Part shown: in pieces, positions 1 through 64,000 of the stretch
Layout: each line of letters begins with the position of its first letter
Numbering within the stretch: the stretch's first letter is position 1
NCBI RefSeq assembly: GCF_016313185.1
Contig: NZ_CP066218.1
Location: 3,100,001-3,164,000 of the forward strand
DNA length: 64,000 nucleotides
Direction of reading: 5' to 3'
From: Mycolicibacterium baixiangningiae
GTDB taxonomy: Bacteria > Actinomycetota > Actinomycetes > Mycobacteriales > Mycobacteriaceae
Made by a program: the position numbers and the translations under genes
Notes under the pieces: generated by a model
What the model saw: the letters and a program-made list of their open reading frames with translations, nothing else
What the model was told of the DNA's origin: nothing
Database searches by the model: none

Positions 1-1
1 G

Positions 2-352
2 GGGGACTGGCTCGTGATGCACGAAGGGTGGCGCAGCGACCTGCCGGACGGCCTGACCGCGGGGACGAAGATCATCGGCGTCGCCGGCGCCAAGGGGATG
101 CGCAACCGCGTCACGTGGACCATCAGGATGGTCGATCCGCCCACGCTGCTCGAGGTCGACGGCAAAGGGGTGGGGGGGACCAGGTACGGCTTGAAGATGG
201 CGGTGCGTCCTACCTCGTCGGGCTGCGCATTCACCGTCACCCTCGAACTCGGGGGCGCACCGCTGTTCGGTCCGATCGGCGCCGCCGCCGCCCGCGCCGT
301 CAAGGGCGACATCGAGCGGTCGATCAGCCGCTTCGAGGAGCTCTACGTCTGA
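2..352 (+). CDS. SRPBCC family protein, C-terminal part (cut by window edge)
   Basis: The reading frame is open from the first bases, so the 5' end lies outside the window. The visible ~116 residues alternate beta strands (a V-T-W-T-I stretch, then L-E-V-D-G-K-G) and end in an amphipathic helix ([12 protein letters not shown]). This is the usual last part of a START/Bet v1-like lipid-binding fold. Such proteins bind hydrophobic ligands or act as cyclases in the cytoplasm; no substrate can be read from this fragment. A GTG and an ATG near position 14-17 could serve as starts, but the frame continues upstream of both. Confidence 0.6.
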
Positions 353-486
353 GCGGTTCCCGCCGGCACGCCTCCGACGGGCGCACGGCACCGTCGGAGT
401 GACGAGTGCGCGGCTTACGTAACGTGGTGGCGCTTCCGAGCGCCGGTTTTCGCCGTGACGTTACGCAGACGGCTTACCAAGCCGCA

Positions 487-708
487 TCATTCGTCGTCGC
501 GCCGCCCGAGCGCGGCGCGGATCATCGGGAGAAACCATCCCGACAGCGGCCACACCGCGGCGAGCGCCACCGCGCACAGCACGCTGACGGCGTTGAAGAC
601 GAGGCGGTCACGCCGGCTGCGGTCGTCGTCACCGAACTGCCGCCGCAGCAGCGCCGCCGTGGTCAACAACCATCCGCCCAAGTACAGGGCGATGAGCAGA
701 TACCTCAT
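487..708 (-). CDS. Small two-helix membrane protein, hypothetical
   Basis: A 73-residue protein if it starts at the ATG at 708 (M-R-Y-L-L-I-A-L-Y-L-G-G-W-L-L). It has one hydrophobic helix at about residues 3-20, a short charged loop (R-R-Q-F-G-D-D-D-R-S-R-R-D-R), a second helix at about 38-60, and an R-R-D-D-E tail. A longer start at 768 only adds a low-complexity leader, so the shorter one is preferred. Its start faces that of the next gene, a second membrane protein, across about 85 bp. No family recognised. Confidence 0.5.
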   Translation of the reverse strand: MRYLLIALYLGGWLLTTAALLRRQFGDDDRSRRDRLVFNAVSVLCAVALAAVWPLSGWFLPMIRAALGRRDDE

Positions 709-792
709 CACTCGCCGTTGTACACCACCGCCGGCCGACTCGCCTCCACGTGTTGCCGTCGGTCTCACGGTAAGCCCCTAGACTGACCGCCC

Positions 793-1572
793 GTGGGCAT
801 CGTCTTGGGTTTCGCGCCGTGGGTCGTGTACTGGGTTCTGATGGGCAACGTCCCGTTCCTCCTCGCAGCCGTGGCCGCCTTGCTGGTCGCGGTCGCCGCG
901 TTGCTGCTTGGCCCGGCCCGGCACGCGCCGGGCCGCACCCTGGACATCGGCGCCGCGGCCACATTCGCCGTTCTGACCGTGCTGACGCTGCTGGTGGGCG
1001 ACTCGTTCGCCGAGCGGTGGCTGGCGCCGCTCAGCTTCGCGGGCATCTTCCTCACCGCGCTGGTGGGCGTGCTCACCAAACACCCCTTCGTCCGAGAGTT
1101 CGCCGCGGCCGGGCAGCCCAGGGAGATCGTCGACACCGATCTGTTCGAGCAGATCACCGGTCGGCTCACCTGGATCTGGGTCGGTGTGTTCGCGGCCATG
1201 GCAGTCTCGGCCGCGATCCCGCCGCTGGTCCGCAGCGATGCGTCGATCCTCGACACCGAGACACCGCTGACCTTCGTCTGCTACTGGCTCATCCCGTTCC
1301 TGCTCGTGGCCGCCGGCGCGCTGGCCTCGCGGGTGCTTCCGGACCGGATGACGGCCGGCGCGGGCGACATCACCAGGAAGACGACGTTCGTCGCCTACAG
1401 CGAGGCGGCAATCGACGAGTTGTATTACCTGGCCCAAGAACACGTCAACCGGGAGGTGGGGGCGGGGCAGGAGGCCTACAGCGTGCAGGTCGGCGGGAAG
1501 GGGACGCCGCTGGTGGGCGACGAGTCCCGGCAGTCATGGCCCGCGACCTACAAGGTGCGCGAACGGCGCTGA
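793..1572 (+). CDS. Polytopic membrane protein, hypothetical
   Basis: A 259-residue protein with a GTG start. About six hydrophobic segments lie in the first 180 residues (around 5-18, 21-40, 50-68, 75-93, 123-145, 157-178). A soluble C-terminal tail of about 70 residues follows (A-G-D-I-T-R-K-T-T-F-V-A-Y-S-E-A-A-I-D). No catalytic or transport motif is recognised. Base composition and codon use look native. Confidence 0.7.
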   Translation: MGIVLGFAPWVVYWVLMGNVPFLLAAVAALLVAVAALLLGPARHAPGRTLDIGAAATFAVLTVLTLLVGDSFAERWLAPLSFAGIFLTALVGVLTKHPFVREFAAAGQPREIVDTDLFEQITGRLTWIWVGVFAAMAVSAAIPPLVRSDASILDTETPLTFVCYWLIPFLLVAAGALASRVLPDRMTAGAGDITRKTTFVAYSEAAIDELYYLAQEHVNREVGAGQEAYSVQVGGKGTPLVGDESRQSWPATYKVRERR

Positions 1573-1577
1573 GGCCC

Positions 1578-2024
1578 TCAGTCCTGAGCCGGGGGGTCGG
1601 TGATCGTCACACGGTCCCCGAGGCGGATCGTGCCCGAGCCCAGGATCCGGCACGCCGACCCCGCCCGCCTGCGCAGGGCCGCGGCCGCGCCGGCACCGAT
1701 GTCGTCGTCGAGCAATCGGCAGGGCGCGAGTATGCGCACCACTTCGAGTTCGACGTCACCGATGGTCAGCCGGGTCCCTGGGCGGGTGGGGATGTCGCCC
1801 GCATCCACCGTGATGTTCCGCCGGGTTGCACCGTGGTCGAAGGCGTGTCCGAGATCATGGGCGGCGAGGTCGAGAAGTTCCGCGGACTGGATGGACACGT
1901 GCCGGTGTCGGGTTCCGTGGTAGCGGTCTCCGACCAGGCCCTTGCCTGCTTCGGCGACGACCTCGTCGACCGAGCGGACAGGCAGTCGCCGCGCCTTGGC
2001 GATGTGTATGGCGACGACGTTCAC
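1578..2024 (-). CDS. MOSC domain-containing protein
   Basis: A 148-residue stand-alone MOSC domain (the C-terminal domain of molybdenum-cofactor sulfurases, also YiiM/YuaD types). Features seen are the opening strand with R-R-L-P-V-R-S-V, a G-L-V-G-D-R-Y-H-G-T core, an R-R-N-I-T-V segment, and the conserved cysteine in L-A-P-C-R-L-L at about residue 102. MOSC proteins bind sulfur or molybdenum cofactor through that cysteine; the acceptor here is unknown. The start is GTG at 2024. It lies tail-to-tail with the preceding membrane protein (5 bp apart). Confidence 0.85.
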   Translation of the reverse strand: MNVVAIHIAKARRLPVRSVDEVVAEAGKGLVGDRYHGTRHRHVSIQSAELLDLAAHDLGHAFDHGATRRNITVDAGDIPTRPGTRLTIGDVELEVVRILAPCRLLDDDIGAGAAAALRRRAGSACRILGSGTIRLGDRVTITDPPAQD

Positions 2025-2048
2025 CGAGGCGATTGTACGGAGCGCTGT

Positions 2049-2297
2049 TCAGTCGAAAACACCGATCATGTTGAGTATCAACCCCACCGCGATGGCGAGA
2101 AAAATGAGGGCGAACACCGCGATCGCGACGATCGAGGTGACCGATCCCGCCGTGAAACGGTGCCGGGGATTCTCTTCGACTTTTCCGATCCCGGACATCT
2201 GGTCGGAGTCCGGCGGTGTGGCCCCGGGCGTCACCCCACCACCTGGTTCCAGGTCCGGTGTCTGTGCCGGCTCGGGGTCCGGGGGTATCGCTGTCAT
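2049..2297 (-). CDS. DUF6480 family small membrane protein
   Basis: An 82-residue protein starting M-T-A-I-P-P-D-P-E-P-A-Q. The proline/glycine-rich N-terminus (P-D-L-E-P-G-G-G-V-T-P-G) is the signature of the actinobacterial DUF6480 family. One membrane helix closes the protein (I-V-A-I-A-V-F-A-L-I-F-L-A-I-A-V-G-L-I). A longer in-frame start at 2366 is disfavoured because its leader shows no family similarity. Function unknown; members are small single-pass proteins often linked to stress conditions. Confidence 0.75.
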   Translation of the reverse strand: MTAIPPDPEPAQTPDLEPGGGVTPGATPPDSDQMSGIGKVEENPRHRFTAGSVTSIVAIAVFALIFLAIAVGLILNMIGVFD

Positions 2298-2489
2298 CGG
2301 TTTCTGGGCCTCCGTGGTCGGTGGGTATCGCCAGCTGACGTCAGCGCAGACGTACCCCGTCGCCACCGGCTCACACAGGGCCGCGGGTGGAATACCGCCG
2401 CCGCCCCATCACCGTTGTGTCTCACTACGGCATCTCTTCGCTCCGTTGCGCTACCGCAATTAGCAGGTGAGGTGTTACAGGAGGTACAA

Positions 2490-2546
2490 GTGATGCTGGT
2501 GGGGATTGCCCACCGTCGGATCGTTCGAGAGGTGAATGTGAGATGA
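2490..2546 (+). CDS. Putative 17-18 aa leader peptide coupled to the RipD-like gene
   Basis: A textbook Shine-Dalgarno (aggaggt, 2479-2485) sits 4 to 7 bases before GTG/ATG codons at 2490/2493. They open a short frame (M-M-L-V-G-I-A-H-R-R-I-V-R-E-V-N-V-R). Its TGA overlaps the ATG of the following gene (atga at 2543-2546). The downstream gene has a weaker ribosome site of its own (gagaggtgaatgtgag), so termination-reinitiation coupling is plausible. Peptide expression is inference. Confidence 0.4.
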   Translation: MMLVGIAHRRIVREVNVR

Positions 2547-3157
2547 GGCGCATCTACGCCGTCGTCATCTGTTTGGCGCTGTCGTTGGCGACAGCAGGCA
2601 CCGCGAGTGCGGAGCTGTTCCCGCTGCCCACCCGGAACCAACAGGCGATCGACGTGGTCATCGCCCGCGCACTGTCCCAGCGCGGCGTCCCCTATGCCTA
2701 CGGCGGCGGCAACACCGCCGGACCGTCGCTCGGCAATCCGGCGGGCAGCAGCGCTCCCGAACCGGCCGTGACACCGCCCGGGGTGATCCCGGTCGACGGC
2801 ACGCCGGCCGCCATTCCGGTGGCGGGCCTGCCCGGATCGGTCCCGGGTCTGGCGTTGGCCCCCGCACCCAAACCGCAGGTCGTCGGTTTCGACGCTTCGG
2901 GGCTGATGGTCTATGCCTTCGCCGGTGCGGGCCTGAAGATCCCGCGGACCTCGGGCGATCAGTACCTGGTCGGCCGCAAGGTGCTGCCGTCGCAGGCACT
3001 GCCCGGTGACCTGATCTTCTACGGTCCCAACGGCACGCAGAGCGTCGCGATGTTCATCGGTGGGGGACAGATGGTGGAGGCCACCGATCCCGGGGTGCAG
3101 ATCTCCCCGGTGCGCACCAACAACATGGCGCCGTACCTGGTGCGCTACATCGACTGA
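2543..3157 (+). CDS. RipD-like non-catalytic NlpC/P60 peptidoglycan-binding protein
   Basis: A 204-residue secreted protein. The signal peptide spans residues 1-23 (A-S-A before E-L-F-P). The NlpC/P60 fold is recognisable from A-L-S-Q-R-G-V-P-Y-A-Y-G-G-G (43-56) and G-F-D-A-S-G-L onward. The catalytic cysteine is Ala118 (F-D-A-S-G instead of D-C-S-G) and the catalytic histidine position is Ser167 (T-Q-S-V-A-M-F-I-G). Both replacements match M. tuberculosis RipD (Rv1566c), which binds peptidoglycan without cleaving it. Unlike that protein it lacks a long proline-rich C-terminal tail, and instead has a Pro/Ala/Gly-rich insert of about 55 residues (58-113) just before the active-site motif. Expected role: wall-binding partner or regulator of peptidoglycan hydrolases outside the membrane. 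Confidence 0.85.
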   Translation: MRRIYAVVICLALSLATAGTASAELFPLPTRNQQAIDVVIARALSQRGVPYAYGGGNTAGPSLGNPAGSSAPEPAVTPPGVIPVDGTPAAIPVAGLPGSVPGLALAPAPKPQVVGFDASGLMVYAFAGAGLKIPRTSGDQYLVGRKVLPSQALPGDLIFYGPNGTQSVAMFIGGGQMVEATDPGVQISPVRTNNMAPYLVRYID

Positions 3158-3172
3158 CTCGTAGGCCGAGTT

Positions 3173-3233
3173 CGCGAGTTCTACCTGAGGGTCGTTGACC
3201 GGTGACTGGCACAACCCTCAGGTAGAACTCGCG
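3173..3233. terminator. Perfect 20-bp inverted repeat between convergent genes
   Basis: Left arm 3173-3192 (cgcgagttctacctgagggt) is exactly complementary to right arm 3214-3233, with a 21-base loop. It starts 16 bp after the RipD-like stop and finishes 4 bp before the stop of the convergent DUF4185 gene. A bidirectional intrinsic terminator without a U-tract, as is common in mycobacteria, is the simplest reading. A dispersed palindromic repeat is the alternative. Confidence 0.6.
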
Positions 3234-3237
3234 GAGC

Positions 3238-5322
3238 TCATACGGAGACGGACTTCAGCGGCGAGAGGTCGGTCTGCATCAGCGTGACGTTGTAGTCGCC
3301 CCACAGCGACATGTTCCAGTACAGGTTGTTGAGGTCGGGCTGATTGTTCGCGTCCTTGAGATCGCCGGTTCCCGACCACGGGTGGATCATCGGCGCGTAC
3401 AAGCCGGGATACTTCGCCGACGTCGCGATGGTGACCGGGGACGACCACGGACCCTCGGGGGTGTCCGCCGTCCTGAGCTGGATGTCGTTGTTGCCATCGC
3501 CGTAGAGCACGACGTACTTGCCGAGATACTCGTTGTACTGGACCGACATCTCGCTGACGTTGCCGCCGGTCTTCGCGCCGAACAGGCCGCCGAGGTATCC
3601 GCCCAGCACGTTGGGGTCGTTCGCCCAGTCGACGGCGAACCCGAACAGCCCCGCCGAGCGCTTCGAATCGCCGATGATCGGCGCGGCGGCCGCCGGGCGA
3701 TTGGCCACCCACTTCGACCCGTCCCAGTACTCGTACTTGGAGAGATCGGTCACCGAGCCCTCGGCGACGCGGGAGACGTAGGCCGATCCGGCCCGGCCGG
3801 AGGGCGTGCCGAACGCGTACAGGTAGCGCACACCGTCCTCGCCGACCTGGTCTTCGGGCTGCAGGACGTACGCGGCCTGCTGGAAGTTCTGGCTTCCGGG
3901 CACGTAGCGCGTCGACGACCGGAACCATCCCGCGGAGCGGATCGTCGACGGCGCCAGCACCCATGTGTCCGTCGCCTGGTCGTAGACGGAGATCGCCGAG
4001 TAGTTGGTGGTCCATCGCCCCGGGGTGTCCCACGACTTGACCGACATGAAGTTCACGAACTGCCGGCCGTCGATCTGGATGCCGGAGGTCGGGATCTGGG
4101 TGACCTCCGAGCCGAAGAGGCCGAGCCGGCCGTTGTAGGGGCCGATGAACCGGCCGGCATACCCGGTCTGGACGAGCTGTAGGCCGTTGCCCAACTTGTG
4201 GTCAGTGCTGATCAGCAGCACGTTGGACCGCCAGTCACCGGTCATGTTGGCGTTGGCGAACGTGTCCCCGAAGGCGACGTGCACGAAGCGTTCACCCAAC
4301 CTCGTTCCGCCGTCCCACATGATGCCGAGGTCGGTGCCGCCGATACCGAAGTTGTTGGGCACCTTGCCCGTCACCCAGCCCTTGTCGACGGACGGCAGCG
4401 TGGTCGGGAACGGGATGGCGGCCGCGGCCGTGACGACACCCGACGGTGCCACCGAGATGTTCGGCCGGGTGAAGGCCCGCTCGAATTCCCGACGGGCCAA
4501 GGCCAGCATCGCCCACAGAGCCGGCGGCGGCGCCGGAGCGGTGGGCAGGGCGGCCGCCAGCGGGGCGAGCCCGACCGCAGCGAGGAATCCGGAGATCATC
4601 GCGGGCAGGCTCGGCGGGTCAACGGGCATGACCCGGGTCGTCGGCGTGGCAGCGACAGCCGACGTCGTTGAGGCCGTTGGGCGTTGCGTGCCTGTGGTGG
4701 TTTCGGACGGGGTCGCGCCACGGGTGGCGACGGGAATCTCAGGTGCGGCGGGAGGCACGTCGTCGAGCGGGACGTCTTCCGCTACCGGCTGATCATCGAC
4801 GACCTCGTCCGCCTCGTCCGTCGATTCCCTTGGCGCCTCCGGCTGGTCCGACGTCGACTGCGGGTCGGCTGCCGGTGTGGGATTCTCGGTGACGGGTTCG
4901 GTGTCGACGGTGTCCGTCGGCTCCTCGACGGGCAGTTCGGTCAGGACGTCGCCGGAATCCGGCTCGTCATCGACGGTGTCGACGGCTTCGCCTTCGGCCG
5001 AATCATCTTCCGCCACTTCATCGTCAGCCAGTTCGTCTTCACTGGCATCATCGTCGACAGCCTCGGTGTCGTCTTCCGACGAGTCATCCCCGTCATCAGG
5101 CGCCGTCGCCGAATCGGTGGAGTCCTTCTGACCGACTGACGACTCCGCTGACGACTCCGACGCTGACGACTCCGACGCGGATGCCGACGACGAGGTGCCC
5201 GAGTCGGACGTCTCCGCCACCGCCACCCCGTGCCCGAACGTCACCGCGGCTCCCACCCCCAGCGCCACGGCGAGTGCGCCGATCCGTCCTACGTGGGCGG
5301 CGGCGCTCGTGTTCGGTTTCAT
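3238..5322 (-). CDS. Secreted DUF4185 protein with long acidic Ser/Asp/Glu-rich stalk
   Basis: A 694-residue protein, start ATG at 5322 (M-K-P-N-T-S-A-A-A-H-V-G) after a caggggt ribosome site. Signal peptide ends about A-V-A-E (residues 35-40). Residues ~40-220 are a disordered stalk: Ser/Ala runs, then Asp/Glu-rich, then Thr/Pro-rich. A short hydrophobic patch follows (M-I-S-G-F-L-A-A-V-G-L-A-P-L). The C-terminal ~370 residues form a beta-propeller-like DUF4185 domain (G-I-G-G-T-D-L-G-I-M-W-D-G-G, V-A-F-G-D-T-F, W-R-S-N-V-L-L-I-S-T-D). DUF4185 resembles glycosidase-type five-bladed propellers, and members have been linked to mycobacterial arabinan/galactan processing. The activity of this one is unproven. 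Confidence 0.85.
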   Translation of the reverse strand: MKPNTSAAAHVGRIGALAVALGVGAAVTFGHGVAVAETSDSGTSSSASASESSASESSAESSVGQKDSTDSATAPDDGDDSSEDDTEAVDDDASEDELADDEVAEDDSAEGEAVDTVDDEPDSGDVLTELPVEEPTDTVDTEPVTENPTPAADPQSTSDQPEAPRESTDEADEVVDDQPVAEDVPLDDVPPAAPEIPVATRGATPSETTTGTQRPTASTTSAVAATPTTRVMPVDPPSLPAMISGFLAAVGLAPLAAALPTAPAPPPALWAMLALARREFERAFTRPNISVAPSGVVTAAAAIPFPTTLPSVDKGWVTGKVPNNFGIGGTDLGIMWDGGTRLGERFVHVAFGDTFANANMTGDWRSNVLLISTDHKLGNGLQLVQTGYAGRFIGPYNGRLGLFGSEVTQIPTSGIQIDGRQFVNFMSVKSWDTPGRWTTNYSAISVYDQATDTWVLAPSTIRSAGWFRSSTRYVPGSQNFQQAAYVLQPEDQVGEDGVRYLYAFGTPSGRAGSAYVSRVAEGSVTDLSKYEYWDGSKWVANRPAAAAPIIGDSKRSAGLFGFAVDWANDPNVLGGYLGGLFGAKTGGNVSEMSVQYNEYLGKYVVLYGDGNNDIQLRTADTPEGPWSSPVTIATSAKYPGLYAPMIHPWSGTGDLKDANNQPDLNNLYWNMSLWGDYNVTLMQTDLSPLKSVSV

Positions 5323-5417
5323 CCGTTCGTACCCCTGTCGTCGTTCAGCGTCGATCACTTCTGGGGAAATCGCCGGCCGCACGGAAAGTGTTTCTGTCGT
5401 CAAATACCCAACCCGAA

Positions 5418-5435
5418 TTACATGACACTGTGTAA
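5418..5435. promoter_or_regulatory. Palindrome in the DUF4185/TetR divergent promoter (likely TetR operator)
   Basis: TTACA-n8-TGTAA (ttacatgacactgtgtaa) lies in the 123-bp region between the DUF4185 start at 5322 and the TetR-type regulator. TetR proteins typically bind such dyads next to their own start. If the regulator starts at the GTG at 5446, the palindrome is entirely untranslated and could control both directions. Confidence 0.45.
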
Positions 5436-6072
5436 AGCTAAAGGGGTGCAGGCCGCCGGCAGCCCTTCGGACCGTCCCGCACCGGCGCGTGGGCGGCGGC
5501 GCGACCCGCGGACGCACGAGGCGATCATGTCGGCGACGCGTCGACTGCTGACCCGCGACGGATACGACCAGGTGACGATCGAGGCCGTGGCACGGGAGGC
5601 GGGCGTCAGCAGGCCCACCGTCTACCGCCGCTGGCCGTCGAAGGCCCACGTCGTCTTCGATGCCGCGTTCCAGACAGCTAGTACGACCGAAATACTCTCG
5701 GGCACCGGCGATTTCGTGACGGACCTCCATAGGTTCCTGCACGCGGTGGTGGAGTTCTGGCGTGAACCGGTGGTGTACGCCGCCGCGCTGGGCATCCTCG
5801 CTGAACGCCACCGGCACCCCGAGCTGCGGATCCGCGCTCAACAACTCCTCGACGAAGCCACCCAGGCCCGGTTCACCGCCTTGGTCCGCGACGGCATCGA
5901 CCAGGGTGCGGTGGATCCGAGCATGGATGCGGAGTCGTTGTACGACACCGTCATCGGCAGCACCTTCTACGCCGTCCACGTTCGGGACGTCACCGACGTC
6001 GACACGCTCGTCACACACCTCTGCTCCCTGGCCATGGTGGGAGCAACCAGCAGAGATGAGGAACCGCGATGA
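5422..6072 (+). CDS. TetR/AcrR family transcriptional regulator
   Basis: A 216-residue regulator. An Arg-rich leader is followed by the TetR helix-turn-helix at about residues 33-80: A-I-M-S-A-T-R-R-L-L, Q-V-T-I-E-A-V-A-R-E-A-G-V-S, then R-P-T-V-Y-R-R-W-P-S-K. The remaining ~130 residues are the helical ligand-binding/dimer domain. The ATG at 5422 overlaps a palindrome; GTG at 5446 (M-Q-A-A-G-S-P) follows an aaagggg stretch and may be the true start. The stop overlaps the next ATG (atga), so it heads an operon with DUF1214 and sulfotransferase genes and probably represses it. Ligand unknown. Confidence 0.9.
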   Translation: MTLCKAKGVQAAGSPSDRPAPARGRRRDPRTHEAIMSATRRLLTRDGYDQVTIEAVAREAGVSRPTVYRRWPSKAHVVFDAAFQTASTTEILSGTGDFVTDLHRFLHAVVEFWREPVVYAAALGILAERHRHPELRIRAQQLLDEATQARFTALVRDGIDQGAVDPSMDAESLYDTVIGSTFYAVHVRDVTDVDTLVTHLCSLAMVGATSRDEEPR

Positions 6073-7154
6073 CCCAGGCCGACCGGCGCCACGCAGAGCT
6101 CTCGAAGGCCTTCGGGGAACTGCTCGACGAACTGCGCCATATCGAGGACAAGCTCCTGCATGCCGATCCGCCGCTCGAGGAAGCGGATCTCCTCGACGGA
6201 TACCGACTCACCTTCAGCCTGCTGCGGGTGGCGGTCGACGCCTACGTGTGGGGCGACAAGGACAACCCCCGCTTCGTCGACGTGATCGGGCCCTACCTGA
6301 AGTGGGGTGGCGACAACTCCGACGCCTTCTATCAGATCGCGCCGATCGATCCGCGGCGCACGTACCGGGTGCGCGGAAATCGGGGCGACGCCGCGTATCT
6401 CTCGATCACCGTCTACGGCGGCCCGGACGACGGCAGTTACAGCAACCGCATCGTCGGGACGCTCAACGACCGCGACCTGGAGTTCGACGACGAGGGTAAT
6501 TTCGCGTTCACGATGAGCCCGTCACCGCAACCCGGGGCCTGGCTCGAACTCACATCGGACGCGGTGATGGCGCTGACCCGCGATTACCTCACCGCGCCCG
6601 AGAGTGCGCGCCGCACGCAGTGGACGATCGAGAGCGTCGATCCACCAGCCCGGCGCCACGACGACGCCGAGGACCTCGCGCGCCGGATGCGCGCAGCCCG
6701 CACCTGGCTTCACGAACAGGTCTCCTTCCTGCCCAGCCGGATCGAGCCGCCGAACGAGATCCACGAGCCGTTCCCGGTGCCGCAGAACGCGTACGGCTGG
6801 TCGGCCGCCGACGCTGCCTACGCGATGGGCGCCTATGAACTCCAGCCCGGTCAGGCCCTGATCGTGGAGGGCACCTCACCCGAGTGCGTGTTCTGGAACC
6901 TGTGCCTGTGGAATCCGTTCCTGCACACCTACGACTACACCTACGAGCGGGTCACCCTCAACGGCGCACAGGTCACCTACGAACCCGACGGATCGTGGCG
7001 GATCGTGATCGCCGACCGCGATCCCGGACACCCCAACTGGGTGTCGACCGCGGGCCGGCGTACCGGATTGATCTGGCTGCGCTGGTTCCTGCCCGAGGAG
7101 ACCCCAGCCAGGCCGCGGTGCCGGGTCGTCGACCTCGCCGAGGTATCCCGGTGA
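6069..7154 (+). CDS. DUF1214 domain-containing protein
   Basis: A 361-residue protein. The C-terminal half carries DUF1214-type signatures: W-S-A-A-D-A-A-Y-A-M-G-A-Y-E-L, G-T-S-P-E-C-V-F-W-N-L-C-L-W-N-P, and the closing R-D-P-G-H-P-N-W-V-S-T-A-G-R. Mycobacterial members are often annotated beside lipid or steroid enzymes, but no reaction is established. Its ATG overlaps the TetR stop by 4 bp and its TGA overlaps the GTG of the sulfotransferase gene (gtga), so the three are translated as a coupled unit. Confidence 0.85.
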   Translation: MTQADRRHAELSKAFGELLDELRHIEDKLLHADPPLEEADLLDGYRLTFSLLRVAVDAYVWGDKDNPRFVDVIGPYLKWGGDNSDAFYQIAPIDPRRTYRVRGNRGDAAYLSITVYGGPDDGSYSNRIVGTLNDRDLEFDDEGNFAFTMSPSPQPGAWLELTSDAVMALTRDYLTAPESARRTQWTIESVDPPARRHDDAEDLARRMRAARTWLHEQVSFLPSRIEPPNEIHEPFPVPQNAYGWSAADAAYAMGAYELQPGQALIVEGTSPECVFWNLCLWNPFLHTYDYTYERVTLNGAQVTYEPDGSWRIVIADRDPGHPNWVSTAGRRTGLIWLRWFLPEETPARPRCRVVDLAEVSR

Positions 7155-8401
7155 CCGCGCACGTCTCCCGCCCGGCGCCGATCACCTTCACCGATCTCGC
7201 CGATCCGGTGTATCCGGAGGCGGCACGGCCGATGCGGGAAGGTCTGGCCGCCTACGGCGCCACCTTGGCGCTGACACCGGAGGCGCTGCAGGCGACCGCC
7301 GTCGACCGGGCCGGCCTGACCGACTTCGGCGACGACGACTTCCGTGACCGGCTCGAGGTGCTGTGCGGCGCACTGGATTCCGAAGCCGGCCTGTCGGACG
7401 TCGGCCGGGCGGTGGCCTTCGAACAGTTGGCGCAACACCTGGTCAACCGGTTGCGGCTCGATGATCTGCTCGCGCGGCACCCGGAGATCCTGGCCATCCC
7501 GATCGAGCGCCCGATCGTCATCTGCGGGTTGCCGCGCACGGGCACCACGCATCTGCACAACATGATCGCGGCCGATCCCGCGATCCGGCACCTGCCGTAC
7601 TGGGAGAGCCTCGAGCCCGTGCCTGCGCCGGGGGAGCTGGACCCGCGGGACCGCCGGGAGCGGTGCGCCGCCGGCCTGGATCTGGTCCACACGGCGATGC
7701 CTGAGTTCAGGCGGATGCACGACATGACTGTCGACCATGCGCACGAAGAGATTCAGCTGCTCGCCAACGACATCGGCGGAATGCTGTTCGAGACGACGTT
7801 CCACGTCCCCTCGTACGCCGCGCACTACAAGGCACACGACCAGTCGGCGTCGTATGCCCACCTCAAACGCACGCTGCAAGCGCTGCAGTGGCTGCGCGGG
7901 GGAACGCGGTGGGTGCTGAAGTCGCCGCAGCATCTCGAACAGTTCCCCGCCCTGGTCTCGACGTTCCCGGACGCGACCTTCGTTGTGACGCATCGTGATC
8001 CTGTCGAGGTGATCCGGTCGATGGCGACGATGATCTGCTACGCCGCACGGATGTCGTGCGATCATCCGGACCCGGTGGCACTCACCCGTTACTGGGTGGA
8101 GCGCGCCACCGATCTGCTGACCGGGTGTGTGCGCGATCGCGACGTGTTGCCCGCGAACCAGTCGATCGACATCAGGTTCGACGAATTCATGGCCGACGAG
8201 GAGGCCACCCTGGCGGCGATCTACGCGCTCGCCGGCCAGCCTTTCGACGATCGCGCGCGCACCGCGATGGCGCGGTTTCGCGCCGACCATCCGCGCGGGC
8301 TGTACGGCGGTGTGATCCACCGTCCGGCCGACCTCGGGCTCGACGTCGACCGGGTGGCCGCCCGGCTCGGCGAGTATCACCGACGTTTCGTGGCCGGCTG
8401 A
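7151..8401 (+). CDS. Sulfotransferase family protein
   Basis: A 416-residue cytoplasmic sulfotransferase of the actinobacterial type. The PAPS 5'-phosphosulfate loop is I-V-I-C-G-L-P-R-T-G-T-T-H-L (about residues 119-132). The 3'-phosphate loop is H-R-D-P-V-E-V-I-R-S-M-A-T-M, preceded by V-L-K-S-P-Q-H-L. It should move sulfate from PAPS to a hydroxyl acceptor, presumably a lipid or glycolipid; the acceptor is unknown. GTG start at 7151 overlaps the DUF1214 stop by 4 bp. It is the last gene of the TetR operon. Confidence 0.9.
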   Translation: MTAHVSRPAPITFTDLADPVYPEAARPMREGLAAYGATLALTPEALQATAVDRAGLTDFGDDDFRDRLEVLCGALDSEAGLSDVGRAVAFEQLAQHLVNRLRLDDLLARHPEILAIPIERPIVICGLPRTGTTHLHNMIAADPAIRHLPYWESLEPVPAPGELDPRDRRERCAAGLDLVHTAMPEFRRMHDMTVDHAHEEIQLLANDIGGMLFETTFHVPSYAAHYKAHDQSASYAHLKRTLQALQWLRGGTRWVLKSPQHLEQFPALVSTFPDATFVVTHRDPVEVIRSMATMICYAARMSCDHPDPVALTRYWVERATDLLTGCVRDRDVLPANQSIDIRFDEFMADEEATLAAIYALAGQPFDDRARTAMARFRADHPRGLYGGVIHRPADLGLDVDRVAARLGEYHRRFVAG

Positions 8402-8463
8402 GCCAGCCGGCGGAGGAGTCGCGACGTGTTCTGCGGGTACCCTCGCGCCATGGAGGAGACGCG

Positions 8464-9534
8464 ATGAGCGCGGGGCTGTTCGGACTGCTCGACGACGTTG
8501 CGGCGCTTGCCCGCCTTGCCGCGGCATCGGTGGACGACATCGGCGCCGCCGCCGGCCGGGCCACCGCCAAGGCCGCGGGCGTCGTCATCGACGACACCGC
8601 CGTCACGCCGCAGTACGTGCAGGGCATCGCGGCCGAGCGTGAGCTGCCGATCATCAAACGCATCGCGATCGGTTCGCTCCGCAACAAGTTGCTCTTCATC
8701 CTGCCGGCCGCCCTGCTGCTCAGCCAGTTCGTGCCCTGGTTGCTGACCCCGATTCTGATGCTCGGCGCCACCTACCTGTGTTACGAGGGCGCCGAAAAGG
8801 TCTGGGGCCGGTTGCGGGGCCACGACGCCCACGCCACTCCCAGCGTCGGACGGGGCGAGGACGCCGAGCGCGCCGTGGTGACGGGCGCGATCCGGACCGA
8901 CTTCATCCTGTCGGCGGAGATCATGGTCATTGCGCTGAATGAGGTCGCCGACCAGGCGTTCCTGCCCCGGCTGATCATTCTGGTGGTGGTGGCGTTCGTC
9001 ATCACCGCCGTGGTGTACGGAGCGGTCGCCGGGATCGTCAAGATGGACGACATCGGTCTGAGCCTCACCCAGCGCGCCTCCCGGTTTGCTCAGCGGGTCG
9101 GGCGTGGCCTAGTGACGGCGATGCCCAAACTCCTGGCGGCGCTCTCGCTCATCGGCACGGTCGCGATGCTGTGGGTCGGCGGCCACATCCTGCTGGTCGG
9201 CACCGACGAGTTGGGCTGGCACACTCTCTACGGGTTGGTGCACCACGCCGAAGAGTCCGTTCAGCACGCCGTCGGCGGGATCGGCGGAGTGCTCGCCTGG
9301 CTGGTCAACACCGCGGCGTCCGCGGTGATCGGCCTGGTCGTCGGCGCTGTCGTGGTGGCCGTCGTCCACGTTCTGCCGTTCGGCCGCAAGGACACCCACC
9401 ACAAGGCAGATGAGCCCAAGCGCGACGCGGCGACCGATGACGAAGAACACGTCGCGGCCGCTGAAGACGACGGGTCCGCGGAATTCCAGCCCGAAGACGG
9501 AGGAGCGGCCCCGCCGTCAGCGCTCGAGCGGTAG
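8464..9534 (+). CDS. DUF808 family membrane protein (YedI-like)
   Basis: A 356-residue inner-membrane protein starting M-S-A-G-L-F-G-L-L-D-D-V-A, the standard opening of DUF808/YedI proteins. Conserved V-T-P-Q-Y-V-Q-G and R-E-L-P-I-I-K-R-I-A-I-G-S-L-R-N-K blocks precede about seven membrane segments (first near residues 76-100). The tail is acidic and disordered. Ribosome site ggagga just upstream. Function unknown in the family. Its 3' end overlaps the 3' end of the convergent AMP-binding gene by 18 bp. Confidence 0.88.
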   Translation: MSAGLFGLLDDVAALARLAAASVDDIGAAAGRATAKAAGVVIDDTAVTPQYVQGIAAERELPIIKRIAIGSLRNKLLFILPAALLLSQFVPWLLTPILMLGATYLCYEGAEKVWGRLRGHDAHATPSVGRGEDAERAVVTGAIRTDFILSAEIMVIALNEVADQAFLPRLIILVVVAFVITAVVYGAVAGIVKMDDIGLSLTQRASRFAQRVGRGLVTAMPKLLAALSLIGTVAMLWVGGHILLVGTDELGWHTLYGLVHHAEESVQHAVGGIGGVLAWLVNTAASAVIGLVVGAVVVAVVHVLPFGRKDTHHKADEPKRDAATDDEEHVAAAEDDGSAEFQPEDGGAAPPSALER

Positions 9535-10197
9535 GCCCTTGTCGACGATCAGCTCCTTGACCGCCCTGCGGTTGAGTTTTCCGCTCGGCAGTGTCGCGAG
9601 TCGGTCGGCCGTGACGACGGACCAGCGGGTCGGCACCTTGTAGGACGACAGCAGGGCGCGGGTCCTGGCGGCCAGGTCTGTCACATCGACCCCGCCGGCC
9701 GCGGGGACGACGACCGCGCACACCTGTTCGCCGCGCTCGGGATCGTCGACACCGATGACCACGCACTGCGCCACATCAGGGAACTGCGCGATGACCGCCT
9801 CCACTTCCAGCGGGGAGACGTTGGCGCCCGCCGCCTTGATCAGTTCGCTGGTGCGGCCGCCATAGAACAGACGGGGGTCGCCTTCTCTGCGGTAGACGCG
9901 GTCTGCGGTGTGGTACCAGCCGTCGGCGTCGAAGGTCTCGGCGCGTTCACGTTTGTTGTAGCCGGCCATCACGCCGATGCCGCGGACGAGGAGTTCACCG
10001 ACCGTCCCTTCGGGCACCGCGACGCGCGCCCCTTTGCCGACGCCCTCCGCGAGCAACCAGCGGGCAAGCTCGGCGGACCGTCGCTCGGCGTCGGCATAGG
10101 TGAGCCGGTCGGTCGGCGACACCAGGTAGGTCCGATCCCCGAATTCACGCACGCTCTGTGCCAGGAGAGCGGGAATCGTCGGACGCGGGGGGATCAT
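9517..10197 (-). CDS. AMP-binding (acyl-CoA synthetase) protein with a large internal in-frame deletion
   Basis: A 226-residue chimera of the two ends of an ANL-superfamily ligase. Residues 1-60 are the normal N-terminus (T-I-P-A-L-L-A-Q-S-V-R-E-F-G-D-R ... L-A-R-W-L-L-A-E-G-V-G-K-G-A-R-V-A). The chain then jumps to the late motif P-E-G-T-V-G-E-L-L-V-R-G, followed by the hinge region and the complete C-terminal lid ending S-G-K-L-N-R-R. Family members are ~500 residues, so roughly 270 are missing, including the ATP-binding P-loop (Y-T-S-G-T-T-G type). The frame is intact across the junction near 10017. The protein should not be able to adenylate; it is most likely a decayed gene. Confidence 0.8.
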   Translation of the reverse strand: MIPPRPTIPALLAQSVREFGDRTYLVSPTDRLTYADAERRSAELARWLLAEGVGKGARVAVPEGTVGELLVRGIGVMAGYNKRERAETFDADGWYHTADRVYRREGDPRLFYGGRTSELIKAAGANVSPLEVEAVIAQFPDVAQCVVIGVDDPERGEQVCAVVVPAAGGVDVTDLAARTRALLSSYKVPTRWSVVTADRLATLPSGKLNRRAVKELIVDKGLPLER

Positions 10198-10302
10198 CTG
10201 GCGATCCTCTCCGACGAGGTCGCGGTGAACATCGCGGGGTCGCAGCGGCGGTAGACCCACCTCACGCCCGGCGCCCCCGGTACGCCTTCTGAGCCAACGG
10301 CG

Positions 10303-11076
10303 TCAGCGCCCCTTCCACTGCGGCAGGCGCTTCTCACGCCACGCCTGAATTCCTTCGACGACATCCTCGGTGGTCGCGACCACCTTGCGCATGGTCTCGC
10401 CGAACCGGACCGACTCGATCCAACCCATGTTCGCGGTCCGTGACGCCACCTCCTTGGTGGCCCGCTGGGCCAGCGGCGCCGCCTCGGTGAGGGTGCGGGC
10501 CCACGCCTGCGCGTCTGCCTGCAGGTTCTCGGGTTCCACCAGCCTCCAGACCAGACCGATCTCCTTGGCCCGCTCAGCTGTCATCGGCTTGCCGGTCAGC
10601 AGAAGCTCCATCGCGTCGGCCCAGCGCACCCGCTCCGGAAGCCGGATCGCGCCGACGATGGTCGGCACCCCGAGGGACACCTCGGGGAACGAGAACGTGG
10701 CCTCGGTGCTGGCGATCACGAAGTCGCAGAACAGCACTCCGGTCAACCCGTATCCGACGCACGGCCCCTGCACGGCCGCGATCGTCGGCTTGAACAACTC
10801 CATCCCGCTCTCGAAGGAGTTGATGGTCGGCTTCTCCCAGAACGTGCCGCCGAAGGTGCCCACCGAACCCTGCCCGTCCTTGAGGTCACCGCCGGCGCAG
10901 AAGACGTCCCCGCTCGCGGTGAGGATGCCCACCCACGCGTCTTCATCGTCACGGAACCGGTTCCACGCGGCGTTCAGCTCGTCGCGGAGCGCCCCGTTGA
11001 TGGCGTTGCGGGCCTCCGGCCGGTTCAGCGTGATGGTCGCGACGTGGTCGGCCAGCTCATAGGTGACGAGATTCAT
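10303..11076 (-). CDS. Enoyl-CoA hydratase/isomerase (crotonase) family protein
   Basis: A 257-residue crotonase-fold protein: L-N-R-P-E-A-R-N-A-I-N near residue 18, oxyanion-hole motifs A-G-G-D-L-K (61-66) and G-P-C-V-G-Y-G (104-110), and F-P-E-V-S-L-G around 130-136. Of the two acid residues of true hydratases, the second is kept (Glu132) but the first is Thr112 (G-Y-G-L-T-G where G-G-G-C-E-L is usual). The 20-residue spacing is that of the Glu pair in rat hydratase. Hydration is therefore doubtful; isomerase or another crotonase chemistry is more likely. It lies 105 bp upstream of the truncated ligase on the same strand, probably one operon for acyl-CoA metabolism. Confidence 0.85.
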   Translation of the reverse strand: MNLVTYELADHVATITLNRPEARNAINGALRDELNAAWNRFRDDEDAWVGILTASGDVFCAGGDLKDGQGSVGTFGGTFWEKPTINSFESGMELFKPTIAAVQGPCVGYGLTGVLFCDFVIASTEATFSFPEVSLGVPTIVGAIRLPERVRWADAMELLLTGKPMTAERAKEIGLVWRLVEPENLQADAQAWARTLTEAAPLAQRATKEVASRTANMGWIESVRFGETMRKVVATTEDVVEGIQAWREKRLPQWKGR

Positions 11077-11109
11077 GACTGCACCATAGTTTCCGTCACA
11101 CTGACTTCC

Positions 11110-11724
11110 ATGGCGACCGTTCGCACCCTCGCGCGACTCGAACGCACGGAGTTCGCAGATCTACTGGACAACCTGACGCCCGACCAGTGGGCGATGCCGA
11201 GCCTGTGTGCGGGATGGACCGTGCGCGATGTCGCCGCGCATACGGTGGCCTATCTGGACCAGAGCCTGATCCGGTTGGGAGCCAACATGATCCGATATCG
11301 CGGAGACATCGATCGGCTGAACGCGGAGGGCTTGCGCAGAAGCGATGGACTCGACGGGGCGGAGTTGGCCGATCGGATGCGCCGGGGCAGCGAACCGTCG
11401 GGCGCCGCGGCGCTCTACGGCGGCCGGGTCGCGCTCGTCGAATGCCTGGTCCACCAGCAGGACATCCGCCGCCAGCTCGGATTGCACCGCACCCTCGACA
11501 CCCGGCGAGTCCGGGTATGCCTGGACTACGCCCGCCTCAGCCCCGTGGTCGGTGGCAGGCGCCGTACACGAGGGCTCCGGCTGGTGGCGACTGATATGGA
11601 CTGGACGGCCGGGGTAGGACCCGACGTGTGCGGTCGCGGCGAGGCTCTGTTGCTCGCCATGACGGGTAGGGCAGCAGCGGTATCCGGCGAACTGCACGGT
11701 GAGGGCATGCGGCTACTGCGCTGA
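11110..11724 (+). CDS. Maleylpyruvate isomerase family mycothiol-dependent enzyme
   Basis: A 204-residue DinB-like/MDMPI N-terminal domain protein. The opening helix L-E-R-T-E-F-A-D-L-L is followed by W-A-M-P-S-L-C-A-G-W-T-V-R-D-V-A-A-H-T, where the conserved His sits. A second metal-site His is in V-E-C-L-V-H-Q-Q-D-I-R-R. The family uses mycothiol as thiol cofactor with a divalent metal; substrate unknown. Start chosen at ATG 11110 rather than the overlapping upstream ATG at 11044. Divergent from the crotonase gene with only 33 bp between starts. Confidence 0.85.
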   Translation: MATVRTLARLERTEFADLLDNLTPDQWAMPSLCAGWTVRDVAAHTVAYLDQSLIRLGANMIRYRGDIDRLNAEGLRRSDGLDGAELADRMRRGSEPSGAAALYGGRVALVECLVHQQDIRRQLGLHRTLDTRRVRVCLDYARLSPVVGGRRRTRGLRLVATDMDWTAGVGPDVCGRGEALLLAMTGRAAAVSGELHGEGMRLLR

Positions 11725-11729
11725 GCCGG

Positions 11730-12092
11730 TCACTGCCCGGCAAGCCACCTGTCCAGCTTGCGGCGGTCCCGTTTCGTCGGTCGACCCGCGCCACGGTCGC
11801 GGACCGCCAGCGGGACCGCCGTGGTCGGCGGCGCCGGCGGGGTCCGGTCGAGGTAACAGGTCACCGCATCGGCCGCGCCCACCCGCTTCTGGATCACCCG
11901 CACCACCTCGACGATCCTCGTCCGGTCACCCACCAGGGCACGTACCTCGTCGCCGGGAGCCACCGTCGTCGCCGGCTTCGCCGGCCGGTCGTTGATCCGC
12001 ACGTGTCCGCCCCGGCACGCCGCTGCCGCGTCCGGCCGGGTCTTGGTCAGCCGGACCGCCCACAGCCAGCGGTCTATTCGGGTCGAGTCCAT
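11730..12092 (-). CDS. RNA-binding S4 domain protein (Hsp15/HslR-like)
   Basis: A 120-residue protein. The S4 domain occupies residues 3-60 (R-I-D-R-W-L-W-A-V-R-L-T-K-T-R, G-H-V-R-I-N-D-R-P-A-K-P, V-A-P-G-D-E-V). The Arg/Lys-rich tail (R-P-T-K-R-D-R-R-K-L-D-R-W) matches Hsp15-type proteins. In E. coli, Hsp15 binds free 50S subunits carrying stalled nascent chains; a similar ribosome-recycling role is expected. It ends 5 bp from the convergent MDMPI gene. Confidence 0.88.
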   Translation of the reverse strand: MDSTRIDRWLWAVRLTKTRPDAAAACRGGHVRINDRPAKPATTVAPGDEVRALVGDRTRIVEVVRVIQKRVGAADAVTCYLDRTPPAPPTTAVPLAVRDRGAGRPTKRDRRKLDRWLAGQ

Positions 12093-12101
12093 GACGTACC
12101 G

Positions 12102-13172
12102 CTAGACATCGGAGCTCTCGCGCCACAGATCGATACCGGATTCGGTGGCGTACCTGTCGATCTCGGTGAGTTCTTCCGCGGTGAACTCGAGGTTGTCGAG
12201 CGCGCCGAGATTCTCCTTCAACTGGGCGACGCTCGAGGCGCCGACCAGCGTGGAGGCGACGGCGGGGTCGCGCAGCACCCAGGCCAGCGCCAGTTGAGCG
12301 AGTGTCTGGCCACGGCGCTCGGCGATCCCGGCGAGCCCACGAAGCTGCTCGCGGACCTGTTCGGTGACCAATGCGTCGTCGAACGAGGGCCGCATCGTGG
12401 CACGGTCGACCTCGTCGGGTGCCGACTGTAGGTAGCGGTCGGTCAGCAGCCCCTGTGCCAGCGCCGTGAACGCGATGGCTCCCATGCCTGCGTTGCCGAG
12501 TTCGGTGGTGAGGTCTCCCTCGATCCATCGGTTGAGCAGGGAGTAGGACGGCTGGTGGATCACCAGGGGAGTTCCGAGACGCTTCGCGATCGCCGCCGCG
12601 TCAGCGGTCTTGGCCGCGGAGTACGACGAAATCCCGACGTATCGGGCCTTTCCGGCGCGCACCGCGGTGTCGAGTGCGCCGATCGTCTCCTCGAGAGGTG
12701 TCGTCGGATCGATGCGGTGGGAGTAGAAGATGTCGACGTAGTCGAGGCCAAGGCGGTCGAGCGATTCGTCGAGGCTGGCGAGCAGGTACGCCCGGCCGCC
12801 GAGCTGACCGTACGGTCCCGGCCACATGTCCCACCCCGCCTTGGTGGAGACGATCAGCTCGTTGCGGTACGGCTTGAAGTCCCGGCGCAACATGCGTCCG
12901 AAGTTCTCCTCCGCCGAACCGTACGGCGGCCCGTAGTTGTTAGCCAGGTCGAAATGCGTGATGCCGCAGTCGAATGCGTACCGCAGCACTTCCCGCTGCA
13001 CGTCGAAGGGCCGATTGTCGCCGAAGTTGTACCAGAGGCCCAGGGAGATCGCCGGCAGAAGCAGCCCGGACGTGCCCACCCGCCGGTAGGGCATCGAGTC
13101 GTAGCGCTCCCGCCTCGCCACCCACGGGTCGTGGGTGAAGGGCACGTCATCGATCAGCATGTCGTCGGACAT
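12102..13172 (-). CDS. mgrA: Aldo/keto reductase, L-glyceraldehyde-3-phosphate reductase type
   Basis: A 356-residue (beta/alpha)8 reductase. The catalytic tetrad is visible: Asp in F-D-L-A-N-N, Tyr in N-Y-G-P-P-Y-G-S-A-E, Lys in I-V-S-T-K-A-G-W and His in I-F-Y-S-H-R. The N-terminal block (R-V-G-T-S-G-L-L-L-P-A-I-S-L-G-L-W-Y-N-F-G) and the W-D-M-W-P-G-P-Y-G-Q segment are typical of YghZ/MgrA. These use NADPH to reduce small aldehydes such as L-glyceraldehyde 3-phosphate or methylglyoxal. The stop lies 9 bp before the S4-protein ATG, so the two are probably co-transcribed. Confidence 0.88.
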   Translation of the reverse strand: MSDDMLIDDVPFTHDPWVARRERYDSMPYRRVGTSGLLLPAISLGLWYNFGDNRPFDVQREVLRYAFDCGITHFDLANNYGPPYGSAEENFGRMLRRDFKPYRNELIVSTKAGWDMWPGPYGQLGGRAYLLASLDESLDRLGLDYVDIFYSHRIDPTTPLEETIGALDTAVRAGKARYVGISSYSAAKTADAAAIAKRLGTPLVIHQPSYSLLNRWIEGDLTTELGNAGMGAIAFTALAQGLLTDRYLQSAPDEVDRATMRPSFDDALVTEQVREQLRGLAGIAERRGQTLAQLALAWVLRDPAVASTLVGASSVAQLKENLGALDNLEFTAEELTEIDRYATESGIDLWRESSDV

Positions 13173-13225
13173 GGGGGCAATCCTAGTGACGGAGGTGGTT
13201 CAGCGGGCCGGTGCGCCGACCCCCG

Positions 13226-14665
13226 TCAGCGGGCGAAGTCAGCGGGTCGGAACTTTCCGTCTGCGAGCTTGGTCTCGATCTCCTCGAGGCTCCTGCCGGT
13301 GAGGTCGGGCATGCGGAAGTAGACGAACACCCAGGCCGCCACGTTGAACAACCCGTAGAGCCACATCGACGGCCCGACCCCGATCGCAGTGATCAGCGAC
13401 AGCAGGGTGAGGGTGATGAACAGGTTCGTCCCCCACAGCGCCGCGGATTGCACGGCGGTGCCGGCGGGCCGCACGGCCAGCGGATAGGTCTCCGAGCCTG
13501 TCAGCCACCCCATCAGCTGCAGTCCGCCGGCATTGAACAGCATGAACACGACAAGACACCCGATGATGAGCGGCATCGACTCGCGGCCGCTGTTGCCCGT
13601 GACGAACAACAATCCGAGCGCGAAGAGGCTGACAGCGGCGCCCGGGATCATGAGCAGCGTGAGGCGGCGACGGCCCACTCGGTCGATGATCGACAGACCG
13701 ACGAGCTGCGCCACGAGGTAGGTGACCCCGAGCGCCACCGAGACCTGCAGTGCGACCGAGGTGTCGAATCCGTTGTCGGTCAGGATGGTTGGGGCATAGT
13801 AGATGATCATCTCGATTCCGCTGAGCTGCGTGAAGATCGCGATGCCGCATCCGAGGATCAGTGCCGGACGCACCCATGCCTCGCGCAGGCCGGACCAGCC
13901 GCGGGTGCTCGCGGTCCGTTCGGCCCGGGCGAGTTCGGCGGTTTCGTTCAGCTCACGGTCGAGGTCGTACCCTGACGGGCGCACGCGCTCCAACACCGCG
14001 CGGGCGGCGTCGTTGTCCCCGTTCTTGACCAGCCAGCGGGGGCTCTCCGGCAACCGCAGCATCAAGGCGAGCATCAGCGCTGCGGGCACGGCGGCGGCGC
14101 CGATCGACCAGCGCCACCCGATGGCCTCCGACGCGCCGACGATCGTGGCGATCACGATGCCGACACCGATCGCGATCTGGAAACAGAGGACCAGGCGGCC
14201 CCGGTATTTCGGAGGCGCCAGTTCCGCGACGTACATGGGCGCCGTCTGGGTGGCGCCACCGACCGCGAAGCCCAGAACCAGCCGGCCGAGCGACAACAGG
14301 ATCGGATTGGGGGACACCGCACACCAGAGCGCGCCGACGGCGAAGATGACAGCCAGCAGCACCAGCGTGCCCTTGCGGCCGCGTTTGTCCGAGAGGTAAC
14401 TACAGGTCAGCGCCCCGATGACCGCGCCGAGCAGGATGCTCGCAGCGATCACCTGCTTCCAGAGCTCGGCGATGCTGAAGTCCTCGGTGATCTGCAGAAG
14501 CGCCCCGGAGATGATGCCCGTGTCGTAGCCGTACAACATGCCCGAGATCGCGGACACCAGCGCGACGATCACGACTGCACCGGTGAGCTGCCCGGGTTCG
14601 CTGCGTTGGTCTTCGGCGGTTTCCGAAGGGACGCTCTCCGAAGGGACGCTCTCCGACGACTTCAT
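13226..14665 (-). CDS. Sugar porter family MFS transporter
   Basis: A 479-residue, 12-helix transporter. Sugar-porter signatures seen: G-Y-D-T-G-I-I-S-G-A-L in helix 1, S-D-K-R-G-R-K-G after helix 2, P-E-S-P-R-W-L in the central loop, D-R-V-G-R-R in the second half, and G-S-E-T-Y-P-L-A-V-R near the end (variant of P-E-T-K/P-x-E-x-x-P). Likely a proton-linked hexose, pentose or polyol importer. Start at ATG 14665; the N-terminus contains a duplicated S-E-S-V-P encoded by a 15-bp direct repeat. Confidence 0.9.
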   Translation of the reverse strand: MKSSESVPSESVPSETAEDQRSEPGQLTGAVVIVALVSAISGMLYGYDTGIISGALLQITEDFSIAELWKQVIAASILLGAVIGALTCSYLSDKRGRKGTLVLLAVIFAVGALWCAVSPNPILLSLGRLVLGFAVGGATQTAPMYVAELAPPKYRGRLVLCFQIAIGVGIVIATIVGASEAIGWRWSIGAAAVPAALMLALMLRLPESPRWLVKNGDNDAARAVLERVRPSGYDLDRELNETAELARAERTASTRGWSGLREAWVRPALILGCGIAIFTQLSGIEMIIYYAPTILTDNGFDTSVALQVSVALGVTYLVAQLVGLSIIDRVGRRRLTLLMIPGAAVSLFALGLLFVTGNSGRESMPLIIGCLVVFMLFNAGGLQLMGWLTGSETYPLAVRPAGTAVQSAALWGTNLFITLTLLSLITAIGVGPSMWLYGLFNVAAWVFVYFRMPDLTGRSLEEIETKLADGKFRPADFAR

Positions 14666-14779
14666 ACCGTGCCTTTCCGCCGCGACGAGGTGACAACGTC
14701 GCGCGGTTACCCACAAGGACGCCGCGGCAATCTTCGGCGAACTCGCACCTCTGCAGCGGTATTGCAGGCGTCACGGAAC

Positions 14780-17389
14780 TCAGCCGCGCGTGACGATATG
14801 CCCAAGTGCGTCGCGATCGCCGACGCCGAGTTTCGCGCAGGCGCGGTAGATGTGTCCTTCGACCGTGCGGACGGAGAGCACCAACCGTTCGGCGATCTGC
14901 TTGTTGCTCGCCCCGGCCGCGATCAACTCGGCGATCTCGCGCTCCCGGCCACTGATCGGCAGGGGATTGGCCGCGACCTTCAACGCCGGAGTCCGGATAC
15001 CGCCGCACGCGCCCGCCAGCCGGTCGGCCTGAGCGGCCGCGTCGACGGCTTGACGCCTGTCGTCAACTGCCCGGTAGAGCGTCGACGCGTCGGCGAATGC
15101 GTCTGCCGCCGACAGCAGAGCGCCGAGCCGCTCGAATTGCTCTGCCGCCTCGAGCACCGCATCCGGGCGTGACTCGACGACCGCGGTCGCGTGGTCACGA
15201 TAGGCCTCAGACAGCGCCCCGCCGACGCTCGCGGTGAGTTCGAGCAACCGCGGTATGCACTCTCGATCGCCGAAGCGGATGGCGTCGTGCAGCGCGAGCA
15301 GTTCGAATCCGTGCTGTCCGGACTCGGCCGCGAGGTGTGCGGCGTCGAGCGCCTTCTCGACGGCGAGGCTCACGGTGCCCTCCGCCGCGGCCAGCCACCC
15401 CTCGGTCAGGCGCAGTTGCGGTTCGAATACCGCGACGTGGCGACCCACCCGGGTGCGGAGTTCGGCGATGATGCGGCGGGCCGCGTCGACCTTGCCGAGG
15501 ACGCAGTAGCACTGGGCCAGCAACAGGCGGGCCGGGAAGCTCCACGTCGCCGCACTCTCGGAGGTGAGGGCCGCGACCGTCTGCTCCATGGCCGCCACCG
15601 CATGGCCGAACCGCCCGCGCGCGACCTGCACAGTGCCGGCCAGCACATTGGCCATGCCCCACGCCAGGTACTGACCGGGTGAGGAGATGCGCAGGATGTC
15701 ACCGGATCGACGTTCGGCGGCGTCGAAGTCACCGGCGAGGACCAGCGCCCGCATTTCACCGAAAGCGCTGAGGTAGCGCAACAATCCGTCGACCTTCTGC
15801 TCGACGGTCAGTCCGCGCCGGGCGACTGATGCCACTTCCTCCAGCCGACCGGCCTGTGCCAGCGCCAGTGAGCCCCCGATGATGGCCCATTCGACGGCCG
15901 AAGCAGGAGCGGCAGGTTCGTCGAGCACCCGGCGCGAGAGCCGAATCGCATCCGGCAACTGGTTCTTGAACGCCAGCGACGCCGCACAGAGCCCGTCGAG
16001 GAACAACGTCAGCGACGGGTGGCTGACGCGGGAACGCAATAGCGTCAGCACCTGATCGGCAGTATCGGCGTCACCCATCGACCACTGCAGGTTGGCGAGT
16101 CGGGCCGCCCCCCACAACGTCAGCTCCAGTTCGTTGAGCTGTTCGGGGTCGAATGCGGTCAGGATCTGGTCGGATTCGGCGGCTTCGCCTTTCCACAGCA
16201 GGGCCCGGGCCAAACACTCGCTGGCCGCGAAGCCCCCACCGCGGTTGACCGCCGCGCGGGCGAGGCGCTCACCGAGCGTGATGTTGCCCAGCGCGACGGC
16301 ATCGCGGGCGGCCGCCACCAGCAGGTCGGGACTCGGTGGTTCGTCGCTGTCCAGTGTCAGCTCGGCAAGCCGGATCCGCTCTCCGGGGTTGATCACCGGG
16401 CGGTCCCGCAGTGTGCGGACCAGTTCTCCGCGTACCCGCCGCGCCGCCGCCACACCGAGACGCCGACGGATGACCTCACCGAACAGTGGGTGGGTGAACT
16501 GAACGTCGAGGCGGTCGGCTTCCTCGGTGATCCGCACCAGACCTCGGACCTCCGCCTGTTCGACCGCGTCCGCACCGGCCAGCGCGGAGAACGCGTCGAG
16601 CCCGAGCGGCTCGCCGAAGGTGAGCAGGTGCAGCGCGTGCAGGACATCGGGTGGCAGCTGCTCGATGCGCACATCAAGCAACGACGCCAGTTCCGAAGTG
16701 ACAGAGGCTCGTCCGCGCAGTTGCCAGACACCGCGCACCTGGCGCAGGGTGCCCGCTTCGATCGCTCCCTCCACCAGGTGGCGCACGAACATGGCGTTGC
16801 CGCCGGAGGCTTCCCAGATCAGATCGGCGGACAACCCTTCCACCCGTCCACCCAGCGCCTGCTCGATCAGCCTTGAACACTGCACTTTTGTGAAGGGTTT
16901 GAGGTGCAGGCGCTGGAGATAGCCGTCCTTCCACAGCGAGGTGATGGCATCGGGAACCGGCTCCCCATCGCGGATGGTGGCCACGATGCGCACCGATCCG
17001 TCGAGCGCCAATTGATGCAACAGGGTCGCCGACAATTGATCGAGCAGGTGCGCGTCGTCGACGCCGATGATCGAATGCTCTTCGGACAGGATCGTCTGCC
17101 GGGCTGCCGCCAGGAAGGCCATCATGTCGCGGGCCGTCGCCGAGCCCACCAGGTGTGCGAACACCCCGAGCGGAATGCTGCGCGCCGATTCGGTCGCGGC
17201 GATCCACTGCACGTGGTCGGGCAGGGATCTGGTGACCAGCCGAGCCAAGGTGGTCTTTCCGACTCCGGCGTCGCCGAAGAGCACGATTCCGCATCCGTCG
17301 CTGTCCGGCAACAGCGCGGATTGAATCATTTTGAACTCATTGTCCCGCGAAACAACGGGCCACGGCTGTGACGCCACGAAATCACACAA
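14780..17389 (-). CDS. LuxR family regulator, large ATP-binding (LAL/MalT-like) type
   Basis: An 869-residue regulator. The N-terminal AAA/STAND ATPase has Walker A G-D-A-G-V-G-K-T-T (39-47) and Walker B I-I-G-V-D-D-A-H (about 101-108). A long tetratricopeptide-like helical region follows (~350-780). The C-terminal LuxR HTH runs over the last 65 residues (I-S-G-R-E-R-E-I-A-E-L-I, S-N-K-Q-I-A-E-R-L, R-T-V-E-G-H-I-Y). The start appears to be TTG at 17389, with GTG at 17377 possible. LAL proteins integrate a small-molecule or protein signal with ATP binding. The sugar transporter just downstream on the same strand is a plausible target. Confidence 0.92.
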   Translation of the reverse strand: MCDFVASQPWPVVSRDNEFKMIQSALLPDSDGCGIVLFGDAGVGKTTLARLVTRSLPDHVQWIAATESARSIPLGVFAHLVGSATARDMMAFLAAARQTILSEEHSIIGVDDAHLLDQLSATLLHQLALDGSVRIVATIRDGEPVPDAITSLWKDGYLQRLHLKPFTKVQCSRLIEQALGGRVEGLSADLIWEASGGNAMFVRHLVEGAIEAGTLRQVRGVWQLRGRASVTSELASLLDVRIEQLPPDVLHALHLLTFGEPLGLDAFSALAGADAVEQAEVRGLVRITEEADRLDVQFTHPLFGEVIRRRLGVAAARRVRGELVRTLRDRPVINPGERIRLAELTLDSDEPPSPDLLVAAARDAVALGNITLGERLARAAVNRGGGFAASECLARALLWKGEAAESDQILTAFDPEQLNELELTLWGAARLANLQWSMGDADTADQVLTLLRSRVSHPSLTLFLDGLCAASLAFKNQLPDAIRLSRRVLDEPAAPASAVEWAIIGGSLALAQAGRLEEVASVARRGLTVEQKVDGLLRYLSAFGEMRALVLAGDFDAAERRSGDILRISSPGQYLAWGMANVLAGTVQVARGRFGHAVAAMEQTVAALTSESAATWSFPARLLLAQCYCVLGKVDAARRIIAELRTRVGRHVAVFEPQLRLTEGWLAAAEGTVSLAVEKALDAAHLAAESGQHGFELLALHDAIRFGDRECIPRLLELTASVGGALSEAYRDHATAVVESRPDAVLEAAEQFERLGALLSAADAFADASTLYRAVDDRRQAVDAAAQADRLAGACGGIRTPALKVAANPLPISGREREIAELIAAGASNKQIAERLVLSVRTVEGHIYRACAKLGVGDRDALGHIVTRG

Positions 17390-18105
17390 TACTCAGATCT
17401 GGGGTCCGCGTATTCGCGGTTTAATCCATATATGGACTTATCCACTTAACGCATCAACGCGACGGCATTTCGGACGCCGTGTGGCCCGAATTTCTTGTTA
17501 CCGTATGCAAATAACATTCGTGGGGCAATCGCGCGACCGCGTACCGGACTACGCTAACCGCGGCTTCTCTCGGGCCCCACACTCGGTGGCCATGAGATCC
17601 GCTCAGCACAGTCAGATCCGACCACCGGCGCACCGAGAGCCAGGCACCGCCGCGACCACCCGTTCCAGCCGGAACCCATTGCCAGGTATGCGATTTGAGC
17701 CGAACCGGACCACCGGAGTGCCCGAACCTGCTGAGCCACGCACCACCCGCGGGGGCCGGTGGCCGCGCGGATGCCCCTAACGGCGCATTCACCGACCGAC
17801 TCGCCCGCACGGTCCTGAAACGCTGGATGTGGGGCGCAGCGGCCGCAACTGCGGAGTATGGCCGCGCGCCCCGAACGTAAACGCCAGGTCACCCTGGAGG
17901 CACCGCGCAACGGGGTACGGGTGGCGGACGGCATTCCGCAGACGCCGGCCGCGGTGTCGAACACCGGTGATGGCCCGTGGGGGAGTGAAAAGCCCCGACA
18001 TCGCGGACCGGCTCCGCGAATTGCGCAACCCCCGAGGGCAATTCGCGGAGCCTGGGCTTTTCATCGGTGCCGCTGTTCGCGATCAACGAGGTCCTCATCC
18101 GACCG
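17390..18105. other. 716-bp intergenic region, no gene supported
   Basis: It lies between the 5' end of the LuxR gene and the 3' end of the peroxidase gene. The part next to the LuxR start is AT-rich for this genome (17380-17520) and probably holds its promoter. Reading frames in the middle (17550-17960, both strands) have atypical composition and no recognisable domain. The far end holds the strong hairpin at 17987-18062. No tRNA was recognised. Confidence 0.6.
17987..18062. terminator. Long composite stem-loop with two competing hairpins
   Basis: The outer arms gaaaagccc (17987-17995) and gggcttttc (18054-18062) pair. Inner arms gctccgcgaattgc (18011-18024) and gcaattcgcggagc (18038-18051) pair perfectly over 14 bp. 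An alternative, mutually exclusive hairpin uses tcgcgga (18001-18007) with tccgcga (18013-18019). The site is 44 bp beyond the peroxidase stop, so it is at least that gene's terminator. Confidence 0.6.
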
Positions 18106-19638
18106 TCACGGAAAGTCGCTGCCCTTTGTCGGTACGCCGGCAATGCGGATGATGGAGGCCAGTTCCCATTCGCCTGGGCTGTCGACGTTGTCGGTGCCAG
18201 GCTCGAGCAGGGGATCAGTGTTCGGCGTCCACGCGGGCGCAACGTTGAGCCACGACTGCGGGTCTCCAACGAGCAATCCGGCGAAGACGGAAGCGACGAT
18301 GATGGAGCCCACGTCGCCGAGGTGGTTTCCGTCGGCCTTGGATTCGGCCTCCTTGAGCAGGTAGAACCAGAGGGACGCGGGCTCGCCCGGTTCCAGATCT
18401 ATCGGTGCGAGGCCGAGCCGGGTGGCGATGTCCGGGCCACTGGGCAGTTCGAGGCGGATTCCGCGCAGGATGTTCCGGGATGCCAGCACGTTGTTGGCGG
18501 AACCCACCGAACCCTCATGCAGAAACGCCAGTGCGTTGGTCAGCTTGGTGTCGATGCGGTGTGCCCGTTGTGGGAATTCGCCTATTGACGATGTCATCCG
18601 CAGGAACCAGTCCCACTCGATCGCGTTGTCGATTCCGACCGGGCGGAAGCCGCGCAGGTCGTCACCCGAGCTGCCCGTCGTGTTATCGAATATCGGCACG
18701 AAATGCGTGTCGTCGAACCCACGGTGCAGGTTGGTCTTGTACTTGGACCGCACCATCGAATGGCCGAAACGGTAGGCGGCGCCGGAGAATTCCACCGGCA
18801 TGTACGGCTGGTCGTGCCAGTCGTAGATGTCTTCGAGTCCACGGGTCCACACGGTGCGCCCGTCGGCGGTGGTGTCCTTCTGCAGCGCCGCATCGTGGAT
18901 GACGGGATCGACGATGCGCTTGACGTAGTCGTGCCAGACCACCCACTGGTACAGCCATCGCAGGGTGGTCCGCGCCGCGGCGAAGGCTTCATGGTGCGAA
19001 CGTGCGACGGCCCGGTCGACAAGGGTGTTGTGCGCTGCCAGGAAGGCTACGTGCAGCTGACTGACGATGCTGTTCTCGTCGTTGCGAGGGTCACCGATCA
19101 GCGCACGTCCCTTGGTGTTTCGCGGCAGATCGTGTGCCGCGGTACCGCCGATGGGCGCGAGGAGGAACTTCGCCTGATGCGATGGTAGGTCGGTGTCGTA
19201 GAGGTAAGGCTGATCGTCGGGGCCGCGACCGTAGAGGTTGTCCAGATCGAAACGTGGCGTCCGGAAGTTGAACAGCCGGTCTGGATCGTTGTGGCGCTGC
19301 AGGCTCGACGTCGGATCGAAGGTGATGTCGTGGTCGACGAACTGGCCGAAGTACGTGTAGCCCGCAGGGATGGCAGACCCGAACTCGGCGTCCATATCGT
19401 CCTCGTCGATATCTCCGGGTGGTGTGGGCGTGCCGTCCGGCTCCAGCTTCTCCACCATCAAGGTGTTCGCTATGTTCAGGCACCAATCCTGAAGAGCCTG
19501 ACCGTCGGTGATGGGTACGCCGGCCCCATCGACCGGACGCCATGGCTCGAGGTCGTCGAACAACCGGCCGAACGGACCTTGGTAGAAGCGTGAGCGTGGT
19601 GCGGTCACCTCGCGTGCGGCGGTCGATCCGTGTGACAT
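18106..19638 (-). CDS. Haem peroxidase (animal/dual-oxidase-type peroxidase family)
   Basis: A 510-residue member of the peroxidase-cyclooxygenase superfamily. The distal His motif is F-G-Q-F-V-D-H-D-I-T-F-D (His103, preceded by the Asp that esterifies haem in animal enzymes). The proximal His lies in Y-R-F-G-H-S-M-V, with a catalytic-type Arg in the intervening helices. No signal peptide is seen, so it is probably cytoplasmic. It should use hydrogen peroxide to oxidise halides or organic substrates. Start at ATG 19638 behind an aaaggga ribosome site; no partner gene is adjacent. Confidence 0.9.
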   Translation of the reverse strand: MSHGSTAAREVTAPRSRFYQGPFGRLFDDLEPWRPVDGAGVPITDGQALQDWCLNIANTLMVEKLEPDGTPTPPGDIDEDDMDAEFGSAIPAGYTYFGQFVDHDITFDPTSSLQRHNDPDRLFNFRTPRFDLDNLYGRGPDDQPYLYDTDLPSHQAKFLLAPIGGTAAHDLPRNTKGRALIGDPRNDENSIVSQLHVAFLAAHNTLVDRAVARSHHEAFAAARTTLRWLYQWVVWHDYVKRIVDPVIHDAALQKDTTADGRTVWTRGLEDIYDWHDQPYMPVEFSGAAYRFGHSMVRSKYKTNLHRGFDDTHFVPIFDNTTGSSGDDLRGFRPVGIDNAIEWDWFLRMTSSIGEFPQRAHRIDTKLTNALAFLHEGSVGSANNVLASRNILRGIRLELPSGPDIATRLGLAPIDLEPGEPASLWFYLLKEAESKADGNHLGDVGSIIVASVFAGLLVGDPQSWLNVAPAWTPNTDPLLEPGTDNVDSPGEWELASIIRIAGVPTKGSDFP

Positions 19639-19724
19639 GGAATCCCTTTCGCTGTGTGACGACGATTGGGATGAACGTTGGCACCGCACGGGTGCAGGGT
19701 CGCGAGTAGCGCGCTACTCGAATA

Positions 19725-20303
19725 TCAGGCCGGCCACCGCGTCCGCAGCGGCGCGGGCGTCCAGGCCGGCCATGCCGGCGCACCGATCGGATCACCACCG
19801 GCGAATTGCGCGACGATCCGTGGCCCTTTTCGGTCGCTGTTGTCGTAGACGGTCGCGCTGTCGCAGGACCCGATTGCGCGCACCACGAGGTCCCAGAGCC
19901 GGCGGTGACGTTCGCGGATCTTCTCTTCGGCGACGTTGTGCCCTCCGGCGAGCACCCGGTGTTTGACGCGTTCGACCGCCAGATCCTCGGGGATCAGCAG
20001 GACGTGCAGGACGACGGTGTAATCGCGGGCGAGTGCTTCGTCGACGAGGTCGAGCTTGGAAGGATGGGAGAAGACGGTCTCGGCGATGAAGGACCGGCCC
20101 GCCTCGATCAACGCGGTGCGCGTGGCGGCGGCGACCCGAGCGGCCTGATAGGAGTGCCGCTCGGCGTCAGTGGGCCAGCGTTGTTTCGCGATCTCGTCGG
20201 CGTTGAGGAACGGGCTGCCGGGCAGCAGTGGGCCCAGGGTGAACGCGACGAAGGTGGACTTGCCGGCACCGTTGGGTCCGACGACGAGGTCGAGCCGGTG
20301 CAT
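19725..20303 (-). CDS. Zeta toxin-type P-loop kinase (toxin of a TA pair)
   Basis: A 192-residue P-loop protein: Walker A G-P-N-G-A-G-K-S at 9-16, then F-L-N-A-D-E-I-A (substrate Asp) near residues 33-40 and F-I-A-E-T-V-F-S-H near 72-80. This is the pattern of small zeta/PezT-like kinases, which phosphorylate UDP-N-acetylglucosamine-type sugars. It follows a ParD-like gene by 15 bp in the usual antitoxin-first order. Toxicity has not been shown; some chromosomal homologues are simply annotated AAA family ATPase. Confidence 0.82.
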   Translation of the reverse strand: MHRLDLVVGPNGAGKSTFVAFTLGPLLPGSPFLNADEIAKQRWPTDAERHSYQAARVAAATRTALIEAGRSFIAETVFSHPSKLDLVDEALARDYTVVLHVLLIPEDLAVERVKHRVLAGGHNVAEEKIRERHRRLWDLVVRAIGSCDSATVYDNSDRKGPRIVAQFAGGDPIGAPAWPAWTPAPLRTRWPA

Positions 20304-20318
20304 TCCCGACGGCGCCGG

Positions 20319-20711
20319 TCAGGCCGATGTGTCGTCGAGGACGACCGACGTGCCGTCGGGCCGGTACTGCACGATCCGCCCTTCCTCATCGAGCGCGACG
20401 GTGGTGACCCCTTGCGCAGCAAGGAGGTTTCCGTAGTCGGCGCCGGCGAGTTGCTCCTCGATGGCCGCGGAGATCTCGGCGTTGAAGACGACGCCCTCTT
20501 CGGAGGTCAAGGTGCTCAGGTCGGCCTCTCCCGCCAGGGCGGCTTCCACCCGCCGACGAGCGGCCGTGTGATGGCTGGAGACGGCGCGACCGACTCGCGC
20601 CCAGTGGTCGAGTTGCTGTTTGGCCGAGCGGCTCTGACGCGCACCCTCGGCCGCCGCGCTCTCGATCAGGTCTGCGGCGACGCGGGTCACCCGGTCGGCG
20701 ACATCAGCCAT
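20319..20711 (-). CDS. ParD-like/zeta-partner antitoxin
   Basis: A 130-residue protein (M-A-D-V-A-D-R-V-T-R-V-A-A-D-L-I). The helical N-terminus with S-R-S-A-K-Q-Q-L-D-H-W-A-R-V-G-R matches the ParD-like antitoxin family and is the likely DNA-binding part. The C-terminus (Y-R-P-D-G-T-S-V-V-L-D-D) resembles partners of zeta-type kinases. The ATG at 20711 is preferred over one at 20729, which lies inside the operator. Predicted to neutralise the downstream kinase and repress its own promoter through the two dyads at 20723-20756. Confidence 0.78.
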   Translation of the reverse strand: MADVADRVTRVAADLIESAAAEGARQSRSAKQQLDHWARVGRAVSSHHTAARRRVEAALAGEADLSTLTSEEGVVFNAEISAAIEEQLAGADYGNLLAAQGVTTVALDEEGRIVQYRPDGTSVVLDDTSA

Positions 20712-20722
20712 GAGCACCTCCT

Positions 20723-20756
20723 GTAGCAAGTTGCTACAAGTGTAGCAACCTGCTAC
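20723..20756. promoter_or_regulatory. Twin palindromic operators of the TA module
   Basis: Site 1 is gtagcaagttgctac (20723-20737), a perfect 7+1+7 dyad. Site 2 is gtagcaacctgctac (20742-20756) with 6-bp arms. Their centres are 19 bp apart, nearly two helical turns, so two dimers could sit on one face. Site 1 covers the ribosome-binding region of the antitoxin gene. Confidence 0.65.
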
Positions 20757-20792
20757 CGGGCGGCGCCAGGCTCGCGCGGATCGCGTGTCTTA

Positions 20793-21554
20793 TTAGAACT
20801 GGACGCCGCGCGTCAACGCTCCGTCCACGACCAGGTTCGTACCGGTGATGAAGCTCGCCGCCGAACTACTGAGGAACACCACCGCATTGGCCACCTCTTC
20901 GGGTGTGGCCATCCGGCCCGTCGGATTCAAACCGAGGGCATGGGCGAACAACTTCGGATCGTTCTCTTCGATCGACGACCACACCCCGCCGGGGAAGTAG
21001 GTGTTGCCCGGGCTGACCGTGTTGGCCCGCACCCCTCGGTCGGCGAGCTTGAAGGCCAAACCCTGCGTGTAGTGGATGATCGCGGCCTTCATGGTGCCGT
21101 AAGGGCCGGCCGCGAAATCGATCTCGCGACCGGACACGCTCGAAATCGTCACGATCGACCCGCCGCCGGCGGCCAGCAGGTGCGGCAACGCGGCGTCGAC
21201 AAGACCGACGGTACCCATCAGATCGACGTCGAAGGAGGTGCGCCAGTTATCCCCGGACTCCGGGATCGCCAGTGCGCTGACGTTGGCCACCACCCCGTCG
21301 AGCCCGCCCAGCGCGTCGGAGGCGTCGCCCACCCACTTCGTCAGCGCCGCGGAGTCACCGACGTCCACCGCGGCACCGACCGCCGTCGCCCCCTCGGCGG
21401 CCAACTCCGCCTGGGCCTGCGCGACGGCATCCTGGGAGCGCGCGCAGAAGGCGACGGCCGCCCCTTCGGCGAGTAGACCCTCGACGACAGCGCGGCCGAT
21501 ACCTCGGGTGCCGCCGGTGACGACGAACCGCTTACCCGAAAGGCCAAGATCCAT
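20793..21554 (-). CDS. SDR family oxidoreductase
   Basis: A 253-residue classical short-chain dehydrogenase/reductase. The cofactor loop is V-T-G-G-T-R-G-I-G (11-19). N-V-S replaces the usual N-A-G, the catalytic serine region is I-S-S-V-S-G, and Y-G-T-M-K supplies Tyr and Lys (about 154-158). The C-terminal G-T-N-L-V-V-D-G-A is standard. Substrate unknown. It lies 9 bp downstream of the acetamidase-family gene on the same strand. Confidence 0.88.
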   Translation of the reverse strand: MDLGLSGKRFVVTGGTRGIGRAVVEGLLAEGAAVAFCARSQDAVAQAQAELAAEGATAVGAAVDVGDSAALTKWVGDASDALGGLDGVVANVSALAIPESGDNWRTSFDVDLMGTVGLVDAALPHLLAAGGGSIVTISSVSGREIDFAAGPYGTMKAAIIHYTQGLAFKLADRGVRANTVSPGNTYFPGGVWSSIEENDPKLFAHALGLNPTGRMATPEEVANAVVFLSSSAASFITGTNLVVDGALTRGVQF

Positions 21555-21563
21555 GGAGTCTCC

Positions 21564-22577
21564 TCAGTAGGTGATTGTTCCGAGAGATGCTGCTGCCGAG
21601 CGCAATTCAGCGTGAATCCCCCCAAAGGCCGCGGACGCGGGGAGAAGGCGCTTGTCGATCTTGGTCACGGAGCTGTAATTGGTGTCGACGACATTGGCGA
21701 TGGGCGCCAGGGATATCTGGGTGAGCAATTGATACGCGTCGAGCCGGTCCAGCCCGTAGAGCTCGCCCAGCCAGGTGATCATCTCGACCTGCCCGGCTCG
21801 CCACGCCTCCTCGAGCGGCCGGCCCGAGCCGACGCAAATCAGGTGCGTATCGGTCTCCAGCCGCGGCCACGCCGGCCCACCGCCCTTGACGAGTTCGACG
21901 ATCACGGTCACGTGCATGGCGCCTTCGACCGCGGTGCCACACGATTCACCTTCGCCCTGGCGGTAGTGCCCGTCGCCCAGCGAGAACAGGGCGCCGGGGA
22001 CGTTGACCCGCAGGTAGCAGGTGGCGCCCGCGGCCATCTCCGGCGTGTCCATGTTCCCGCCGAACACATCGGGCACGAGCGAGGTCCGGACCTCGCGCCG
22101 GGCGGGGGCGACGCCCACCGTGCCGAGCATCGGGTTGGCGGGCAACGCGAGTTCGAAGTCGCTGCCCTGCGCAGAGAACGCCAACGTCTCTGCCGCGGAG
22201 TCGTATTCGTAGATGTAGGTGCGCTCCGGCAACGGGTCCTGCAATGTCGGACTGGCCGGCACACTGGTCAGGCCGCCGAAGAACGGGATCAACGTCGACG
22301 CGCCCCAGGTGCGCGCCGGTGTCAGGTCGACGAGGTGGATGGCGAGGGTGTCGCCGGGTTCCGCGCCCTCGATCCAGAACGGTCCGGTCTGGGGGTTGAG
22401 ATCCAGGGTGTTCAGCGCGGTCGTCGCGACGTCGGATGCGCTGGTGATCCGTCCGCCGTATGCATCCTCGGTCCACAGCGTCAGCGCTGTGGGTGCGGTG
22501 ATCCGCATGACCGGTGCGGCGCCGCCGAAGGTGAAGGCGAACTGCTCGGGCGACGGGACGAAGGTGACGTGGTCCAT
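21564..22577 (-). CDS. Acetamidase/formamidase family protein
   Basis: A 337-residue metal-dependent amidase (FmdA/AmdA family). Seen are G-P-F-W-I-E-G-A-E-P-G-D-T-L, the central P-R-R-E-V-R / D-V-F-G-G-N-M-D block, and G-D-G-H-Y-R-Q-G-E-G-E-S-C-G-T-A-V-E, which holds the metal and acid residues. It would hydrolyse a short amide to acid and ammonia; the exact amide is unknown. Start chosen at the third ATG (M-D-H-V-T-F). Likely co-transcribed with the SDR. Confidence 0.88.
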   Translation of the reverse strand: MDHVTFVPSPEQFAFTFGGAAPVMRITAPTALTLWTEDAYGGRITSASDVATTALNTLDLNPQTGPFWIEGAEPGDTLAIHLVDLTPARTWGASTLIPFFGGLTSVPASPTLQDPLPERTYIYEYDSAAETLAFSAQGSDFELALPANPMLGTVGVAPARREVRTSLVPDVFGGNMDTPEMAAGATCYLRVNVPGALFSLGDGHYRQGEGESCGTAVEGAMHVTVIVELVKGGGPAWPRLETDTHLICVGSGRPLEEAWRAGQVEMITWLGELYGLDRLDAYQLLTQISLAPIANVVDTNYSSVTKIDKRLLPASAAFGGIHAELRSAAASLGTITY

Positions 22578-22729
22578 GCCAGTCATCCTCACCCGGCGAC
22601 GACGCCACTGCAGCGTTTCCGCGCGCCACCCAAGACGCTTTCGACCGGCAACGTGACGGAGTTCTCACAGGTGGGCGCAAGGCCTCGCGTCAGCGCGGCT
22701 ACTGATTCGGAACGCCGATCCGACCCGGC

Positions 22730-23380
22730 TCAGCCGGAGGCGCCCAGGATCTTGATCGCGAAGACGAGGGAGTCACCCGGCTCGATTCCCGCGGCGGGCT
22801 GGCCTTCGGGGTAGCCGTCGGCGGGAACCATGGCGACGGCGACGGTGGATCCGACCTTCTGTCCGGCGATGGCCTTCTGGAAGCCCGGCACGACTCCGTC
22901 GAGGGGGAACTCGACCGGTTCACCCCGCTCGTAGCTGTTGTCGAACACCGTGCCGTCACGTCCGTTGACGCCCATGTAGCAGACCGACACCGAGGCCGTG
23001 TCCGCGACGACCGGGCCGTCCCCGGGCTGCAGGGTGTGCACCTGCGTCTCGGTGACACTGAACGGCGCCTCCACGTTCACCGACGGCGCCACCGCATCGG
23101 TGGATCCGGTGACCGCGACGCTGCCGGTGGTTCCGGGCAGCGTCCACTCGGGGGTGCCCCCGTTCGCCGGGGCGGCCGTCGGGCAGACGCTTGCCGCGGC
23201 CGGCGTGGAGGCGACCGGTGAGGGAAGCACCTCGTCAGCCCATGACGCGCTCGTCGTCGACGCGCTGGTCGCCGAGGTATCCGAATCGCTGCCGCACGCG
23301 GCGAGCATCATGACCAGCGATGCGGCACAGCCGGCAAGCGCGACGGGGTAGGACACACGAGAGAAGTTCACCGTCGTCAC
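22730..23380 (-). CDS. FKBP-type peptidyl-prolyl isomerase, lipoprotein
   Basis: A 216-residue exported foldase. The lipobox M-L-A-A-C-G-S places the lipidated Cys at residue 29. A Ser/Thr/Ala-rich linker follows. The C-terminal ~110 residues are an FKBP domain: D-T-A-S-V-S-V-C-Y-M-G, G-T-V-F-D-N-S-Y, V-P-G-F-Q-K-A-I-A-G, A-D-G-Y-P-E-G, and S-L-V-F-A-I-K-I-L. It should speed proline isomerisation of exported proteins at the outer face of the membrane. Confidence 0.88.
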   Translation of the reverse strand: MTTVNFSRVSYPVALAGCAASLVMMLAACGSDSDTSATSASTTSASWADEVLPSPVASTPAAASVCPTAAPANGGTPEWTLPGTTGSVAVTGSTDAVAPSVNVEAPFSVTETQVHTLQPGDGPVVADTASVSVCYMGVNGRDGTVFDNSYERGEPVEFPLDGVVPGFQKAIAGQKVGSTVAVAMVPADGYPEGQPAAGIEPGDSLVFAIKILGASG

Positions 23381-23401
23381 GCTACACAGGCGCGACGCGA
23401 G

Positions 23402-24007
23402 CTATGCCGGCCGGAGAATCGCGACGAGGAAGTCGGAGTCGTCGGTGAACGGCCGCAGATCCCAGGACGACAACAGCAGATCCGGCGCCAAGCCCGACTC
23501 GGCCGCGTCGGCGAGGAACTGGCCGAACGCGTAATCGCGACCGGCGCCGAAGCCGATCACCGCCCGGCCCCCGTCCGACAGGTGGGCGCGTAACCGCGTC
23601 AGCACCGGCACCCGGGTGCTGGGGGCGAGGAACGTCATGACATTGCCTGCCGAGGCGATCACCTCGAACGGCTCGGTGATGCCTCGCGCGGGCAAGTCGA
23701 GTTCGGCGAGGTCGCCGACGAGCCACTGCGGTCCCGGGTGATCCTGTTCGGCTGCCTCGATGAGTACCGGGTCGACATCGACACCGACCACGTGGTGGCC
23801 GGCCGCGGCGAGGTACCCGCCCATCCGGCCGGGACCGCATCCGGCGTCGAGAATGCGGGCGCCGCGCGGCGCCATCGCGTCCACGAGCCGGGCCTCACCG
23901 ACCAGGTCCGCCCCGTCGCGCGCCATGGTGCGGAAGCGGTCGACGTACCAGTGCGAGTGGCCCGGGTCGGCTGCGACCTTCTGCATCCAGCTGCTCTGCT
24001 CGACCAT
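23402..24007 (-). CDS. Class I SAM-dependent methyltransferase
   Basis: A 201-residue Rossmann methyltransferase. Motif I is I-L-D-A-G-C-G-P-G-R-M-G-G-Y-L (52-66), motif II acid is V-G-V-D-V-D-P (73-79), then D-L-A-E-L-D and V-I-A-S-A-G-N-V-M-T-F. The substrate-binding part is minimal, so the acceptor cannot be guessed. Stop-to-start distance to the FKBP lipoprotein gene is 21 bp on the same strand. Confidence 0.88.
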   Translation of the reverse strand: MVEQSSWMQKVAADPGHSHWYVDRFRTMARDGADLVGEARLVDAMAPRGARILDAGCGPGRMGGYLAAAGHHVVGVDVDPVLIEAAEQDHPGPQWLVGDLAELDLPARGITEPFEVIASAGNVMTFLAPSTRVPVLTRLRAHLSDGGRAVIGFGAGRDYAFGQFLADAAESGLAPDLLLSSWDLRPFTDDSDFLVAILRPA

Positions 24008-24089
24008 GTCAGCATTGTCGCAAGTCCGCCGAGGGTGAAAACGAAGGGCCGCCGCTTCTTTTGGCCAGTGGGGTCATAGCCTGAGTCCC

Positions 24090-24314
24090 ATGGCTGAGGA
24101 AATGTGGACCGTTCAGATCGGCGAACTGCCGGATTCGGACAACCCGGGCGTGCCGCCGGTACCGACCACGGTGTACGAGGGCGACGAGGCGGGCGCGCGG
24201 GAGGCGTACACGGAGTACTCGGGCAAAGCCGACGGCGAGGGTTACCGCTACGTGATGTTGCGCCAGGTCGGGGACGTGGTCGAGCTCTGGGGGACTCCGC
24301 CGGCGGTGGGGTAG
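24090..24314 (+). CDS. Small conserved hypothetical protein
   Basis: A 74-residue acidic soluble protein (M-A-E-E-M-W-T-V-Q-I-G-E-L-P) with alternating strand/helix character and a T-E-Y-S-G-K-A-D-G-E-G-Y-R-Y-V core. No known domain. Codon use is native and it is the only plausible frame here, divergent from the methyltransferase gene. Confidence 0.6.
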   Translation: MAEEMWTVQIGELPDSDNPGVPPVPTTVYEGDEAGAREAYTEYSGKADGEGYRYVMLRQVGDVVELWGTPPAVG

Positions 24315-24333
24315 CCGTTCCCGGCTCTTCAGC

Positions 24334-24834
24334 TCAGGGCCGCTCGGCCAGCTCGGCGAGATGTTTGAGCGAGTTGTCGAGGTGCTGGCGCTCGAAGGGC
24401 GGGAACTCGATGTCGCGGTAGTGCGGGGACACGCGCGACCAGTCGTAGGTCAGTGTGACCCCGGTTCGAGTGTCGTCCACCGGTTCGAGGTCGTATCGCC
24501 AGATCCATCCGCCGTAGTCGACAGCGGTGTCCTCGGGATCGGGGTGGCCCGGGATGTACCGGGGCTCGGCTCCGGGCTGCCACGCAATCGCGCGCGGCCG
24601 CTCGAACACCTCGACCCGGTTCGACATCTCGTAATGCTTGGTGGGGTGGTTGTCGTGGTACATCCCCATCCGGAAGATCTGGCCGGTGCGAGTCAGCGGA
24701 TCGCGGTCGACGGGTTGACGCACCCACCCGGTGCCGTCGATCGCCGTGTGGGTCGCCGGGTCCGCGAGCAGATCGAACACCCTCGCGGCCGGGGCGTTGA
24801 TGACGGTCGTGGCCGCCATGGTCTCTTCAGTCAT
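24334..24834 (-). CDS. SRPBCC family protein
   Basis: A 166-residue START/Bet v1-like protein: T-T-V-I-N-A-P-A-A-R-V-F-D-L-L-A-D-P near the N-terminus, a W-R-Y-D-L-E-P-V-D-D-T-R-T-G-V-T-L-T-Y-D-W-S strand pair, and a C-terminal helix (L-D-N-S-L-K-H-L-A-E-L). It resembles the paralogue at 44200-44664 (shared L-T-Y-D-W-S). Ligand unknown. Confidence 0.82.
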   Translation of the reverse strand: MTEETMAATTVINAPAARVFDLLADPATHTAIDGTGWVRQPVDRDPLTRTGQIFRMGMYHDNHPTKHYEMSNRVEVFERPRAIAWQPGAEPRYIPGHPDPEDTAVDYGGWIWRYDLEPVDDTRTGVTLTYDWSRVSPHYRDIEFPPFERQHLDNSLKHLAELAERP

Positions 24835-24938
24835 ATGGGTATCGACCGCCGGCGGTGGCGAAACTCATCGCAATGCGCGGGCGCACATCGGGCCAATGCA
24901 GCACCGCCAGGTATGGGTCGTGGTGTTAGCGTCAGCAA

Positions 24939-25565
24939 ATGAACCCGTGGCAGCAGCAAAATGGGCCGCACTCGGGCCCGCCGCCAACCGGCGCGCCGCA
25001 GCAGCAGCCCTACCCAGCGGGGCCTTACCCGCAGCAACCGTATCCGCCCCAGTACCACCCACAGGCGGGGTACCGGTATCCGGGCTATCAGCAGCCCTAT
25101 CCGGGTTACCCGTACCCGCCCTACCGGCCCGCGAGTTCGGGAACTGCTATCACGGCGATCGTGCTCAGCATGCTCACCGCGTTGTTCCAAGGGTTCGCCT
25201 GCATCGGCTACGTCGCCGTCGCCGCGGAGCTGACCCAGGCCGGAGATGCGGCGCGCGAATGGGTTCCGGGTTTCCTGATCTTCGAGGGCATCGCCCGGCT
25301 CTTCGCCGCCGCAGCGCTCGTCGCGGGCGCGGTGCTGATGATCCGGCGACACCCCACCGGCCGGTGGGTCACCGCGGGCGGAGCCATCGCCGTGTTGATC
25401 CTGCAGGTGTTCGAGTACGGAGTGCGTTCCAGCATCCTCTCGACATCGGGCGCGAGCCCCCTGAGCTCGCTCAGCAGTGTGATTCTCCCGATCATCCTCG
25501 TCGTCGTGGCGTTGACCGCCAGCACTCGCCGCTGGCTCGGTGAGGGCCGACAAACCCTCAGATAG
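24939..25565 (+). CDS. Membrane protein with Pro/Gln/Tyr-rich cytoplasmic N-terminus
   Basis: A 208-residue protein. Residues 1-64 are a low-complexity P/Q/Y/G tract with repeated Y-P-x and P-Q-Q-P-Y-P, as in many mycobacterial envelope-associated proteins. Four hydrophobic segments follow (about 68-90, 111-135, 146-162, 177-193). No catalytic residues are seen. The tract could be a phase-separating or protein-binding tail; that is inference. Confidence 0.7.
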   Translation: MNPWQQQNGPHSGPPPTGAPQQQPYPAGPYPQQPYPPQYHPQAGYRYPGYQQPYPGYPYPPYRPASSGTAITAIVLSMLTALFQGFACIGYVAVAAELTQAGDAAREWVPGFLIFEGIARLFAAAALVAGAVLMIRRHPTGRWVTAGGAIAVLILQVFEYGVRSSILSTSGASPLSSLSSVILPIILVVVALTASTRRWLGEGRQTLR

Positions 25566-25608
25566 CTTCTTGGACAGGAATTCTGACGAGAACCGGCGAC
25601 CGAAGGGG

Positions 25609-26271
25609 TCACCGCCCCCAGAACGAACCGGTCAGCCCGACGGCGTGGAAATACTCCGCCGCGTCGGCCGGCTCACGGCGCTGATAGCCATGCTCGAGTC
25701 GCCCGGCGTACCAGCCGCGAGCGAGTCGCCACAGCGTGCCCAGATCCATCACATAGCCACGTTCGAATGAGTTCCGAACCAGCCACGCCTCAACGCATCC
25801 CTCGTCGCAGAACAGGCGCTGATGACCGCAGGTGTGCACGACGTCGTCCCACATCTGCGCCGCCGGCACGAGGAAGTGCGCAACCTCGGGCCCTTCGGGC
25901 GGCGACTGCCGGCCGACGGCCCAGGCGAGCGCAGCATCGCACGCCGGACAGCGCGTAGCGACAAGCACATCCGGCTCTCGATCGACGAGATGGGGGATCG
26001 CGAAGGAGTCCCACGCGCAGCCGCCCCACCACAATGTGTGCACGCCCATGACCGAGAAGCCCAGGGGAACAGATGAGAACGGGTGGGCCATCACCACCTG
26101 GTCACCGTCGAGAACCAGATGGCGTGCATCGGCCAACCGCCGCAACCGTATTCGCACATCGTCTGGTTCGGTGTCCAACCGTGCAGACATCACGTCGACC
26201 GCCGGACACGCGCCCGTCTCGGCGAAGCTCCGGTAGACCGCCAGTCGCACGTCCTCGTCGTCGGTCGTCAT
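25609..26271 (-). CDS. merB: Alkylmercury (organomercurial) lyase family protein
   Basis: A 220-residue MerB-type protein: an N-terminal winged-helix-like part, then the catalytic core. G-G-C-A-W-D-S-F-A-I-P-H gives Cys85 and Asp88. V-V-H-T-C-G-H-Q-R-L-F-C-D-E-G-C-V gives Cys148. These match MerB Cys96/Asp99/Cys159 in order and exact spacing (+3, +63). MerB protonolyses carbon-mercury bonds. No merA, merR or merT is nearby, and chromosomal homologues are not all active, so the symbol indicates family. Its ATG overlaps the stop of the broken SRPBCC gene by 4 bp. Confidence 0.75.
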   Translation of the reverse strand: MTTDDEDVRLAVYRSFAETGACPAVDVMSARLDTEPDDVRIRLRRLADARHLVLDGDQVVMAHPFSSVPLGFSVMGVHTLWWGGCAWDSFAIPHLVDREPDVLVATRCPACDAALAWAVGRQSPPEGPEVAHFLVPAAQMWDDVVHTCGHQRLFCDEGCVEAWLVRNSFERGYVMDLGTLWRLARGWYAGRLEHGYQRREPADAAEYFHAVGLTGSFWGR

Positions 26272-26626
26272 GGTTCCCGACTCCGAGCCGCGCCAGCCAG
26301 ATACTTCGCGAGGTTTGACAACGACGAGGCCATCCCTTCGGCGTGGTCTTCGGCCGAGATCCCCGGCGGCACGTCGACGGCCGTCATGTCGACCCGCGTG
26401 TGGTCGTCAGCGGTGGTGACCACCACGTCATGGTCATCGTTCCGGCGAAGGCGGGTTCCGTGGAGGTGAAGTCCACTTCCTGGACGACGCGGTCGTCGTG
26501 CTCGAAGCTCCCCGTCATACCCACTGGCGGCAGCCAGAGGGCGAGGGTCACCGGATCGATCAGTGCCGCAAAGACGCGGTGGATCGGCGCATCGATCAAC
26601 CCAGATGCCGTGTCCGTCCGACCCAT
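26268..26626 (-). pseudogene. Broken SRPBCC/AHSA1-type gene (frameshift and internal deletion)
   Basis: The N-terminal part reads M-G-R-T-D-T-A-S-G-L-I-D-A-P, then R-V-F-A-A-L-I-D-P, V-Q-E-V-D-F and F-A-G-T-M-T-M-T-W-W in one frame. After about 26411-26432 the family sequence continues in the next frame (T-R-V-D-M-T-A-V-D-V-P-P-G-I-S-A-E-D-H to S-L-S-N-L-A-K-Y-L). About 35-40 residues usual between the G-F-E-H and V-Q-E-V blocks are also absent. The stop overlaps the MerB-like ATG, so the two were once a translationally coupled pair. Confidence 0.7.
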
Positions 26627-26768
26627 ACGTCACTCCACGCGTTGACCTGACCCGCGGATCTCCTGCCCGGGTGGGGAAGTGTCTCAACTGGCTCCATCAT
26701 GCACGGACGCTGATGCGGACGGGGTCGGCTGCGCCGATTTGTCGGTGGGGCGGGGTAGCGTCGCAGAC

Positions 26769-28049
26769 ATGTTCGAAAGCGTGTTCGACGTCGATCCCGG
26801 TGCGGGTGAGGCAGAACTGCGCGCGCAGGTCGAGCAGCTCGAACGGATGAAGGCCGTCGCCGCGGCCGCGCAGGCCCGGGCGACCGCGTTGTGGAAGGCC
26901 AAACGGCAAGCCGCCGAAGTTGCGGCCGCTGTCCCGAAGTACCGGCGGGGTCGGGGGCTGGCCGCGGAGGTCGCGCTGGCCCGAATGGACGCCCCCGGCC
27001 GCGGCGGCCGCCACCTCGGCATGGCCACCGCTCTGGTCGAGGAAATGCCGCATACGCTGGCGGCGCTCGAAAAGGGACTGCTGACCGAGTGGCGGGCCAC
27101 CCTGATCGTGCGCGAATCGGCGTGCCTGAGCCTCGACCACCGCCGCGAACTCGATGCCGAGATGTGCGCCGACGCCGCCACACTCGAGGGGTGGGGTGAT
27201 GCCCGAGTCGAGGCCGAGGCCAAAGCGATCGCGTGCCGGCTGGATGTCGAAGCGGTGGTCGACCGGACGGCGAAGGCAACCGCCGACCGCTGTGTCACCA
27301 TCCGTCCGGCACCGAACACCATGACGTACGTGACCGCGCTCCTACCGGTGTCGCAGGGGGTAAGTGTGTACGCCGCCTTGAAGCGCTCGGCTGATACCAC
27401 GTTCGACGACCGATCCCGCGGACAGCTCATGGCCGACACGTTGGTGGAGCGGGTGACAGGGCAGCCGGCCGAGCAGCCCGTGTCGGTGTCGCTCAACCTC
27501 GTACTGGCCGACACCACCCTCGTCGGCGACGACGAGGCACCGGGGTGGTGCGAGGGTTACGGTCCGGTGCCGGCCGCCGTGGTCCGCGCGCTGGTCAGTG
27601 ACGCCGTCACCGACGAACAGGCCAAGGCCACGCTGCGCCGTCTGTACCGCCACCCCCACAGCGGGCAATTGGTGGCGATGGAGTCTAAGGCGCGCATCTT
27701 CCCGAAAGGTCTGGCGGCCTTCATCGATATCCGCGACCAGATCTGCAGAACTCCCTACTGCAACGCCCCGATTCGCCACCACGACCACGCCAGGCCCCAC
27801 CACCAGGGTGGGCCGACTAGCGCACGCAACGGGTTAGGCGAATGCGAAGCCTGCAACTACGCCAAGGAAGCGCCGGGCTGGACGGTCACCACTAGCGACG
27901 ACGACGGGAACCACCGCGCCGAGTTCCAGACCCCGACCGGTGCGACCTATCAGTCAACCGCACCACCCCTGCCGGGGCCACCGGTCAGAGCCGTCTCCGT
28001 CATGGAGAACGGGCTCAGCATCGACATCGTCACGTTCGCCGCTGCGTGA
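26769..28049 (+). CDS. DUF222 / HNH endonuclease signature protein (13E12 repeat family)
   Basis: A 426-residue protein. The helical DUF222 domain fills the first ~300 residues. The C-terminal HNH motif has paired cysteines and histidines (I-C-R-T-P-Y-C-N-A-P-I-R-H-H-D-H, G-G-P-T-S-A-R-N-G, C-E-A-C-N-Y-A-K-E). The start at 26769 (M-F-E-S-V-F-D-V-D-P) matches family N-termini; a start at 26679 adds an unrelated leader. These proteins are multicopy in mycobacterial genomes, related to REP13E12 elements, and have presumed DNA-nicking ability but no proven role. They often mark recombination-prone sites, consistent with the broken genes on either side. Confidence 0.88.
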   Translation: MFESVFDVDPGAGEAELRAQVEQLERMKAVAAAAQARATALWKAKRQAAEVAAAVPKYRRGRGLAAEVALARMDAPGRGGRHLGMATALVEEMPHTLAALEKGLLTEWRATLIVRESACLSLDHRRELDAEMCADAATLEGWGDARVEAEAKAIACRLDVEAVVDRTAKATADRCVTIRPAPNTMTYVTALLPVSQGVSVYAALKRSADTTFDDRSRGQLMADTLVERVTGQPAEQPVSVSLNLVLADTTLVGDDEAPGWCEGYGPVPAAVVRALVSDAVTDEQAKATLRRLYRHPHSGQLVAMESKARIFPKGLAAFIDIRDQICRTPYCNAPIRHHDHARPHHQGGPTSARNGLGECEACNYAKEAPGWTVTTSDDDGNHRAEFQTPTGATYQSTAPPLPGPPVRAVSVMENGLSIDIVTFAAA

Positions 28050-28148
28050 CGTACCCGTCCTGCGGTGGGCCGACGGGTGGACTGACGCATCTGGACAACC
28101 TGACTGCGCAATGAGATGGTCATCGGACAGGCGCACGGGAGGGACGCG

Positions 28149-29501
28149 ATGTCGGCGCGAGTAGCGGTGGTATGTGGGGCGAGTATGGCTGGCCTGCTTG
28201 CCGCCCGGGTGCTCGCCGACGCATACGACTCGGTGATCGTGGTCGAGCGTGACCTGTTGCCCGACGGCGTGTCTCAGCGGCCCGGAGTGCCGCAGGGCCA
28301 CCACCTGCACATGTTGCTCAGCTCAGGACTGCGGATCCTCGAGCGCCTGTTCCCGGGCCTGATCGCTGACCTGCGGGCGGGCGGCGCGCCGACTCTGGAC
28401 ACCCGTGACCTGTCGTTGACATACGTCGAGGTGAGCGGACACGTGTTGTGCCGGACCGGAGCGTTGGCCGACCCAGACGCGATGCTCACCGCGCTGGCAA
28501 GCAGACCGCTATTGGAATCCGTTGTCCGCGAACGAGTCAGGGCTCTATGCAACGTGAGCTTCCGCGAGGGTCATGATGTGATCGGACCCGTGTTGAGCGG
28601 CCGGGCGGTCAGCGGGGTGCAGGTCAGTGAACGCGGCACCGGGCGACAATGCGTTCTGTCCGCTGATTTGGTGATCGACGCGACGGGCCGCTCCGCCCGC
28701 ACCCCGGCTTTCCTGGCCGCTCAGGGCTTTGACCGCCCGGTCGAGCAGACCTACCGTGTGCAGCTCAGTTACGCCAGCCAACTGTTCCGCGTCCCTGCTG
28801 GGGCCATGCGCGAAAAAGTGGCCATCATCAGCCCCACGTTGCAGCGTCCCACCGGCGCCGGAATGCTCGCTTATGAAGACAACACCGTCATCTTCACACT
28901 GATCGGCGTCGCAGGACACCGGCTGCCCACCGATCTGACCGAGATTCGCTCTGCGGCCGCCGAACTCTTACCCCGACATATCCATACCGTGCTCGAGGCC
29001 GCTGAGCCGCTCGGGACCCTGCACAACCGGCAGTACCCGGCCAGTGTGTGGCGGCGCTACGACAAGCTCGCCTCCTTCCCTACAGGACTATTGGTCATCG
29101 GTGATGCGGTGTGCAGCTTCAATCCGGTGTACGGGCAAGGCATGACCTCCGCGGCATTGCAAGCCCGCGCGCTACAGAAAGTCCTCGCCAACACTGGCAT
29201 CACCGAGCTACGTCGGCCTTACTTCCGTGCCGCCGCGCATGAGATCGCGCCGATCTGGAGAGCCAACCGGCTCAACGACTTCGCCGCCACACCGACTACC
29301 GGATGGGCGACCTGGCCGCAGCGCGCGCTCGACAGCTACACGAGGGCGTACATGGCTGCCGCATCCACCGACAGAGCACTCACCGAGACGTTCCTGCGCG
29401 TTCTGCAGGGCCTCGACTCGGGGGCAGCTCTCGTGGGCCCCGGCCGGGTCGCGCGCGTCATCGCCAACGCCCGCCGACGTACGCAGGCACAAGTCGCTTG
29501 A
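28149..29501 (+). CDS. FAD-dependent monooxygenase/oxidoreductase (UbiH/geranylgeranyl-reductase-like)
   Basis: A 450-residue flavoprotein. The FAD-binding loop is V-V-C-G-A-S-M-A-G-L-L-A-A (6-18), then E-R-D at ~38-40, and the second FAD motif is L-L-V-I-G-D-A-V-C-S-F-N-P-V-Y-G-Q-G-M (about 314-332). A D-A-T-G-R-S motif lies near residue 180. The layout fits class A flavin hydroxylases acting on hydrophobic aromatics or isoprenoids. Start at ATG 28149; the ATG at 28116 adds nothing conserved. It may follow the HNH gene by chance. Confidence 0.85.
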   Translation: MSARVAVVCGASMAGLLAARVLADAYDSVIVVERDLLPDGVSQRPGVPQGHHLHMLLSSGLRILERLFPGLIADLRAGGAPTLDTRDLSLTYVEVSGHVLCRTGALADPDAMLTALASRPLLESVVRERVRALCNVSFREGHDVIGPVLSGRAVSGVQVSERGTGRQCVLSADLVIDATGRSARTPAFLAAQGFDRPVEQTYRVQLSYASQLFRVPAGAMREKVAIISPTLQRPTGAGMLAYEDNTVIFTLIGVAGHRLPTDLTEIRSAAAELLPRHIHTVLEAAEPLGTLHNRQYPASVWRRYDKLASFPTGLLVIGDAVCSFNPVYGQGMTSAALQARALQKVLANTGITELRRPYFRAAAHEIAPIWRANRLNDFAATPTTGWATWPQRALDSYTRAYMAAASTDRALTETFLRVLQGLDSGAALVGPGRVARVIANARRRTQAQVA

Positions 29502-29569
29502 GCCTTGGGATCGATCCCGGGCGGCGGCCAGCCGCATGGGCCAACTGCCCGGCTCGCAGGAGGTCCAGG

Positions 29570-29727
29570 CGGGAACATGTCGGTGAGCCAGGTCGCCGGG
29601 GCGGCATTGGTGGCCATCGTGACGGCGGGAATCATTAGCACCCCATCGCTGATCACCAGCACGTCGATGTCGCCGACCCCAACTCGTCGAGTCCCGGCTC
29701 GGGGGGTGCGATGTTGACCACGCTCAT
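29570..29727 (-). pseudogene. N-terminal remnant of an MBL-fold metallo-hydrolase
   Basis: On the minus strand from the ATG at 29727, the text M-S-V-V-N-I-A-P-P-E-P-G-L-D-E-L-G is followed, after a one-base frame change, by G-V-G-D-I-D-V-L-V-I-S-D-G-V-L, then M-A-T-N-A-A-P-A-T-W-L-T-D-M-F. This is the usual opening of MBL-fold hydrolases of the G-D-I-x-V-x-x-I-S-D-G type. Nothing recognisable follows; the zinc-binding H-x-H-x-D-H region is missing. A dead fragment between the flavoprotein and epimerase genes. Confidence 0.5.
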
Positions 29728-29810
29728 GTTCTTCTCCGCCTGAGCAATCGTGCCGGCGGCCGATTCATCCAGCGATTCGACGTGCTGTTGCATCGGAATA
29801 GCCTTAGCCC

Positions 29811-30845
29811 ATGCGGGTACTTCTCACGGGCTCTTCTGGGTGGCTCGGCCGGTTCCTCGCCCCAGCCCTGCGCGACGCCGGGCATGAGGTCGTCGGCTTC
29901 GACATCGTGCCCGGTGCGGAAACACAGGTCCTCGGCTCCGTCGCAGACGCCCGGGCTGTTGATCGCGCCTTCTCCACCCACGAAGTCGACGGCGTGGTCC
30001 ACGCAGGCGCCTTGCACAAGCCCGACATAGTGCGGTACCCCCGACAAGCATTCGTCGACGTCAACGTGACAGGGACGCTCAACTTACTCGAGGCGGCCGT
30101 CGCTGCAGGCGTCGACCGCTTCGTGTTCACCTCCACGACCTCGCTGATGATCACGCGTGCGATCAGCGACGGGAGGGGCGTGGCTGCAGCGTGGCTAGAC
30201 GAGGCGACCGCGCCGCTTGAGCCGCGCAACATCTACGGAGTCACCAAGCTCGCGGCCGAGGGTCTGTGCCGGATGATCAGTCTTGAGCGAGGCCTTTCCT
30301 GCATCGTCCTGCGCACCTCGCGCTTCTTTCCCGAAGACGATGACACCCACCGCGGGATCGGTGGACAGAATTTGAAGGCCAACGAAATGCTCTACCGCAG
30401 AGTCACTGTCGAGGATGTGGCGCGTGCGCACGTGCTGGCGCTTGAGCGGGCCCCAGAGGTGGGTTTTGACATCCTGATCATCTCGGCACCGACGCCGTTC
30501 ACACGTGAGGATGCCGTGGCGCTCAAGCAGGATCCGCAAACGGTCATAGCTCGTTGCTTCCCCGATGCGGCCGCCCTCTTCGCGGCCCGCGGCTGGACGC
30601 TACCGTCAACCATAGATCGCGTCTATGACGCCTCGCGCGCTGAGCGGAGCATCGGTTTCCGCGCCGTGACTGACTACGGGTCGGTACTGGACGCCCTACG
30701 CGAAGGCCGGGATGTTCCGCTTCCGCACGATCCGGAATACATGTCGCCGTTGGCCAAGCTGCCTGATTCAGTCAGGAATGGGCACGCTAGGCCGGCAACA
30801 ACTCCTTGGAGTACAACGACTTTCCCGCCGCGTCGCAGAGGTTGA
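29811..30845 (+). CDS. NAD-dependent epimerase/dehydratase family protein (extended SDR)
   Basis: A 344-residue extended SDR. The NAD loop is L-L-T-G-S-S-G-W-L-G-R-F-L (4-16). The catalytic region has T-S-T-T-S-L and Y-G-V-T-K (Tyr and Lys near 145-149). R-T-S-R-F-F-P and V-T-V-E-D-V-A-R-A-H are typical nucleotide-sugar-epimerase-like motifs. The last ~20 residues (A-R-P-A-T-T-P-W-S-T-T-T) run antisense over the end of the PhoD fragment and look non-native, so the original stop may have been lost by rearrangement near 30785. Confidence 0.82.
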   Translation: MRVLLTGSSGWLGRFLAPALRDAGHEVVGFDIVPGAETQVLGSVADARAVDRAFSTHEVDGVVHAGALHKPDIVRYPRQAFVDVNVTGTLNLLEAAVAAGVDRFVFTSTTSLMITRAISDGRGVAAAWLDEATAPLEPRNIYGVTKLAAEGLCRMISLERGLSCIVLRTSRFFPEDDDTHRGIGGQNLKANEMLYRRVTVEDVARAHVLALERAPEVGFDILIISAPTPFTREDAVALKQDPQTVIARCFPDAAALFAARGWTLPSTIDRVYDASRAERSIGFRAVTDYGSVLDALREGRDVPLPHDPEYMSPLAKLPDSVRNGHARPATTPWSTTTFPPRRRG

Positions 30846-31620
30846 CCGTCAACGCCCGGGAGTTCGAGTTGATGGTCACCTCGCCGAAATGCTGGAAGCC
30901 CTGGGCCGGCGAGGTGTCCTTGTCTTTCGGCGCGTGGACGAACTCGTATCGCGCGCCGAAGGTGCCGTCGAGCGGGCTCTCCGGGAACGCACCGGCGTTC
31001 AGCGGTCCGGACACGAACTCCCAGAACGGCGTGAAGTCGGTGAAACCGGATTGCTCCGGGTGGTAGGAAATCGCGGCGGTGTAGTGGACGTCTGCGGTGA
31101 GGTAGACGATGTTCGGGACCTCTTTGGTCTGGGACAGGATGCGGGAGAACGCGATCTCCCGGCCCAGCGGCCGCCCGTTCTCACCCTGCGCGATCGCCTC
31201 CATCGACTTGGGGCCACCGGTCGGATCGGTAGCCACGTCCGGTACGACGATGCTGATCGGTAGGTCGTTGGCGACCACCTTCCATACCGCCGTCGACTTC
31301 TTCAAACCGTCGATGAGCCATTGCGTCTGTTCACGCCCCAGCACGCCGCTGTCATCGGACTGCGCCCACGCCTGCGGATTCGGATTCTTGTAGGAGCGCA
31401 TGTCCAGAACGAAGACGTCGAGCAGCGGGCCGTAGGGGATCTTGCGGTACAGCCGGCCGTCGACGGCCTCCGACGGCTGGACAGGCTGCCATTCGCGCCA
31501 CGCCTGATACGCGTAACCGGCGAGCTTGTCGGCGTCGGTTTCGTTGTAGCCCTTGCGGTTCTGACCAGCGAGCGACTCGCCAGGAAACCAGTTGTTCACG
31601 ACCTCGTGGTCGTCCCACTG
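30787..31620 (-). pseudogene. 5'-truncated PhoD-like alkaline phosphatase
   Basis: The frame begins inside the metallophosphatase core at Q-W-D-D-H-E-V-V-N-N-W, a signature normally in the middle of PhoD, and runs through L-D-M-R-S-Y, L-G-R-E-Q-T-Q-W-L and Y-L-T-A-D-V-H-Y-T-A to a normal C-terminus. The signal peptide, N-terminal domain and first metal ligands are absent. Upstream sequence switches abruptly, at ~31620, to an AraC fragment on the other strand. Enzymes of this family release phosphate from diesters outside the cell; this copy should be dead. Confidence 0.78.
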
Positions 31621-31621
31621 A

Positions 31622-31945
31622 TCAGCTGCCGCGATGGCAGCTCGTGCCGCCGTCAGTGAGCGACACCTGGTGCGGATGTTCGGTGACCAGGTCGGGATGA
31701 CGCCGGCCAGGTTCGTAGAGCAGGCGCGGCTCGAGGCCGCGAAAGTGCTCCTTGCGGCAGGCGACAGCAGTCAGGAAGCCGTCGCTCGACGCGTTGGCTT
31801 CGGGGGCCCGGACACGATGCGGCGTACCTTCCGCCGAAATCTGGGCATCTCTCCAGGTATGTACCGAAGCCGATTCCGCACGACCGGCATCGATCAAGAC
31901 GCCGGGCAACCGTCGCCGACTCGGGGGTTATCGCCGAGTGCTTGA
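31622..31945 (+). pseudogene. 5'-truncated AraC/GlxA-type regulator (HTH domain only)
   Basis: Only the C-terminal DNA-binding domain remains: A-A-R-A-A-V-S-E-R-H-L-V-R-M-F, G-M-T-P-A-R-F-V-E-Q-A-R-L-E-A-A, and V-A-R-R-V-G-F-G-G-P-D-T-M-R-R-T-F-R-R. A stop codon in frame at 31619-31621 and the PhoD fragment lie directly upstream, so the N-terminal GATase1-like sensor domain has been cut away. An ATG at 31634 could still give a 103-residue protein, but a functional regulator is unlikely. Confidence 0.72.
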
Positions 31946-32064
31946 GCCGCCCTCCATGCCATGACTGCACCCGGGCAACGCTATCTCGCCAACCGAGCAC
32001 TTTCGCTCAGGCGGCCGCAGTGGTCCCGATACGATCCGAACAGCGAGCAGAGCTGGGGGGACTG

Positions 32065-32565
32065 ATGATTGCGGACCGGTGGGGCGTGACGAACGCCGAG
32101 GTATCGCGGCGGTATCCCTGCGACGACGTGGTTCCGGACCCGGCCGGGCAGATCTGGCGGGGCGTCACCGTGAATGCGGAACCCGCACGGGTATGGCCCT
32201 GGTTGACGCAGATCCGAGTCGCACCGTATTCCTACGACTGGCTCGACAACCTCGGCCGCCAATCACCCCGGGAACTCCTCGGGTTACCGGAGCCGGCCGT
32301 CGGCGACCATTTCACCTGCGCCGGGGGCCGACGACTCGGCGTCATTCTGTCGACGGAACCAGGACACCAGCTGACCGGCCGGATCGTCGGCGCCGTGATG
32401 TCCTATGTGCTGGAACCCGATTCGAGCGGCACCCGCCTGCTGTTGAAGATCAACGTCCCGGCGGCCCGGTTCAGCGGCGCGCTACTTCCGCTGTTGTCCA
32501 TCGGAGACCTGGTGATGGCCCGCCGCCAGCTGCTCAATCTCAAGTGTCTGGCCGAACAACGGTGA
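32065..32565 (+). CDS. SRPBCC family protein
   Basis: A 166-residue protein that starts at ATG 32065 after a gggggg ribosome site (M-I-A-D-R-W-G-V-T-N). The lipid-binding fold is marked by G-V-T-V-N-A-E-P-A-R-V-W-P-W-L-T-Q-I-R, Y-S-Y-D-W-L-D-N-L-G-R, and Y-V-L-E-P-D-S-S-G-T-R-L-L-L-K-I. This subtype is common in actinobacteria next to regulators. Function unknown. Confidence 0.78.
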   Translation: MIADRWGVTNAEVSRRYPCDDVVPDPAGQIWRGVTVNAEPARVWPWLTQIRVAPYSYDWLDNLGRQSPRELLGLPEPAVGDHFTCAGGRRLGVILSTEPGHQLTGRIVGAVMSYVLEPDSSGTRLLLKINVPAARFSGALLPLLSIGDLVMARRQLLNLKCLAEQR

Positions 32566-32582
32566 GGCAGGACTGTCACTGA

Positions 32583-32882
32583 CTAAGTATGCGAAAGGCC
32601 GCTTGGTCGACGGTGGGTCAGATGCCTGTTGAGGAACCAGGTGACCGCGCCGAAGATTGGTACGCACCACACAATGGCTAGCCATACGGCATTGCGGTCA
32701 GGGCTCATTTTGGAGATACCGGTGGTGGCGCATGCAGCGAGCAGCACCCACACCAATAACGCGGGAAATCCGATAGCGAACAGCGAAAGACCGCTGTTCA
32801 GCCCCTCGCAACCGGTGGCCGTCGAGTTGCGCGCGCACTCACTTAGGCCCGACTCGACCGGAAATGGCAGCGAAAAGCTCAC
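32583..32882 (-). CDS. Small membrane protein with PLDc_N-like domain
   Basis: A 99-residue protein with a GTG start at 32882 behind a gagga site. Two membrane helices (L-S-L-F-A-I-G-F-P-A-L-L-V-W-V-L-L and W-L-A-I-V-W-C-V-P-I-F-G-A-V-T-W-F) match the phospholipase-D nuclease N-terminal (PLDc_N) two-helix module, found here alone. The short extracytoplasmic N-terminus has two Cys. Function unknown; it is convergent with the SRPBCC gene. Confidence 0.6.
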   Translation of the reverse strand: MSFSLPFPVESGLSECARNSTATGCEGLNSGLSLFAIGFPALLVWVLLAACATTGISKMSPDRNAVWLAIVWCVPIFGAVTWFLNRHLTHRRPSGLSHT

Positions 32883-33028
32883 GAGGCCATCCTCGCATCG
32901 ACCACCGACGGTCTCACACGTGTTGCGCGATCTTCGGAACAACGGGGGAGAAGTCCTGCGTCGCGTCGAGCACGACGAACGCATCGTCGATACTCATCAC
33001 GGGTAGGGGAACCTCCGACGAGGAATAC

Positions 33029-34174
33029 TCATCGCTTGAGTGCGGCCTTCTCAGCCGTACGCCGCCACCAGGGGACGCCGGTTGCTGCCGCCGTCGCCGG
33101 GCTAGCCGGCCGAAGTTCCTCGACCGCGATTCCGAGCGCCGGAAGCATCTCCGACACATACGAGGCGATGCCTAGGCATGCCGATAAGCCCGTCGACCGA
33201 ATCGCGGCGACATTGATGAGGCGGTTGTCGACGGCGGAGTGTTCGATGATGTAGTTCGCGTCGCGACCCGCGGTGCGCAGACCTGCATAGGCCGCAACTG
33301 GTTCCAATCCCGCAAGCTTCGGGTATTGCACGACAGCCTTTTCCAAGACTTCCCGGTGCGCGTCCGGACGAACGGACCAGTCATCCTTGTCCACTTGATC
33401 ATGAGCGGTGGGTCCCGCGACGACCCGACCGTCCAGCGTGGGAAAAACCAGCACACCCTTGGTGCGCTTGGTGGGCACAGGTAAGAGGATCTCACCCAGC
33501 GTTTCACCACCGGGCAGTTCGAAGACGAGGAACTCACCCTTGCGGGGATAGATCTCGAAGCTGTCGTCGCCGATCAGCCGGGCGACGTCATCGGCGTGCA
33601 GGCCTGCGGCGTTGATGACTACGTGCGCCGTCACGGCGTGGTCCTCGCCCACTATGACGGTCACCGAGTCAGACTTCGCATCGATGGCGGTGACCGCGGC
33701 ATCAAGGAGGATGCGAGCGCCGGCGATCCTGGCGGAAGCGCCTAGCGCGAGTGTGAACGCAACCGGATCGGTGACGGATTCGCCGGGTACGAGCAAGGCG
33801 CCGTCGTCGCTGCGAATGGATACCTCGACACCGTTCCGGGCGGCGTTGTCTGCGAGGCCGCGGATAACGTCGTCGTCCCCAGCCTCATGCGGGATCAGCG
33901 CCGCCCCGGTGTGGGACACCGGGATGTCAAGCGCGCTGAGTATCGAGGGTCGGAGCAATGCCGAGCGGAGGATGAGATTGGTCTCCAACTGTCCGGGCGT
34001 TGAATCGAATCCGGTGTGCAACACACCGGAGCTGGTTCCGCTCGCCTGGTAAGCGAGATCGGATTGGGCTTCAAGGAGGATGGCGTCGACGCCGCGATGC
34101 GCGAGGGTGTGCAGAATCGCGGTGCCGACGACGCCGCCGCCCACGATAGCGACGGCGGCGGTGTAGGTGGTCAT
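33029..34174 (-). CDS. FAD-dependent oxidoreductase, glycerol-3-phosphate dehydrogenase / EryB-like (DAO family)
   Basis: A 381-residue DAO-fold flavoenzyme: V-A-I-V-G-G-G-V-V-G-T-A (8-19), the G-T-S-S-G-V-L-H-T-G-F-D flavin contact, V-I-N-A-A-G-L-H-A-D-D, a Y-P-R-K-G-E block, and A-G-L-R-T-A-G-R-D-A. It resembles the catalytic half of GlpA/GlpD and the LhgO/YgaF group. Next to an FGGY kinase and sugar transporter, it is best read as the FAD enzyme oxidising the phosphorylated polyol, as EryB does for erythritol phosphate. That assignment is inference. It lies downstream of the DeoR gene on the same strand (121 bp gap). Confidence 0.82.
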   Translation of the reverse strand: MTTYTAAVAIVGGGVVGTAILHTLAHRGVDAILLEAQSDLAYQASGTSSGVLHTGFDSTPGQLETNLILRSALLRPSILSALDIPVSHTGAALIPHEAGDDDVIRGLADNAARNGVEVSIRSDDGALLVPGESVTDPVAFTLALGASARIAGARILLDAAVTAIDAKSDSVTVIVGEDHAVTAHVVINAAGLHADDVARLIGDDSFEIYPRKGEFLVFELPGGETLGEILLPVPTKRTKGVLVFPTLDGRVVAGPTAHDQVDKDDWSVRPDAHREVLEKAVVQYPKLAGLEPVAAYAGLRTAGRDANYIIEHSAVDNRLINVAAIRSTGLSACLGIASYVSEMLPALGIAVEELRPASPATAAATGVPWWRRTAEKAALKR

Positions 34175-34295
34175 GGTTCTCCGGCCCTGCGTTGAGGAGG
34201 CGCACTGGCCAGGCTGGCGTGCACCCTGACCTGGCGGCATTGAACGTCATGTGCGTGCCATCGGCTACACCTTTGGCTCCAGGCAGGAGTCAGAG

Positions 34296-35060
34296 TCAAG
34301 TCAAGATCTCAACACCGCTGGCGGCAAATGAGTCAAGTGTGTCGGCGGGCAGAGCCGGATCGGTGATGATTCCGGACAGCTCGCTGAGCTCGCACACTTT
34401 GAAGGGTGCACGAGCCATGAACTTGCTGGAGTCCGCCAATGCGTAACTGCGCTGACTGTTCTGCAGGACGGTCCGTTTGATGTCGACTTCTTGAAGTTCG
34501 AAGTCGGTGAGGCCTGCGCCGATGTCGATGCCGCCAGTGCCCAAGAAGGCGACGTCCGGATTGACATCGCGGAGGAAATCTCGCGCGGTGGAACCTGAGA
34601 TTGACATGTCGCCGGCGCGGACTTTACCGCCCGGCATGAACACGTCGATGTCGGATGCAGCGCTGAGAACCTCGGCGACCCACATCGATGGGGTGATCAC
34701 TGTGCCGGCGAACGATCCAAGCATCGCGCGCGCGACGGCGATAGCGGTCGTGCCGATGTCGACGAATACCGTGTTTGCGCCGGGAAGCAACTGCGTGGCC
34801 AACCGGCCAATCGAGTTCTTCGCATCTGCGGCGAGAACGGTGCGATCAGTAAACGATGGTTCTTTGTTGCTCGTTCGCACCTCGGCTTGGATAGCTCCGC
34901 CGCGGACTCGCTGAAGCTGCCGAGTCTCGTCCAGGGTTTTGAGGTCGCGTCGCACGGTCTCGACCGAAACACCAAGCGCCTCAGCAAGTTCGTCACTGGA
35001 GATCGACCGACGAGCAGATACGAGCCCGACAATTTTCTCCCGGCGCGTCGCAGCAAGCAT
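34296..35060 (-). CDS. DeoR/GlpR family transcriptional regulator
   Basis: A 254-residue regulator. The DeoR HTH is near residues 6-45 (R-R-E-K-I-V-G-L-V, S-S-D-E-L-A-E-A-L-G-V-S-V-E-T-V-R-R-D-L). The sugar-phosphate sensor domain has V-F-V-D-I-G-T-T-A, G-G-K-V-R, and F-L-G-T-G-G-I-D. Start ATG 35060 follows an aaggggga site. DeoR proteins repress sugar operons until a phosphorylated intermediate binds; the FGGY kinase product is the natural candidate inducer. Divergent from the ABC operon, whose promoter holds a nested dyad. Confidence 0.9.
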   Translation of the reverse strand: MLAATRREKIVGLVSARRSISSDELAEALGVSVETVRRDLKTLDETRQLQRVRGGAIQAEVRTSNKEPSFTDRTVLAADAKNSIGRLATQLLPGANTVFVDIGTTAIAVARAMLGSFAGTVITPSMWVAEVLSAASDIDVFMPGGKVRAGDMSISGSTARDFLRDVNPDVAFLGTGGIDIGAGLTDFELQEVDIKRTVLQNSQRSYALADSSKFMARAPFKVCELSELSGIITDPALPADTLDSFAASGVEILT

Positions 35061-35208
35061 GTCGTCCCCCTTCCGCGGGCCGAAGGCGCCACGGTGTCCA
35101 GTATCGGAGCGCGCAGATATACCTGTCAAGTACGGGCAAAAACAGGCGCAGAGGCGGATCAAGTCCTCTCAGCTACGTCGATCAACGACTCGAGCACTTG
35201 TTTTTCAT

Positions 35209-35236
35209 GACCGTAACGCCCCGTTAATGAACGGTC
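35209..35236. promoter_or_regulatory. Nested dyad in the DeoR/ABC-operon intergenic region
   Basis: The 332-bp gap (35061-35392) has no gene. It contains gaccgt (35209-35214) paired with acggtc (35231-35236), enclosing taacg (35214-35218) paired with cgtta (35222-35226). Just downstream are repeated gactg/agactg words (35239-35266). The position between divergent DeoR and transporter genes fits a DeoR operator. Confidence 0.4.
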
Positions 35237-35392
35237 TTGACTGCTAAAGACTGTTGTTGCAGACTGTGCCTAGCCTCACAGGGCTGGCTGCGTCGCTCCA
35301 TGCGTCCGCGAATGCGTGCCCTGTCAGCCAGACGTGTTCAGCAAACCCGTTGGTGCCGTCAAGGTTTCATCAAGCGATTCGGAAGGACAGCA

Positions 35393-36385
35393 ATGCGGAG
35401 AGCGAAGAGGTTTTTGGGGGTGCTGTGCGTAGCGGCCGTGGGCTCGGCGCTGGTGGGCTGCAGCGGCGATGTCGTCTCGGAAGTCGGAGGCGGCGGCGAC
35501 TGCACGCCTTCGGGCGAGAAGGTCATCGGCTGGGACTGGCCGCTGTCCAGCCTTGAGATATACGAGCCCTTCAACGCCAAAGTGGCTGCGATAGCCGAGG
35601 AGCGCGGCTACCAGACGGTCACTACCACCAACGACGGTGACCTGCAGCAACAGGTGAGCGACCTCGAAGCGTGGGTGGCGCAGGGGCTGTCTGCGATCGG
35701 GACGTACGCCCTCGAACCTTCGGCCATCGAGCCGATCGGGCGGCGCGCTCTCGACAACTGTGTGGGCTTCGTCAGTTACGGCACGAATCTGCAGAATCAG
35801 GATGCCTCGGTGCAGTTTGCGTGGGACCGCAGTGGTGCGGAGCTAGGCATCAACGCCCGCGACTGGGCAACCAAGCACGGTGGCCCCCTCAAGGCGCTGG
35901 TGCTCCATGACCGCGACATCACCGCGGGCAAGGAGCGCGACGACGCACTCATGGCGGAATTCCCCGGCACCGCAAGCAATGTCGAGGTAGTCAGCCATCA
36001 GCGTGCGGTCGACACCGCATCCGGTGAGTCGGTCACCTCTACCGTGCTGCAAGCGCATCCCGACCTGAACATCGTGCTCGCCTACAACGACGATGTGGCC
36101 ATCGGCGCCCGCCAGGCGTTCATCAACGCCGGCTTCGCACCGAATGACCCGAACGTCTACATCGGCGGCCAGGACGGCTCGCCGTCCGCGCTGCGACTCC
36201 TCCAGGAAGGCGGCATATTCCGGGCATCTTCGGCGGTGAACTTCGGCGACCTGACGTCCACCGTGGCGAACACCATCGTCGACGTCGCAGAAGGCACCGA
36301 GCCGGAATTCGGCCCCCTGGACTTCGAGGTCCTGACTTCCGCTGATCCCGATCAGGTCGCGGAGTTCCTGGCCGCCTACAACTGA
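35393..36385 (+). CDS. Sugar ABC transporter substrate-binding lipoprotein (ribose/RbsB-type)
   Basis: A 330-residue lipoprotein: lipobox A-L-V-G-C-S (Cys23), then a type I periplasmic-binding fold of the ribose/galactose group. Motifs include Q-T-V-T-T-T-N-D-G-D-L-Q-Q-Q-V-S-D-L (first domain), G-P-L-K-A-L-V-L-H-D-R-D, and I-V-L-A-Y-N-D-D-V-A-I-G-A (hinge/second domain). ATG 35393 follows a ggaagga site. It captures the sugar or polyol outside the membrane for the permease encoded two genes on; the ligand is unknown. Confidence 0.9.
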   Translation: MRRAKRFLGVLCVAAVGSALVGCSGDVVSEVGGGGDCTPSGEKVIGWDWPLSSLEIYEPFNAKVAAIAEERGYQTVTTTNDGDLQQQVSDLEAWVAQGLSAIGTYALEPSAIEPIGRRALDNCVGFVSYGTNLQNQDASVQFAWDRSGAELGINARDWATKHGGPLKALVLHDRDITAGKERDDALMAEFPGTASNVEVVSHQRAVDTASGESVTSTVLQAHPDLNIVLAYNDDVAIGARQAFINAGFAPNDPNVYIGGQDGSPSALRLLQEGGIFRASSAVNFGDLTSTVANTIVDVAEGTEPEFGPLDFEVLTSADPDQVAEFLAAYN

Positions 36386-36396
36386 GAGTCGCCACG

Positions 36397-37929
36397 ATGG
36401 CCCTGACCCTGACGAATATCCACAAGTCGTACTCTGCCAATCCGGTCCTGAAAGGAGTGGACTTCGATGTCCGTGCGGGAGAGGTCCACGCCTTGCTTGG
36501 ACCGAATGGGGCTGGTAAGTCGACTCTGATCAAGTGCATCGGCGGTGCCACTGCCATCTCGAGTGGCACCGCCGAGCTCGACGGCGAAGTTCTCGAAGAC
36601 TTGACGCCCGCAAAGGCGTTCGATGCCGGAATCGTTACGATTCATCAACACCTCAGCCTGATCGACACCATCAGCGTGGTGGACAACATGTTCTTCGGCG
36701 ACGAGCTCACGACCTTCGGAGTCATCAACCGCGCGAGGCAAAATCGAGTCGCACGAGAGCTGTTGGCGCAGCACGGCATCAACGCCACCCCCGGCACGAT
36801 CGTTGGAGATCTGTCCATCGGTGTACGTCAACAGATCGAAATCGCGAAGGCGTGGAACAGGACGTCCATCAAGGTGCTGATCCTCGACGAGCCGACCGCG
36901 GCCATCTCGGCTCGAGAGACCGAAATCCTCTTCGAGAAGATCAAGTCGCTACGTGACAGCGGCGTGGCGATCATCTACACCACCCATCGCATGGCAGAGG
37001 TGTTCCGGATCGCTGATCGCGTCACCGTGATCAACTCCGGCGTGGTCGCGCTCAGCGGCCGGACCGGGGATCTCTCCGCGTCGGACATCCTCGAAGCGAT
37101 CTCTGCGGGGTCCGGTCAGCCAACCGCCGCCGGTGCTGGGCAAGCGCGAACGTTCGAGCGGACCGCTGTCTCCGTCACCGACGGCGCCGGCCCGCGATTC
37201 GGACCGGTGAACTTCTCCGTCGGCGTGGGCGAAATCGTCGGGCTCTTCGGTGCTGTCGGTTCCGGACGAACGTCCCTCTTGGAGAGCATCGTCGGAAGCT
37301 ACGGCTCCGGGGCGATGTCCGGTCGCGTTGAGCTCGACGGTCGCGCCTATCGGCCGAAGTCACCAGAGCACGCATTCAAACGAGGAATCAGATTCGTTGC
37401 GTCGGACCGGTCGACCCAGGGCCTGTGGTCCACACTTTCGGCACGGGAGAACGTGCTCATGCCGAGGTACAAGCGACTCTCAAAGCTAGGGCTACGCAGA
37501 CCCGCGGCGGAGCGACGCGAATTCCTGCAGATTGCCGAGGAACTCGACCTCCAACCGCCAGATCCTCGGATGACAGCCGAAGAATTCTCCGGCGGAAATC
37601 AGCAGAAGATCGTGGTGGGTCGTACCGGCCTGGGATCGGCTCCGATTCGACTCTTGATACTCGACGAGCCCACCCAGGGCGTGGACATCGGTGCCCGGGC
37701 GCGCATCTACGGCTACATCCGAGAGCTCATGCGAAAACACGACTGCGGATGCCTCGTCGCGTCATCCGAGCCCGACGAGATCCTGCAACTCTGTGACCGC
37801 GTGCTGGTGATGGGAGACGGGCGCATCGAAAGAGAGCTTGCCGGTCATGAAATGTCCGAACAGAACATGATGCTGGCCGCACACCAGTTCGTCGGCATGA
37901 CGGCGCAAGGAGCAGAAAATGAGCACTGA
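36397..37929 (+). CDS. Sugar ABC transporter ATP-binding protein (double NBD, RbsA-type)
   Basis: A 510-residue protein with two nucleotide-binding domains. NBD1: Walker A G-P-N-G-A-G-K-S-T (35-43), degenerate signature L-S-I-G-V-R-Q-Q, Walker B I-L-D-E-P-T-A-A-I-S. NBD2: Walker A G-A-V-G-S-G-R-T-S with Arg in place of the catalytic Lys, signature F-S-G-G-N-Q-Q-K, Walker B L-I-L-D-E-P-T-Q-G-V-D. One impaired and one good site is normal for RbsA/MglA/XylG ATPases. Starts 11 bp after the lipoprotein stop and overlaps the permease gene by 11 bp. Confidence 0.92.
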   Translation: MALTLTNIHKSYSANPVLKGVDFDVRAGEVHALLGPNGAGKSTLIKCIGGATAISSGTAELDGEVLEDLTPAKAFDAGIVTIHQHLSLIDTISVVDNMFFGDELTTFGVINRARQNRVARELLAQHGINATPGTIVGDLSIGVRQQIEIAKAWNRTSIKVLILDEPTAAISARETEILFEKIKSLRDSGVAIIYTTHRMAEVFRIADRVTVINSGVVALSGRTGDLSASDILEAISAGSGQPTAAGAGQARTFERTAVSVTDGAGPRFGPVNFSVGVGEIVGLFGAVGSGRTSLLESIVGSYGSGAMSGRVELDGRAYRPKSPEHAFKRGIRFVASDRSTQGLWSTLSARENVLMPRYKRLSKLGLRRPAAERREFLQIAEELDLQPPDPRMTAEEFSGGNQQKIVVGRTGLGSAPIRLLILDEPTQGVDIGARARIYGYIRELMRKHDCGCLVASSEPDEILQLCDRVLVMGDGRIERELAGHEMSEQNMMLAAHQFVGMTAQGAENEH

Positions 37930-38932
37930 CACGACCACGCTGACAAAAACATCTGGAGCGGGCACCTTGCGAGGTGACCTCGTGCAGCGCGTCATCCGGT
38001 ACGTGCTCTTGGCGGGCTTCATCGCAATGGTGATCTTCTTCGCTGTCGCCGCCCCCCGGTTCCTCACCTACGGCAACATCATCAACATCGCCCAGTCGAG
38101 CGCGATCCTGTTGATCGTTTCCGTGCCGTTCGCGCTCGTGGTGATCACGGGGAAAGTCGATCTATCCGTCGGCTCGACGCTGGGGCTTTCGGGCGTGGTG
38201 ACCGGCGTACTGATCACCGGCGGAACCGACTGGCTGACGGCGGCGCTCCTCGGCATAGTCGTGGGTGCGCTCGTCGGCGCTGCCAACGGTGCCATGATCT
38301 CAGTTCTCAACCTCTCGCCCATCGTGGTGACGCTCGGCATGCTGCAGGTGGTCCGCGGTATCGCCGAGCGCGTGACGACTGCGCCACCGTCCGGCTTCGG
38401 CGGCGGCATGGCCTTCCTCGGACGGGGAACGGTGTTCGGCATCCCTGTCCTGGTCGGCATTGCCCTGCTCGTTCTGGCCGTGGGAATCGTGTACTTGCAC
38501 CTCAGCGCCTCCGGCCGCCACGTCTACGGGCTGGGTGTGAACACAGAAGCCACCTTCCTGTCGGGCATCAACACCCGACGACTGTCGTTCATGACCTTTG
38601 TCGCCGTGGGCGCCGCCGCTGGGCTCGGGGGAGTCCTTCTCGCGGCTCGGCTCGATTCGGCACCGCCGACCACTCTCGGCGACGGCCTCGAACTCCAGGT
38701 CCTCACTGCCGTGCTCCTGGGGGGGATCGCCTTCAACGGCGGACGCGGAACCATGTTCGGCGTGGTGCTGGGCGTCGCCTTCCTCGGCGTGTTGCAGAAC
38801 GGGCTGCTGCTGCTCAACGTCAACACCAGCGGCCAGAAGCTGGCCACGGGGGCGGTGCTGCTGATAGCTGCCGGCCTCGAGGAGTTCGGTCTCAAGCGCG
38901 GACGCCTGCGAGCGCTGATCAAACGTTCATGA
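37919..38932 (+). CDS. Sugar ABC transporter permease (RbsC-type)
   Basis: A 337-residue membrane subunit with about nine to ten helices, BPD_transp_2 family. The conserved cytoplasmic coupling region is G-R-H-V-Y-G-L-G-V-N-T-E-A-T-F-L-S-G-I (about 199-217). Before it lie K-V-D-L-S-V-G-S-T-L-G-L-S and G-A-A-N-G-A-M-I. It forms the translocation pore as a homodimer with the double ATPase. Overlaps both neighbours (11 bp and 4 bp), so stoichiometric translation is likely. Confidence 0.92.
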   Translation: MSTDTTTLTKTSGAGTLRGDLVQRVIRYVLLAGFIAMVIFFAVAAPRFLTYGNIINIAQSSAILLIVSVPFALVVITGKVDLSVGSTLGLSGVVTGVLITGGTDWLTAALLGIVVGALVGAANGAMISVLNLSPIVVTLGMLQVVRGIAERVTTAPPSGFGGGMAFLGRGTVFGIPVLVGIALLVLAVGIVYLHLSASGRHVYGLGVNTEATFLSGINTRRLSFMTFVAVGAAAGLGGVLLAARLDSAPPTTLGDGLELQVLTAVLLGGIAFNGGRGTMFGVVLGVAFLGVLQNGLLLLNVNTSGQKLATGAVLLIAAGLEEFGLKRGRLRALIKRS

Positions 38933-40419
38933 CAACGGCAGTGTCGCTCGATTTCGGCACCTCGTCGCTCAAAGTGGCTGTCACCGACACCAAGAGGGGC
39001 CTGCTCGGCGAAGCCGATCGCGACTACGCCATTCGTCAACCGTTCCCGGCCTGGGCCGAACAGGACCCCGCCGAACTGTGGGAACTCGCCGGCGAGGCAT
39101 GCCGAGAGGCGCTCGCGGACAGTGCGATTGCGCTCGATGAGGTGGATGCCGTCGTCATCGTCGCGCCGTGGAAAGCGGTGATACCGGTCTCCGTTGACGG
39201 TGACGTGCTGTGCGACGGCATCATCTGGCTCGACGGGCGTGCCTCGGAGGAAGCGGTCACGGTGTCAGAACGCTATGGCATCAACCCCATCGGGGGGCAG
39301 GCCTACTGGCCCCGGCTGTTGTGGCTACGTTCGCACCGGCCGGATGTCTGGCATCAGGCGGCGTGGCTCATGGGGCTTCCGACCTATCTCAGATGGCGTG
39401 CCACCGGACAGGTCGTGACCGACCCCAGCGACAACTTCTTCCGAAACCCTGAACGCCCACTGTCCGGTTTCGGTCAACGCCTCGCCCACGACTTCGGATT
39501 CGGCGCTGACACCCAGAAGTTCGCGCCGGTGCGGCCGTGTATGGACGTGATCGGCGAACTGACCGAGGCGGCCGCGTCCCACCTCGGACTACTCCCGGGA
39601 ACCCGGGTCATCAACGGATTCGGCGATCTCCCCGCAGTGACGCTGGGCGCCACCGGATTCTCCGAGAATGCCGCCCACATCTATTTCGGAACGTCGTCCT
39701 GGCTGACGGTTGTCACACGCGAGGGGCGGGATCTGGACGCGCCTCTGTCATTCACATTCGACGACTCCGTGAGCGGCGCAGTGTTTCCCATGCAGACGGG
39801 CATGCGCGCCTACAACTGGATCACCGATCAGGTATACAAAGATCTGACTTCACCGGGCACGCCAGACTATTACGCGGAAATCAACCGGCAGGTCGCTGAG
39901 ATCTCAGCGGGATCAGAGAATCTGCTGGCGACCCACTGGCTGGTCGGCGAGCTGCCTCCGCTTGCCAAGAGCGCCAAGGGGGTGTTCATCAACCTCACCG
40001 CGCGTCATGATCGCCGGCACATGGTGCGAGCGGTGATGGAGAGCCTCTGTTACACCCACCGCCAGTACATCGAACGGCTGTCTGGTCAGCATGGACTCGA
40101 GTTCACCGAGGTCGTCGTTGTCGGCGGCGGGGCGCTGAACGAGGTGTTGATGCAGATGCTCGCGGATGTCATTCAGCGAGATGTCGTCGTTCCGAACGGC
40201 GCGCGCCATGCCGGCACTCGTGGCGCCCACTTGTGCGCCGAGTACACGATCGCCGGGGCTGGCGAACCCGTACCTTTTCCGACCCGGATCGAACCGCGCA
40301 GGTTCCGCCCCGATCCCTCGAAGGCGCGAGAGTACGACCGGATGTACCAGCTTCACTTGAAGATCTTTCCGGCATTGAGATCACTGTTCGCCGAGCTCAA
40401 CCAAACAGAAGGACCCTGA
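38929..40419 (+). CDS. FGGY family carbohydrate kinase
   Basis: A 496-residue kinase: the N-terminal phosphate loop is V-S-L-D-F-G-T-S-S-L-K-V-A (5-17), then I-I-W-L-D-G-R-A (substrate/acid region), I-Y-F-G-T-S-S-W-L-T-V (second phosphate loop), and E-V-V-V-V-G-G-G-A-L-N-E near 390 (adenosine motif). Length and motifs fit xylulokinase/gluconokinase/erythritol-kinase relatives. It would phosphorylate the imported sugar or polyol with ATP. ATG overlaps the permease stop (atga). Substrate not deducible. Confidence 0.9.
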   Translation: MTTAVSLDFGTSSLKVAVTDTKRGLLGEADRDYAIRQPFPAWAEQDPAELWELAGEACREALADSAIALDEVDAVVIVAPWKAVIPVSVDGDVLCDGIIWLDGRASEEAVTVSERYGINPIGGQAYWPRLLWLRSHRPDVWHQAAWLMGLPTYLRWRATGQVVTDPSDNFFRNPERPLSGFGQRLAHDFGFGADTQKFAPVRPCMDVIGELTEAAASHLGLLPGTRVINGFGDLPAVTLGATGFSENAAHIYFGTSSWLTVVTREGRDLDAPLSFTFDDSVSGAVFPMQTGMRAYNWITDQVYKDLTSPGTPDYYAEINRQVAEISAGSENLLATHWLVGELPPLAKSAKGVFINLTARHDRRHMVRAVMESLCYTHRQYIERLSGQHGLEFTEVVVVGGGALNEVLMQMLADVIQRDVVVPNGARHAGTRGAHLCAEYTIAGAGEPVPFPTRIEPRRFRPDPSKAREYDRMYQLHLKIFPALRSLFAELNQTEGP

Positions 40420-40423
40420 CATC

Positions 40424-41938
40424 ATGCGTGTGCTGTTGACCGAGTTCCGCCAGGAGAGCAACAGTTTCTCTCCGGTGCCGTCCGACCTGCGTTTCTGGCG
40501 CGCCAATGGCTGGACGTTGACGTCAGCGGAGCTCTACGCGAAGCACGCAAGTGGTTTCACAGCACTCGGCGGAATGATCGATGTGCTGGAGCAGTCGGCG
40601 GATCCGGATCTCGAAATGGTCTGCGGGCCTGGCTTCTACGCCCAGAGCGGAGGCCCGGTGACCCCTGAGGTCGTTGACGAATACCTGACTCAGCTCATGC
40701 CAAGCCTCGCCGAGGCGGGCAGTCTGGACGCCGTCCTGATCTCGTTCCACGGAGCGTTGCAGTCAACCGTCTCCGATGACGTCGAGTCCGATGTCCTGCG
40801 GCGGGTGCGCGAGCGGGTCGGCCAACACTGTCTCATCGGGGTGTCGACGGATCTGCATGGATTCATCCCAACGGATCTCATCGAGCAGGTCGACGTGCTC
40901 TGCGGTTACCAGACCTACCCGCATGTGGATGTGGTCGAGACCGGGCGCCGCGCCGCCACTCTGGTGCTGGACCTGTACAACGGAGCAGCCCTGTACGGCG
41001 CCCACGTTGCGATTCCCATGATGGTCCCGGCAGCGGCCTACACGACGGGGGTGGGCCCGTTCGGCGACCTGATCTCGCATGCTCACGGGCTTGTGGCCGA
41101 CGGCACGCTCGAGGACTTCAGCATCTATCAGATCCAGCCCTGGCTGGACGTGGAACGCCCGAATTCCGCGGTCGTGGTCTATTCAAAATCGCAAGAGCAC
41201 GCTGAGGCGTCAGCCGCTGAGCTGGCGACCCGGTTGTACGCGATGCGGCATGACCTCAAGGCGGACCTGCATTCGGTCGAAGAGATTGCGGCCCGCGCGG
41301 CCTCACCCGAGTCACGCAAACCCGTCATCCTGGTCGACTCGGCCGACTCGTCCAACGCCGGCGCGCCTGGCGACAGCGCAGCAGTGCTCGGTGTCCTCGC
41401 ACGTTCCTTTCCAAGTCTGCGCGCGGCGACGATCATCGTCGATCCGGCGGCCGTGGAAGCGGCGTTCGCCGCCGGTGTCGGTGAGACACAGACGTTTACG
41501 CTGGGCGGCACCGTCGATCCGCGTGCAGTACCCGTGACGGTGGAGGGACGCGTGAGATCACTGCACGACGGCGGATTCGACGTGGAGGGTCAGGGTAGCG
41601 CGGGGAAGCACATCGAGCTCGGGCGCGCGGCCGTGCTACGTGTCGGTGAAGTTGATGTTCTGGTGTGTCACACCATTTCTGGCAATGGCGACCCGCAGCT
41701 GTACCGTGCGTTCGGGATTGATCAAAAGATGTATGACTTGGTGGTGGTGAAAGCGAACACCTCCTTCCGCGCCGGATACGAGCCGTTCGCCGGCGAGATC
41801 TACCTGGCGGACACTCCGGGTGCTGCTGCCTCGGACATCCAGACCTTGCCCTTCACAAAGTCTCACCGTCACGCGTTCCCGTGGGTGGACCGTGCCGAAT
41901 TCGCCCCAGAGGTGGTGCTGCGCAAGCTCGGTGGATGA
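40424..41938 (+). CDS. M81 family metallohydrolase (MlrC-like)
   Basis: A 504-residue two-domain protein (M81 N-terminal domain plus MlrC C-terminal domain). The opening M-R-V-L-L-T-E-F-R-Q-E-S-N-S-F-S-P is diagnostic. Putative metal ligands Asp143 and His145 (S-T-D-L-H-G-F) and His167 (T-Y-P-H-V-D) have the same D-x-H-x21-H spacing as the zinc ligands reported for Sphingomonas MlrC (D167, H169, H191 as I recall). MlrC cleaves linearised microcystin, but most relatives have no known substrate. It starts 4 bp after the kinase stop, so it belongs to the sugar operon, where a lactonase or amidohydrolase role is as likely as a peptidase one. Confidence 0.85.
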   Translation: MRVLLTEFRQESNSFSPVPSDLRFWRANGWTLTSAELYAKHASGFTALGGMIDVLEQSADPDLEMVCGPGFYAQSGGPVTPEVVDEYLTQLMPSLAEAGSLDAVLISFHGALQSTVSDDVESDVLRRVRERVGQHCLIGVSTDLHGFIPTDLIEQVDVLCGYQTYPHVDVVETGRRAATLVLDLYNGAALYGAHVAIPMMVPAAAYTTGVGPFGDLISHAHGLVADGTLEDFSIYQIQPWLDVERPNSAVVVYSKSQEHAEASAAELATRLYAMRHDLKADLHSVEEIAARAASPESRKPVILVDSADSSNAGAPGDSAAVLGVLARSFPSLRAATIIVDPAAVEAAFAAGVGETQTFTLGGTVDPRAVPVTVEGRVRSLHDGGFDVEGQGSAGKHIELGRAAVLRVGEVDVLVCHTISGNGDPQLYRAFGIDQKMYDLVVVKANTSFRAGYEPFAGEIYLADTPGAAASDIQTLPFTKSHRHAFPWVDRAEFAPEVVLRKLGG

Positions 41939-41941
41939 ATA

Positions 41942-41958
41942 GCGCGCTTTGCTCGCGC
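41942..41958. terminator. Short GC hairpin between convergent genes
   Basis: gcgcg (41942-41946) pairs with cgcgc (41954-41958) around a 7-base loop. It lies between the stop of the MlrC-like gene and that of the convergent hydroxyacid oxidase. Weak but correctly placed. Confidence 0.3.
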
Positions 41959-41962
41959 GGTC

Positions 41963-43204
41963 TCAGGGTTTCGGTCGCGGCATCAATCGCTGTAGCTGCG
42001 TGACGTGCTCCGGCCCGAGCTCTGCGAGGGTCGCCACGCCGAGCAGCTTCATCGTGCGCTCGATCTGGTCCCGCAGGATCCAGATCATGCGGTCGACGCC
42101 CTCGCGGCCGCCGGCCATGAGCCCGTAGAGGTAGGCACGCCCCACGAGCGTGAACTTCGCACCGAGAGCGATCGCGGCGACGATGTCGGCACCCGACATG
42201 ATGCCGGTGTCGATCGCGATCTCGGTGTCCTTGCCGACCTCACGCACCACATCCGGCAGCAGGTGGAAGGGGACTGGCGCGCGGTCGAGCTGGCGACCGC
42301 CGTGGTTTGACAGCACGATGCCGTCCACGCCGAGGTCGACGAGCTTCTTGGCGTCCGCGACGTTCTGCACACCCTTGATGACGATGTTGCCCGGGAACAG
42401 GTCCCGGATGACCGCGAGGTCGTCGAATGAGATCGTCGGGTCCATCGCGGCGTTGAGCAGATCGCCCACCGTGCCGCCGGTCGAGCTCAGCGATGCGAAC
42501 TCGAGCGGGGGTGTGGTCAGGAAGTCCCACCACCACCACGGCCGCGGGATCGCGTTGACGATCGTGCCGAGGGTCAGCTGCGGCGGGATCGAGAAGCCGT
42601 TGCGCTTGTCGCGCAGGCGTGCGCCCGCGACGGGGGTATCGACGGTAAAAAACAACGTGTCGAAGCCGGCCTGGGCGGCGCGCTTCGTGAGGCCGTAGGA
42701 GATCTCCCGCTCCCGCATGACGTAGAGCTGGAACCAATTGCGGCCGTTCGGGTTCGCCTCCTTGACCTTCTCAATGGACGTCGTGCCGAGCGTCGAGAGT
42801 GAGAACGGGATTCCGGCGGCAGCTGCCGCGGATGCCCCGGCGGTCTCGCCCTCGGTCTGCATGAGCCGCGTGAAGCCGATCGGCGCGATCGCGAACGGCA
42901 GCGCCGACGGTCCGCCGAAGATCTCCGTCGACGTATCGACCTTGTCGGGCACGCCGCGCAGGATTGAGGGGCTGAACTCGACGTCGAGGAACGCCTGGCG
43001 TGCGCGCTCCAGCGAGATCTCGTCGTCCGCCGAGCCGTCCGTGTAGTCGAATGCGGCCCTCGGAGTTCGGCGCTTCGCGATCGCGCGGAGGTCACCGATT
43101 GTCAGCGCGGCATCCAGTCGACGTCTCTTGCGGTTGAGCTCCGGCTTTTTGAACTTCAGCAGCTCGAGCAACGCGCTTCGATTCGGAACCTGACGGGTCA
43201 CCAT
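41963..43204 (-). CDS. FMN-dependent alpha-hydroxyacid dehydrogenase/oxidase (LldD/lactate-oxidase-like)
   Basis: A 413-residue FMN barrel: [11 protein letters not shown] (47-57), P-I-G-F-T-R-L-M with the FMN phosphate region, [23 protein letters not shown], and the active-site signature [10 protein letters not shown] (catalytic His, then substrate Arg). It oxidises an L-2-hydroxyacid such as lactate or mandelate to the 2-oxoacid. The 5' end overlaps the GntR gene by 7 bp, so both are one transcript driven from the dyad at 43875. Confidence 0.9.
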
Positions 43205-43848
43205 GCTGGGCCTTTCGAGAGGATTCGGGAGTCGGCGTGTGCAAGCAGGCGATCACGACTGACCGCGATGTGCGCGCACGTGAGTTGGGCTGCGCCAACG
43301 GAATCGCCGGCGAGGACAGCGTCGAGGATGCCCTGGTGTTGTTCGGAGACTTCATCAACGCTGAGCAGGTGCGCGGCCTGCACCTGACCGATGCAGAGTT
43401 CGACTTCGCCCATGATGAGCGCGTGCATGTGGGCCAGCCGGGAGTTGGGTTGGCCCGCGACGAGCGCGCGGTGGAACGCGATGTCCTGGTGGGCGAAGTC
43501 GGCGCCGGCCTCGATGAGCGCGCGATGGGCAGAAAGTGCGGCGGCAGGGATACCTTCGAGTCGTGCGACTGCGGCGGATTCAATGACCGCACGGCTCTCG
43601 TAGAGATCAGCGATGTCGGCCGGGGTGAGCTTGGGTACCCGCGCAGCCTTATGCGTCTGACGGCGTAGCAGCCCCTCGGCGACGAGGCGCTCGATCGCCA
43701 CCTTTGCAGTCTGGCGGGCGACGCCAAACCGAGCAGCGACGATGGACTCGGTCACTGCCGAACCGGGCACGACATCCTGCGCGATGATGCTCGACCGCAG
43801 GCTCTCGTAGATCGTCTCAGGGAGCACGCTCGGGTGCTCAGCAGTCAT
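43198..43848 (-). CDS. GntR family regulator (FCD/FadR subgroup)
   Basis: A 216-residue regulator: an N-terminal winged helix ([33 protein letters not shown]) and an FCD effector domain with metal-type residues D-I-A-F-H, H-Q-G-I-L-D-A and H-I-A-V-S-R. ATG 43848 follows gggaggggg. FCD regulators such as LldR and PdhR sense 2-hydroxy or 2-oxo acids. Sitting upstream of a hydroxyacid oxidase, it likely senses that enzyme's substrate and binds the dyad 27 bp upstream. Confidence 0.88.
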
Positions 43849-44199
43849 CGTGCCCCCTCCCGTATCGCAATTGATTGACAATGTATCAGATTGTCAAACA
43901 TGTGCGATAGCCCTCGCGGTCGGAGTCGGCAATTTCCACCGGCACCGACCACGCTCCTGCTTGCGCGCGGCTATTGCTTCGTCTGTCCTCCAATAAATCT
44001 CACGCAGTCGGCCAGATGAATCTCCCGGACATTGCGTGATCCTCTAGCGCGGGCACCGACGTCAAGCCCGCGCCGGACTAACTCTGACGTCCATCGCGTC
44101 AGCAGTGATGGCGGGGCGCGAGAACCGCGCAATGGTCGAGACGCCACCCGATAGCCAGGCAACATTGCCGTGGCGGGCAAGTTTCGGCAGTGTGGAGGT
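43849..44199. other. 351-bp intergenic region between divergent genes
   Basis: It holds the promoter and operator of the GntR/hydroxyacid-oxidase unit (43875-43897). The remainder up to the SRPBCC start at 44200 contains no supported gene, only low-scoring frames. Confidence 0.6.
43875..43897. promoter_or_regulatory. Perfect dyad TTGACAAT-n7-ATTGTCAA, likely GntR operator
   Basis: Arms 43875-43882 and 43890-43897 are exact complements with a 7-base spacer. It is centred 38 bp upstream of the GntR ATG and incorporates promoter-like TTGACA on both strands, so a bound regulator would occlude RNA polymerase. Confidence 0.65.
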
Positions 44200-44664
44200 A
44201 TGAGCGACAACGAGAAGGTCACTGTTGAACGAACCATCGCGGCGCCCGTCGATGCGGTTTTCGACGTTGTCTCCAACCCCGAGCGGCATCAGGAGCTCGA
44301 TGGCTCTGGATTTATCCGCAGTGTTGACCACGCTGATCGGATACAAAAAGTGGGCGAGGTGTTCACCATGAACATGCAGGGCAGTCACATGGGCGGCGAG
44401 TACAAGACCGACAACCACGTGTCCGGTTATGCGAAGGACAAGCTGCTGGCCTGGAAGACCGCGCCCGCGGGCACTGAGCCTCCCGGGTGGGAGTGGTTGT
44501 GGGAGTTCGAATCTCAGGGGCCTAATGAGACGTTGGTGCGCCTCACCTACGATTGGTCGAAGGTGACTGACAAGAAGCTTCTGGAGAAGGTGAAGTTCCC
44601 GCTGGTCACCGAGGATCAGCTGACCGATTCGCTCGCTCGACTTGCTGCCGCGACTTCGTCCTGA
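44200..44664 (+). CDS. SRPBCC family protein
   Basis: A 154-residue protein, ATG 44200 behind a ggagg site. V-T-V-E-R-T-I-A-A-P-V-D-A-V-F-D-V-V-S-N-P opens the fold. W-E-F-E-S-Q-G and L-T-Y-D-W-S-K-V-T-D match the paralogue at 24334-24834. A C-terminal helix closes the cavity (L-T-D-S-L-A-R-L). Ligand unknown. The 220 bp after it hold no supported gene. Confidence 0.82.
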   Translation: MSDNEKVTVERTIAAPVDAVFDVVSNPERHQELDGSGFIRSVDHADRIQKVGEVFTMNMQGSHMGGEYKTDNHVSGYAKDKLLAWKTAPAGTEPPGWEWLWEFESQGPNETLVRLTYDWSKVTDKKLLEKVKFPLVTEDQLTDSLARLAAATSS

Positions 44665-44884
44665 CGTAGCCGCTAGCGACAAACAACACGCGGTGCAGAA
44701 CTGGATAGATGGCCGATGGGGAGGGCCGATCTCACCTCAGTTGGCGGATCCGGTCGGCGTCTTATCGCTACAGACGCGTGGCGGTGGTCCGTCCGGCGTT
44801 CGCTACCCGCGCACAGATGCGAGGCACCACAAATTGGGTTTCGCGGCGGGGGAGTCGTCCCCAGCCGGCTATTGGAATGCGCAC

Positions 44885-45928
44885 CTAGGGGATGGTGAGG
44901 GAATGGGCATCCAGTAGGTCTGCCTTCCCGCCCGTGACGGCGTGGACGGCGCCCGGATCGGTCTTCATGTTGTGCGGGTAACCCAGCTGTATTGCGCTGG
45001 CAGCGTCGAGCCTGTCGATCTGCTCCGGGCTCAGATGAAGCTGTGCCGCTGCAAGGTTGGTCTTCAGCTGCTCGGCCGTTCGTGGGCCGATGATGGGTAT
45101 GACGCCCTTGGCCATTGACCAGCTGATCGCCACCGCCTCGGCAGTGACGTTCGCTTGCCGGGCGATCGCTTCAACCGTGTCCAGTATCGCGGCCTTGTTG
45201 CCGTCTTCTTCTTGGTGAAGGAACTGGCTGATCGAACTGTGCGCACGGCCCCTTTCTCCTCGGCGATATTTTCCGGTCAGCATGCCTCCGCCGAGCGGCG
45301 AATAGCCCAGCACCCCAAGCCCGAAGCCTTCGGCCATCGGCAACAGATCGCGTTCTGCAGCGCGTTCGACCAAGCTGTATTCCGCCTGGATGGCGACCAG
45401 AGGTGCCCAGCCGCGTGTCGCGGCGATCGTCGCGCCTGTCGCTACCCGCCAAGCGGGAAAGCTCGAAAGGCCGACGTAGAGCACCTTGCCAGAGCGGACA
45501 AGATCGTCGAATGCGCGCATGATTTCTTCGATAGGAGTTGCGTTGTCGGGAGCGTGTGCCCACAACAGGTCTACGCGGTCGGTTTTCAGACGTCGCAGGC
45601 TCGCCTCCAGCGACTGAACCATCGACTTTCTGCCGTTCCCGGTCATCTGGAGGCCGCTGCCCATGGTGGTGCCCGTGGAATACTTGGTTGCCAATACCAC
45701 CTCGTCGCGATCTGATGCGATCATGTCGGCGAGATACACCTCAGCGTCACCGAACTGATAGTTGCTGGCGGTATCGATGAAATTTCCCCCGGCCGCACGA
45801 TATTGGTCGTACATGGCTTGGGCCTCAGGGACGCTCGCGCCGTGTCCCCAGCCACCTCCGAAATTCCCGGTTCCCAGAGAGAGCGTCGAGACACGCAGTC
45901 CTGATCGGCCGAGATATCGATAACGCAC
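44885..45928 (-). CDS. Aldo/keto reductase
   Basis: A 347-residue reductase, GTG start at 45928 with a gagga site. The tetrad is visible: Asp and Tyr in F-I-D-T-A-S-N-Y-Q-F-G, Lys in V-L-A-T-K-Y-S, His in L-L-W-A-H-A-P-D. The NADP-binding end has I-P-I-I-G-P-R-T-A-E-Q-L. It is divergent from an AraC regulator across 108 bp, the classical arrangement of an AraC-controlled enzyme. Substrate unknown. Confidence 0.88.
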   Translation of the reverse strand: MRYRYLGRSGLRVSTLSLGTGNFGGGWGHGASVPEAQAMYDQYRAAGGNFIDTASNYQFGDAEVYLADMIASDRDEVVLATKYSTGTTMGSGLQMTGNGRKSMVQSLEASLRRLKTDRVDLLWAHAPDNATPIEEIMRAFDDLVRSGKVLYVGLSSFPAWRVATGATIAATRGWAPLVAIQAEYSLVERAAERDLLPMAEGFGLGVLGYSPLGGGMLTGKYRRGERGRAHSSISQFLHQEEDGNKAAILDTVEAIARQANVTAEAVAISWSMAKGVIPIIGPRTAEQLKTNLAAAQLHLSPEQIDRLDAASAIQLGYPHNMKTDPGAVHAVTGGKADLLDAHSLTIP

Positions 45929-46036
45929 AGTTCGCTCCTCAACATCATGGGTTGTCGCGCCCGGCAGTGACGCCCTATCAAGCCGTGCCACCGGGTACCG
46001 GTCACTATGCAGCGAGTTCTCGGTACGGTCCATAAC

Positions 46037-47050
46037 ATGGAGTCCGAAGTTCTTTATGTATCGTCCAGGGATCCCGCTGTGATCGGTTCACGCGATCCGG
46101 TAGCCGGCGTCATAGGACTGCTCCGTCCACGCACGGTTGTGCCCGCACCGCTGCACGCTGCCAGTCCGTGGGCGGTGCGGTTTGACCCTTTCCCGCACGT
46201 CAGACTCGGCGTTGTCGTCGACGGCCAGTGCTGGTTAAGCCTCGACGGCTTTGAGCCGGTCCTGTTGGACGAAGGGGACTTTTTCCTGCTCGGTCACCCT
46301 CCGCCCTACACGCTGAGCAGCTCGCGCGACGAAATTTTGGCACGCCCGGCCACCACGCTGCCGCGGAACACGATCGGCAGAGGGTTTCGCATCGGAACCG
46401 AGGCAGACGAGGACTCCTATACGTGCGGTGTCGACTTCACGTTCGACGCCAGCGACACCTCGATGCTGATCGATGTGCTTCCGCGGGTAGTCCATGTCCG
46501 GGCCGACGATCCGAGCGGACCGCTGTTCATGAACCTCGCCTCGCTGCTGGTTTTCGAGATCGAATCGCACAGTGTCGGAAGATCTCTCGTGCTGGAGCAC
46601 CTTGCGCAGATCATTCTCGTCCACATGCTGCGGGCACATGCTGACAACACCGAACAACCCAGCGGCTGGCTCGCAGCGCTGGCCGACGATGGCGTCGGGG
46701 CGGCGTTGCGGGCGATACACGCCGACGTAAGCCGCCGATGGACGCTCGCCGAACTTGCTGAGATCGGTCAAATGTCACGTTCAGCGTTCGCCGCGGCGTT
46801 CAAGGCCAGGGTGGGTGCACCTCCGTTGACATACTTGATCAAGTGGCGAATGACCCTGGCTCGAGACGCCCTGCGCAACGGCGGTTGGTCGAACTCTGAG
46901 CTAGCAGCTGCAACGGGTTATGAGTCTGAAAGCGCCTTCAGCACAGCGTTCCGGCGTGAAGTCGGGTCCTCGCCCCGGCACTACCGCAACGCGCTGCGAC
47001 AAACGGGTGAAGCAGTGGCCGAGTGTCGAGGATGGCCACGACCGACATGA
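46037..47050 (+). CDS. AraC family transcriptional regulator (cupin_6 type)
   Basis: A 337-residue regulator. Residues ~1-200 form the AraC-binding-like cupin domain (H-V-R-L-G-V-V-V-D-G-Q-C-W-L, L-D-E-G-D-F-F-L-L). The C-terminal double HTH reads W-T-L-A-E-L-A-E-I-G-Q-M-S-R-S-A-F-A-A-A-F and N-S-E-L-A-A-A-T-G-Y-E-S-E-S-A-F-S-T-A-F. Start taken at ATG 46037; one at 46007 is possible. It probably regulates the divergent aldo/keto reductase. Confidence 0.88.
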   Translation: MESEVLYVSSRDPAVIGSRDPVAGVIGLLRPRTVVPAPLHAASPWAVRFDPFPHVRLGVVVDGQCWLSLDGFEPVLLDEGDFFLLGHPPPYTLSSSRDEILARPATTLPRNTIGRGFRIGTEADEDSYTCGVDFTFDASDTSMLIDVLPRVVHVRADDPSGPLFMNLASLLVFEIESHSVGRSLVLEHLAQIILVHMLRAHADNTEQPSGWLAALADDGVGAALRAIHADVSRRWTLAELAEIGQMSRSAFAAAFKARVGAPPLTYLIKWRMTLARDALRNGGWSNSELAAATGYESESAFSTAFRREVGSSPRHYRNALRQTGEAVAECRGWPRPT

Positions 47051-47062
47051 CGTTAGCTTCAC

Positions 47063-47102
47063 CGAAGGGCCCAGGTCAGGGGATACCTGACCTGGGCCTT
47101 CG
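47063..47102. terminator. Strong intrinsic hairpin after the AraC gene
   Basis: cgaag-g-gcccaggtcagg (47063-47080) pairs with cctgacctgggccttcg (47086-47102), one bulged G and a 5-base loop. It lies 12 bp past the AraC stop and 43 bp before the stop of the convergent coiled-coil gene; it probably serves both. Confidence 0.75.
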
Positions 47103-47144
47103 TACACCTGGCGCTACTGCTCTGCGGCGCAGGAGGTTAGGAGA

Positions 47145-47675
47145 CTAGGCGCCAGCGTTGCGAGCCGTCACGGCTGCGGCCGTCGACTGGGCAGTGGACT
47201 GCGCGATGGGTGCTGCCACGGCGCTGGATTCGTCTTGGACTGGCTGCGCCTGGCCATCGAACGCAGACAGATCCTTGCTCTTCTGCGCGGCCAGCACCTC
47301 AGCGAGTAGAGCCTCGTCGTACTTCGCCTCAGCGGCTTGGGCCCGCTTGCGCGCCTCTTCCACTTCGCGTTGGGCCTTGCTTCGCGCTTTGCGCAGCGTT
47401 TCCCGCTGTTCAGCCGACGTCTTGATCGCACGCCTGAGTTCGGCCTGCTGGTCGACTGCGGCTTGCAGCGCGGCCTCGTCGGCGCTGCGCCGTTCGGCAT
47501 TATCCTCGAGCCGTTCCAACACGAGGGCGAGCTGGTTCTCGGCCTTGGCCGCCGCTTGCTCTGCGGCCTGCCACTCGCCACGCGGCTCATCCAAGGCGGC
47601 GTGATCGACCTCCAAGTCGGCGTTGGTGTCGTTAGTGGTGGGGTTGTTCTGTTTCCGTGCGTCTGCGGTTGTCAA
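47145..47675 (-). CDS. Coiled-coil hypothetical protein
   Basis: A 176-residue Ala/Glu/Gln/Arg-rich protein. About residues 30-135 show continuous heptad-like coiled coil (E-W-Q-A-A-E-Q-A-A-A-K-A-E-N-Q through A-Q-R-E-V-E-E-A-R-K-R-A-Q-A). It is flanked by a polar N-terminus and an Ala/Ser/Thr-rich tail. No membrane segment or catalytic motif. Possibly a structural or scaffolding protein; unidentified. The following 290 bp up to the MarR gene hold nothing supported. Confidence 0.65.
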   Translation of the reverse strand: MTTADARKQNNPTTNDTNADLEVDHAALDEPRGEWQAAEQAAAKAENQLALVLERLEDNAERRSADEAALQAAVDQQAELRRAIKTSAEQRETLRKARSKAQREVEEARKRAQAAEAKYDEALLAEVLAAQKSKDLSAFDGQAQPVQDESSAVAAPIAQSTAQSTAAAVTARNAGA

Positions 47676-47968
47676 GATTTAGCTCTTTCCTTCGTCGGAG
47701 TGTTCGCGCACCGGGCGCGGAGTGTCCTCGGCTGACTCGTCGATTGACAGGGCTGGTGCTAGAGGGGTTCCCCATAATCGACATTGCAACCGCCGAGCGG
47801 GATTCGCGGAAATCGTCGCGGGCGTACGCGCCGCTGCGCGCTGTGTAGCCAATCTCTAAGCGGGTGACGCTCGGTGGCCGAGCCGGAGACGGCGATCTCG
47901 GTGGCGCCGGCGGTCAATGCGCGGTTGAGGCGTCTACGAGCGCTGACAGTTGCTCATCGCGCAGTTGC

Positions 47969-48466
47969 TCAGCTTCTAGGGAGGTGGGGCAGCTCCGCCT
48001 CGAGGCGTTGACGAAGTTCGATGAGGGTGTGGCGGGCGAGATCGAGGTGTTCAGGTTCCAGACCTGCGCTAGTCCGCTGCGCGAGTTGGTCGAACAATGC
48101 TTGCATCCGATGCAGTGCCGTTAGTCCGGCGGGCGTGATCTCGAGCATCTTGGCCCTTCTATGCGCCGGATTGGGACGGTAGAGAGCTAATTCATCATCG
48201 ACGAGGAGGTCGGCAATGCGCTGGACGCTTTGCCGGCTGTGTCCGAGGCGTTCGGCGATGCCGGAGACCGGGGCTGGCTGGGTGTCGACGGCCGCGAGAA
48301 CCTGCCAGCGGGCCAAACTCTGACCACTGGGCCGCGCGAGACCATTACCAACTGCCTCGATGACGTTCGCCAACCTGCCGATTTGATCAATGAGTTCTGA
48401 GAAGGCTACGCACGTTGGCTCACCAGATTTGACAGCATGCTGTCGTATAGCGGTATAGTCTGTCAT
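47969..48466 (-). CDS. MarR family transcriptional regulator
   Basis: A 165-residue winged-helix regulator: L-A-R-W-Q-V-L-A-A-V (52-61), then P-V-S-G-I-A-E-R-L-G-H-S-R-Q-S-V-Q-R-I-A-D-L-L, the wing R-P-N-P-A-H-R-R-A-K-M-L-E-I-T, and dimerising terminal helices. Divergent from the LLM oxidoreductase gene. Two near-identical dyads (48431-48444, 48466-48481) cover its own start and the promoter gap, so mutual regulation of both genes is expected. Confidence 0.88.
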   Translation of the reverse strand: MTDYTAIRQHAVKSGEPTCVAFSELIDQIGRLANVIEAVGNGLARPSGQSLARWQVLAAVDTQPAPVSGIAERLGHSRQSVQRIADLLVDDELALYRPNPAHRRAKMLEITPAGLTALHRMQALFDQLAQRTSAGLEPEHLDLARHTLIELRQRLEAELPHLPRS

Positions 48467-48481
48467 GACAACATGCTGTCA
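48431..48481. promoter_or_regulatory. Two MarR-type operators sharing GACARCATGCTGTC
   Basis: gacagcatgctgtc at 48431-48444 is a perfect 14-bp palindrome. tgacaacatgctgtca at 48466-48481 is the same site with one mismatched pair. Centres are 36 bp apart. The first lies within the early codons of the MarR gene (start 48466); the second is in the intergenic promoter. AT-rich gtatagcggtatagt between them provides -10-like elements. Confidence 0.7.
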
Positions 48482-48600
48482 GATGCTGTGCCAACTGTGA
48501 AGCGACCCGCGTGCCTGGTGCGCGTCGAACGCAAGCGGAGCACAGGTAGCGACAGACGTTGTGCAATCTGCCGCCAACCGAACGATGAACAGGACAGCTC

Positions 48601-49476
48601 GTGCACATCGGCATTGGACTCCCAAACCAGGTTCGCAACGTCGCCGCGTCCGTCATTCCGCGCTGGGCCGCGGACGCCGAACGTGCAGGGTTCGCGACGC
48701 TCGCCACCATCGGGCGGTACGCGTATCCCGGGGTGGTGGACACGGTGGCACTTGCGGCTGCCGCGGGCGCGACGAGGACGATCAATCTTCTGACTGCGGT
48801 TCTGCTCGCCCCGACCTGGCCTGCGGCATTGCTGGCAAAAGAGATCGCCGGCATCGACGGTGTATCGGGCGGCCGACTGACCCTCGGCGTAGGCTTGGGC
48901 TCCCGCGAAGAAGAATTCGTTACGCCCGGATTGGGGCTTGCCGCGCGCGGCAAACGATTGGAATCAGACCTTGGAACCTACCGCGATTTGTGGAGGGGAG
49001 AGGGATCGAATCCCGTTGTGCCCGTTGGCACGCGACAGGTTCCCGTGCTGATCGGTGGATATTCCGCGCGCACCATGTCTCGCATGGTGCGCTGGGGTGA
49101 CGGCTACATCGGCGGTGCGCTGCCCCTGAACATGACAGCACCCGCCTTTACGGAGGCGAAGCGAGCCTGGCGGGAAGCGGGCCGCCCCGGTAAGCCGAAA
49201 CTGGTGGTGCTGGCTTACTTCGCCCTGGGGAACACCGAGCTCGGTTGGGCAAACGTCAGGCATTTCTACCAGCAGGCGCCCGACCACATCGCCAGTAGCG
49301 TCGTCGTCTGCACGTCGCACTCAACAGTCAGAGAGCTGATTGATCAGTACACGCAACTCGATGTCGATGAAATCATCTTCATCCCCGGCACTGACAACCT
49401 CGACGAGGTCTCTCGCCTGGCGGACGCCATCGGAAGCGACCTTGAATCAGCCGCGTTGGATACCGACACCGCTTAA
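48601..49476 (+). CDS. LLM class flavin-dependent oxidoreductase
   Basis: A 291-residue luciferase-like (beta/alpha)8 protein with GTG start: M-H-I-G-I-G-L-P-N-Q-V (strand 1), A-L-A-A-A-A-G-A-T-R-T-I-N-L-L-T-A-V (strand 3), and G-R-L-T-L-G-V-G-L-G-S-R-E-E-E-F (flavin-binding). P-V-L-I-G-G-Y-S-A-R-T is the usual late motif. It uses reduced FMN or F420; mycobacterial members are often F420-dependent. Presumably controlled by the divergent MarR. Confidence 0.88.
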   Translation: MHIGIGLPNQVRNVAASVIPRWAADAERAGFATLATIGRYAYPGVVDTVALAAAAGATRTINLLTAVLLAPTWPAALLAKEIAGIDGVSGGRLTLGVGLGSREEEFVTPGLGLAARGKRLESDLGTYRDLWRGEGSNPVVPVGTRQVPVLIGGYSARTMSRMVRWGDGYIGGALPLNMTAPAFTEAKRAWREAGRPGKPKLVVLAYFALGNTELGWANVRHFYQQAPDHIASSVVVCTSHSTVRELIDQYTQLDVDEIIFIPGTDNLDEVSRLADAIGSDLESAALDTDTA

Positions 49477-49548
49477 CGGCGGTACGTCCAGACAAGCGCG
49501 ACCACGGGCGCTCATCGCTGCGTGAGGGCTGCTCCCCGGGTGGTGGCC

Positions 49549-50031
49549 TCAAGGGGCGTGGCGGCGGTCCTTCTCCGGTTCTTCCAGGAAGCGTGTGTGA
49601 CTGTGTTGTGCAAATTTGGTGAGCAGGGTTGCGAAGGTTTGGCGTTCCTCAGGTGTCCAGTCTGAGCACATCCGTTTGATGCGTTGCCGGTTCTTGGCTC
49701 GCATGGAGTCGAGGTGGGTGGCGGCCTTTGGGGTGAGGCTTATGTGCATGGCACGGCGATCGCGCTCGTCTGGCCGGCGATCTATGAGCCCGCGACGCTC
49801 CAACTCATCGAGGTGCCGCGTGACGGTCGTGCGGTCCAGGCCGAGAGCCTCGGCGAGCTCGGATACGCGGGCAGGACCGATGCGGTGCAGCACCGTGAGT
49901 GGGAGCACGGTTCCACGGTGCAGACCGTCGGCAAAGCTGGCGGCGAGGTCGTCGAGGTAGCTTTCGGACGTGCGCATCAGCAGCCCCATTGCGTCCATGA
50001 TGCGGTCTTCGAGTTTCCTGCGTCGCCCCAT
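49549..50031 (-). CDS. MarR family transcriptional regulator
   Basis: A 160-residue winged helix: L-P-L-T-V-L-H-R-I-G-P-A-R-V-S-E-L-A-E-A-L-G-L-D-R-T-T-V-T-R-H-L-D-E-L-E, wing R-P-D-E-R-D-R-R-A-M-H-I-S-L-T. It is convergent with the LLM gene and 141 bp downstream of the DUF3159 gene on the same strand. Target unknown; the P450/DUF3159 region is nearby. Confidence 0.88.
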   Translation of the reverse strand: MGRRRKLEDRIMDAMGLLMRTSESYLDDLAASFADGLHRGTVLPLTVLHRIGPARVSELAEALGLDRTTVTRHLDELERRGLIDRRPDERDRRAMHISLTPKAATHLDSMRAKNRQRIKRMCSDWTPEERQTFATLLTKFAQHSHTRFLEEPEKDRRHAP

Positions 50032-50172
50032 TGCCTCTCGAGTTTCCTCGTCTCATGTCGACCTGGATTGTGGCCGCGTCCATGATAGGTGTATCAGACC
50101 GCGCATTAAGTGGTCGAACGGGCTTGGCGACGGCGCATGATCTCGGCGCCGTTGGGTAGCAGCGCTGGGTGG

Positions 50173-50805
50173 TCAGTGTTCGGCGATGAGGTGATGACGG
50201 CTACGGCGGAAGGCCCAGACGGCGGTGAGTATGACGAGGGCCGAGAGGGGCATCCCCATCGCGACCCGGGCCAGCCCCAGTGCGCTGGTGTTGTCAGCGA
50301 GATAGAGCCATTGCTGGACGACGAAGCGGGAGCCGAGGACCGTGGCAGCGGCCAGTGTGGCGAGGGTGTGGGCGCGCAGGACGGCGCGGTTGCCGCGCCA
50401 GCGATATTTGCCGCCGTGCAGGAAACTCCAGATGATGCCGGTGACCGGCCAGCGGGCCAGCACAGAGACGAGGGTGAGGATGAAACCGGCGAAGCACGCC
50501 CAGATACCCACGAGGAAGTAGTTTTTCGCCGAATCGGTGAGCATCACGATGCCCGCAGCCACGGCAACGCCAACTAAACCTCCGGCCGCGGAGGTGTAGC
50601 GTTCGCCGCTCAGCAGCCGGAACACCGTTATCGCGACGGCGACGGCGACGGCGATGCTGATGGTCGCAGTCAGTGGCAGAAAGAGGTTGCCGGTGACGAA
50701 AACGACGACCGGGATCGTGGAGTACACAAAACCTTTCGGCCCCCCTATGCGGTCAAGAACGAGTTGTTCGCTGGTGGCTGGATCGCCTGGGGCGGTGGGT
50801 CTCAT
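50173..50805 (-). CDS. DUF3159 family membrane protein
   Basis: A 210-residue protein: I-G-G-P-K-G-F-V-Y-S-T-I-P-V-V-V-F-V near the N-terminus and R-L-L-S-G-E-R-Y are DUF3159 marks. About five to six helices. The motif W-P-V-T-G-I-I-W-S-F-L-H-G lies near residue 118. Actinobacterial family with no known function, often beside RNA or stress genes. Its start faces the P450 gene. Confidence 0.85.
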   Translation of the reverse strand: MRPTAPGDPATSEQLVLDRIGGPKGFVYSTIPVVVFVTGNLFLPLTATISIAVAVAVAITVFRLLSGERYTSAAGGLVGVAVAAGIVMLTDSAKNYFLVGIWACFAGFILTLVSVLARWPVTGIIWSFLHGGKYRWRGNRAVLRAHTLATLAAATVLGSRFVVQQWLYLADNTSALGLARVAMGMPLSALVILTAVWAFRRSRHHLIAEH

Positions 50806-50873
50806 GCGGAATCCCTTTCATCGCCGCAGTCTGAACGACTGCTCTGCCGTCCCCGGACTTGGCCCGGCTTTGC

Positions 50874-50907
50874 ATTATGGTGCACTTTACACCTAAATTA
50901 TGATGCA
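50874..50907. repeat. 11-bp direct repeats in the DUF3159/P450 promoter gap
   Basis: attatggtgca (50874-50884) and attatgatgca (50897-50907) repeat with a 23-bp period in a strikingly AT-rich stretch. It lies between DUF3159 and the cytochrome P450 gene. A regulator binding two consecutive helix faces is plausible. Confidence 0.4.
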
Positions 50908-51055
50908 TTCCACACGTAATGATCATGTACGATCCATGCATGTTGACCACCATCAGTCCGGCTCAATTCCTTTGGGAGGTGCGCCTCGGAGGAGCCGTAG
51001 CACGGCAGCCCCCCATGGCATCACCGGTCTGCGGCCACAGCATGGACACGCCGTG

Positions 51056-52246
51056 ATGCCGACGCCGCCACTTCACATGCAGCGGATCGATTTCGACCCT
51101 GTCCAGCGAATTAGCGCGGTTCGTGAGTCTTCGGGCGTGACCACGATCCTGACACCGTTCGGTGTGCCGGCGACTCTGCTCACTCGTTACGAGGACATCA
51201 AGAAGGCGCTATCGGACCCGGCAGTTTTCGCCAATGGCGGACTGCCTGGTGACCCCCCGGGGCCGTCTACCGTCAGCGTCCTCGATCGCTCCGCGGCGCG
51301 CACTGGAAACCTCCTGGTCATGAACCCACCCGAACACCAAGTCCTGCGCCGGATGCTCACCCCAGCGTTCACAGTGCATCGGATGAAGAAACTGAAACCC
51401 CGAATCGCTGAGATCGTCGAGTCCCACCTCGATGCAATGGAACAATGCAGGCCGCCTGTCGATCTGGTGAGTTCTTTCGCGTTACCGATCCCATCTTTGG
51501 TAATTTGCGAGCTGCTCGGTGTTCCCTACCGCGATCGGGAGAGTTTCCAGCAGCGAACCGCCCGGCAGCTCGATATCTCTGTTGGCGCGGACGAGCGGTT
51601 CGCCCTGCAGATGGAGGGCCGGGAGTACATGCGCTCCTTGGTGAGCAACGTTCGTAGCGCGCCGGGCGAAGATATCCTTGGCATGTTGGTCCGCGACCAC
51701 GGCAACGAACTCACCGACGACGAAGTCGTTGGGGTCGCCGGGCTGTTATTGCTGGCCGGCCACGAAACCACATCAAACATGCTGAGCCTGGGCACGCTTG
51801 CGCTCCTGCAGCGCCCCGACCAGCTCGTTGCCGTGCGGGAGGAACCCACCGCTCTCGCGCCAGCGGTTGAGGAGTTGTTGCGGTATCTCTCGATCGTGCA
51901 CAGCGGCAGCCCACGAATCACCACTACCGATGTCGATATCGCCGGTACCTTGATACCGGCTGGGCAGCTCGTGGTGATGTCACTGCCGTCAGGAAACCGG
52001 GATCCGCAGTACGTCGACGCGCCTGACGAACTCGACATCCATCGCGGCGCCCCAGGCCACCTCGCCTTCGGCCACGGCATCCATCATTGCCTCGGTGCGC
52101 CGCTGGCCCGGCTGGAGATGCAGATCGCGTTTCCCGCATTACTTCGTCGCTTCCCCGAACTAGCACTTGCAGAGCCGTTCTCCGGCATCGACTTCCGCCC
52201 ATTCAATCTTGTCTACGGACTACGTTCACTGCAGGTCACATGGTAG
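51056..52246 (+). CDS. Cytochrome P450
   Basis: A 396-residue soluble P450. I-helix L-L-L-A-G-H-E-T-T-S-N-M (oxygen-activating Thr), E-E-L-L-R-Y (the E-x-x-R motif), and haem loop F-G-H-G-I-H-H-C-L-G-A-P-L-A-R-L-E with the cysteine ligand. The start at 51056 (M-P-T-P-P-L-H-M-Q-R) gives a standard-length N-terminus; starts at 50900-50936 would add a non-conserved leader running through the promoter repeats. It needs ferredoxin and reductase partners, none adjacent. Substrate unknown. Confidence 0.92.
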   Translation: MPTPPLHMQRIDFDPVQRISAVRESSGVTTILTPFGVPATLLTRYEDIKKALSDPAVFANGGLPGDPPGPSTVSVLDRSAARTGNLLVMNPPEHQVLRRMLTPAFTVHRMKKLKPRIAEIVESHLDAMEQCRPPVDLVSSFALPIPSLVICELLGVPYRDRESFQQRTARQLDISVGADERFALQMEGREYMRSLVSNVRSAPGEDILGMLVRDHGNELTDDEVVGVAGLLLLAGHETTSNMLSLGTLALLQRPDQLVAVREEPTALAPAVEELLRYLSIVHSGSPRITTTDVDIAGTLIPAGQLVVMSLPSGNRDPQYVDAPDELDIHRGAPGHLAFGHGIHHCLGAPLARLEMQIAFPALLRRFPELALAEPFSGIDFRPFNLVYGLRSLQVTW

Positions 52247-52332
52247 AAAGCGTCGCCGACGCAACGCCACCGTCGATCGGGTTTCCTGATCGGACGCTCC
52301 TGGCCAGGGCTCGCCGTCGCAGACATAAGCGC

Positions 52333-52430
52333 CCTAGGTCTGATGTTCAGTTCGGTGCAGGCATCGCGCCACGCGTAGGACCGGTAGGCATAGCCGTTGG
52401 TTGGACAGGACCCGCTCGACGGTAACGCCC
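52333..52430 (-). mobile_element. Remnant of an IS3/IS481-type transposase (integrase core)
   Basis: The minus strand reads G-V-T-V-E-R-V-L-S-N and then, after a frameshift, N-G-Y-A-Y-R-S-Y-A-W-R-D-A-C-T-E-L-N-I. This matches the D-D-E-core block V-x-R-V-L-x-D-N-G-x-x-Y-R-S-x-x-W of such transposases, with the catalytic Asp lost at the break. Nothing else of the element, nor its ends, is recognisable in the 419-bp gap (52247-52665). Confidence 0.5.
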
Positions 52431-52665
52431 CGAACCTGGCCCGACCGTCATAAACCGTTGGGCGGGGCAGTTTCGCCAAATCGACCCCGCTGCAGCCTGG
52501 GCCTTGGGCTTAATCGTTCACTTTCGCAATTTCGTTCGATAGTGAGGTGTGCCTTACTGTCGAGTTGCCAGTATCCGCTGAGACGGGCATTGGGGTTGGC
52601 GCGCAAGCCCCAGATGATGTGAATTGCGCTCTCGCGCCGTTGTATCTCGCCCTGCCGAACGACGT

Positions 52666-54228
52666 TCAGGCTTGCGGCGGCGGTGGGGGTGGAGGCGCGC
52701 CCGCCGGCGGCGGAATCTTGGGATAGCTGCGCCCGCCGGTCGGTGCAGTCGTGGTGGCCCCACTACCGGCGGCAACCGGGGCAGGGCGGCCCGGTGACGG
52801 GTCCCAGTTGGTGTCCACCAGACGCTTCTGCACCAGGATCGCCAGCCCGAGCAGTAGGACGCCGATGAGCAGCATCGTCACCATGCCCCACACGGGGCCG
52901 AGCTTGGCGGCGTTGCCCAAAAGAATTCCGTACCAACCGAAGTCGGCGTCGCCAAAGGTGGTGTTCTCTTCGCCGAAAGACCCGAGCACCCGCACCAGCA
53001 ATGCCGGCAGGAACGTGATCAACAGCCCGTTGACGAACCCACCGGCGACCGCGCCCCGTCTACCGCCGGTGGCATTTCCGTACACCCCCGCAGCGCCGCC
53101 GGTGAAGAAGTGCGGCACGAGGCCGGGGAGCACGAGCACCCAACCGAACGCGGGACCGAGCCACACCGACAGCACTGCCAGGCCCACCAGACCGGCGACG
53201 AAGCTCGAGATGAATCCGATGAGTACCGCGTTCTGTGCATAGGGGAACACGATCGGTGCGTCGAGGGCGGGCACCGCGCCCGGCACCACCCGCTCGGCAA
53301 TTCCCTGGAACGCCGGTACCAGTTCGCCCAGGATGGTGCGCACGCCGAACAGGATCACCGCAACGGCCACGCCGAAGCCGAGCCCCTGGGTCACGCCCAT
53401 CATCAAGAAGTTGCCGACATCCACGGCGGCACCGGCGCCGGTGTCGTCGGCGTATGCGGCGAATGCGGTCTCCTGACCGGCTCTGGCCATATACAGCAGC
53501 GAGACTGCGAGATACATCAACACCATCGACAAAGCGGTGGCGACCATCGAATCACGAAGGAAGCGCAGAGATTCGGGCAGTTTGAGATCTTCGGTGGACT
53601 GACTCTTCTTCCCGCCGACAAACCGGCCCGTGATGCCCGAAGCTATATAACCTATGGTGCCGAAGTGGCCGATGGCGATGCTGTCGTCACCGGTGATGCG
53701 CTTGGTCCAGGGTTGCGAGATCGCCGGTAGCGACACCATCACCACCCCGAGCAGGAAGCCGCCGAGAAGGATGACGGCCGCCGTTTCCAACCCCGCGGTG
53801 GCCAGCACAATGGTCAACAGAGTCGCCATGAACAGCGCATGGTGACCGGTGAGGAACACGTAGTGCAGTGGCGTGAACCGGGCCAGCAACAGGCTGACGG
53901 CGAACCCCAGGATCATCAGCCAGGCCACCTGCGCCCCGTACTCGTCCTGCGCGATACCGACGATGGCCTCGTTGGTCGGCACCACGCCCTGGGTGCCCGC
54001 GGCCCCCTGGATCATCACGCCCAGGGGCTCCAGTGAACTGACCACCAGTCCCGCTCCGGCGTTGATCAACAGGAAACCCAGGGTGGCCTTGAGTGCGCCG
54101 CCGATCACCTGTCCTGAGGACCTGCGCAGTGCGATCAGGCCGACAGCGGTGATGATGCCGATCAGGAAGGCTGGGACCGCGAGAATCTCATTGACCAGGA
54201 ACTCGGCGATACTGACCAGCCAGTTCAT
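52666..54228 (-). CDS. PTS ascorbate-type transporter, EIIC (UlaA/SgaT family)
   Basis: A 520-residue membrane transporter with about eleven helices: G-I-I-T-A-V-G-L-I-A-L-R-R, F-L-L-I-N-A-G-A-G-L-V-V-S, H-H-A-L-F-M-A-T, and V-P-H-F-F-T-G-G-A-A-G-V-Y-G-N match the UlaA family. The Pro-rich C-terminal tail (P-P-P-A-G-A-P-P-P-P-P-P-P) is an actinobacterial extension. It imports L-ascorbate or a related compound with phosphorylation by the EIIAB protein encoded 8 bp upstream. Confidence 0.9.
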   Translation of the reverse strand: MNWLVSIAEFLVNEILAVPAFLIGIITAVGLIALRRSSGQVIGGALKATLGFLLINAGAGLVVSSLEPLGVMIQGAAGTQGVVPTNEAIVGIAQDEYGAQVAWLMILGFAVSLLLARFTPLHYVFLTGHHALFMATLLTIVLATAGLETAAVILLGGFLLGVVMVSLPAISQPWTKRITGDDSIAIGHFGTIGYIASGITGRFVGGKKSQSTEDLKLPESLRFLRDSMVATALSMVLMYLAVSLLYMARAGQETAFAAYADDTGAGAAVDVGNFLMMGVTQGLGFGVAVAVILFGVRTILGELVPAFQGIAERVVPGAVPALDAPIVFPYAQNAVLIGFISSFVAGLVGLAVLSVWLGPAFGWVLVLPGLVPHFFTGGAAGVYGNATGGRRGAVAGGFVNGLLITFLPALLVRVLGSFGEENTTFGDADFGWYGILLGNAAKLGPVWGMVTMLLIGVLLLGLAILVQKRLVDTNWDPSPGRPAPVAAGSGATTTAPTGGRSYPKIPPPAGAPPPPPPPQA

Positions 54229-54236
54229 AGAATTTC

Positions 54237-55043
54237 CTAGACGTCGTATGAGTCGCGCAGTGCGCTGTCGACCTCGGCAGTGGAGGTGAAGTTGTCGATC
54301 ACCTTGACGGGCACCCCGACATCACCAAGGGTCCGGGCGATCTCACCGGAGGTCAGGATCAGGTCGGCACTCTTGGCTTTGCCCTTCGCCGAGATGGTGT
54401 CGGTGGCTTCGACGTTGATGAATCTTTCCCAGCCCCAGGTTTGCAACACCTGCTCGAGGGTGTTTTTCAGAAACAGGCTGGTACCCAATCCGTTTCCGCA
54501 CACCGTGAGGATGAGGTTGTTGGTGTTGGTGGTCGGCTGGGCAGCCGACGTCTGAGCAGCGGATGTTTGGGAAGGGGACGTTTGGGAAGGGGACTTCTTG
54601 CCGCCGAGCGCATCCAACACCTCGGCGGGGGTGGCTGCGTTGTCCAGCGCCGTGCGTCGGACCGGATCGCCGAGCACCTTGGCCAGTTGCGCCATCGCGG
54701 CCGTGTGGGCCTTGGCATCGGTTGCGGCCAATGCCACCACCAGTGTCACCGGGTCATTTGTCTTGTGGCCGAAATCAACTGGATGAGCGAGGCGCACCCA
54801 CGACATCCCGGTGCGGTGCACCGCCGACGAGGACCGGGCGTGTGCGAATGCGAATCCCGGAGCTACGACGATGTAGGGCCCGTTGGCCTCGACGTTCGCG
54901 ATCATCGAGTCGGTGTAGGCGGCATCGGCGATGCCCGCCCGTTCCAGCAGTAGACCAGCGGCCTTGATCGCCGCCGGCCAGCTGTCGGCGGCGACGTCCA
55001 GGGCAATCCGTTCTTCGGATAGCAGATCGACCAACTCCGCCAT
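54237..55043 (-). CDS. PTS EIIA-EIIB fusion (UlaC-UlaB type)
   Basis: A 268-residue phosphocarrier. The EIIA domain (1-145) has the phosphohistidine in P-G-F-A-F-A-H-A-R (His68). A repetitive linker (S-P-S-Q-T-S-P-S-Q-T-S-A-A-Q) leads to EIIB (~176-268) with phosphocysteine loop T-V-C-G-N-G-L-G-T-S (Cys182). It passes phosphate from HPr to the sugar at the EIIC channel. No EI, HPr or ulaG/D/E-like enzymes are in the window. Confidence 0.9.
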   Translation of the reverse strand: MAELVDLLSEERIALDVAADSWPAAIKAAGLLLERAGIADAAYTDSMIANVEANGPYIVVAPGFAFAHARSSSAVHRTGMSWVRLAHPVDFGHKTNDPVTLVVALAATDAKAHTAAMAQLAKVLGDPVRRTALDNAATPAEVLDALGGKKSPSQTSPSQTSAAQTSAAQPTTNTNNLILTVCGNGLGTSLFLKNTLEQVLQTWGWERFINVEATDTISAKGKAKSADLILTSGEIARTLGDVGVPVKVIDNFTSTAEVDSALRDSYDV

Positions 55044-55213
55044 GAACCCACCCTAGACCGCCAGATCCAAGTGAGACAGGACACTGACGCGACTTATCCC
55101 AGGATCGCCCGCGCTGCGCGCTCTGCGATCAGCATGACGGCGCGTTCGTGTCGGTCGACTTGGCACACAAACACCGACATACCGTTGTCGCCGCAGTGTC
55201 TGATGCTGGTGTC

Positions 55214-55618
55214 ATGAACAAAGACGCGAACATGGTGGATACAAACTCGGCTGCTGCGGATGCGGCGCTCGCGGTGTGGCTGGAGATGTGGAACACGGAC
55301 GGTGAGATCGCGGGTCGGATCTGCACCGACGACTTCCGGATTCATTTCCTGAACTCCGATACGGATGGGTCGAACCCGGGCGACGACGTGCTGGGCGCGG
55401 AGAGTTTCGCTCGGTTCCTGGATTTGTATCGCGAGCTGCATCCGGGAACGGTGTTCACCGAAGTCGCGCGGGCCGTGGACGGCGCGCACGGGCGGATGCT
55501 ATGGAACGTCCGGGCTGGAGAGGTTGCTGCGGGCGGGGTCGATGTCTTCGACTTCACCGAGGATGGGCTGGTCCGCGAGGTGTGGTCGGTGGGCGGGACG
55601 CGCACGCACCTCACCTGA
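55214..55618 (+). CDS. NTF2-like / SnoaL-like family protein
   Basis: A 134-residue cone-shaped-fold protein: A-A-D-A-A-L-A-V-W-L-E-M-W-N-T-D, R-I-C-T-D-D-F-R-I-H-F, then alternating strands (R-M-L-W-N-V-R-A-G, V-D-V-F-D-F-T-E-D-G-L-V-R-E-V-W). Start ATG 55214. It is followed 21 bp later by the remains of a WYL regulator, an arrangement in which the regulator usually controls the small enzyme. Substrate unknown. Confidence 0.75.
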   Translation: MNKDANMVDTNSAAADAALAVWLEMWNTDGEIAGRICTDDFRIHFLNSDTDGSNPGDDVLGAESFARFLDLYRELHPGTVFTEVARAVDGAHGRMLWNVRAGEVAAGGVDVFDFTEDGLVREVWSVGGTRTHLT

Positions 55619-55639
55619 GACCGGGGGAGACTCACGTTC

Positions 55640-56045
55640 ATGAGGAGAGCCGAGCGGTTGTACGCGCTGGTCGATCTGCTGCGAGGATCAGCGCCCGACA
55701 GTCGATGAGGCGCTGGCGTCGATGTTCGTCATCGACTCCCAGTTGCCGTCCGAGGCGGCGATCTCGCTGATTCCCGAGGCGATCGCCGCACGCCGGGTCG
55801 TGCGGGTGGACTACGCCTCCGAGGACGGCGAGACCCACACCGTCCGTGACGTGGAGGCGATGGGTCTGCTGCGCGGAGGTGATGCGTGGCTGTTCGTGGG
55901 ATGGTGTCGGCTGCGCGAAGGCATCCGCGGATTTCACCTCGACCGCATCCGGCACCTGGAGATCACCGAAGAGGTCTTTCCCGAACGGGATCCTGCGGTG
56001 GTCGACGCGGATCTGTCGCGGTGGCGCACGCGGCGGCTCGGGTGA
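55640..56045 (+). pseudogene. Broken YafY/WYL-domain transcriptional regulator
   Basis: The ATG at 55640 begins M-R-R-A-E-R-L-Y-A-L-V-D-L-L-R-G, the typical opening of WYL regulators, but the frame stops after 22 residues. The family sequence resumes in another frame with S-Q-L-P-S-E-A-A-I-S-L-I and the WYL core (A-A-R-R-V-V-R-V-D-Y, W-L-F-V-G-W-C-R-L-R-E-G-I-R-G-F-H-L-D-R-I) to a normal end at 56045. Nearly the whole HTH and linker (over 100 residues) are missing. Confidence 0.75.
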
Positions 56046-56387
56046 TGCCCGGAGCTGGCAACCGCATGCCAGGTGTGGGGTCACTCGGAACTGCCGTGAT
56101 TCCTCTGATGAAACGGCATACTCTACTGGTAACTCTGCATATCGTTTCCTGCATATTCCAACTGTGAAAAGCTGGCTAAACGATCGCCGATTCACTCGCG
56201 GTGACCTCACCCGGATCCTGCATGCGCAGGAAGCGATTGGGCGGACAAGTGCGCTCGTTTGCACGAGTTTGGCTCGGATCGCAGTGTCCATGTTGATGTC
56301 GTCACGCGCCATAGCCCGCAGATCGTCGCCACCCGTGAGGATGAGGTTGAGTCGCTTACCTGCGATGAGGCGTGGATGACGTCGGGA

Positions 56388-56440
56388 GAGGCGACCAGTC
56401 CGGCCAGGCCCGCCCCGACAACGATGACGTCAGCGTCCAT
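56388..56440 (-). pseudogene. N-terminal stub of an FAD-binding dehydrogenase
   Basis: From the minus-strand ATG at 56440 the frame reads M-D-A-D-V-I-V-V-G-A-G-L-A-G-L-V-A, an unmistakable FAD Rossmann start (KstD-like flavoproteins begin this way). It then breaks into unrelated sequence. The rest of the 56046-56479 interval is comparatively AT-rich around 56110-56165 and has no supported gene. Confidence 0.5.
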
Positions 56441-56479
56441 GGCGCTAGCGCTATCGACTGGCACCTCGGGCTCAGACGT

Positions 56480-57031
56480 TCACTTCAATGGCTCGGGCGT
56501 GAAGGTGACGTCGACACCGCCCACGGTCATCGTCACCTGACCTTCCATCACCATCACCTGCGCCGCGACCCGTCGATCGACAGTCTGAGCCAGCTGCTGC
56601 ACCGGCTCATGCGGTATCTGCACCACAGACAGGTTCGGCAGCCCCGCCACTTTGGGTCCCACGGTGCGCCACCAGGTGGCTACGCCGGCGGCGAACGGGA
56701 ACAGCACCACCTGGTCGGCCTGGCTGGCCGCCTTGCCCAAGGCGCGTTCGTCGGGCTGGCCAACGTTGACCCACTCCAGGATCCGGCCCGTGTAGTCCGC
56801 GAGCCGCAAGTCCGGTACGCCAGGGGTGGACAGGCCCGCCCCGAACGCCAACTCACCGTCGACGTCGCTGAGCCGGTGTGCGCGCAGCCCAAACGCCAAC
56901 AACCGCACCACCATCCGCTCATCGGTCTCACTAGGATGACGGGCCACGGTCAGCGCGTGATCGGCGTAGTAACCGTGATCGACATCGGAGACGCCAAGTT
57001 CGACTTTGAACACTGTTGCAGAAAGGGCCAC
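56480..57031 (-). CDS. yaeQ: YaeQ family protein
   Basis: A 183-residue protein: F-K-V-E-L-G-V-S-D-V-D-H-G-Y-Y (strand-rich start), T-V-A-R-H-P-S-E-T-D-E-R-M-V-V-R-L-L-A-F, and W-V-N-V-G-Q-P-D-E-R are diagnostic YaeQ blocks. The family has a PD-(D/E)xK-nuclease-like fold and was linked to haemolysin/RfaH effects in enterobacteria; its biochemical role is unknown. It is isolated among remnants and may be acquired. Confidence 0.88.
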   Translation of the reverse strand: MALSATVFKVELGVSDVDHGYYADHALTVARHPSETDERMVVRLLAFGLRAHRLSDVDGELAFGAGLSTPGVPDLRLADYTGRILEWVNVGQPDERALGKAASQADQVVLFPFAAGVATWWRTVGPKVAGLPNLSVVQIPHEPVQQLAQTVDRRVAAQVMVMEGQVTMTVGGVDVTFTPEPLK

Positions 57032-57322
57032 GTCATATTGTCCACCCAGGTGGTGTTCCCCGAGCAGTCAGGCCGCTTCGAGTGGTCAGGCCGCCGCGCT
57101 GGCCGTTGGATCGAGTCGCCACCGACAGACCCCCGGCACGCAACCATGTCGCAACGCCAGGTCAACCGCGGCGAGGATGGCCCGCCGCGGCCCCGGCTTG
57201 GGGCGGTGGCTTACGTGCCGAAGCGCCAAGGCGGCAGCGTGTCCCGTCGAACGGTACCTGCTGGTGCTCCAACACGATTCATGTCACGGCAATGCGCGAG
57301 GCTGCCGAACTGAGACGGTCCA
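57032..57322. other. Intergenic, nothing recognised
   Basis: 291 bp between the YaeQ start and the stop of the PmoD-like gene of the copper-type operon. No plausible frame, hairpin or remnant was identified. Confidence 0.5.
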
Positions 57323-57871
57323 CTAGGAACTCGTGTCGACGTTCCTGCGCGGGCCGGTGCGTATCCAGACCACCGCGAAGAACACCAACGTCAGCCCCAG
57401 CGGGAGGAGCCCGACGAGCCAGCTCAGCGCCAGCGGGGGTCCTGGCTGTCCGAGCACGTCGACGGCCAGGTCGCCGGTGCCTTCGCCCTGCGGACCGTCG
57501 ATCGTGAACTGCAGCGTCCACGTCCCCGAGGAGTCGAGAGACTCCACGTCAAGGCCCCACACATCGCGGTTGCGGGGATGCCGGGACAGTCGATCCCCGT
57601 CCTCCCGGCCATCGGGAGCGATAGCCGCGATGGTGCCGGACTTGCCTGCGATTCCGCCGTCCGGTTCGAACGTGAAATCCAACGACTGCATGGCGCGCAG
57701 CGGCCACACGGTGAACCCGACCGTCACCGGGTAGGGGCCCACCTGGACGTGCTCGGTGTGCACGACGTAGTCCAGCGGATCGGCGGCCGCGGCCGGTGCC
57801 ACCCCGATCGACAGCGCGGCGACGGCGCACAGCATCGCGACCCTCGCCCGCAACCCCTTGTGGATGGTCAT
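57323..57871 (-). CDS. Exported beta-domain protein with C-terminal membrane anchor (PmoD-like topology)
   Basis: A 182-residue protein: signal peptide 1-29 (A-V-A-A-L-S-I-G-V-A-P-A-A-A before A-D-P-L), then an all-beta extracytoplasmic domain of ~115 residues (Y-V-V-H-T-E-H-V-Q-V-G-P-Y-P-V-T-V-G, S-G-T-W-T-L-Q-F-T-I-D). One C-terminal helix (~146-170) precedes an R-R tail. This order is that of PmoD and CopC/YcnI-like copper proteins; sequence similarity to them is not evident. ATG overlaps the stop of the polytopic gene (atga), last gene of the operon. Confidence 0.75.
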   Translation of the reverse strand: MTIHKGLRARVAMLCAVAALSIGVAPAAAADPLDYVVHTEHVQVGPYPVTVGFTVWPLRAMQSLDFTFEPDGGIAGKSGTIAAIAPDGREDGDRLSRHPRNRDVWGLDVESLDSSGTWTLQFTIDGPQGEGTGDLAVDVLGQPGPPLALSWLVGLLPLGLTLVFFAVVWIRTGPRRNVDTSS

Positions 57872-58980
57872 GCCGTGCCACCGACGGTCGCACTGACGGC
57901 AGGTGTCGCGTTCGCTGCACGCAGTGCCCGGCCGAGTCGCCACGTCGCGCCGCCGAGCACCCCCGCGAGCAGGCCCCCGGCGACGCACGTCAGCAGGATG
58001 CTGCCCGCGTGTCCGCCGCCGTCCTCACCACCCAGGTCGACGCCCCCAGATCCCATTGAGCTGAGCAGCCACGTGATCGCGATCACACCTGCCGCGCCGG
58101 AACCGGCTAGCAGCCAGGCGCTCGCGCCTCTCCACCGCAGCAGGAGCTCGACGACGACGCCGAACACGAAAACGATTGCGGGGATCAGCACCATGTCGAA
58201 GGGAAAGCCCAACTCGACGAAGTCGCGAAGCGCCAAGTGCTGCAGGTCGGCATACCAGCCGACCGCCCAGCTGGCGAACGACCAGGTCGCCAGGTTCAGC
58301 ACCAGTGTGAGAAGGCCGGTGCCGATGGCTCCGCCGCGCGGCACGACTTGAGATCCGACCAGCACGCAGACGAGCGGAATGGCCAGCCAGGTCAGGGTGG
58401 GCCAGTCGATGGTCGCGCCCAGGTTGAGGTCTGCCAGCGCGCCGCTTTGGATCGAGGCGTACTGCCCGAACGCCGCAATCGAGACCATGAATCCCCAACG
58501 GCCCCAGCGATGTTCGCGGGCCGCTGCGAAGACGATCGCGGTGCCGATCATGGTGACACAGATCGACGTCAGCCAACCTTGGTGTGGCGGCGACGCGACG
58601 GTCACGTCGAATCCGTACAGGCCGTGCCACCACTCGTCGTATAACCCGTACAGCAGGAAGGAGGCCGCGGCGATGCCGGCGATCAGATAGCCGATCGGCG
58701 CGGCGAATACGCCGAGCACCTTGAACGCGCGACCGCCGACGGTCGGATCGAGATCCTGGCCATTGCGCTGTGCGGCGGTGGCCCGCAACACCATCACCAA
58801 GCTGGTCAAGCCGGCGATCGCGCCGCCTGAGTAGATAAACAAGTGCGGCAGCGTGAAGAAGCTGTCCGGCCCGACGTCAAGGTGCCAGTCGACGTCCCAG
58901 GTCAACCCCGACAGCGAGATCAGGGTGCCGGCGAGCATGACAAACGCCGGTAACTTGCCGCGCGAATCCGCACTCGTCAT
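57868..58980 (-). CDS. Polytopic membrane protein with PmoC/AmoC-like metal motif
   Basis: A 370-residue protein with about nine to ten helices. Residues 29-50 contain D29-x3-H33-x12-H46, spelled W-D-V-D-W-H-L-D-V-G-P-D-S-F-F-T-L-P-H and followed by L-F-I-Y-S. The spacing equals the copper ligands of methane monooxygenase PmoC (D156, H160, H173 as I recall), and the W-H...D-S/T-F-T...H...Y context is similar too. A second, related block D115-x3-H119-x13-H133 (Y-D-E-W-W-H ... S-P-P-H) suggests an internal repeat. Membrane-embedded copper-centre subunit is inferred. It sits 14 bp after the FixH-like gene. Confidence 0.7.
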   Translation of the reverse strand: MTSADSRGKLPAFVMLAGTLISLSGLTWDVDWHLDVGPDSFFTLPHLFIYSGGAIAGLTSLVMVLRATAAQRNGQDLDPTVGGRAFKVLGVFAAPIGYLIAGIAAASFLLYGLYDEWWHGLYGFDVTVASPPHQGWLTSICVTMIGTAIVFAAAREHRWGRWGFMVSIAAFGQYASIQSGALADLNLGATIDWPTLTWLAIPLVCVLVGSQVVPRGGAIGTGLLTLVLNLATWSFASWAVGWYADLQHLALRDFVELGFPFDMVLIPAIVFVFGVVVELLLRWRGASAWLLAGSGAAGVIAITWLLSSMGSGGVDLGGEDGGGHAGSILLTCVAGGLLAGVLGGATWRLGRALRAANATPAVSATVGGTA

Positions 58981-58994
58981 GGCGGTGTGCCTTT

Positions 58995-59402
58995 CTAGCC
59001 GTTGGTGGTGACGCTCAGAACTGCTTCTTGTACTTGGCCGCTCGCGGCAATGCGGACCGTGATGTCCCATTGCCCGGCCATGGACAGATCGACGTCGGCA
59101 CGGTACCGACCGTCGCCTTGGGCCACGGCAGCCACAGGTGTTGTGGCATGGCCCATTTGGGGCATCACGGGTTCGAAGGTGACTGAGTCCGGTGTGGGTG
59201 GCTGGCCCCCGTTGCCGGTTATCTCGACGGTGGCAGGGCTGATTCCGACCTTCGGCGGCTCGCCGATCAGCTGCACACGGTACGGTCCTGCCGTCACGGT
59301 GGCCGCGCTATCCTCCATCGATTTCGGCCACAGAAACCAGATTCCGGCGCCGACGACGGCGGCGGCGATCGCGGCGATGACAAGAAAGCGCTGGCGACTC
59401 AC
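58995..59402 (-). CDS. FixH/YtkA-like membrane-anchored beta-domain protein
   Basis: A 135-residue protein, GTG start at 59402 overlapping the upstream stop (gtga). One N-terminal anchor helix (F-L-V-I-A-A-I-A-A-A-V-V-G-A-G-I-W-F-L-W) is followed by an Ig-like domain: Y-R-V-Q-L-I-G-E-P, P-A-T-V-E-I-T-G-N-G-G, V-M-P-Q-M-G-H-A-T-T-P, and A-G-Q-W-D-I-T-V-R-I. The M-P-x-M-G-H turn is typical of YtkA/FixH domains, some of which bind copper or help assemble copper oxidases. Confidence 0.78.
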   Translation of the reverse strand: MSRQRFLVIAAIAAAVVGAGIWFLWPKSMEDSAATVTAGPYRVQLIGEPPKVGISPATVEITGNGGQPPTPDSVTFEPVMPQMGHATTPVAAVAQGDGRYRADVDLSMAGQWDITVRIAASGQVQEAVLSVTTNG

Positions 59403-60817
59403 GGTTGGCGGACCTCGACTTCGGTTGGCGCGGTGAGGATGGCGTAGTCGCGTTCGGTCTGCACCCATACCTTGTAGCGGCCAGGCAGTGCGAACGAGTA
59501 GGTGAAATCGATCTCGGGCCCGTACCGGGCAACTGATTCGTCGGGCTGCCCGCCTGCGGCGCCGGGTGCGGGCGGCACCATGGCATGCGCATGCGACCAG
59601 ACCGGTGCTGTCAGTGCGTGTTTGCCGATGTCGGGGCCGTCGGGTAGTGGTCCGACGACCATCATGTGTCCGACCATCCCGAGCCACGGCTGCAGGTCGG
59701 GGGTGTCCCCGAACCTGGCCCGGATGGTGCTCGGGCTGCCCGCCGGCGCGACCGTCGCGGTGATTTCGCCCTGCGAGGGTGGCGCTGCGGTGGGTGGTGC
59801 GGCAGCGGATCGCCCGTCGACCGAGCCACGGAGCAGTTGCACCCCGCCGCCGCGCCTGGCGATCTCGGCCGTCATCGCGTATGTCCCGCGTTCGGTGGTG
59901 GCGAACTTCGCCTCGTACCGTCCCGGCGCGACACGGACAGGATGCACGTGTGACATGGTGCCCGCAGGCGAGACGACGATGAGATGGATCAGCGCGCCGT
60001 GGTGGATCAGCAGGTCGTCGGCGGGTCGGCCGGTGGAGGAGTCGGTGAGGTTCAATCGCAGCGTGGACTGGCCAGCGGACACCGCCATGTTCACCGGCGG
60101 CCGCGAATAATCCACCGGATTAAGCGAATTGGCCCCAATGCGTGCGTAGGGATCACGGATGTTCTCGAGGGTGGGGTCAAGGTCCTGGCCGGGCTGCGGG
60201 GGTGGCGGGGAGTACGCCGACAGCATCGCGCCGGTGACAGCCACCGTCAGCGCGACGATCATGCCGGTCGCCGGGACTAGGGCCATCCAGCTGCGGCGCG
60301 CGCGCAACGCGGCTGCCAGTGAGACAATCAGCAGCGCGCCCGCGGAGAAGAAGCCGTAGTCACTGGCTTTCTTCCACGGCGGAATCACCTGCGCGGGAAC
60401 CAGAAACGGGATCCGTGCCGCGGTGTGGCCGTCGTCGACGATCAGTTCCCACGGTCCGGCCCTGTCGACGTTCAGTGTCGCCGAATAGATGCCGGGCGGG
60501 CCGAGCTTCACCTGCTCGCTGCTGGTAGTGGCTCCCGGTGCCGACGCGGTGAGTTGCAGTGCGCCTGGAGCGTCGCCGTGATGTGTGGCGACGTCGACGT
60601 GCAGAGGCCCGAGGACCGGCCCGACTCGCCGGATCGTGACCGTCAATTCCCGACCGCCGAGCGACTGGGCGACGTGCACGTCTGCATCCGATCCGATCCC
60701 ATCGGCCCGCGCCGCAGGTACGCCAACCAAGGTCATGACCATCAGCATGCCGCTCAAGAATGCCAGCGTCTTGGGGGATAACTTCCCACTATGTCGCGCA
60801 GGGGTTGCGCAGCTCAT
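59399..60817 (-). CDS. Exported beta / 2-TM / beta protein (PmoB-like topology), first gene of copper-type operon
   Basis: A 472-residue protein from ATG 60817: signal peptide ending A-A-R-A (~38), a beta domain to ~145 with H73, H79, H80, two helices (~155-172, 178-200), then two more beta segments. His clusters are L-I-H-H-G-A-L-I-H (272-278), M-S-H-V-H-P (H290, H292), V-G-H-M-M (H384) and W-S-H-A-H (H409, H411), the last in a YtkA-like domain. Beta domain, helix pair, beta domain is the plan of PmoB/AmoB; the copper role is inferred. A GTG start at 60937 would add a second hydrophobic segment encoded by a tandem duplication; the choice is uncertain. Confidence 0.7.
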   Translation of the reverse strand: MSCATPARHSGKLSPKTLAFLSGMLMVMTLVGVPAARADGIGSDADVHVAQSLGGRELTVTIRRVGPVLGPLHVDVATHHGDAPGALQLTASAPGATTSSEQVKLGPPGIYSATLNVDRAGPWELIVDDGHTAARIPFLVPAQVIPPWKKASDYGFFSAGALLIVSLAAALRARRSWMALVPATGMIVALTVAVTGAMLSAYSPPPPQPGQDLDPTLENIRDPYARIGANSLNPVDYSRPPVNMAVSAGQSTLRLNLTDSSTGRPADDLLIHHGALIHLIVVSPAGTMSHVHPVRVAPGRYEAKFATTERGTYAMTAEIARRGGGVQLLRGSVDGRSAAAPPTAAPPSQGEITATVAPAGSPSTIRARFGDTPDLQPWLGMVGHMMVVGPLPDGPDIGKHALTAPVWSHAHAMVPPAPGAAGGQPDESVARYGPEIDFTYSFALPGRYKVWVQTERDYAILTAPTEVEVRQP

Positions 60818-60930
60818 CACGCCGGCCAAGGTCACGACCACCAGCATCCCGCTCAAAAATGTGAGTGTCGCCGGGGTTATCCCACCGCTTTGGCGGGGGA
60901 TAACCCCCACTTTGGTCGCGCATCGCCGGT
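60720..60930. repeat. Imperfect ~99-bp tandem duplication at the 5' end of the operon
   Basis: Two adjacent copies (about 60720-60818 and 60819-60930) share acgccnnccaaggtcaygacc at their starts. They share gggggataac and gtcgcgca words at their ends. The second copy carries ~23 extra bases. On the minus strand both encode C-A-T ... F-L-S-G-M-L-x-V-x-T-L-x-G-V, that is, the signal-peptide core twice. Confidence 0.65.
60873..60907. promoter_or_regulatory. 11-bp perfect inverted repeat upstream of the copper-type operon
   Basis: ggggttatccc (60873-60883) and gggataacccc (60897-60907) are exact complements around 13 bases, some 56-90 bp upstream of the ATG at 60817. A TAAGAT -10-like box lies further up (about 60959-60964). 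It could be an operator (metal-responsive CsoR-type sites are GC-rich dyads) or an attenuator hairpin. Confidence 0.45.
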
Positions 60931-60937
60931 CCACCAA

Positions 60938-61417
60938 CGGCCGCCCAGCGGACGACCAATCTTACAGCGACACAACGTCATCTGCTCCCCGATCGACCGG
61001 CTCGATACTGCCTCGCGTTCCAGCTGGGCCACCCGCATGAATGAAGACCGACCCGGGCGCGGTCCGCGGCGTCACGGGGAGAAGGCGGACCTGTTCGATA
61101 CCCCTTCCGTTGCCACCCATAGACCCATCAATCTCAGTCCATTGCGGCCGCTAAGTCCCATATCTGAAGAAGCGAGTCAGCTCCCAAGACCGCTTCAACG
61201 AAGAGGTGACCGACCACCTCGGCGAGAAGCACGACCTGCCACAAGCAGGGACGGCCAACCAATTCATGGTTAACGAAGAATATGCACGAAACTGCAGATG
61301 CTGGGGGACAGCATGATTGAGTTCCAATGCCCTCCTCGAGGGCATCTCCAGACAAGAGGCCCGCTGTCCGAAACGCGCCCACGCGATTCACGCCCATGCG
61401 TGGTGGGGAGCTACGCC
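60938..61417. other. 480-bp intergenic region
   Basis: It holds the likely promoter of the copper-type operon at its left end. The rest, up to the SDR stop, has short frames on both strands without recognisable domains. A plus-strand stretch at 61170-61310 (R-F-N-E-E-V-T-D-H-L-G-E-K-H-D-L-P) looks protein-like and could be a gene fragment, but I cannot name it. Confidence 0.4.
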
Positions 61418-62077
61418 TCAGCGCAGAATCATCAACTGTCGGTCCCTGTCGGTCCGGAGTTGCCACAGCTGTTCGGCAACCACCGCGGGATGGTGACGTT
61501 GATCGGGGCCGATGCCGCCCACGATGGTCAGCTGCGCTGCCAGAACGCCTTTCGGTGCGAGCGCATCGTGCAACATGCGCACCCACACTGACTCTGCGGC
61601 GTAGGCGATACCCGATACGGCACGGTCACGGTGCGGCTCGAGCACCGCTCCTCCGGTGGTGAACAGCAAGGTGCCGGTGCCGCGTGCAATCATCGGGCCC
61701 ACCACGGCACGAACGGCATTGGCGGCTGCGACGACGTTCAGTGCGAGTGCGGCCGCAACGTCCTCGCCCGTGGTCTCGAGCACGGGCTTGATCCACTCCA
61801 AGCTCGGGCGTGGACTGAAGAGCATGGTGTCCACGTCACCGAGTTGATCGGCGATTTCGACGAGCGCACCTTCGAGTGCAGATGTGTCGGTCACGTCGGC
61901 TGCCGCCGTCGCAACGGTCACCCTGTCGGCTGAAAGGCTGTGCCCGAGGTCTGACAGACGATCCGGATCACGCGCGATGAGACCGACCGGATATCCCTCT
62001 GCGGCAAACCGCCGAGCGGTAGCCGCCCCGACGCTCGGCCCCGCGCCGACAACAATCAGTGCGCCGGCGCTCGTCAT
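61418..62077 (-). CDS. SDR family protein lacking the canonical Tyr-x3-Lys
   Basis: A 219-residue Rossmann protein: V-V-G-A-G-P-S-V-G-A-A-T-A-R-R-F (9-24) and A-A-D-V-T-D. N-A-G is not present (F-S-P-R instead). Where Y-x-x-x-K is expected there is A-Y-A-A-E-S-V-W, without the lysine. A divergent SDR or pseudo-enzyme is likely. Its ATG overlaps the stop of the upstream SDR gene by 4 bp, so the pair is co-translated and may form a heteromer. Confidence 0.8.
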   Translation of the reverse strand: MTSAGALIVVGAGPSVGAATARRFAAEGYPVGLIARDPDRLSDLGHSLSADRVTVATAAADVTDTSALEGALVEIADQLGDVDTMLFSPRPSLEWIKPVLETTGEDVAAALALNVVAAANAVRAVVGPMIARGTGTLLFTTGGAVLEPHRDRAVSGIAYAAESVWVRMLHDALAPKGVLAAQLTIVGGIGPDQRHHPAVVAEQLWQLRTDRDRQLMILR

Positions 62078-62940
62078 GCGGATTGTCTGTCGGTGCTGAT
62101 GGTGAGTGCTTCGTTGGTGTCGATTTCTGCGCGGAGGCGGTCGAGGCGGGCGCGGATGCCGCCGAGTGCATCGGAGCCCAGTAACAGGCGTAGTGGCGGG
62201 TTGGGGGAGTCGACGATGGCGGCGATGGCTGCTGCGGCTCGTGCGGGGTCGCCGGGTTGATTGCCGGAGACTGCCAGCGTGCTGTGTCGACGTTTGCCGG
62301 CCGTGTCGTCGTAGTCAGGGATGCGTATTGGTGATTGCTGCATGGATGCGCCGGCCCACTGGGTGCGCATCCCGCCTGGTTCGATGATGGTGACATGTAT
62401 GCCGAGGGGGGAGAGCTCGGCGGCGAGGGATTCCGAGAGACCTTCGAGAGCGAACTTGGTGGCGTGGTAGTAGCCGGTGGCCGGAAAGGCGGCGAGGCCG
62501 CCGAACGAGGACACGTTGAGGATGCGGCCGCTGCGGCGTGCCCGCATGCCGGGCAGCACTGCTTTCATCATGGTGGTGACTCCGTGCACGTTGGTGTCGA
62601 AGAGTTGGCGCACGGCGGCGTCCTCGCCCTCTTCGATGGCTGACAGGTATCCGTAGCCGGCGTTGTTCACCAGGAAATCGATGTGCCCGAACACGTTTCG
62701 GGTCTCGGTCACTGCGGCGGCAACCGACTCTGGATCGGTGACGTCGAGCGCCAGGGGTAGTGCGCGGTCGCCGTGGGCGTGGGCCAGTGCGGTGACGGTG
62801 TCGCGGTCTCGGGCGGTCACCGCCACGCGGTCGCCGCGTTGGAGGGCGTGCGTGGCTAGGGCATGGCCCAGGCCGCTGGAACAGCCGGTGATGAGCCAGA
62901 CGGGTGTAGATGAATCATTCGGTGATGTCACGCCTTTCAT
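62074..62940 (-). CDS. SDR family oxidoreductase
   Basis: A 288-residue classical SDR: W-L-I-T-G-C-S-S-G-L-G (12-22), D-V-T-D-P, N-N-A-G-Y-G, S-S-F-G-G, and catalytic Y-Y-H-A-T-K-F-A-L-E-G. The motif set matches the oxidoreductase subfamily widely found beside XRE or TetR regulators. ATG 62940 chosen; GTG at 62931 is an alternative. Divergent from the XRE regulator (about 90 bp), which probably controls it. Confidence 0.88.
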   Translation of the reverse strand: MKGVTSPNDSSTPVWLITGCSSGLGHALATHALQRGDRVAVTARDRDTVTALAHAHGDRALPLALDVTDPESVAAAVTETRNVFGHIDFLVNNAGYGYLSAIEEGEDAAVRQLFDTNVHGVTTMMKAVLPGMRARRSGRILNVSSFGGLAAFPATGYYHATKFALEGLSESLAAELSPLGIHVTIIEPGGMRTQWAGASMQQSPIRIPDYDDTAGKRRHSTLAVSGNQPGDPARAAAAIAAIVDSPNPPLRLLLGSDALGGIRARLDRLRAEIDTNEALTISTDRQSA

Positions 62941-63030
62941 GGTGGCGAGGACCGTTTGTCGGTGCCACGCCTTGTCAGGGGTGGCACTGACAGGGCCAGC
63001 TAGGGGCGAGGCACCACTACGGTGGGAAAG

Positions 63031-63855
63031 ATGGAAACAGAGGTGCATTCTCTGGGCGCATTCCTGCGCAGTCGCCGTGAGCGGGCCGATCCACGGGCGG
63101 CGGGGGTTGTTCTTGTCGGTCGTCGTCGTGTGCCCGGACTGCGTCGCGAGGAGTTGGCGACGTTGGCGGGTGTCAGCGCCACCTACTATGCCCGCCTTGA
63201 GCAGGGTCGTGACCGCAATCCCTCACCTGAGGTGCTCGACGCCATCGCCGACGCACTGCGACTCGACACCGCTGAGCGCGACCACCTGCACCGGCTGGGG
63301 TCTCCCACGTCGCGGCGCACCACCGCGGACCGCTCGGTGACCGAAACCGTTCGCCCCGGCGTGAACGAACTGCTTGCACTTTGGTCGAACCTCCCCGCCT
63401 TCGTCGTCAACGCCCGCCGAGACGTCCTCGCCTCGACTGACCTTGCGGAGCGTGTCAACCCGGGCTGGCGCCAGGGTGGCAATCTCGCCGTTTTCACCTT
63501 CCTCGACCCTCGCGCCAAGGAGACCTACCCGGACTGGGACGTGATCGCCGGTCAGGTCGTCGCCGGGCTGCGCAGCGCGTCCGCGACCTACCCCGGTGGT
63601 GACGTCGGCCGGCTCATCGAGTACCTCGCCGGCGAAGACGCCACTTTCGCCGAGCTGTGGTCCACCCATGATGTGTACGCCCGCACGATCGGTCAGAAGC
63701 GGTTCGCAGTCAAGGGATTTGGTGTTATCACGCTCCAATTCGAGGCCTTCAGCGTCGACGGGGCGCCCGGCCAGACGCTGTTCGTCTACTTCCCGTCACG
63801 GGGCAGTTCTGACGAGATCGCGTTCGCACGCCTGCAGGCGCGACCAGCTATGTGA
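63031..63855 (+). CDS. XRE family regulator with MmyB-like ligand-binding domain
   Basis: A 274-residue regulator: the HTH_31-type helix-turn-helix (L-G-A-F-L-R-S-R-R-E-R, G-L-R-R-E-E-L-A-T-L-A-G-V-S-A-T-Y-Y-A-R-L-E-Q-G-R) and a C-terminal MmyB-like PAS-related domain (L-P-A-F-V-V-N-A-R-R-D-V-L-A-S, W-S-T-H-D-V). Fatty-acid or similar hydrophobic ligands have been proposed for this domain. GTG at 63022 is an alternative start. Predicted repressor of the divergent SDR pair, an arrangement very common in actinobacteria. Confidence 0.9.
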   Translation: METEVHSLGAFLRSRRERADPRAAGVVLVGRRRVPGLRREELATLAGVSATYYARLEQGRDRNPSPEVLDAIADALRLDTAERDHLHRLGSPTSRRTTADRSVTETVRPGVNELLALWSNLPAFVVNARRDVLASTDLAERVNPGWRQGGNLAVFTFLDPRAKETYPDWDVIAGQVVAGLRSASATYPGGDVGRLIEYLAGEDATFAELWSTHDVYARTIGQKRFAVKGFGVITLQFEAFSVDGAPGQTLFVYFPSRGSSDEIAFARLQARPAM

Positions 63856-63909
63856 CCGCCGGTGCAGATGCACCTGCATGCTGAAGCTGAGGAATACGGG
63901 CAGATGTCG

Positions 63910-63999
63910 CTACGCGGACAACAGTCCCGCTCGTGCGGCGGTGAGGGCGATGCGTACTGCTTGGGTGAGCAGCCCGCCGTCGATGGGGTCACCCGTGGT
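63910..63999 (-). CDS. C-terminal end of an unidentified gene (cut by window edge)
   Basis: On the minus strand an open frame enters from the window edge and stops with TAG at 63910: T-T-G-D-P-I-D-G-G-L-L-T-Q-A-V, then R-I-A-L-T-A-A-R-A-G-L-L-S-A. It looks like a genuine helical C-terminus and is convergent with the XRE gene (54 bp gap). Too short to assign. Confidence 0.35.
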   Translation of the reverse strand, partial: TTGDPIDGGLLTQAVRIALTAARAGLLSA

Positions 64000-64000
64000 G

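What the first reader, a model, noticed from the sequence alone, without database searches (positions are those of the whole stretch)
57323..60937. Candidate divergent copper membrane monooxygenase-like operon
Four tightly coupled minus-strand genes (gtga overlap, 14-bp gap, atga overlap) encode: a large exported beta / two-helix / beta protein with several His clusters; a FixH/YtkA-like anchored protein; a polytopic protein with D29-x3-H33-x12-H46 in the context W-D-V-D-W-H-L-D-V-G-P-D-S-F-F-T-L-P-H; and an exported beta protein with a C-terminal anchor. The motif spacing and surroundings match the copper-ligand segment of PmoC/AmoC, and the two beta proteins have the topologies of PmoB and PmoD. 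No PmoA-like gene is seen and no clear full-length homology is visible, so if real this is a remote or new branch, or a copper-handling complex.
Basis: partly seen in the sequence, partly recalled or inferred. Interest (0 to 1): 0.92.

Follow-up and report, generated by a model that had tools for sequence, protein, structure and literature searches.

The report
Actinobacterial relatives of methane-monooxygenase PmoC
A four-gene operon in a mycobacterium encodes a membrane protein that shares its core and both copper-binding motifs with the metal-carrying subunit of methane and ammonia monooxygenases but lacks the usual partner subunits, pointing to an apparently undescribed branch of that protein family whose function is not yet known.

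Summary
Four coupled minus-strand genes encode an exported beta/2-TM/beta-beta protein, a YtkA/FixH protein, a 10-helix membrane protein (P0003) and an anchored beta protein.

All six are invariant in 104 of 104 aligned sequences. A core profile from 14 superfamily members, P0003 included, matches 14 of 177,635 PDB sequences at E<=10. All 14 are AmoC or PmoC (best E 1e-4). Shuffled, CtaG, COX3 and HmoA controls fail. P0003's own family alone is too far off for direct profile hits; the link runs through relatives.

PmoB is not demonstrated, and no PmoA gene is in the operon. This is a separate branch of the subunit-C superfamily, not a CuMMO as defined. In a sister branch fused to a FixH/YtkA-like domain, the two motifs are visibly a tandem duplication. 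Another branch is common in mycobacteria (40 of 60).

Function is unproven: a PmoC-type copper redox enzyme (slightly favoured) or a copper-delivery complex.

The parts
59399..60937 (-). P0001: exported beta / two-TM / beta-beta protein with invariant His clusters (H318, H330, H332, H424, H449, H451; numbering of the 512-aa reading); true start probably downstream of the TTG
   Evidence: weak YtkA match in 51 of 60 sequences scanned
58995..59402 (-). P0002: membrane-anchored YtkA/FixH domain protein with conserved MPxMGHA
   Evidence: PF13115 E 5e-14, above cut-off; alignment of 9 sequences (one has MPLMGHA, one MPEMGHA)
57868..58980 (-). P0003: 10-helix membrane protein; first four helices form the PmoC/AmoC-like core
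58843..58896 (-). CuC-like motif of P0003, D29-x3-H33-x12-H46
   Evidence: invariant in 104 of 104; CuC ligands of pMMO from passages of PMC12576850
58582..58638 (-). CuD-like motif of P0003, D115-x3-H119-x13-H133 (Asp where PmoC has Asn227)
   Evidence: CuD ligands from passages of PMC12576850
57323..57871 (-). P0004: exported beta protein with C-terminal anchor; no Pfam family; conserved VVHTE and RHPR; distantly like P0002
   Evidence: P0002-P0004 profile score 28.6, 0 of 50 shuffles reach it
60875..60905 (.). inverted repeat GGTTATCCC-N-GGGATAACC at the 5' end of the operon; candidate operator or hairpin
   Evidence: similar repeats seen by eye in 4 of 6 orthologue upstream regions; only exact match of the pattern in the genome

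Best explanation
SHOWN: P0003 belongs to an apparently undescribed actinobacterial branch of the superfamily that contains PmoC/AmoC. Its first four helices form a helical hairpin pair with two ligand sets, D29/H33/H46 and D115/H119/H133, with the spacing of the CuC and CuD ligands of PmoC. It is encoded in a conserved operon with three exported or anchored proteins, one of which is a YtkA/FixH protein and the other two of which carry distantly similar stretches. INFERRED: both ligand sets face the extracytoplasmic side and bind copper as a two-site centre. P0002 (MPxMGH) and the His clusters of P0001 collect copper and load it into that centre. P0001 and P0004 form the outer part of the complex. 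The loaded centre then does copper/O2 redox chemistry on a small or membrane substrate in the manner of PmoC, without PmoA. The redox step is the least certain; copper delivery is the close rival.
Confidence: 0.5

Rival explanations
1. Copper acquisition or delivery complex: the PmoC-like core is a membrane copper relay or insertion factor that passes copper from the YtkA/FixH and His-rich exported domains to cytochrome oxidase or another cuproenzyme. It descends from the same ancestor as PmoC but is not an oxygenase.
For: P0002 is YtkA/FixH, and P0001 and P0004 have stretches like it; YtkA (CtaK) is a CuA-centre assembly factor in B. subtilis (PMC9145763, passages). A related domain is fused to the core in P0125. 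The paralogue P0126 on the M. vanbaalenii JOB5 plasmid lies with CopC, haem-copper oxidase subunit III, TlpA, a cytochrome c oxidase assembly protein and DUF305. P0126 is in 40 of 60 genus genomes at E<1e-200, common for a specialised hydrocarbon oxidase. No PmoA in the operon. Two listed homologues of P0003 are named haem/copper-type oxidase subunit 4 by their source.
Against: The core around the ligands is strongly conserved (48 invariant columns in 104 sequences, most in the first 160 residues), as in an active site. Asp/His sets would be unusual for Cu(I) transport (general knowledge). No cuproenzyme or copper regulator was recognised beside the window operon (by eye). In hmo loci the shared cassette accompanies an enzyme, so P0126 may be a client rather than a carrier.
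Confidence: 0.38
2. A full copper membrane monooxygenase in the strict sense, with P0001 as PmoB and the C-terminal helices of P0003 standing in for PmoA.
Against: hhalign of P0003, P0125, merged or core profiles with HmoA is at noise (12.8-17.1). Whole P0001 with HmoB is 25.1 and is reached by 3 of 50 shuffles. P0001 domains look Ig/FnIII-like. No PF02461 or PF04744 match in the genome (with uninformative controls).
Confidence: 0.06
3. Convergence or chance: an unrelated membrane family in which D/H motifs happen to match PmoC spacing.
For: P0003 by itself has no significant AmoC match, and Foldseek finds nothing.
Against: 14 of 14 PDB hits of the core profile are AmoC/PmoC; 0 of 200 shuffles reach the score; both motif pairs align in one pass in the right order.
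Confidence: 0.03

Closest known systems
PmoC / AmoC / HmoC (PF04896, TIGR03078), subunit C of copper membrane monooxygenases
   Same: Both ligand sets with the same spacing; WH after the first Asp, Asp six residues after the first His, PH or SH before the next helix; specific profile similarity of the core.
   Different: Core is at the N-terminus (first ligand residue 29; residue 156 in PmoC); Asp instead of Asn at the CuD site; six further helices after the core; no family model matched; no PmoA gene partner.
YtkA/CtaK and FixH families (PF13115, PF05751)
   Same: P0002 is a member over the Pfam cut-off, with a conserved MPxMGH stretch; parts of P0001, P0004 and of the P0125 C-terminus are related to it.
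   Different: Here tied by operon and fusion to a PmoC-like membrane core.
Caa3_CtaG (PF09678) and COX3 (PF00510)
   Different: No profile similarity above noise.
Hydrocarbon monooxygenase hmoCAB of M. chubuense NBB4 and M. dioxanotrophicus
   Same: HmoC is alignable with P0125 (31.5% over 111 residues in one direction of a 14-sequence BLAST; only 22 residues in the other); a cupredoxin-like + 450-aa cassette lies near hmo and beside P0126.
   Different: True three-subunit CuMMO; methanol dehydrogenase and other catabolic genes nearby.

Membership tests
PmoC/AmoC superfamily (core domain) | CuC ligand set D-x3-H-x12-H | tested here: met
   D29/H33/H46, invariant in 104 of 104; reference ligands (passages)
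PmoC/AmoC superfamily (core domain) | CuD ligand set N-x3-H-x13-H | tested here: met
   D115/H119/H133, same spacing, with Asp for Asn
PmoC/AmoC superfamily (core domain) | specific profile similarity | tested here: met
   for the superfamily core; joins P0003 to P0125; the P0003 family alone has no AmoC among the families shown and no PDB AmoC hit
PmoC/AmoC family sensu Pfam/NCBIfam (PF04896, TIGR03078) | score above curated cut-off | tested here: not met
   P0003 no match; P0125 18 bits against 26.7
PmoC/AmoC family sensu stricto | same fold in a solved-structure comparison | tested here: inconclusive
Copper membrane monooxygenase complex | PmoA/AmoA subunit gene | tested here: inconclusive
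   none among the four operon proteins; PF02461 no match in own genome, control uninformative; profiles vs HmoA at noise
Copper membrane monooxygenase complex | PmoB/AmoB homologue | tested here: inconclusive
   whole P0001 family vs six HmoB 25.1, reached by 3 of 50 shuffles; its middle domain 27.9 on 31 columns, 0 of 50; PF04744 no match in own genome, control uninformative
Copper membrane monooxygenase complex | oxidation of ammonia, alkane or alkene | not testable with these tools
   needs expression and assay
PmoD | similarity of P0004 to PmoD | not tested
   no PmoD sequences were fetched; P0004 has no Pfam match
YtkA/FixH (P0002) | score above Pfam cut-off | tested here: met
   YtkA 53.1 vs 25.9; FixH 26.8 vs 23
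Caa3_CtaG | profile similarity of P0003 or its superfamily | tested here: not met
   16.3-22.4, in the range of the shuffled-PmoC nulls, maximum 25.8
COX3 | profile similarity | tested here: not met
   12.9-19.8
CopD/YcnJ copper importers | profile similarity | not tested
   only the negative Pfam scan of P0003

The most novel reading that the evidence does not exclude
The PmoC-type metal core is an ancient, independently used catalytic module that arose by tandem duplication of a D-x3-H-x5-D-x(6,7)-H helical hairpin. It still works in actinobacteria, including most mycobacteria sampled, as a copper oxidoreductase without PmoA or PmoB. CuMMOs are then one late specialisation of this module, and CuC and CuD are the two halves of the duplication.
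Probability: 0.33. Interest if true: 0.93.

Novelty: new variant of a known kind. Interest (0 to 1): 0.8.

Why it matters
The location and nature of the pMMO active site, and where CuMMOs came from, are long-standing questions. In eight capped search listings of an open-access library I saw no paper on relatives of PmoC outside CuMMOs. A PmoC-like core without PmoA in mycobacteria, where HMO mutagenesis has been done (cited in PMC6572826; the M. smegmatis host is recalled), gives a small system in which both metal sites can be tested apart. The clear internal duplication in the P0125 branch offers an origin for the CuC/CuD pair. If the complex is copper delivery instead, it reveals a new copper route whose paralogue is present in many mycobacteria.

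Tried and rejected

PmoB: whole P0001 family vs HmoB does not beat its null (3 of 50 shuffles reach 25.1). Its middle domain does on 31 columns (27.9, 0 of 50). P0002 vs HmoB does not (24.9, 1 of 50). The merged profile A8 also scores 30.9 with HmoB (0 of 50), where a helix followed by AHDPGQG of the P0125 type is laid on the HmoB signal peptide and AHGE. I leave these as open hints.

Internal repeat: strong in the P0125 family (E 2.7e-10, score 51.0, maximum of 60 shuffles 24.3), not above the null maximum in the P0003 family (20.8 vs 21.5), absent in PmoC (12.9 vs 18.7). So the duplication is shown only in the P0125 branch. In the same of 2753 ORFs matched the double-motif pattern: 51 superfamily or PmoC, 9 others; the loci had been fetched for these families, so this is no control.

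The merged full-length profile A8 did worse in PDB (a NADH:ferredoxin subunit first at E 0.32, AmoC at 1.2-1.7) than the trimmed core A9. A9 is 14 of the 28 segments, chosen by hand and cut around the motif, so its six ligand columns are fixed partly by construction; the PDB search itself was blind to that. In one search AmoC is the family most often matched by A9 members (3 of 14, best E 1.2e-4), but P0003's own best match there is TctB at E 0.0016 (19.1 bits, cut-off 29.1). I regard that as noise.

A fenitrothion-hydrolase idea for the 450-aa protein came from memory and found no support. The inverted repeat has one exact match in the genome, so it leads to no regulon. In the orthologue alignment it is seen by eye in L015, L016, L018 and L019, is degenerate in L014 and out of register in L013.

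Rows left out: of 289 homologues of P0003, 120 were listed and 103 aligned with it (A2). The 17 others were left out by hand, mostly near-duplicates and a few fragments or irregular rows, not by motif. A5 is P0125 plus 29 of 120 listed homologues (615 found); A7 is P0001 plus 59 of 120 (653 found). P0002 and P0004 comparisons rest on 9 sequences each. The sixth hmo genome (G146) lies on a 3.5-kb contig and could not be read for the cassette.
Full report
Setting. The window is bases 3,100,001-3,164,000 of a 6.18-Mb single-contig genome. The closest named relatives of P0003 are mycobacterial (Mycobacterium/Mycolicibacterium). Neighbouring ORFs look unrelated by eye (PTS-type genes, short-chain dehydrogenase-like ORFs); they were not classified by a tool.

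Observation. All described gene junctions and the D29-x3-H33-x12-H46 motif are present. Homologue searches found 289 relatives of P0003 and 653 of P0001 at E<=0.001. Among the 120 listed for each, the named ones are from Mycobacterium/Mycolicibacterium, Amycolatopsis, Kibdelosporangium, Actinokineospora and similar genera, mostly called hypothetical or secreted protein; two P0003 relatives are called haem/copper-type oxidase subunit 4. Among 100 related genomes, 5 (its own included) have a match at E<1e-50.

A second motif. In an alignment of 104 sequences the invariant columns include D29, H33, D39, H46 and also D115, H119, D125, H133. In M. capsulatus pMMO, CuC is bound by D156, H160, H173 and CuD by N227, H231, H245 of PmoC (PMC12576850, passages). 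The spacings x3/x12 and x3/x13 are the same, in the same order. A mycobacterial HmoC reads DASWHQIVIRDTAFTPSH and NEFGHSFFQPEELFAAPLH; AmoC from viral contigs reads DASWHQVIIRDTSFTPSH and NEWGHAFWFMEELFSAPLH. P0003 reads DVDWHLDVGPDSFFTLPH and DEWWHGLYGFDVTVASPPH.

Homology tests. P0003 alone has no Pfam or NCBIfam match, only chance hits in PDB, and its family profile finds no AmoC there. Single-sequence search found weak relatives in other mycobacteria, which define two further families: P0125 (485 aa) and P0126 (631 aa). The P0003 and P0125 profiles join at E 4.5e-13. P0125 matches PF04896 at E 0.002. Of 30 family members 16 match AmoC at E<=1, more than any other family. In NCBIfam, P0125 and P0274 match only PmoC/AmoC models, and P0308, P0270 and P0126 match nothing. 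The P0125-family profile put AmoC in the first three places of the PDB (E 0.03-0.15). Profile comparison with 8 HmoC/AmoC sequences gave E 7.5e-4 for P0125 (first motif only), 0.012 for P0003 and 6.6e-5 for a merged profile, the last two with both motifs in register. In 100 block-shuffled controls each, none reached the real score (43.1 vs 22.7; 36.0 vs 24.3; 26.5 vs 24.8). CtaG, COX3 and HmoA gave 21.2, 19.8 and 13.2 with the merged profile; HmoB gave 30.9 in a short stretch outside the core, which beats its own null. A 28-sequence core gave E 1e-5, score 43.3, against a maximum of 25.8 in 200 shuffles and 13.7-17.1 for the four control families. A 14-sequence core profile searched against 177,635 PDB sequences returned 14 hits at E<=10, all of them AmoC or PmoC; these are the same 14 distinct sequences that a true PmoC profile finds.

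Partners. P0002 is YtkA/FixH. P0001 is modelled (pLDDT 75.1) as beta / two helices / two beta domains; 51 of 60 sequences match YtkA weakly; fold matches are generic Ig/FnIII. P0002 resembles the middle domain of P0001 (28.1, 0 of 50 shuffles) and P0004 (28.6, 0 of 50), so all three exported proteins may be built from YtkA-like domains. P0001 has the domain order of PmoB but homology is not established. The C-terminal domain of P0125 is related to P0002 (27.7 against a maximum of 18.2 in 60 shuffles), so the core and the YtkA-type domain are linked by operon in one family and by fusion in another.

The wider superfamily. A P0003-family profile matched 19 of 346 genomes across the phylum at E<=1e-3, most of them weakly. 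Eight loci fetched from 6 of these genomes hold an ORF with the double motif, each with Asp at the CuD position. P0126 relatives at E<1e-200 occur in 40 of 60 genus genomes, including this one at 5,624,056-5,625,879. Beside P0126 lie a cupredoxin-like lipoprotein (weak Pfam match; lipoprotein by eye) and a 450-aa membrane protein in 3 of 3 chromosomal loci read. True AmoC-family genes themselves occur in 6 of 297 genus genomes searched and were not found in this genome. On the JOB5 plasmid P0126 lies with CopC, oxidase subunit III, TlpA, an oxidase assembly protein and DUF305, the pair about 8 kb away. On a M. gallinarum plasmid the pair lies among similar genes, with no P0126 detected in the stretch read.

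Duplication. The two halves of the P0125 core align to each other at E 2.7e-10 (score 51.0, maximum of 60 shuffles 24.3). The P0003 halves (20.8 vs 21.5) and the PmoC halves (12.9 vs 18.7) do not exceed their nulls. The simplest account is an ancestral tandem hairpin duplication, still visible in P0125 and eroded in PmoC, where the second Asp is Asn. That is inference.

Mechanism. Shown: superfamily membership, conserved ligand sets, conserved operon, YtkA/FixH partner. Inferred: copper binding, outer-face location, loading by P0002/P0001, and redox activity. PMC6572826 (passages) states that mutating the subunit-C ligands in HMO abrogates activity and that pMMO activity tracks copper in PmoC, which makes a catalytic role for the same kind of centre here plausible. 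The YtkA link (PMC9145763, passages) and the JOB5 cluster make delivery nearly as plausible. I put about 0.5 and 0.38 on these.

Prior description. Eight literature searches, seen as capped listings of titles and abstract beginnings, showed no paper on PmoC-like proteins outside CuMMOs. PMC6215863, PMC12533140 and PMC8239418 were looked at by passages only. Most subscription papers and all preprints are not covered.

On re-reading the calls I added null tests for the HmoB and YtkA comparisons; they moved the PmoB row from not met to inconclusive.

Noticed in passing
window genome G000:C1:5624056-5625879 (L051:9045-12818): A paralogue (P0126 type) with the same double motif, followed by a cupredoxin-like lipoprotein and a 450-aa membrane protein; relatives at E<1e-200 in 40 of 60 genus genomes.
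   Followed up: partly
L108:10724-12519, L109:10077-11980, L116:16262-18012: The cupredoxin-like + 450-aa membrane protein pair lies near hmoCAB in 3 of 5 hmo loci read; it may be a copper-loading pair for PmoC-type sites.
   Followed up: partly
L110:16002-24001 (M. vanbaalenii JOB5 plasmid NZ_CP126903.1): P0126 gene inside a copper/oxidase cluster: CopC, oxidase subunit III, TlpA, oxidase assembly protein, DUF305.
   Followed up: no
window 60875-60905: Inverted repeat GGTTATCCC-N-GGGATAACC, one exact match in the genome, similar repeats by eye upstream of 4 of 6 orthologues.
   Followed up: partly
window about 60740-60910: The leader coding region of P0001 looks internally duplicated (two copies of ...LxFLSGMLxVxTLxGV...), which makes the true start uncertain.
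   Followed up: no
P0125 residues 331-335: After a membrane helix the P0125 family has an invariant AHDPG start to its outer domain (30 of 30), which a profile comparison lays on the AHGE start of mature HmoB (score 30.9, 0 of 50 shuffles); whether this is more than a signal-peptide likeness is open.
   Followed up: partly
L107:12778-13506: A further ORF with WHEVFGIEVGVDALLSPTH, apparently another superfamily variant, on the same contig as a P0126-type gene.
   Followed up: no
L052:7508-16225: In this mycobacterium the P0126 cassette appears to lie between bioB-like and bioD/F/A-like genes (gene names from reading the sequence, no call).
   Followed up: no
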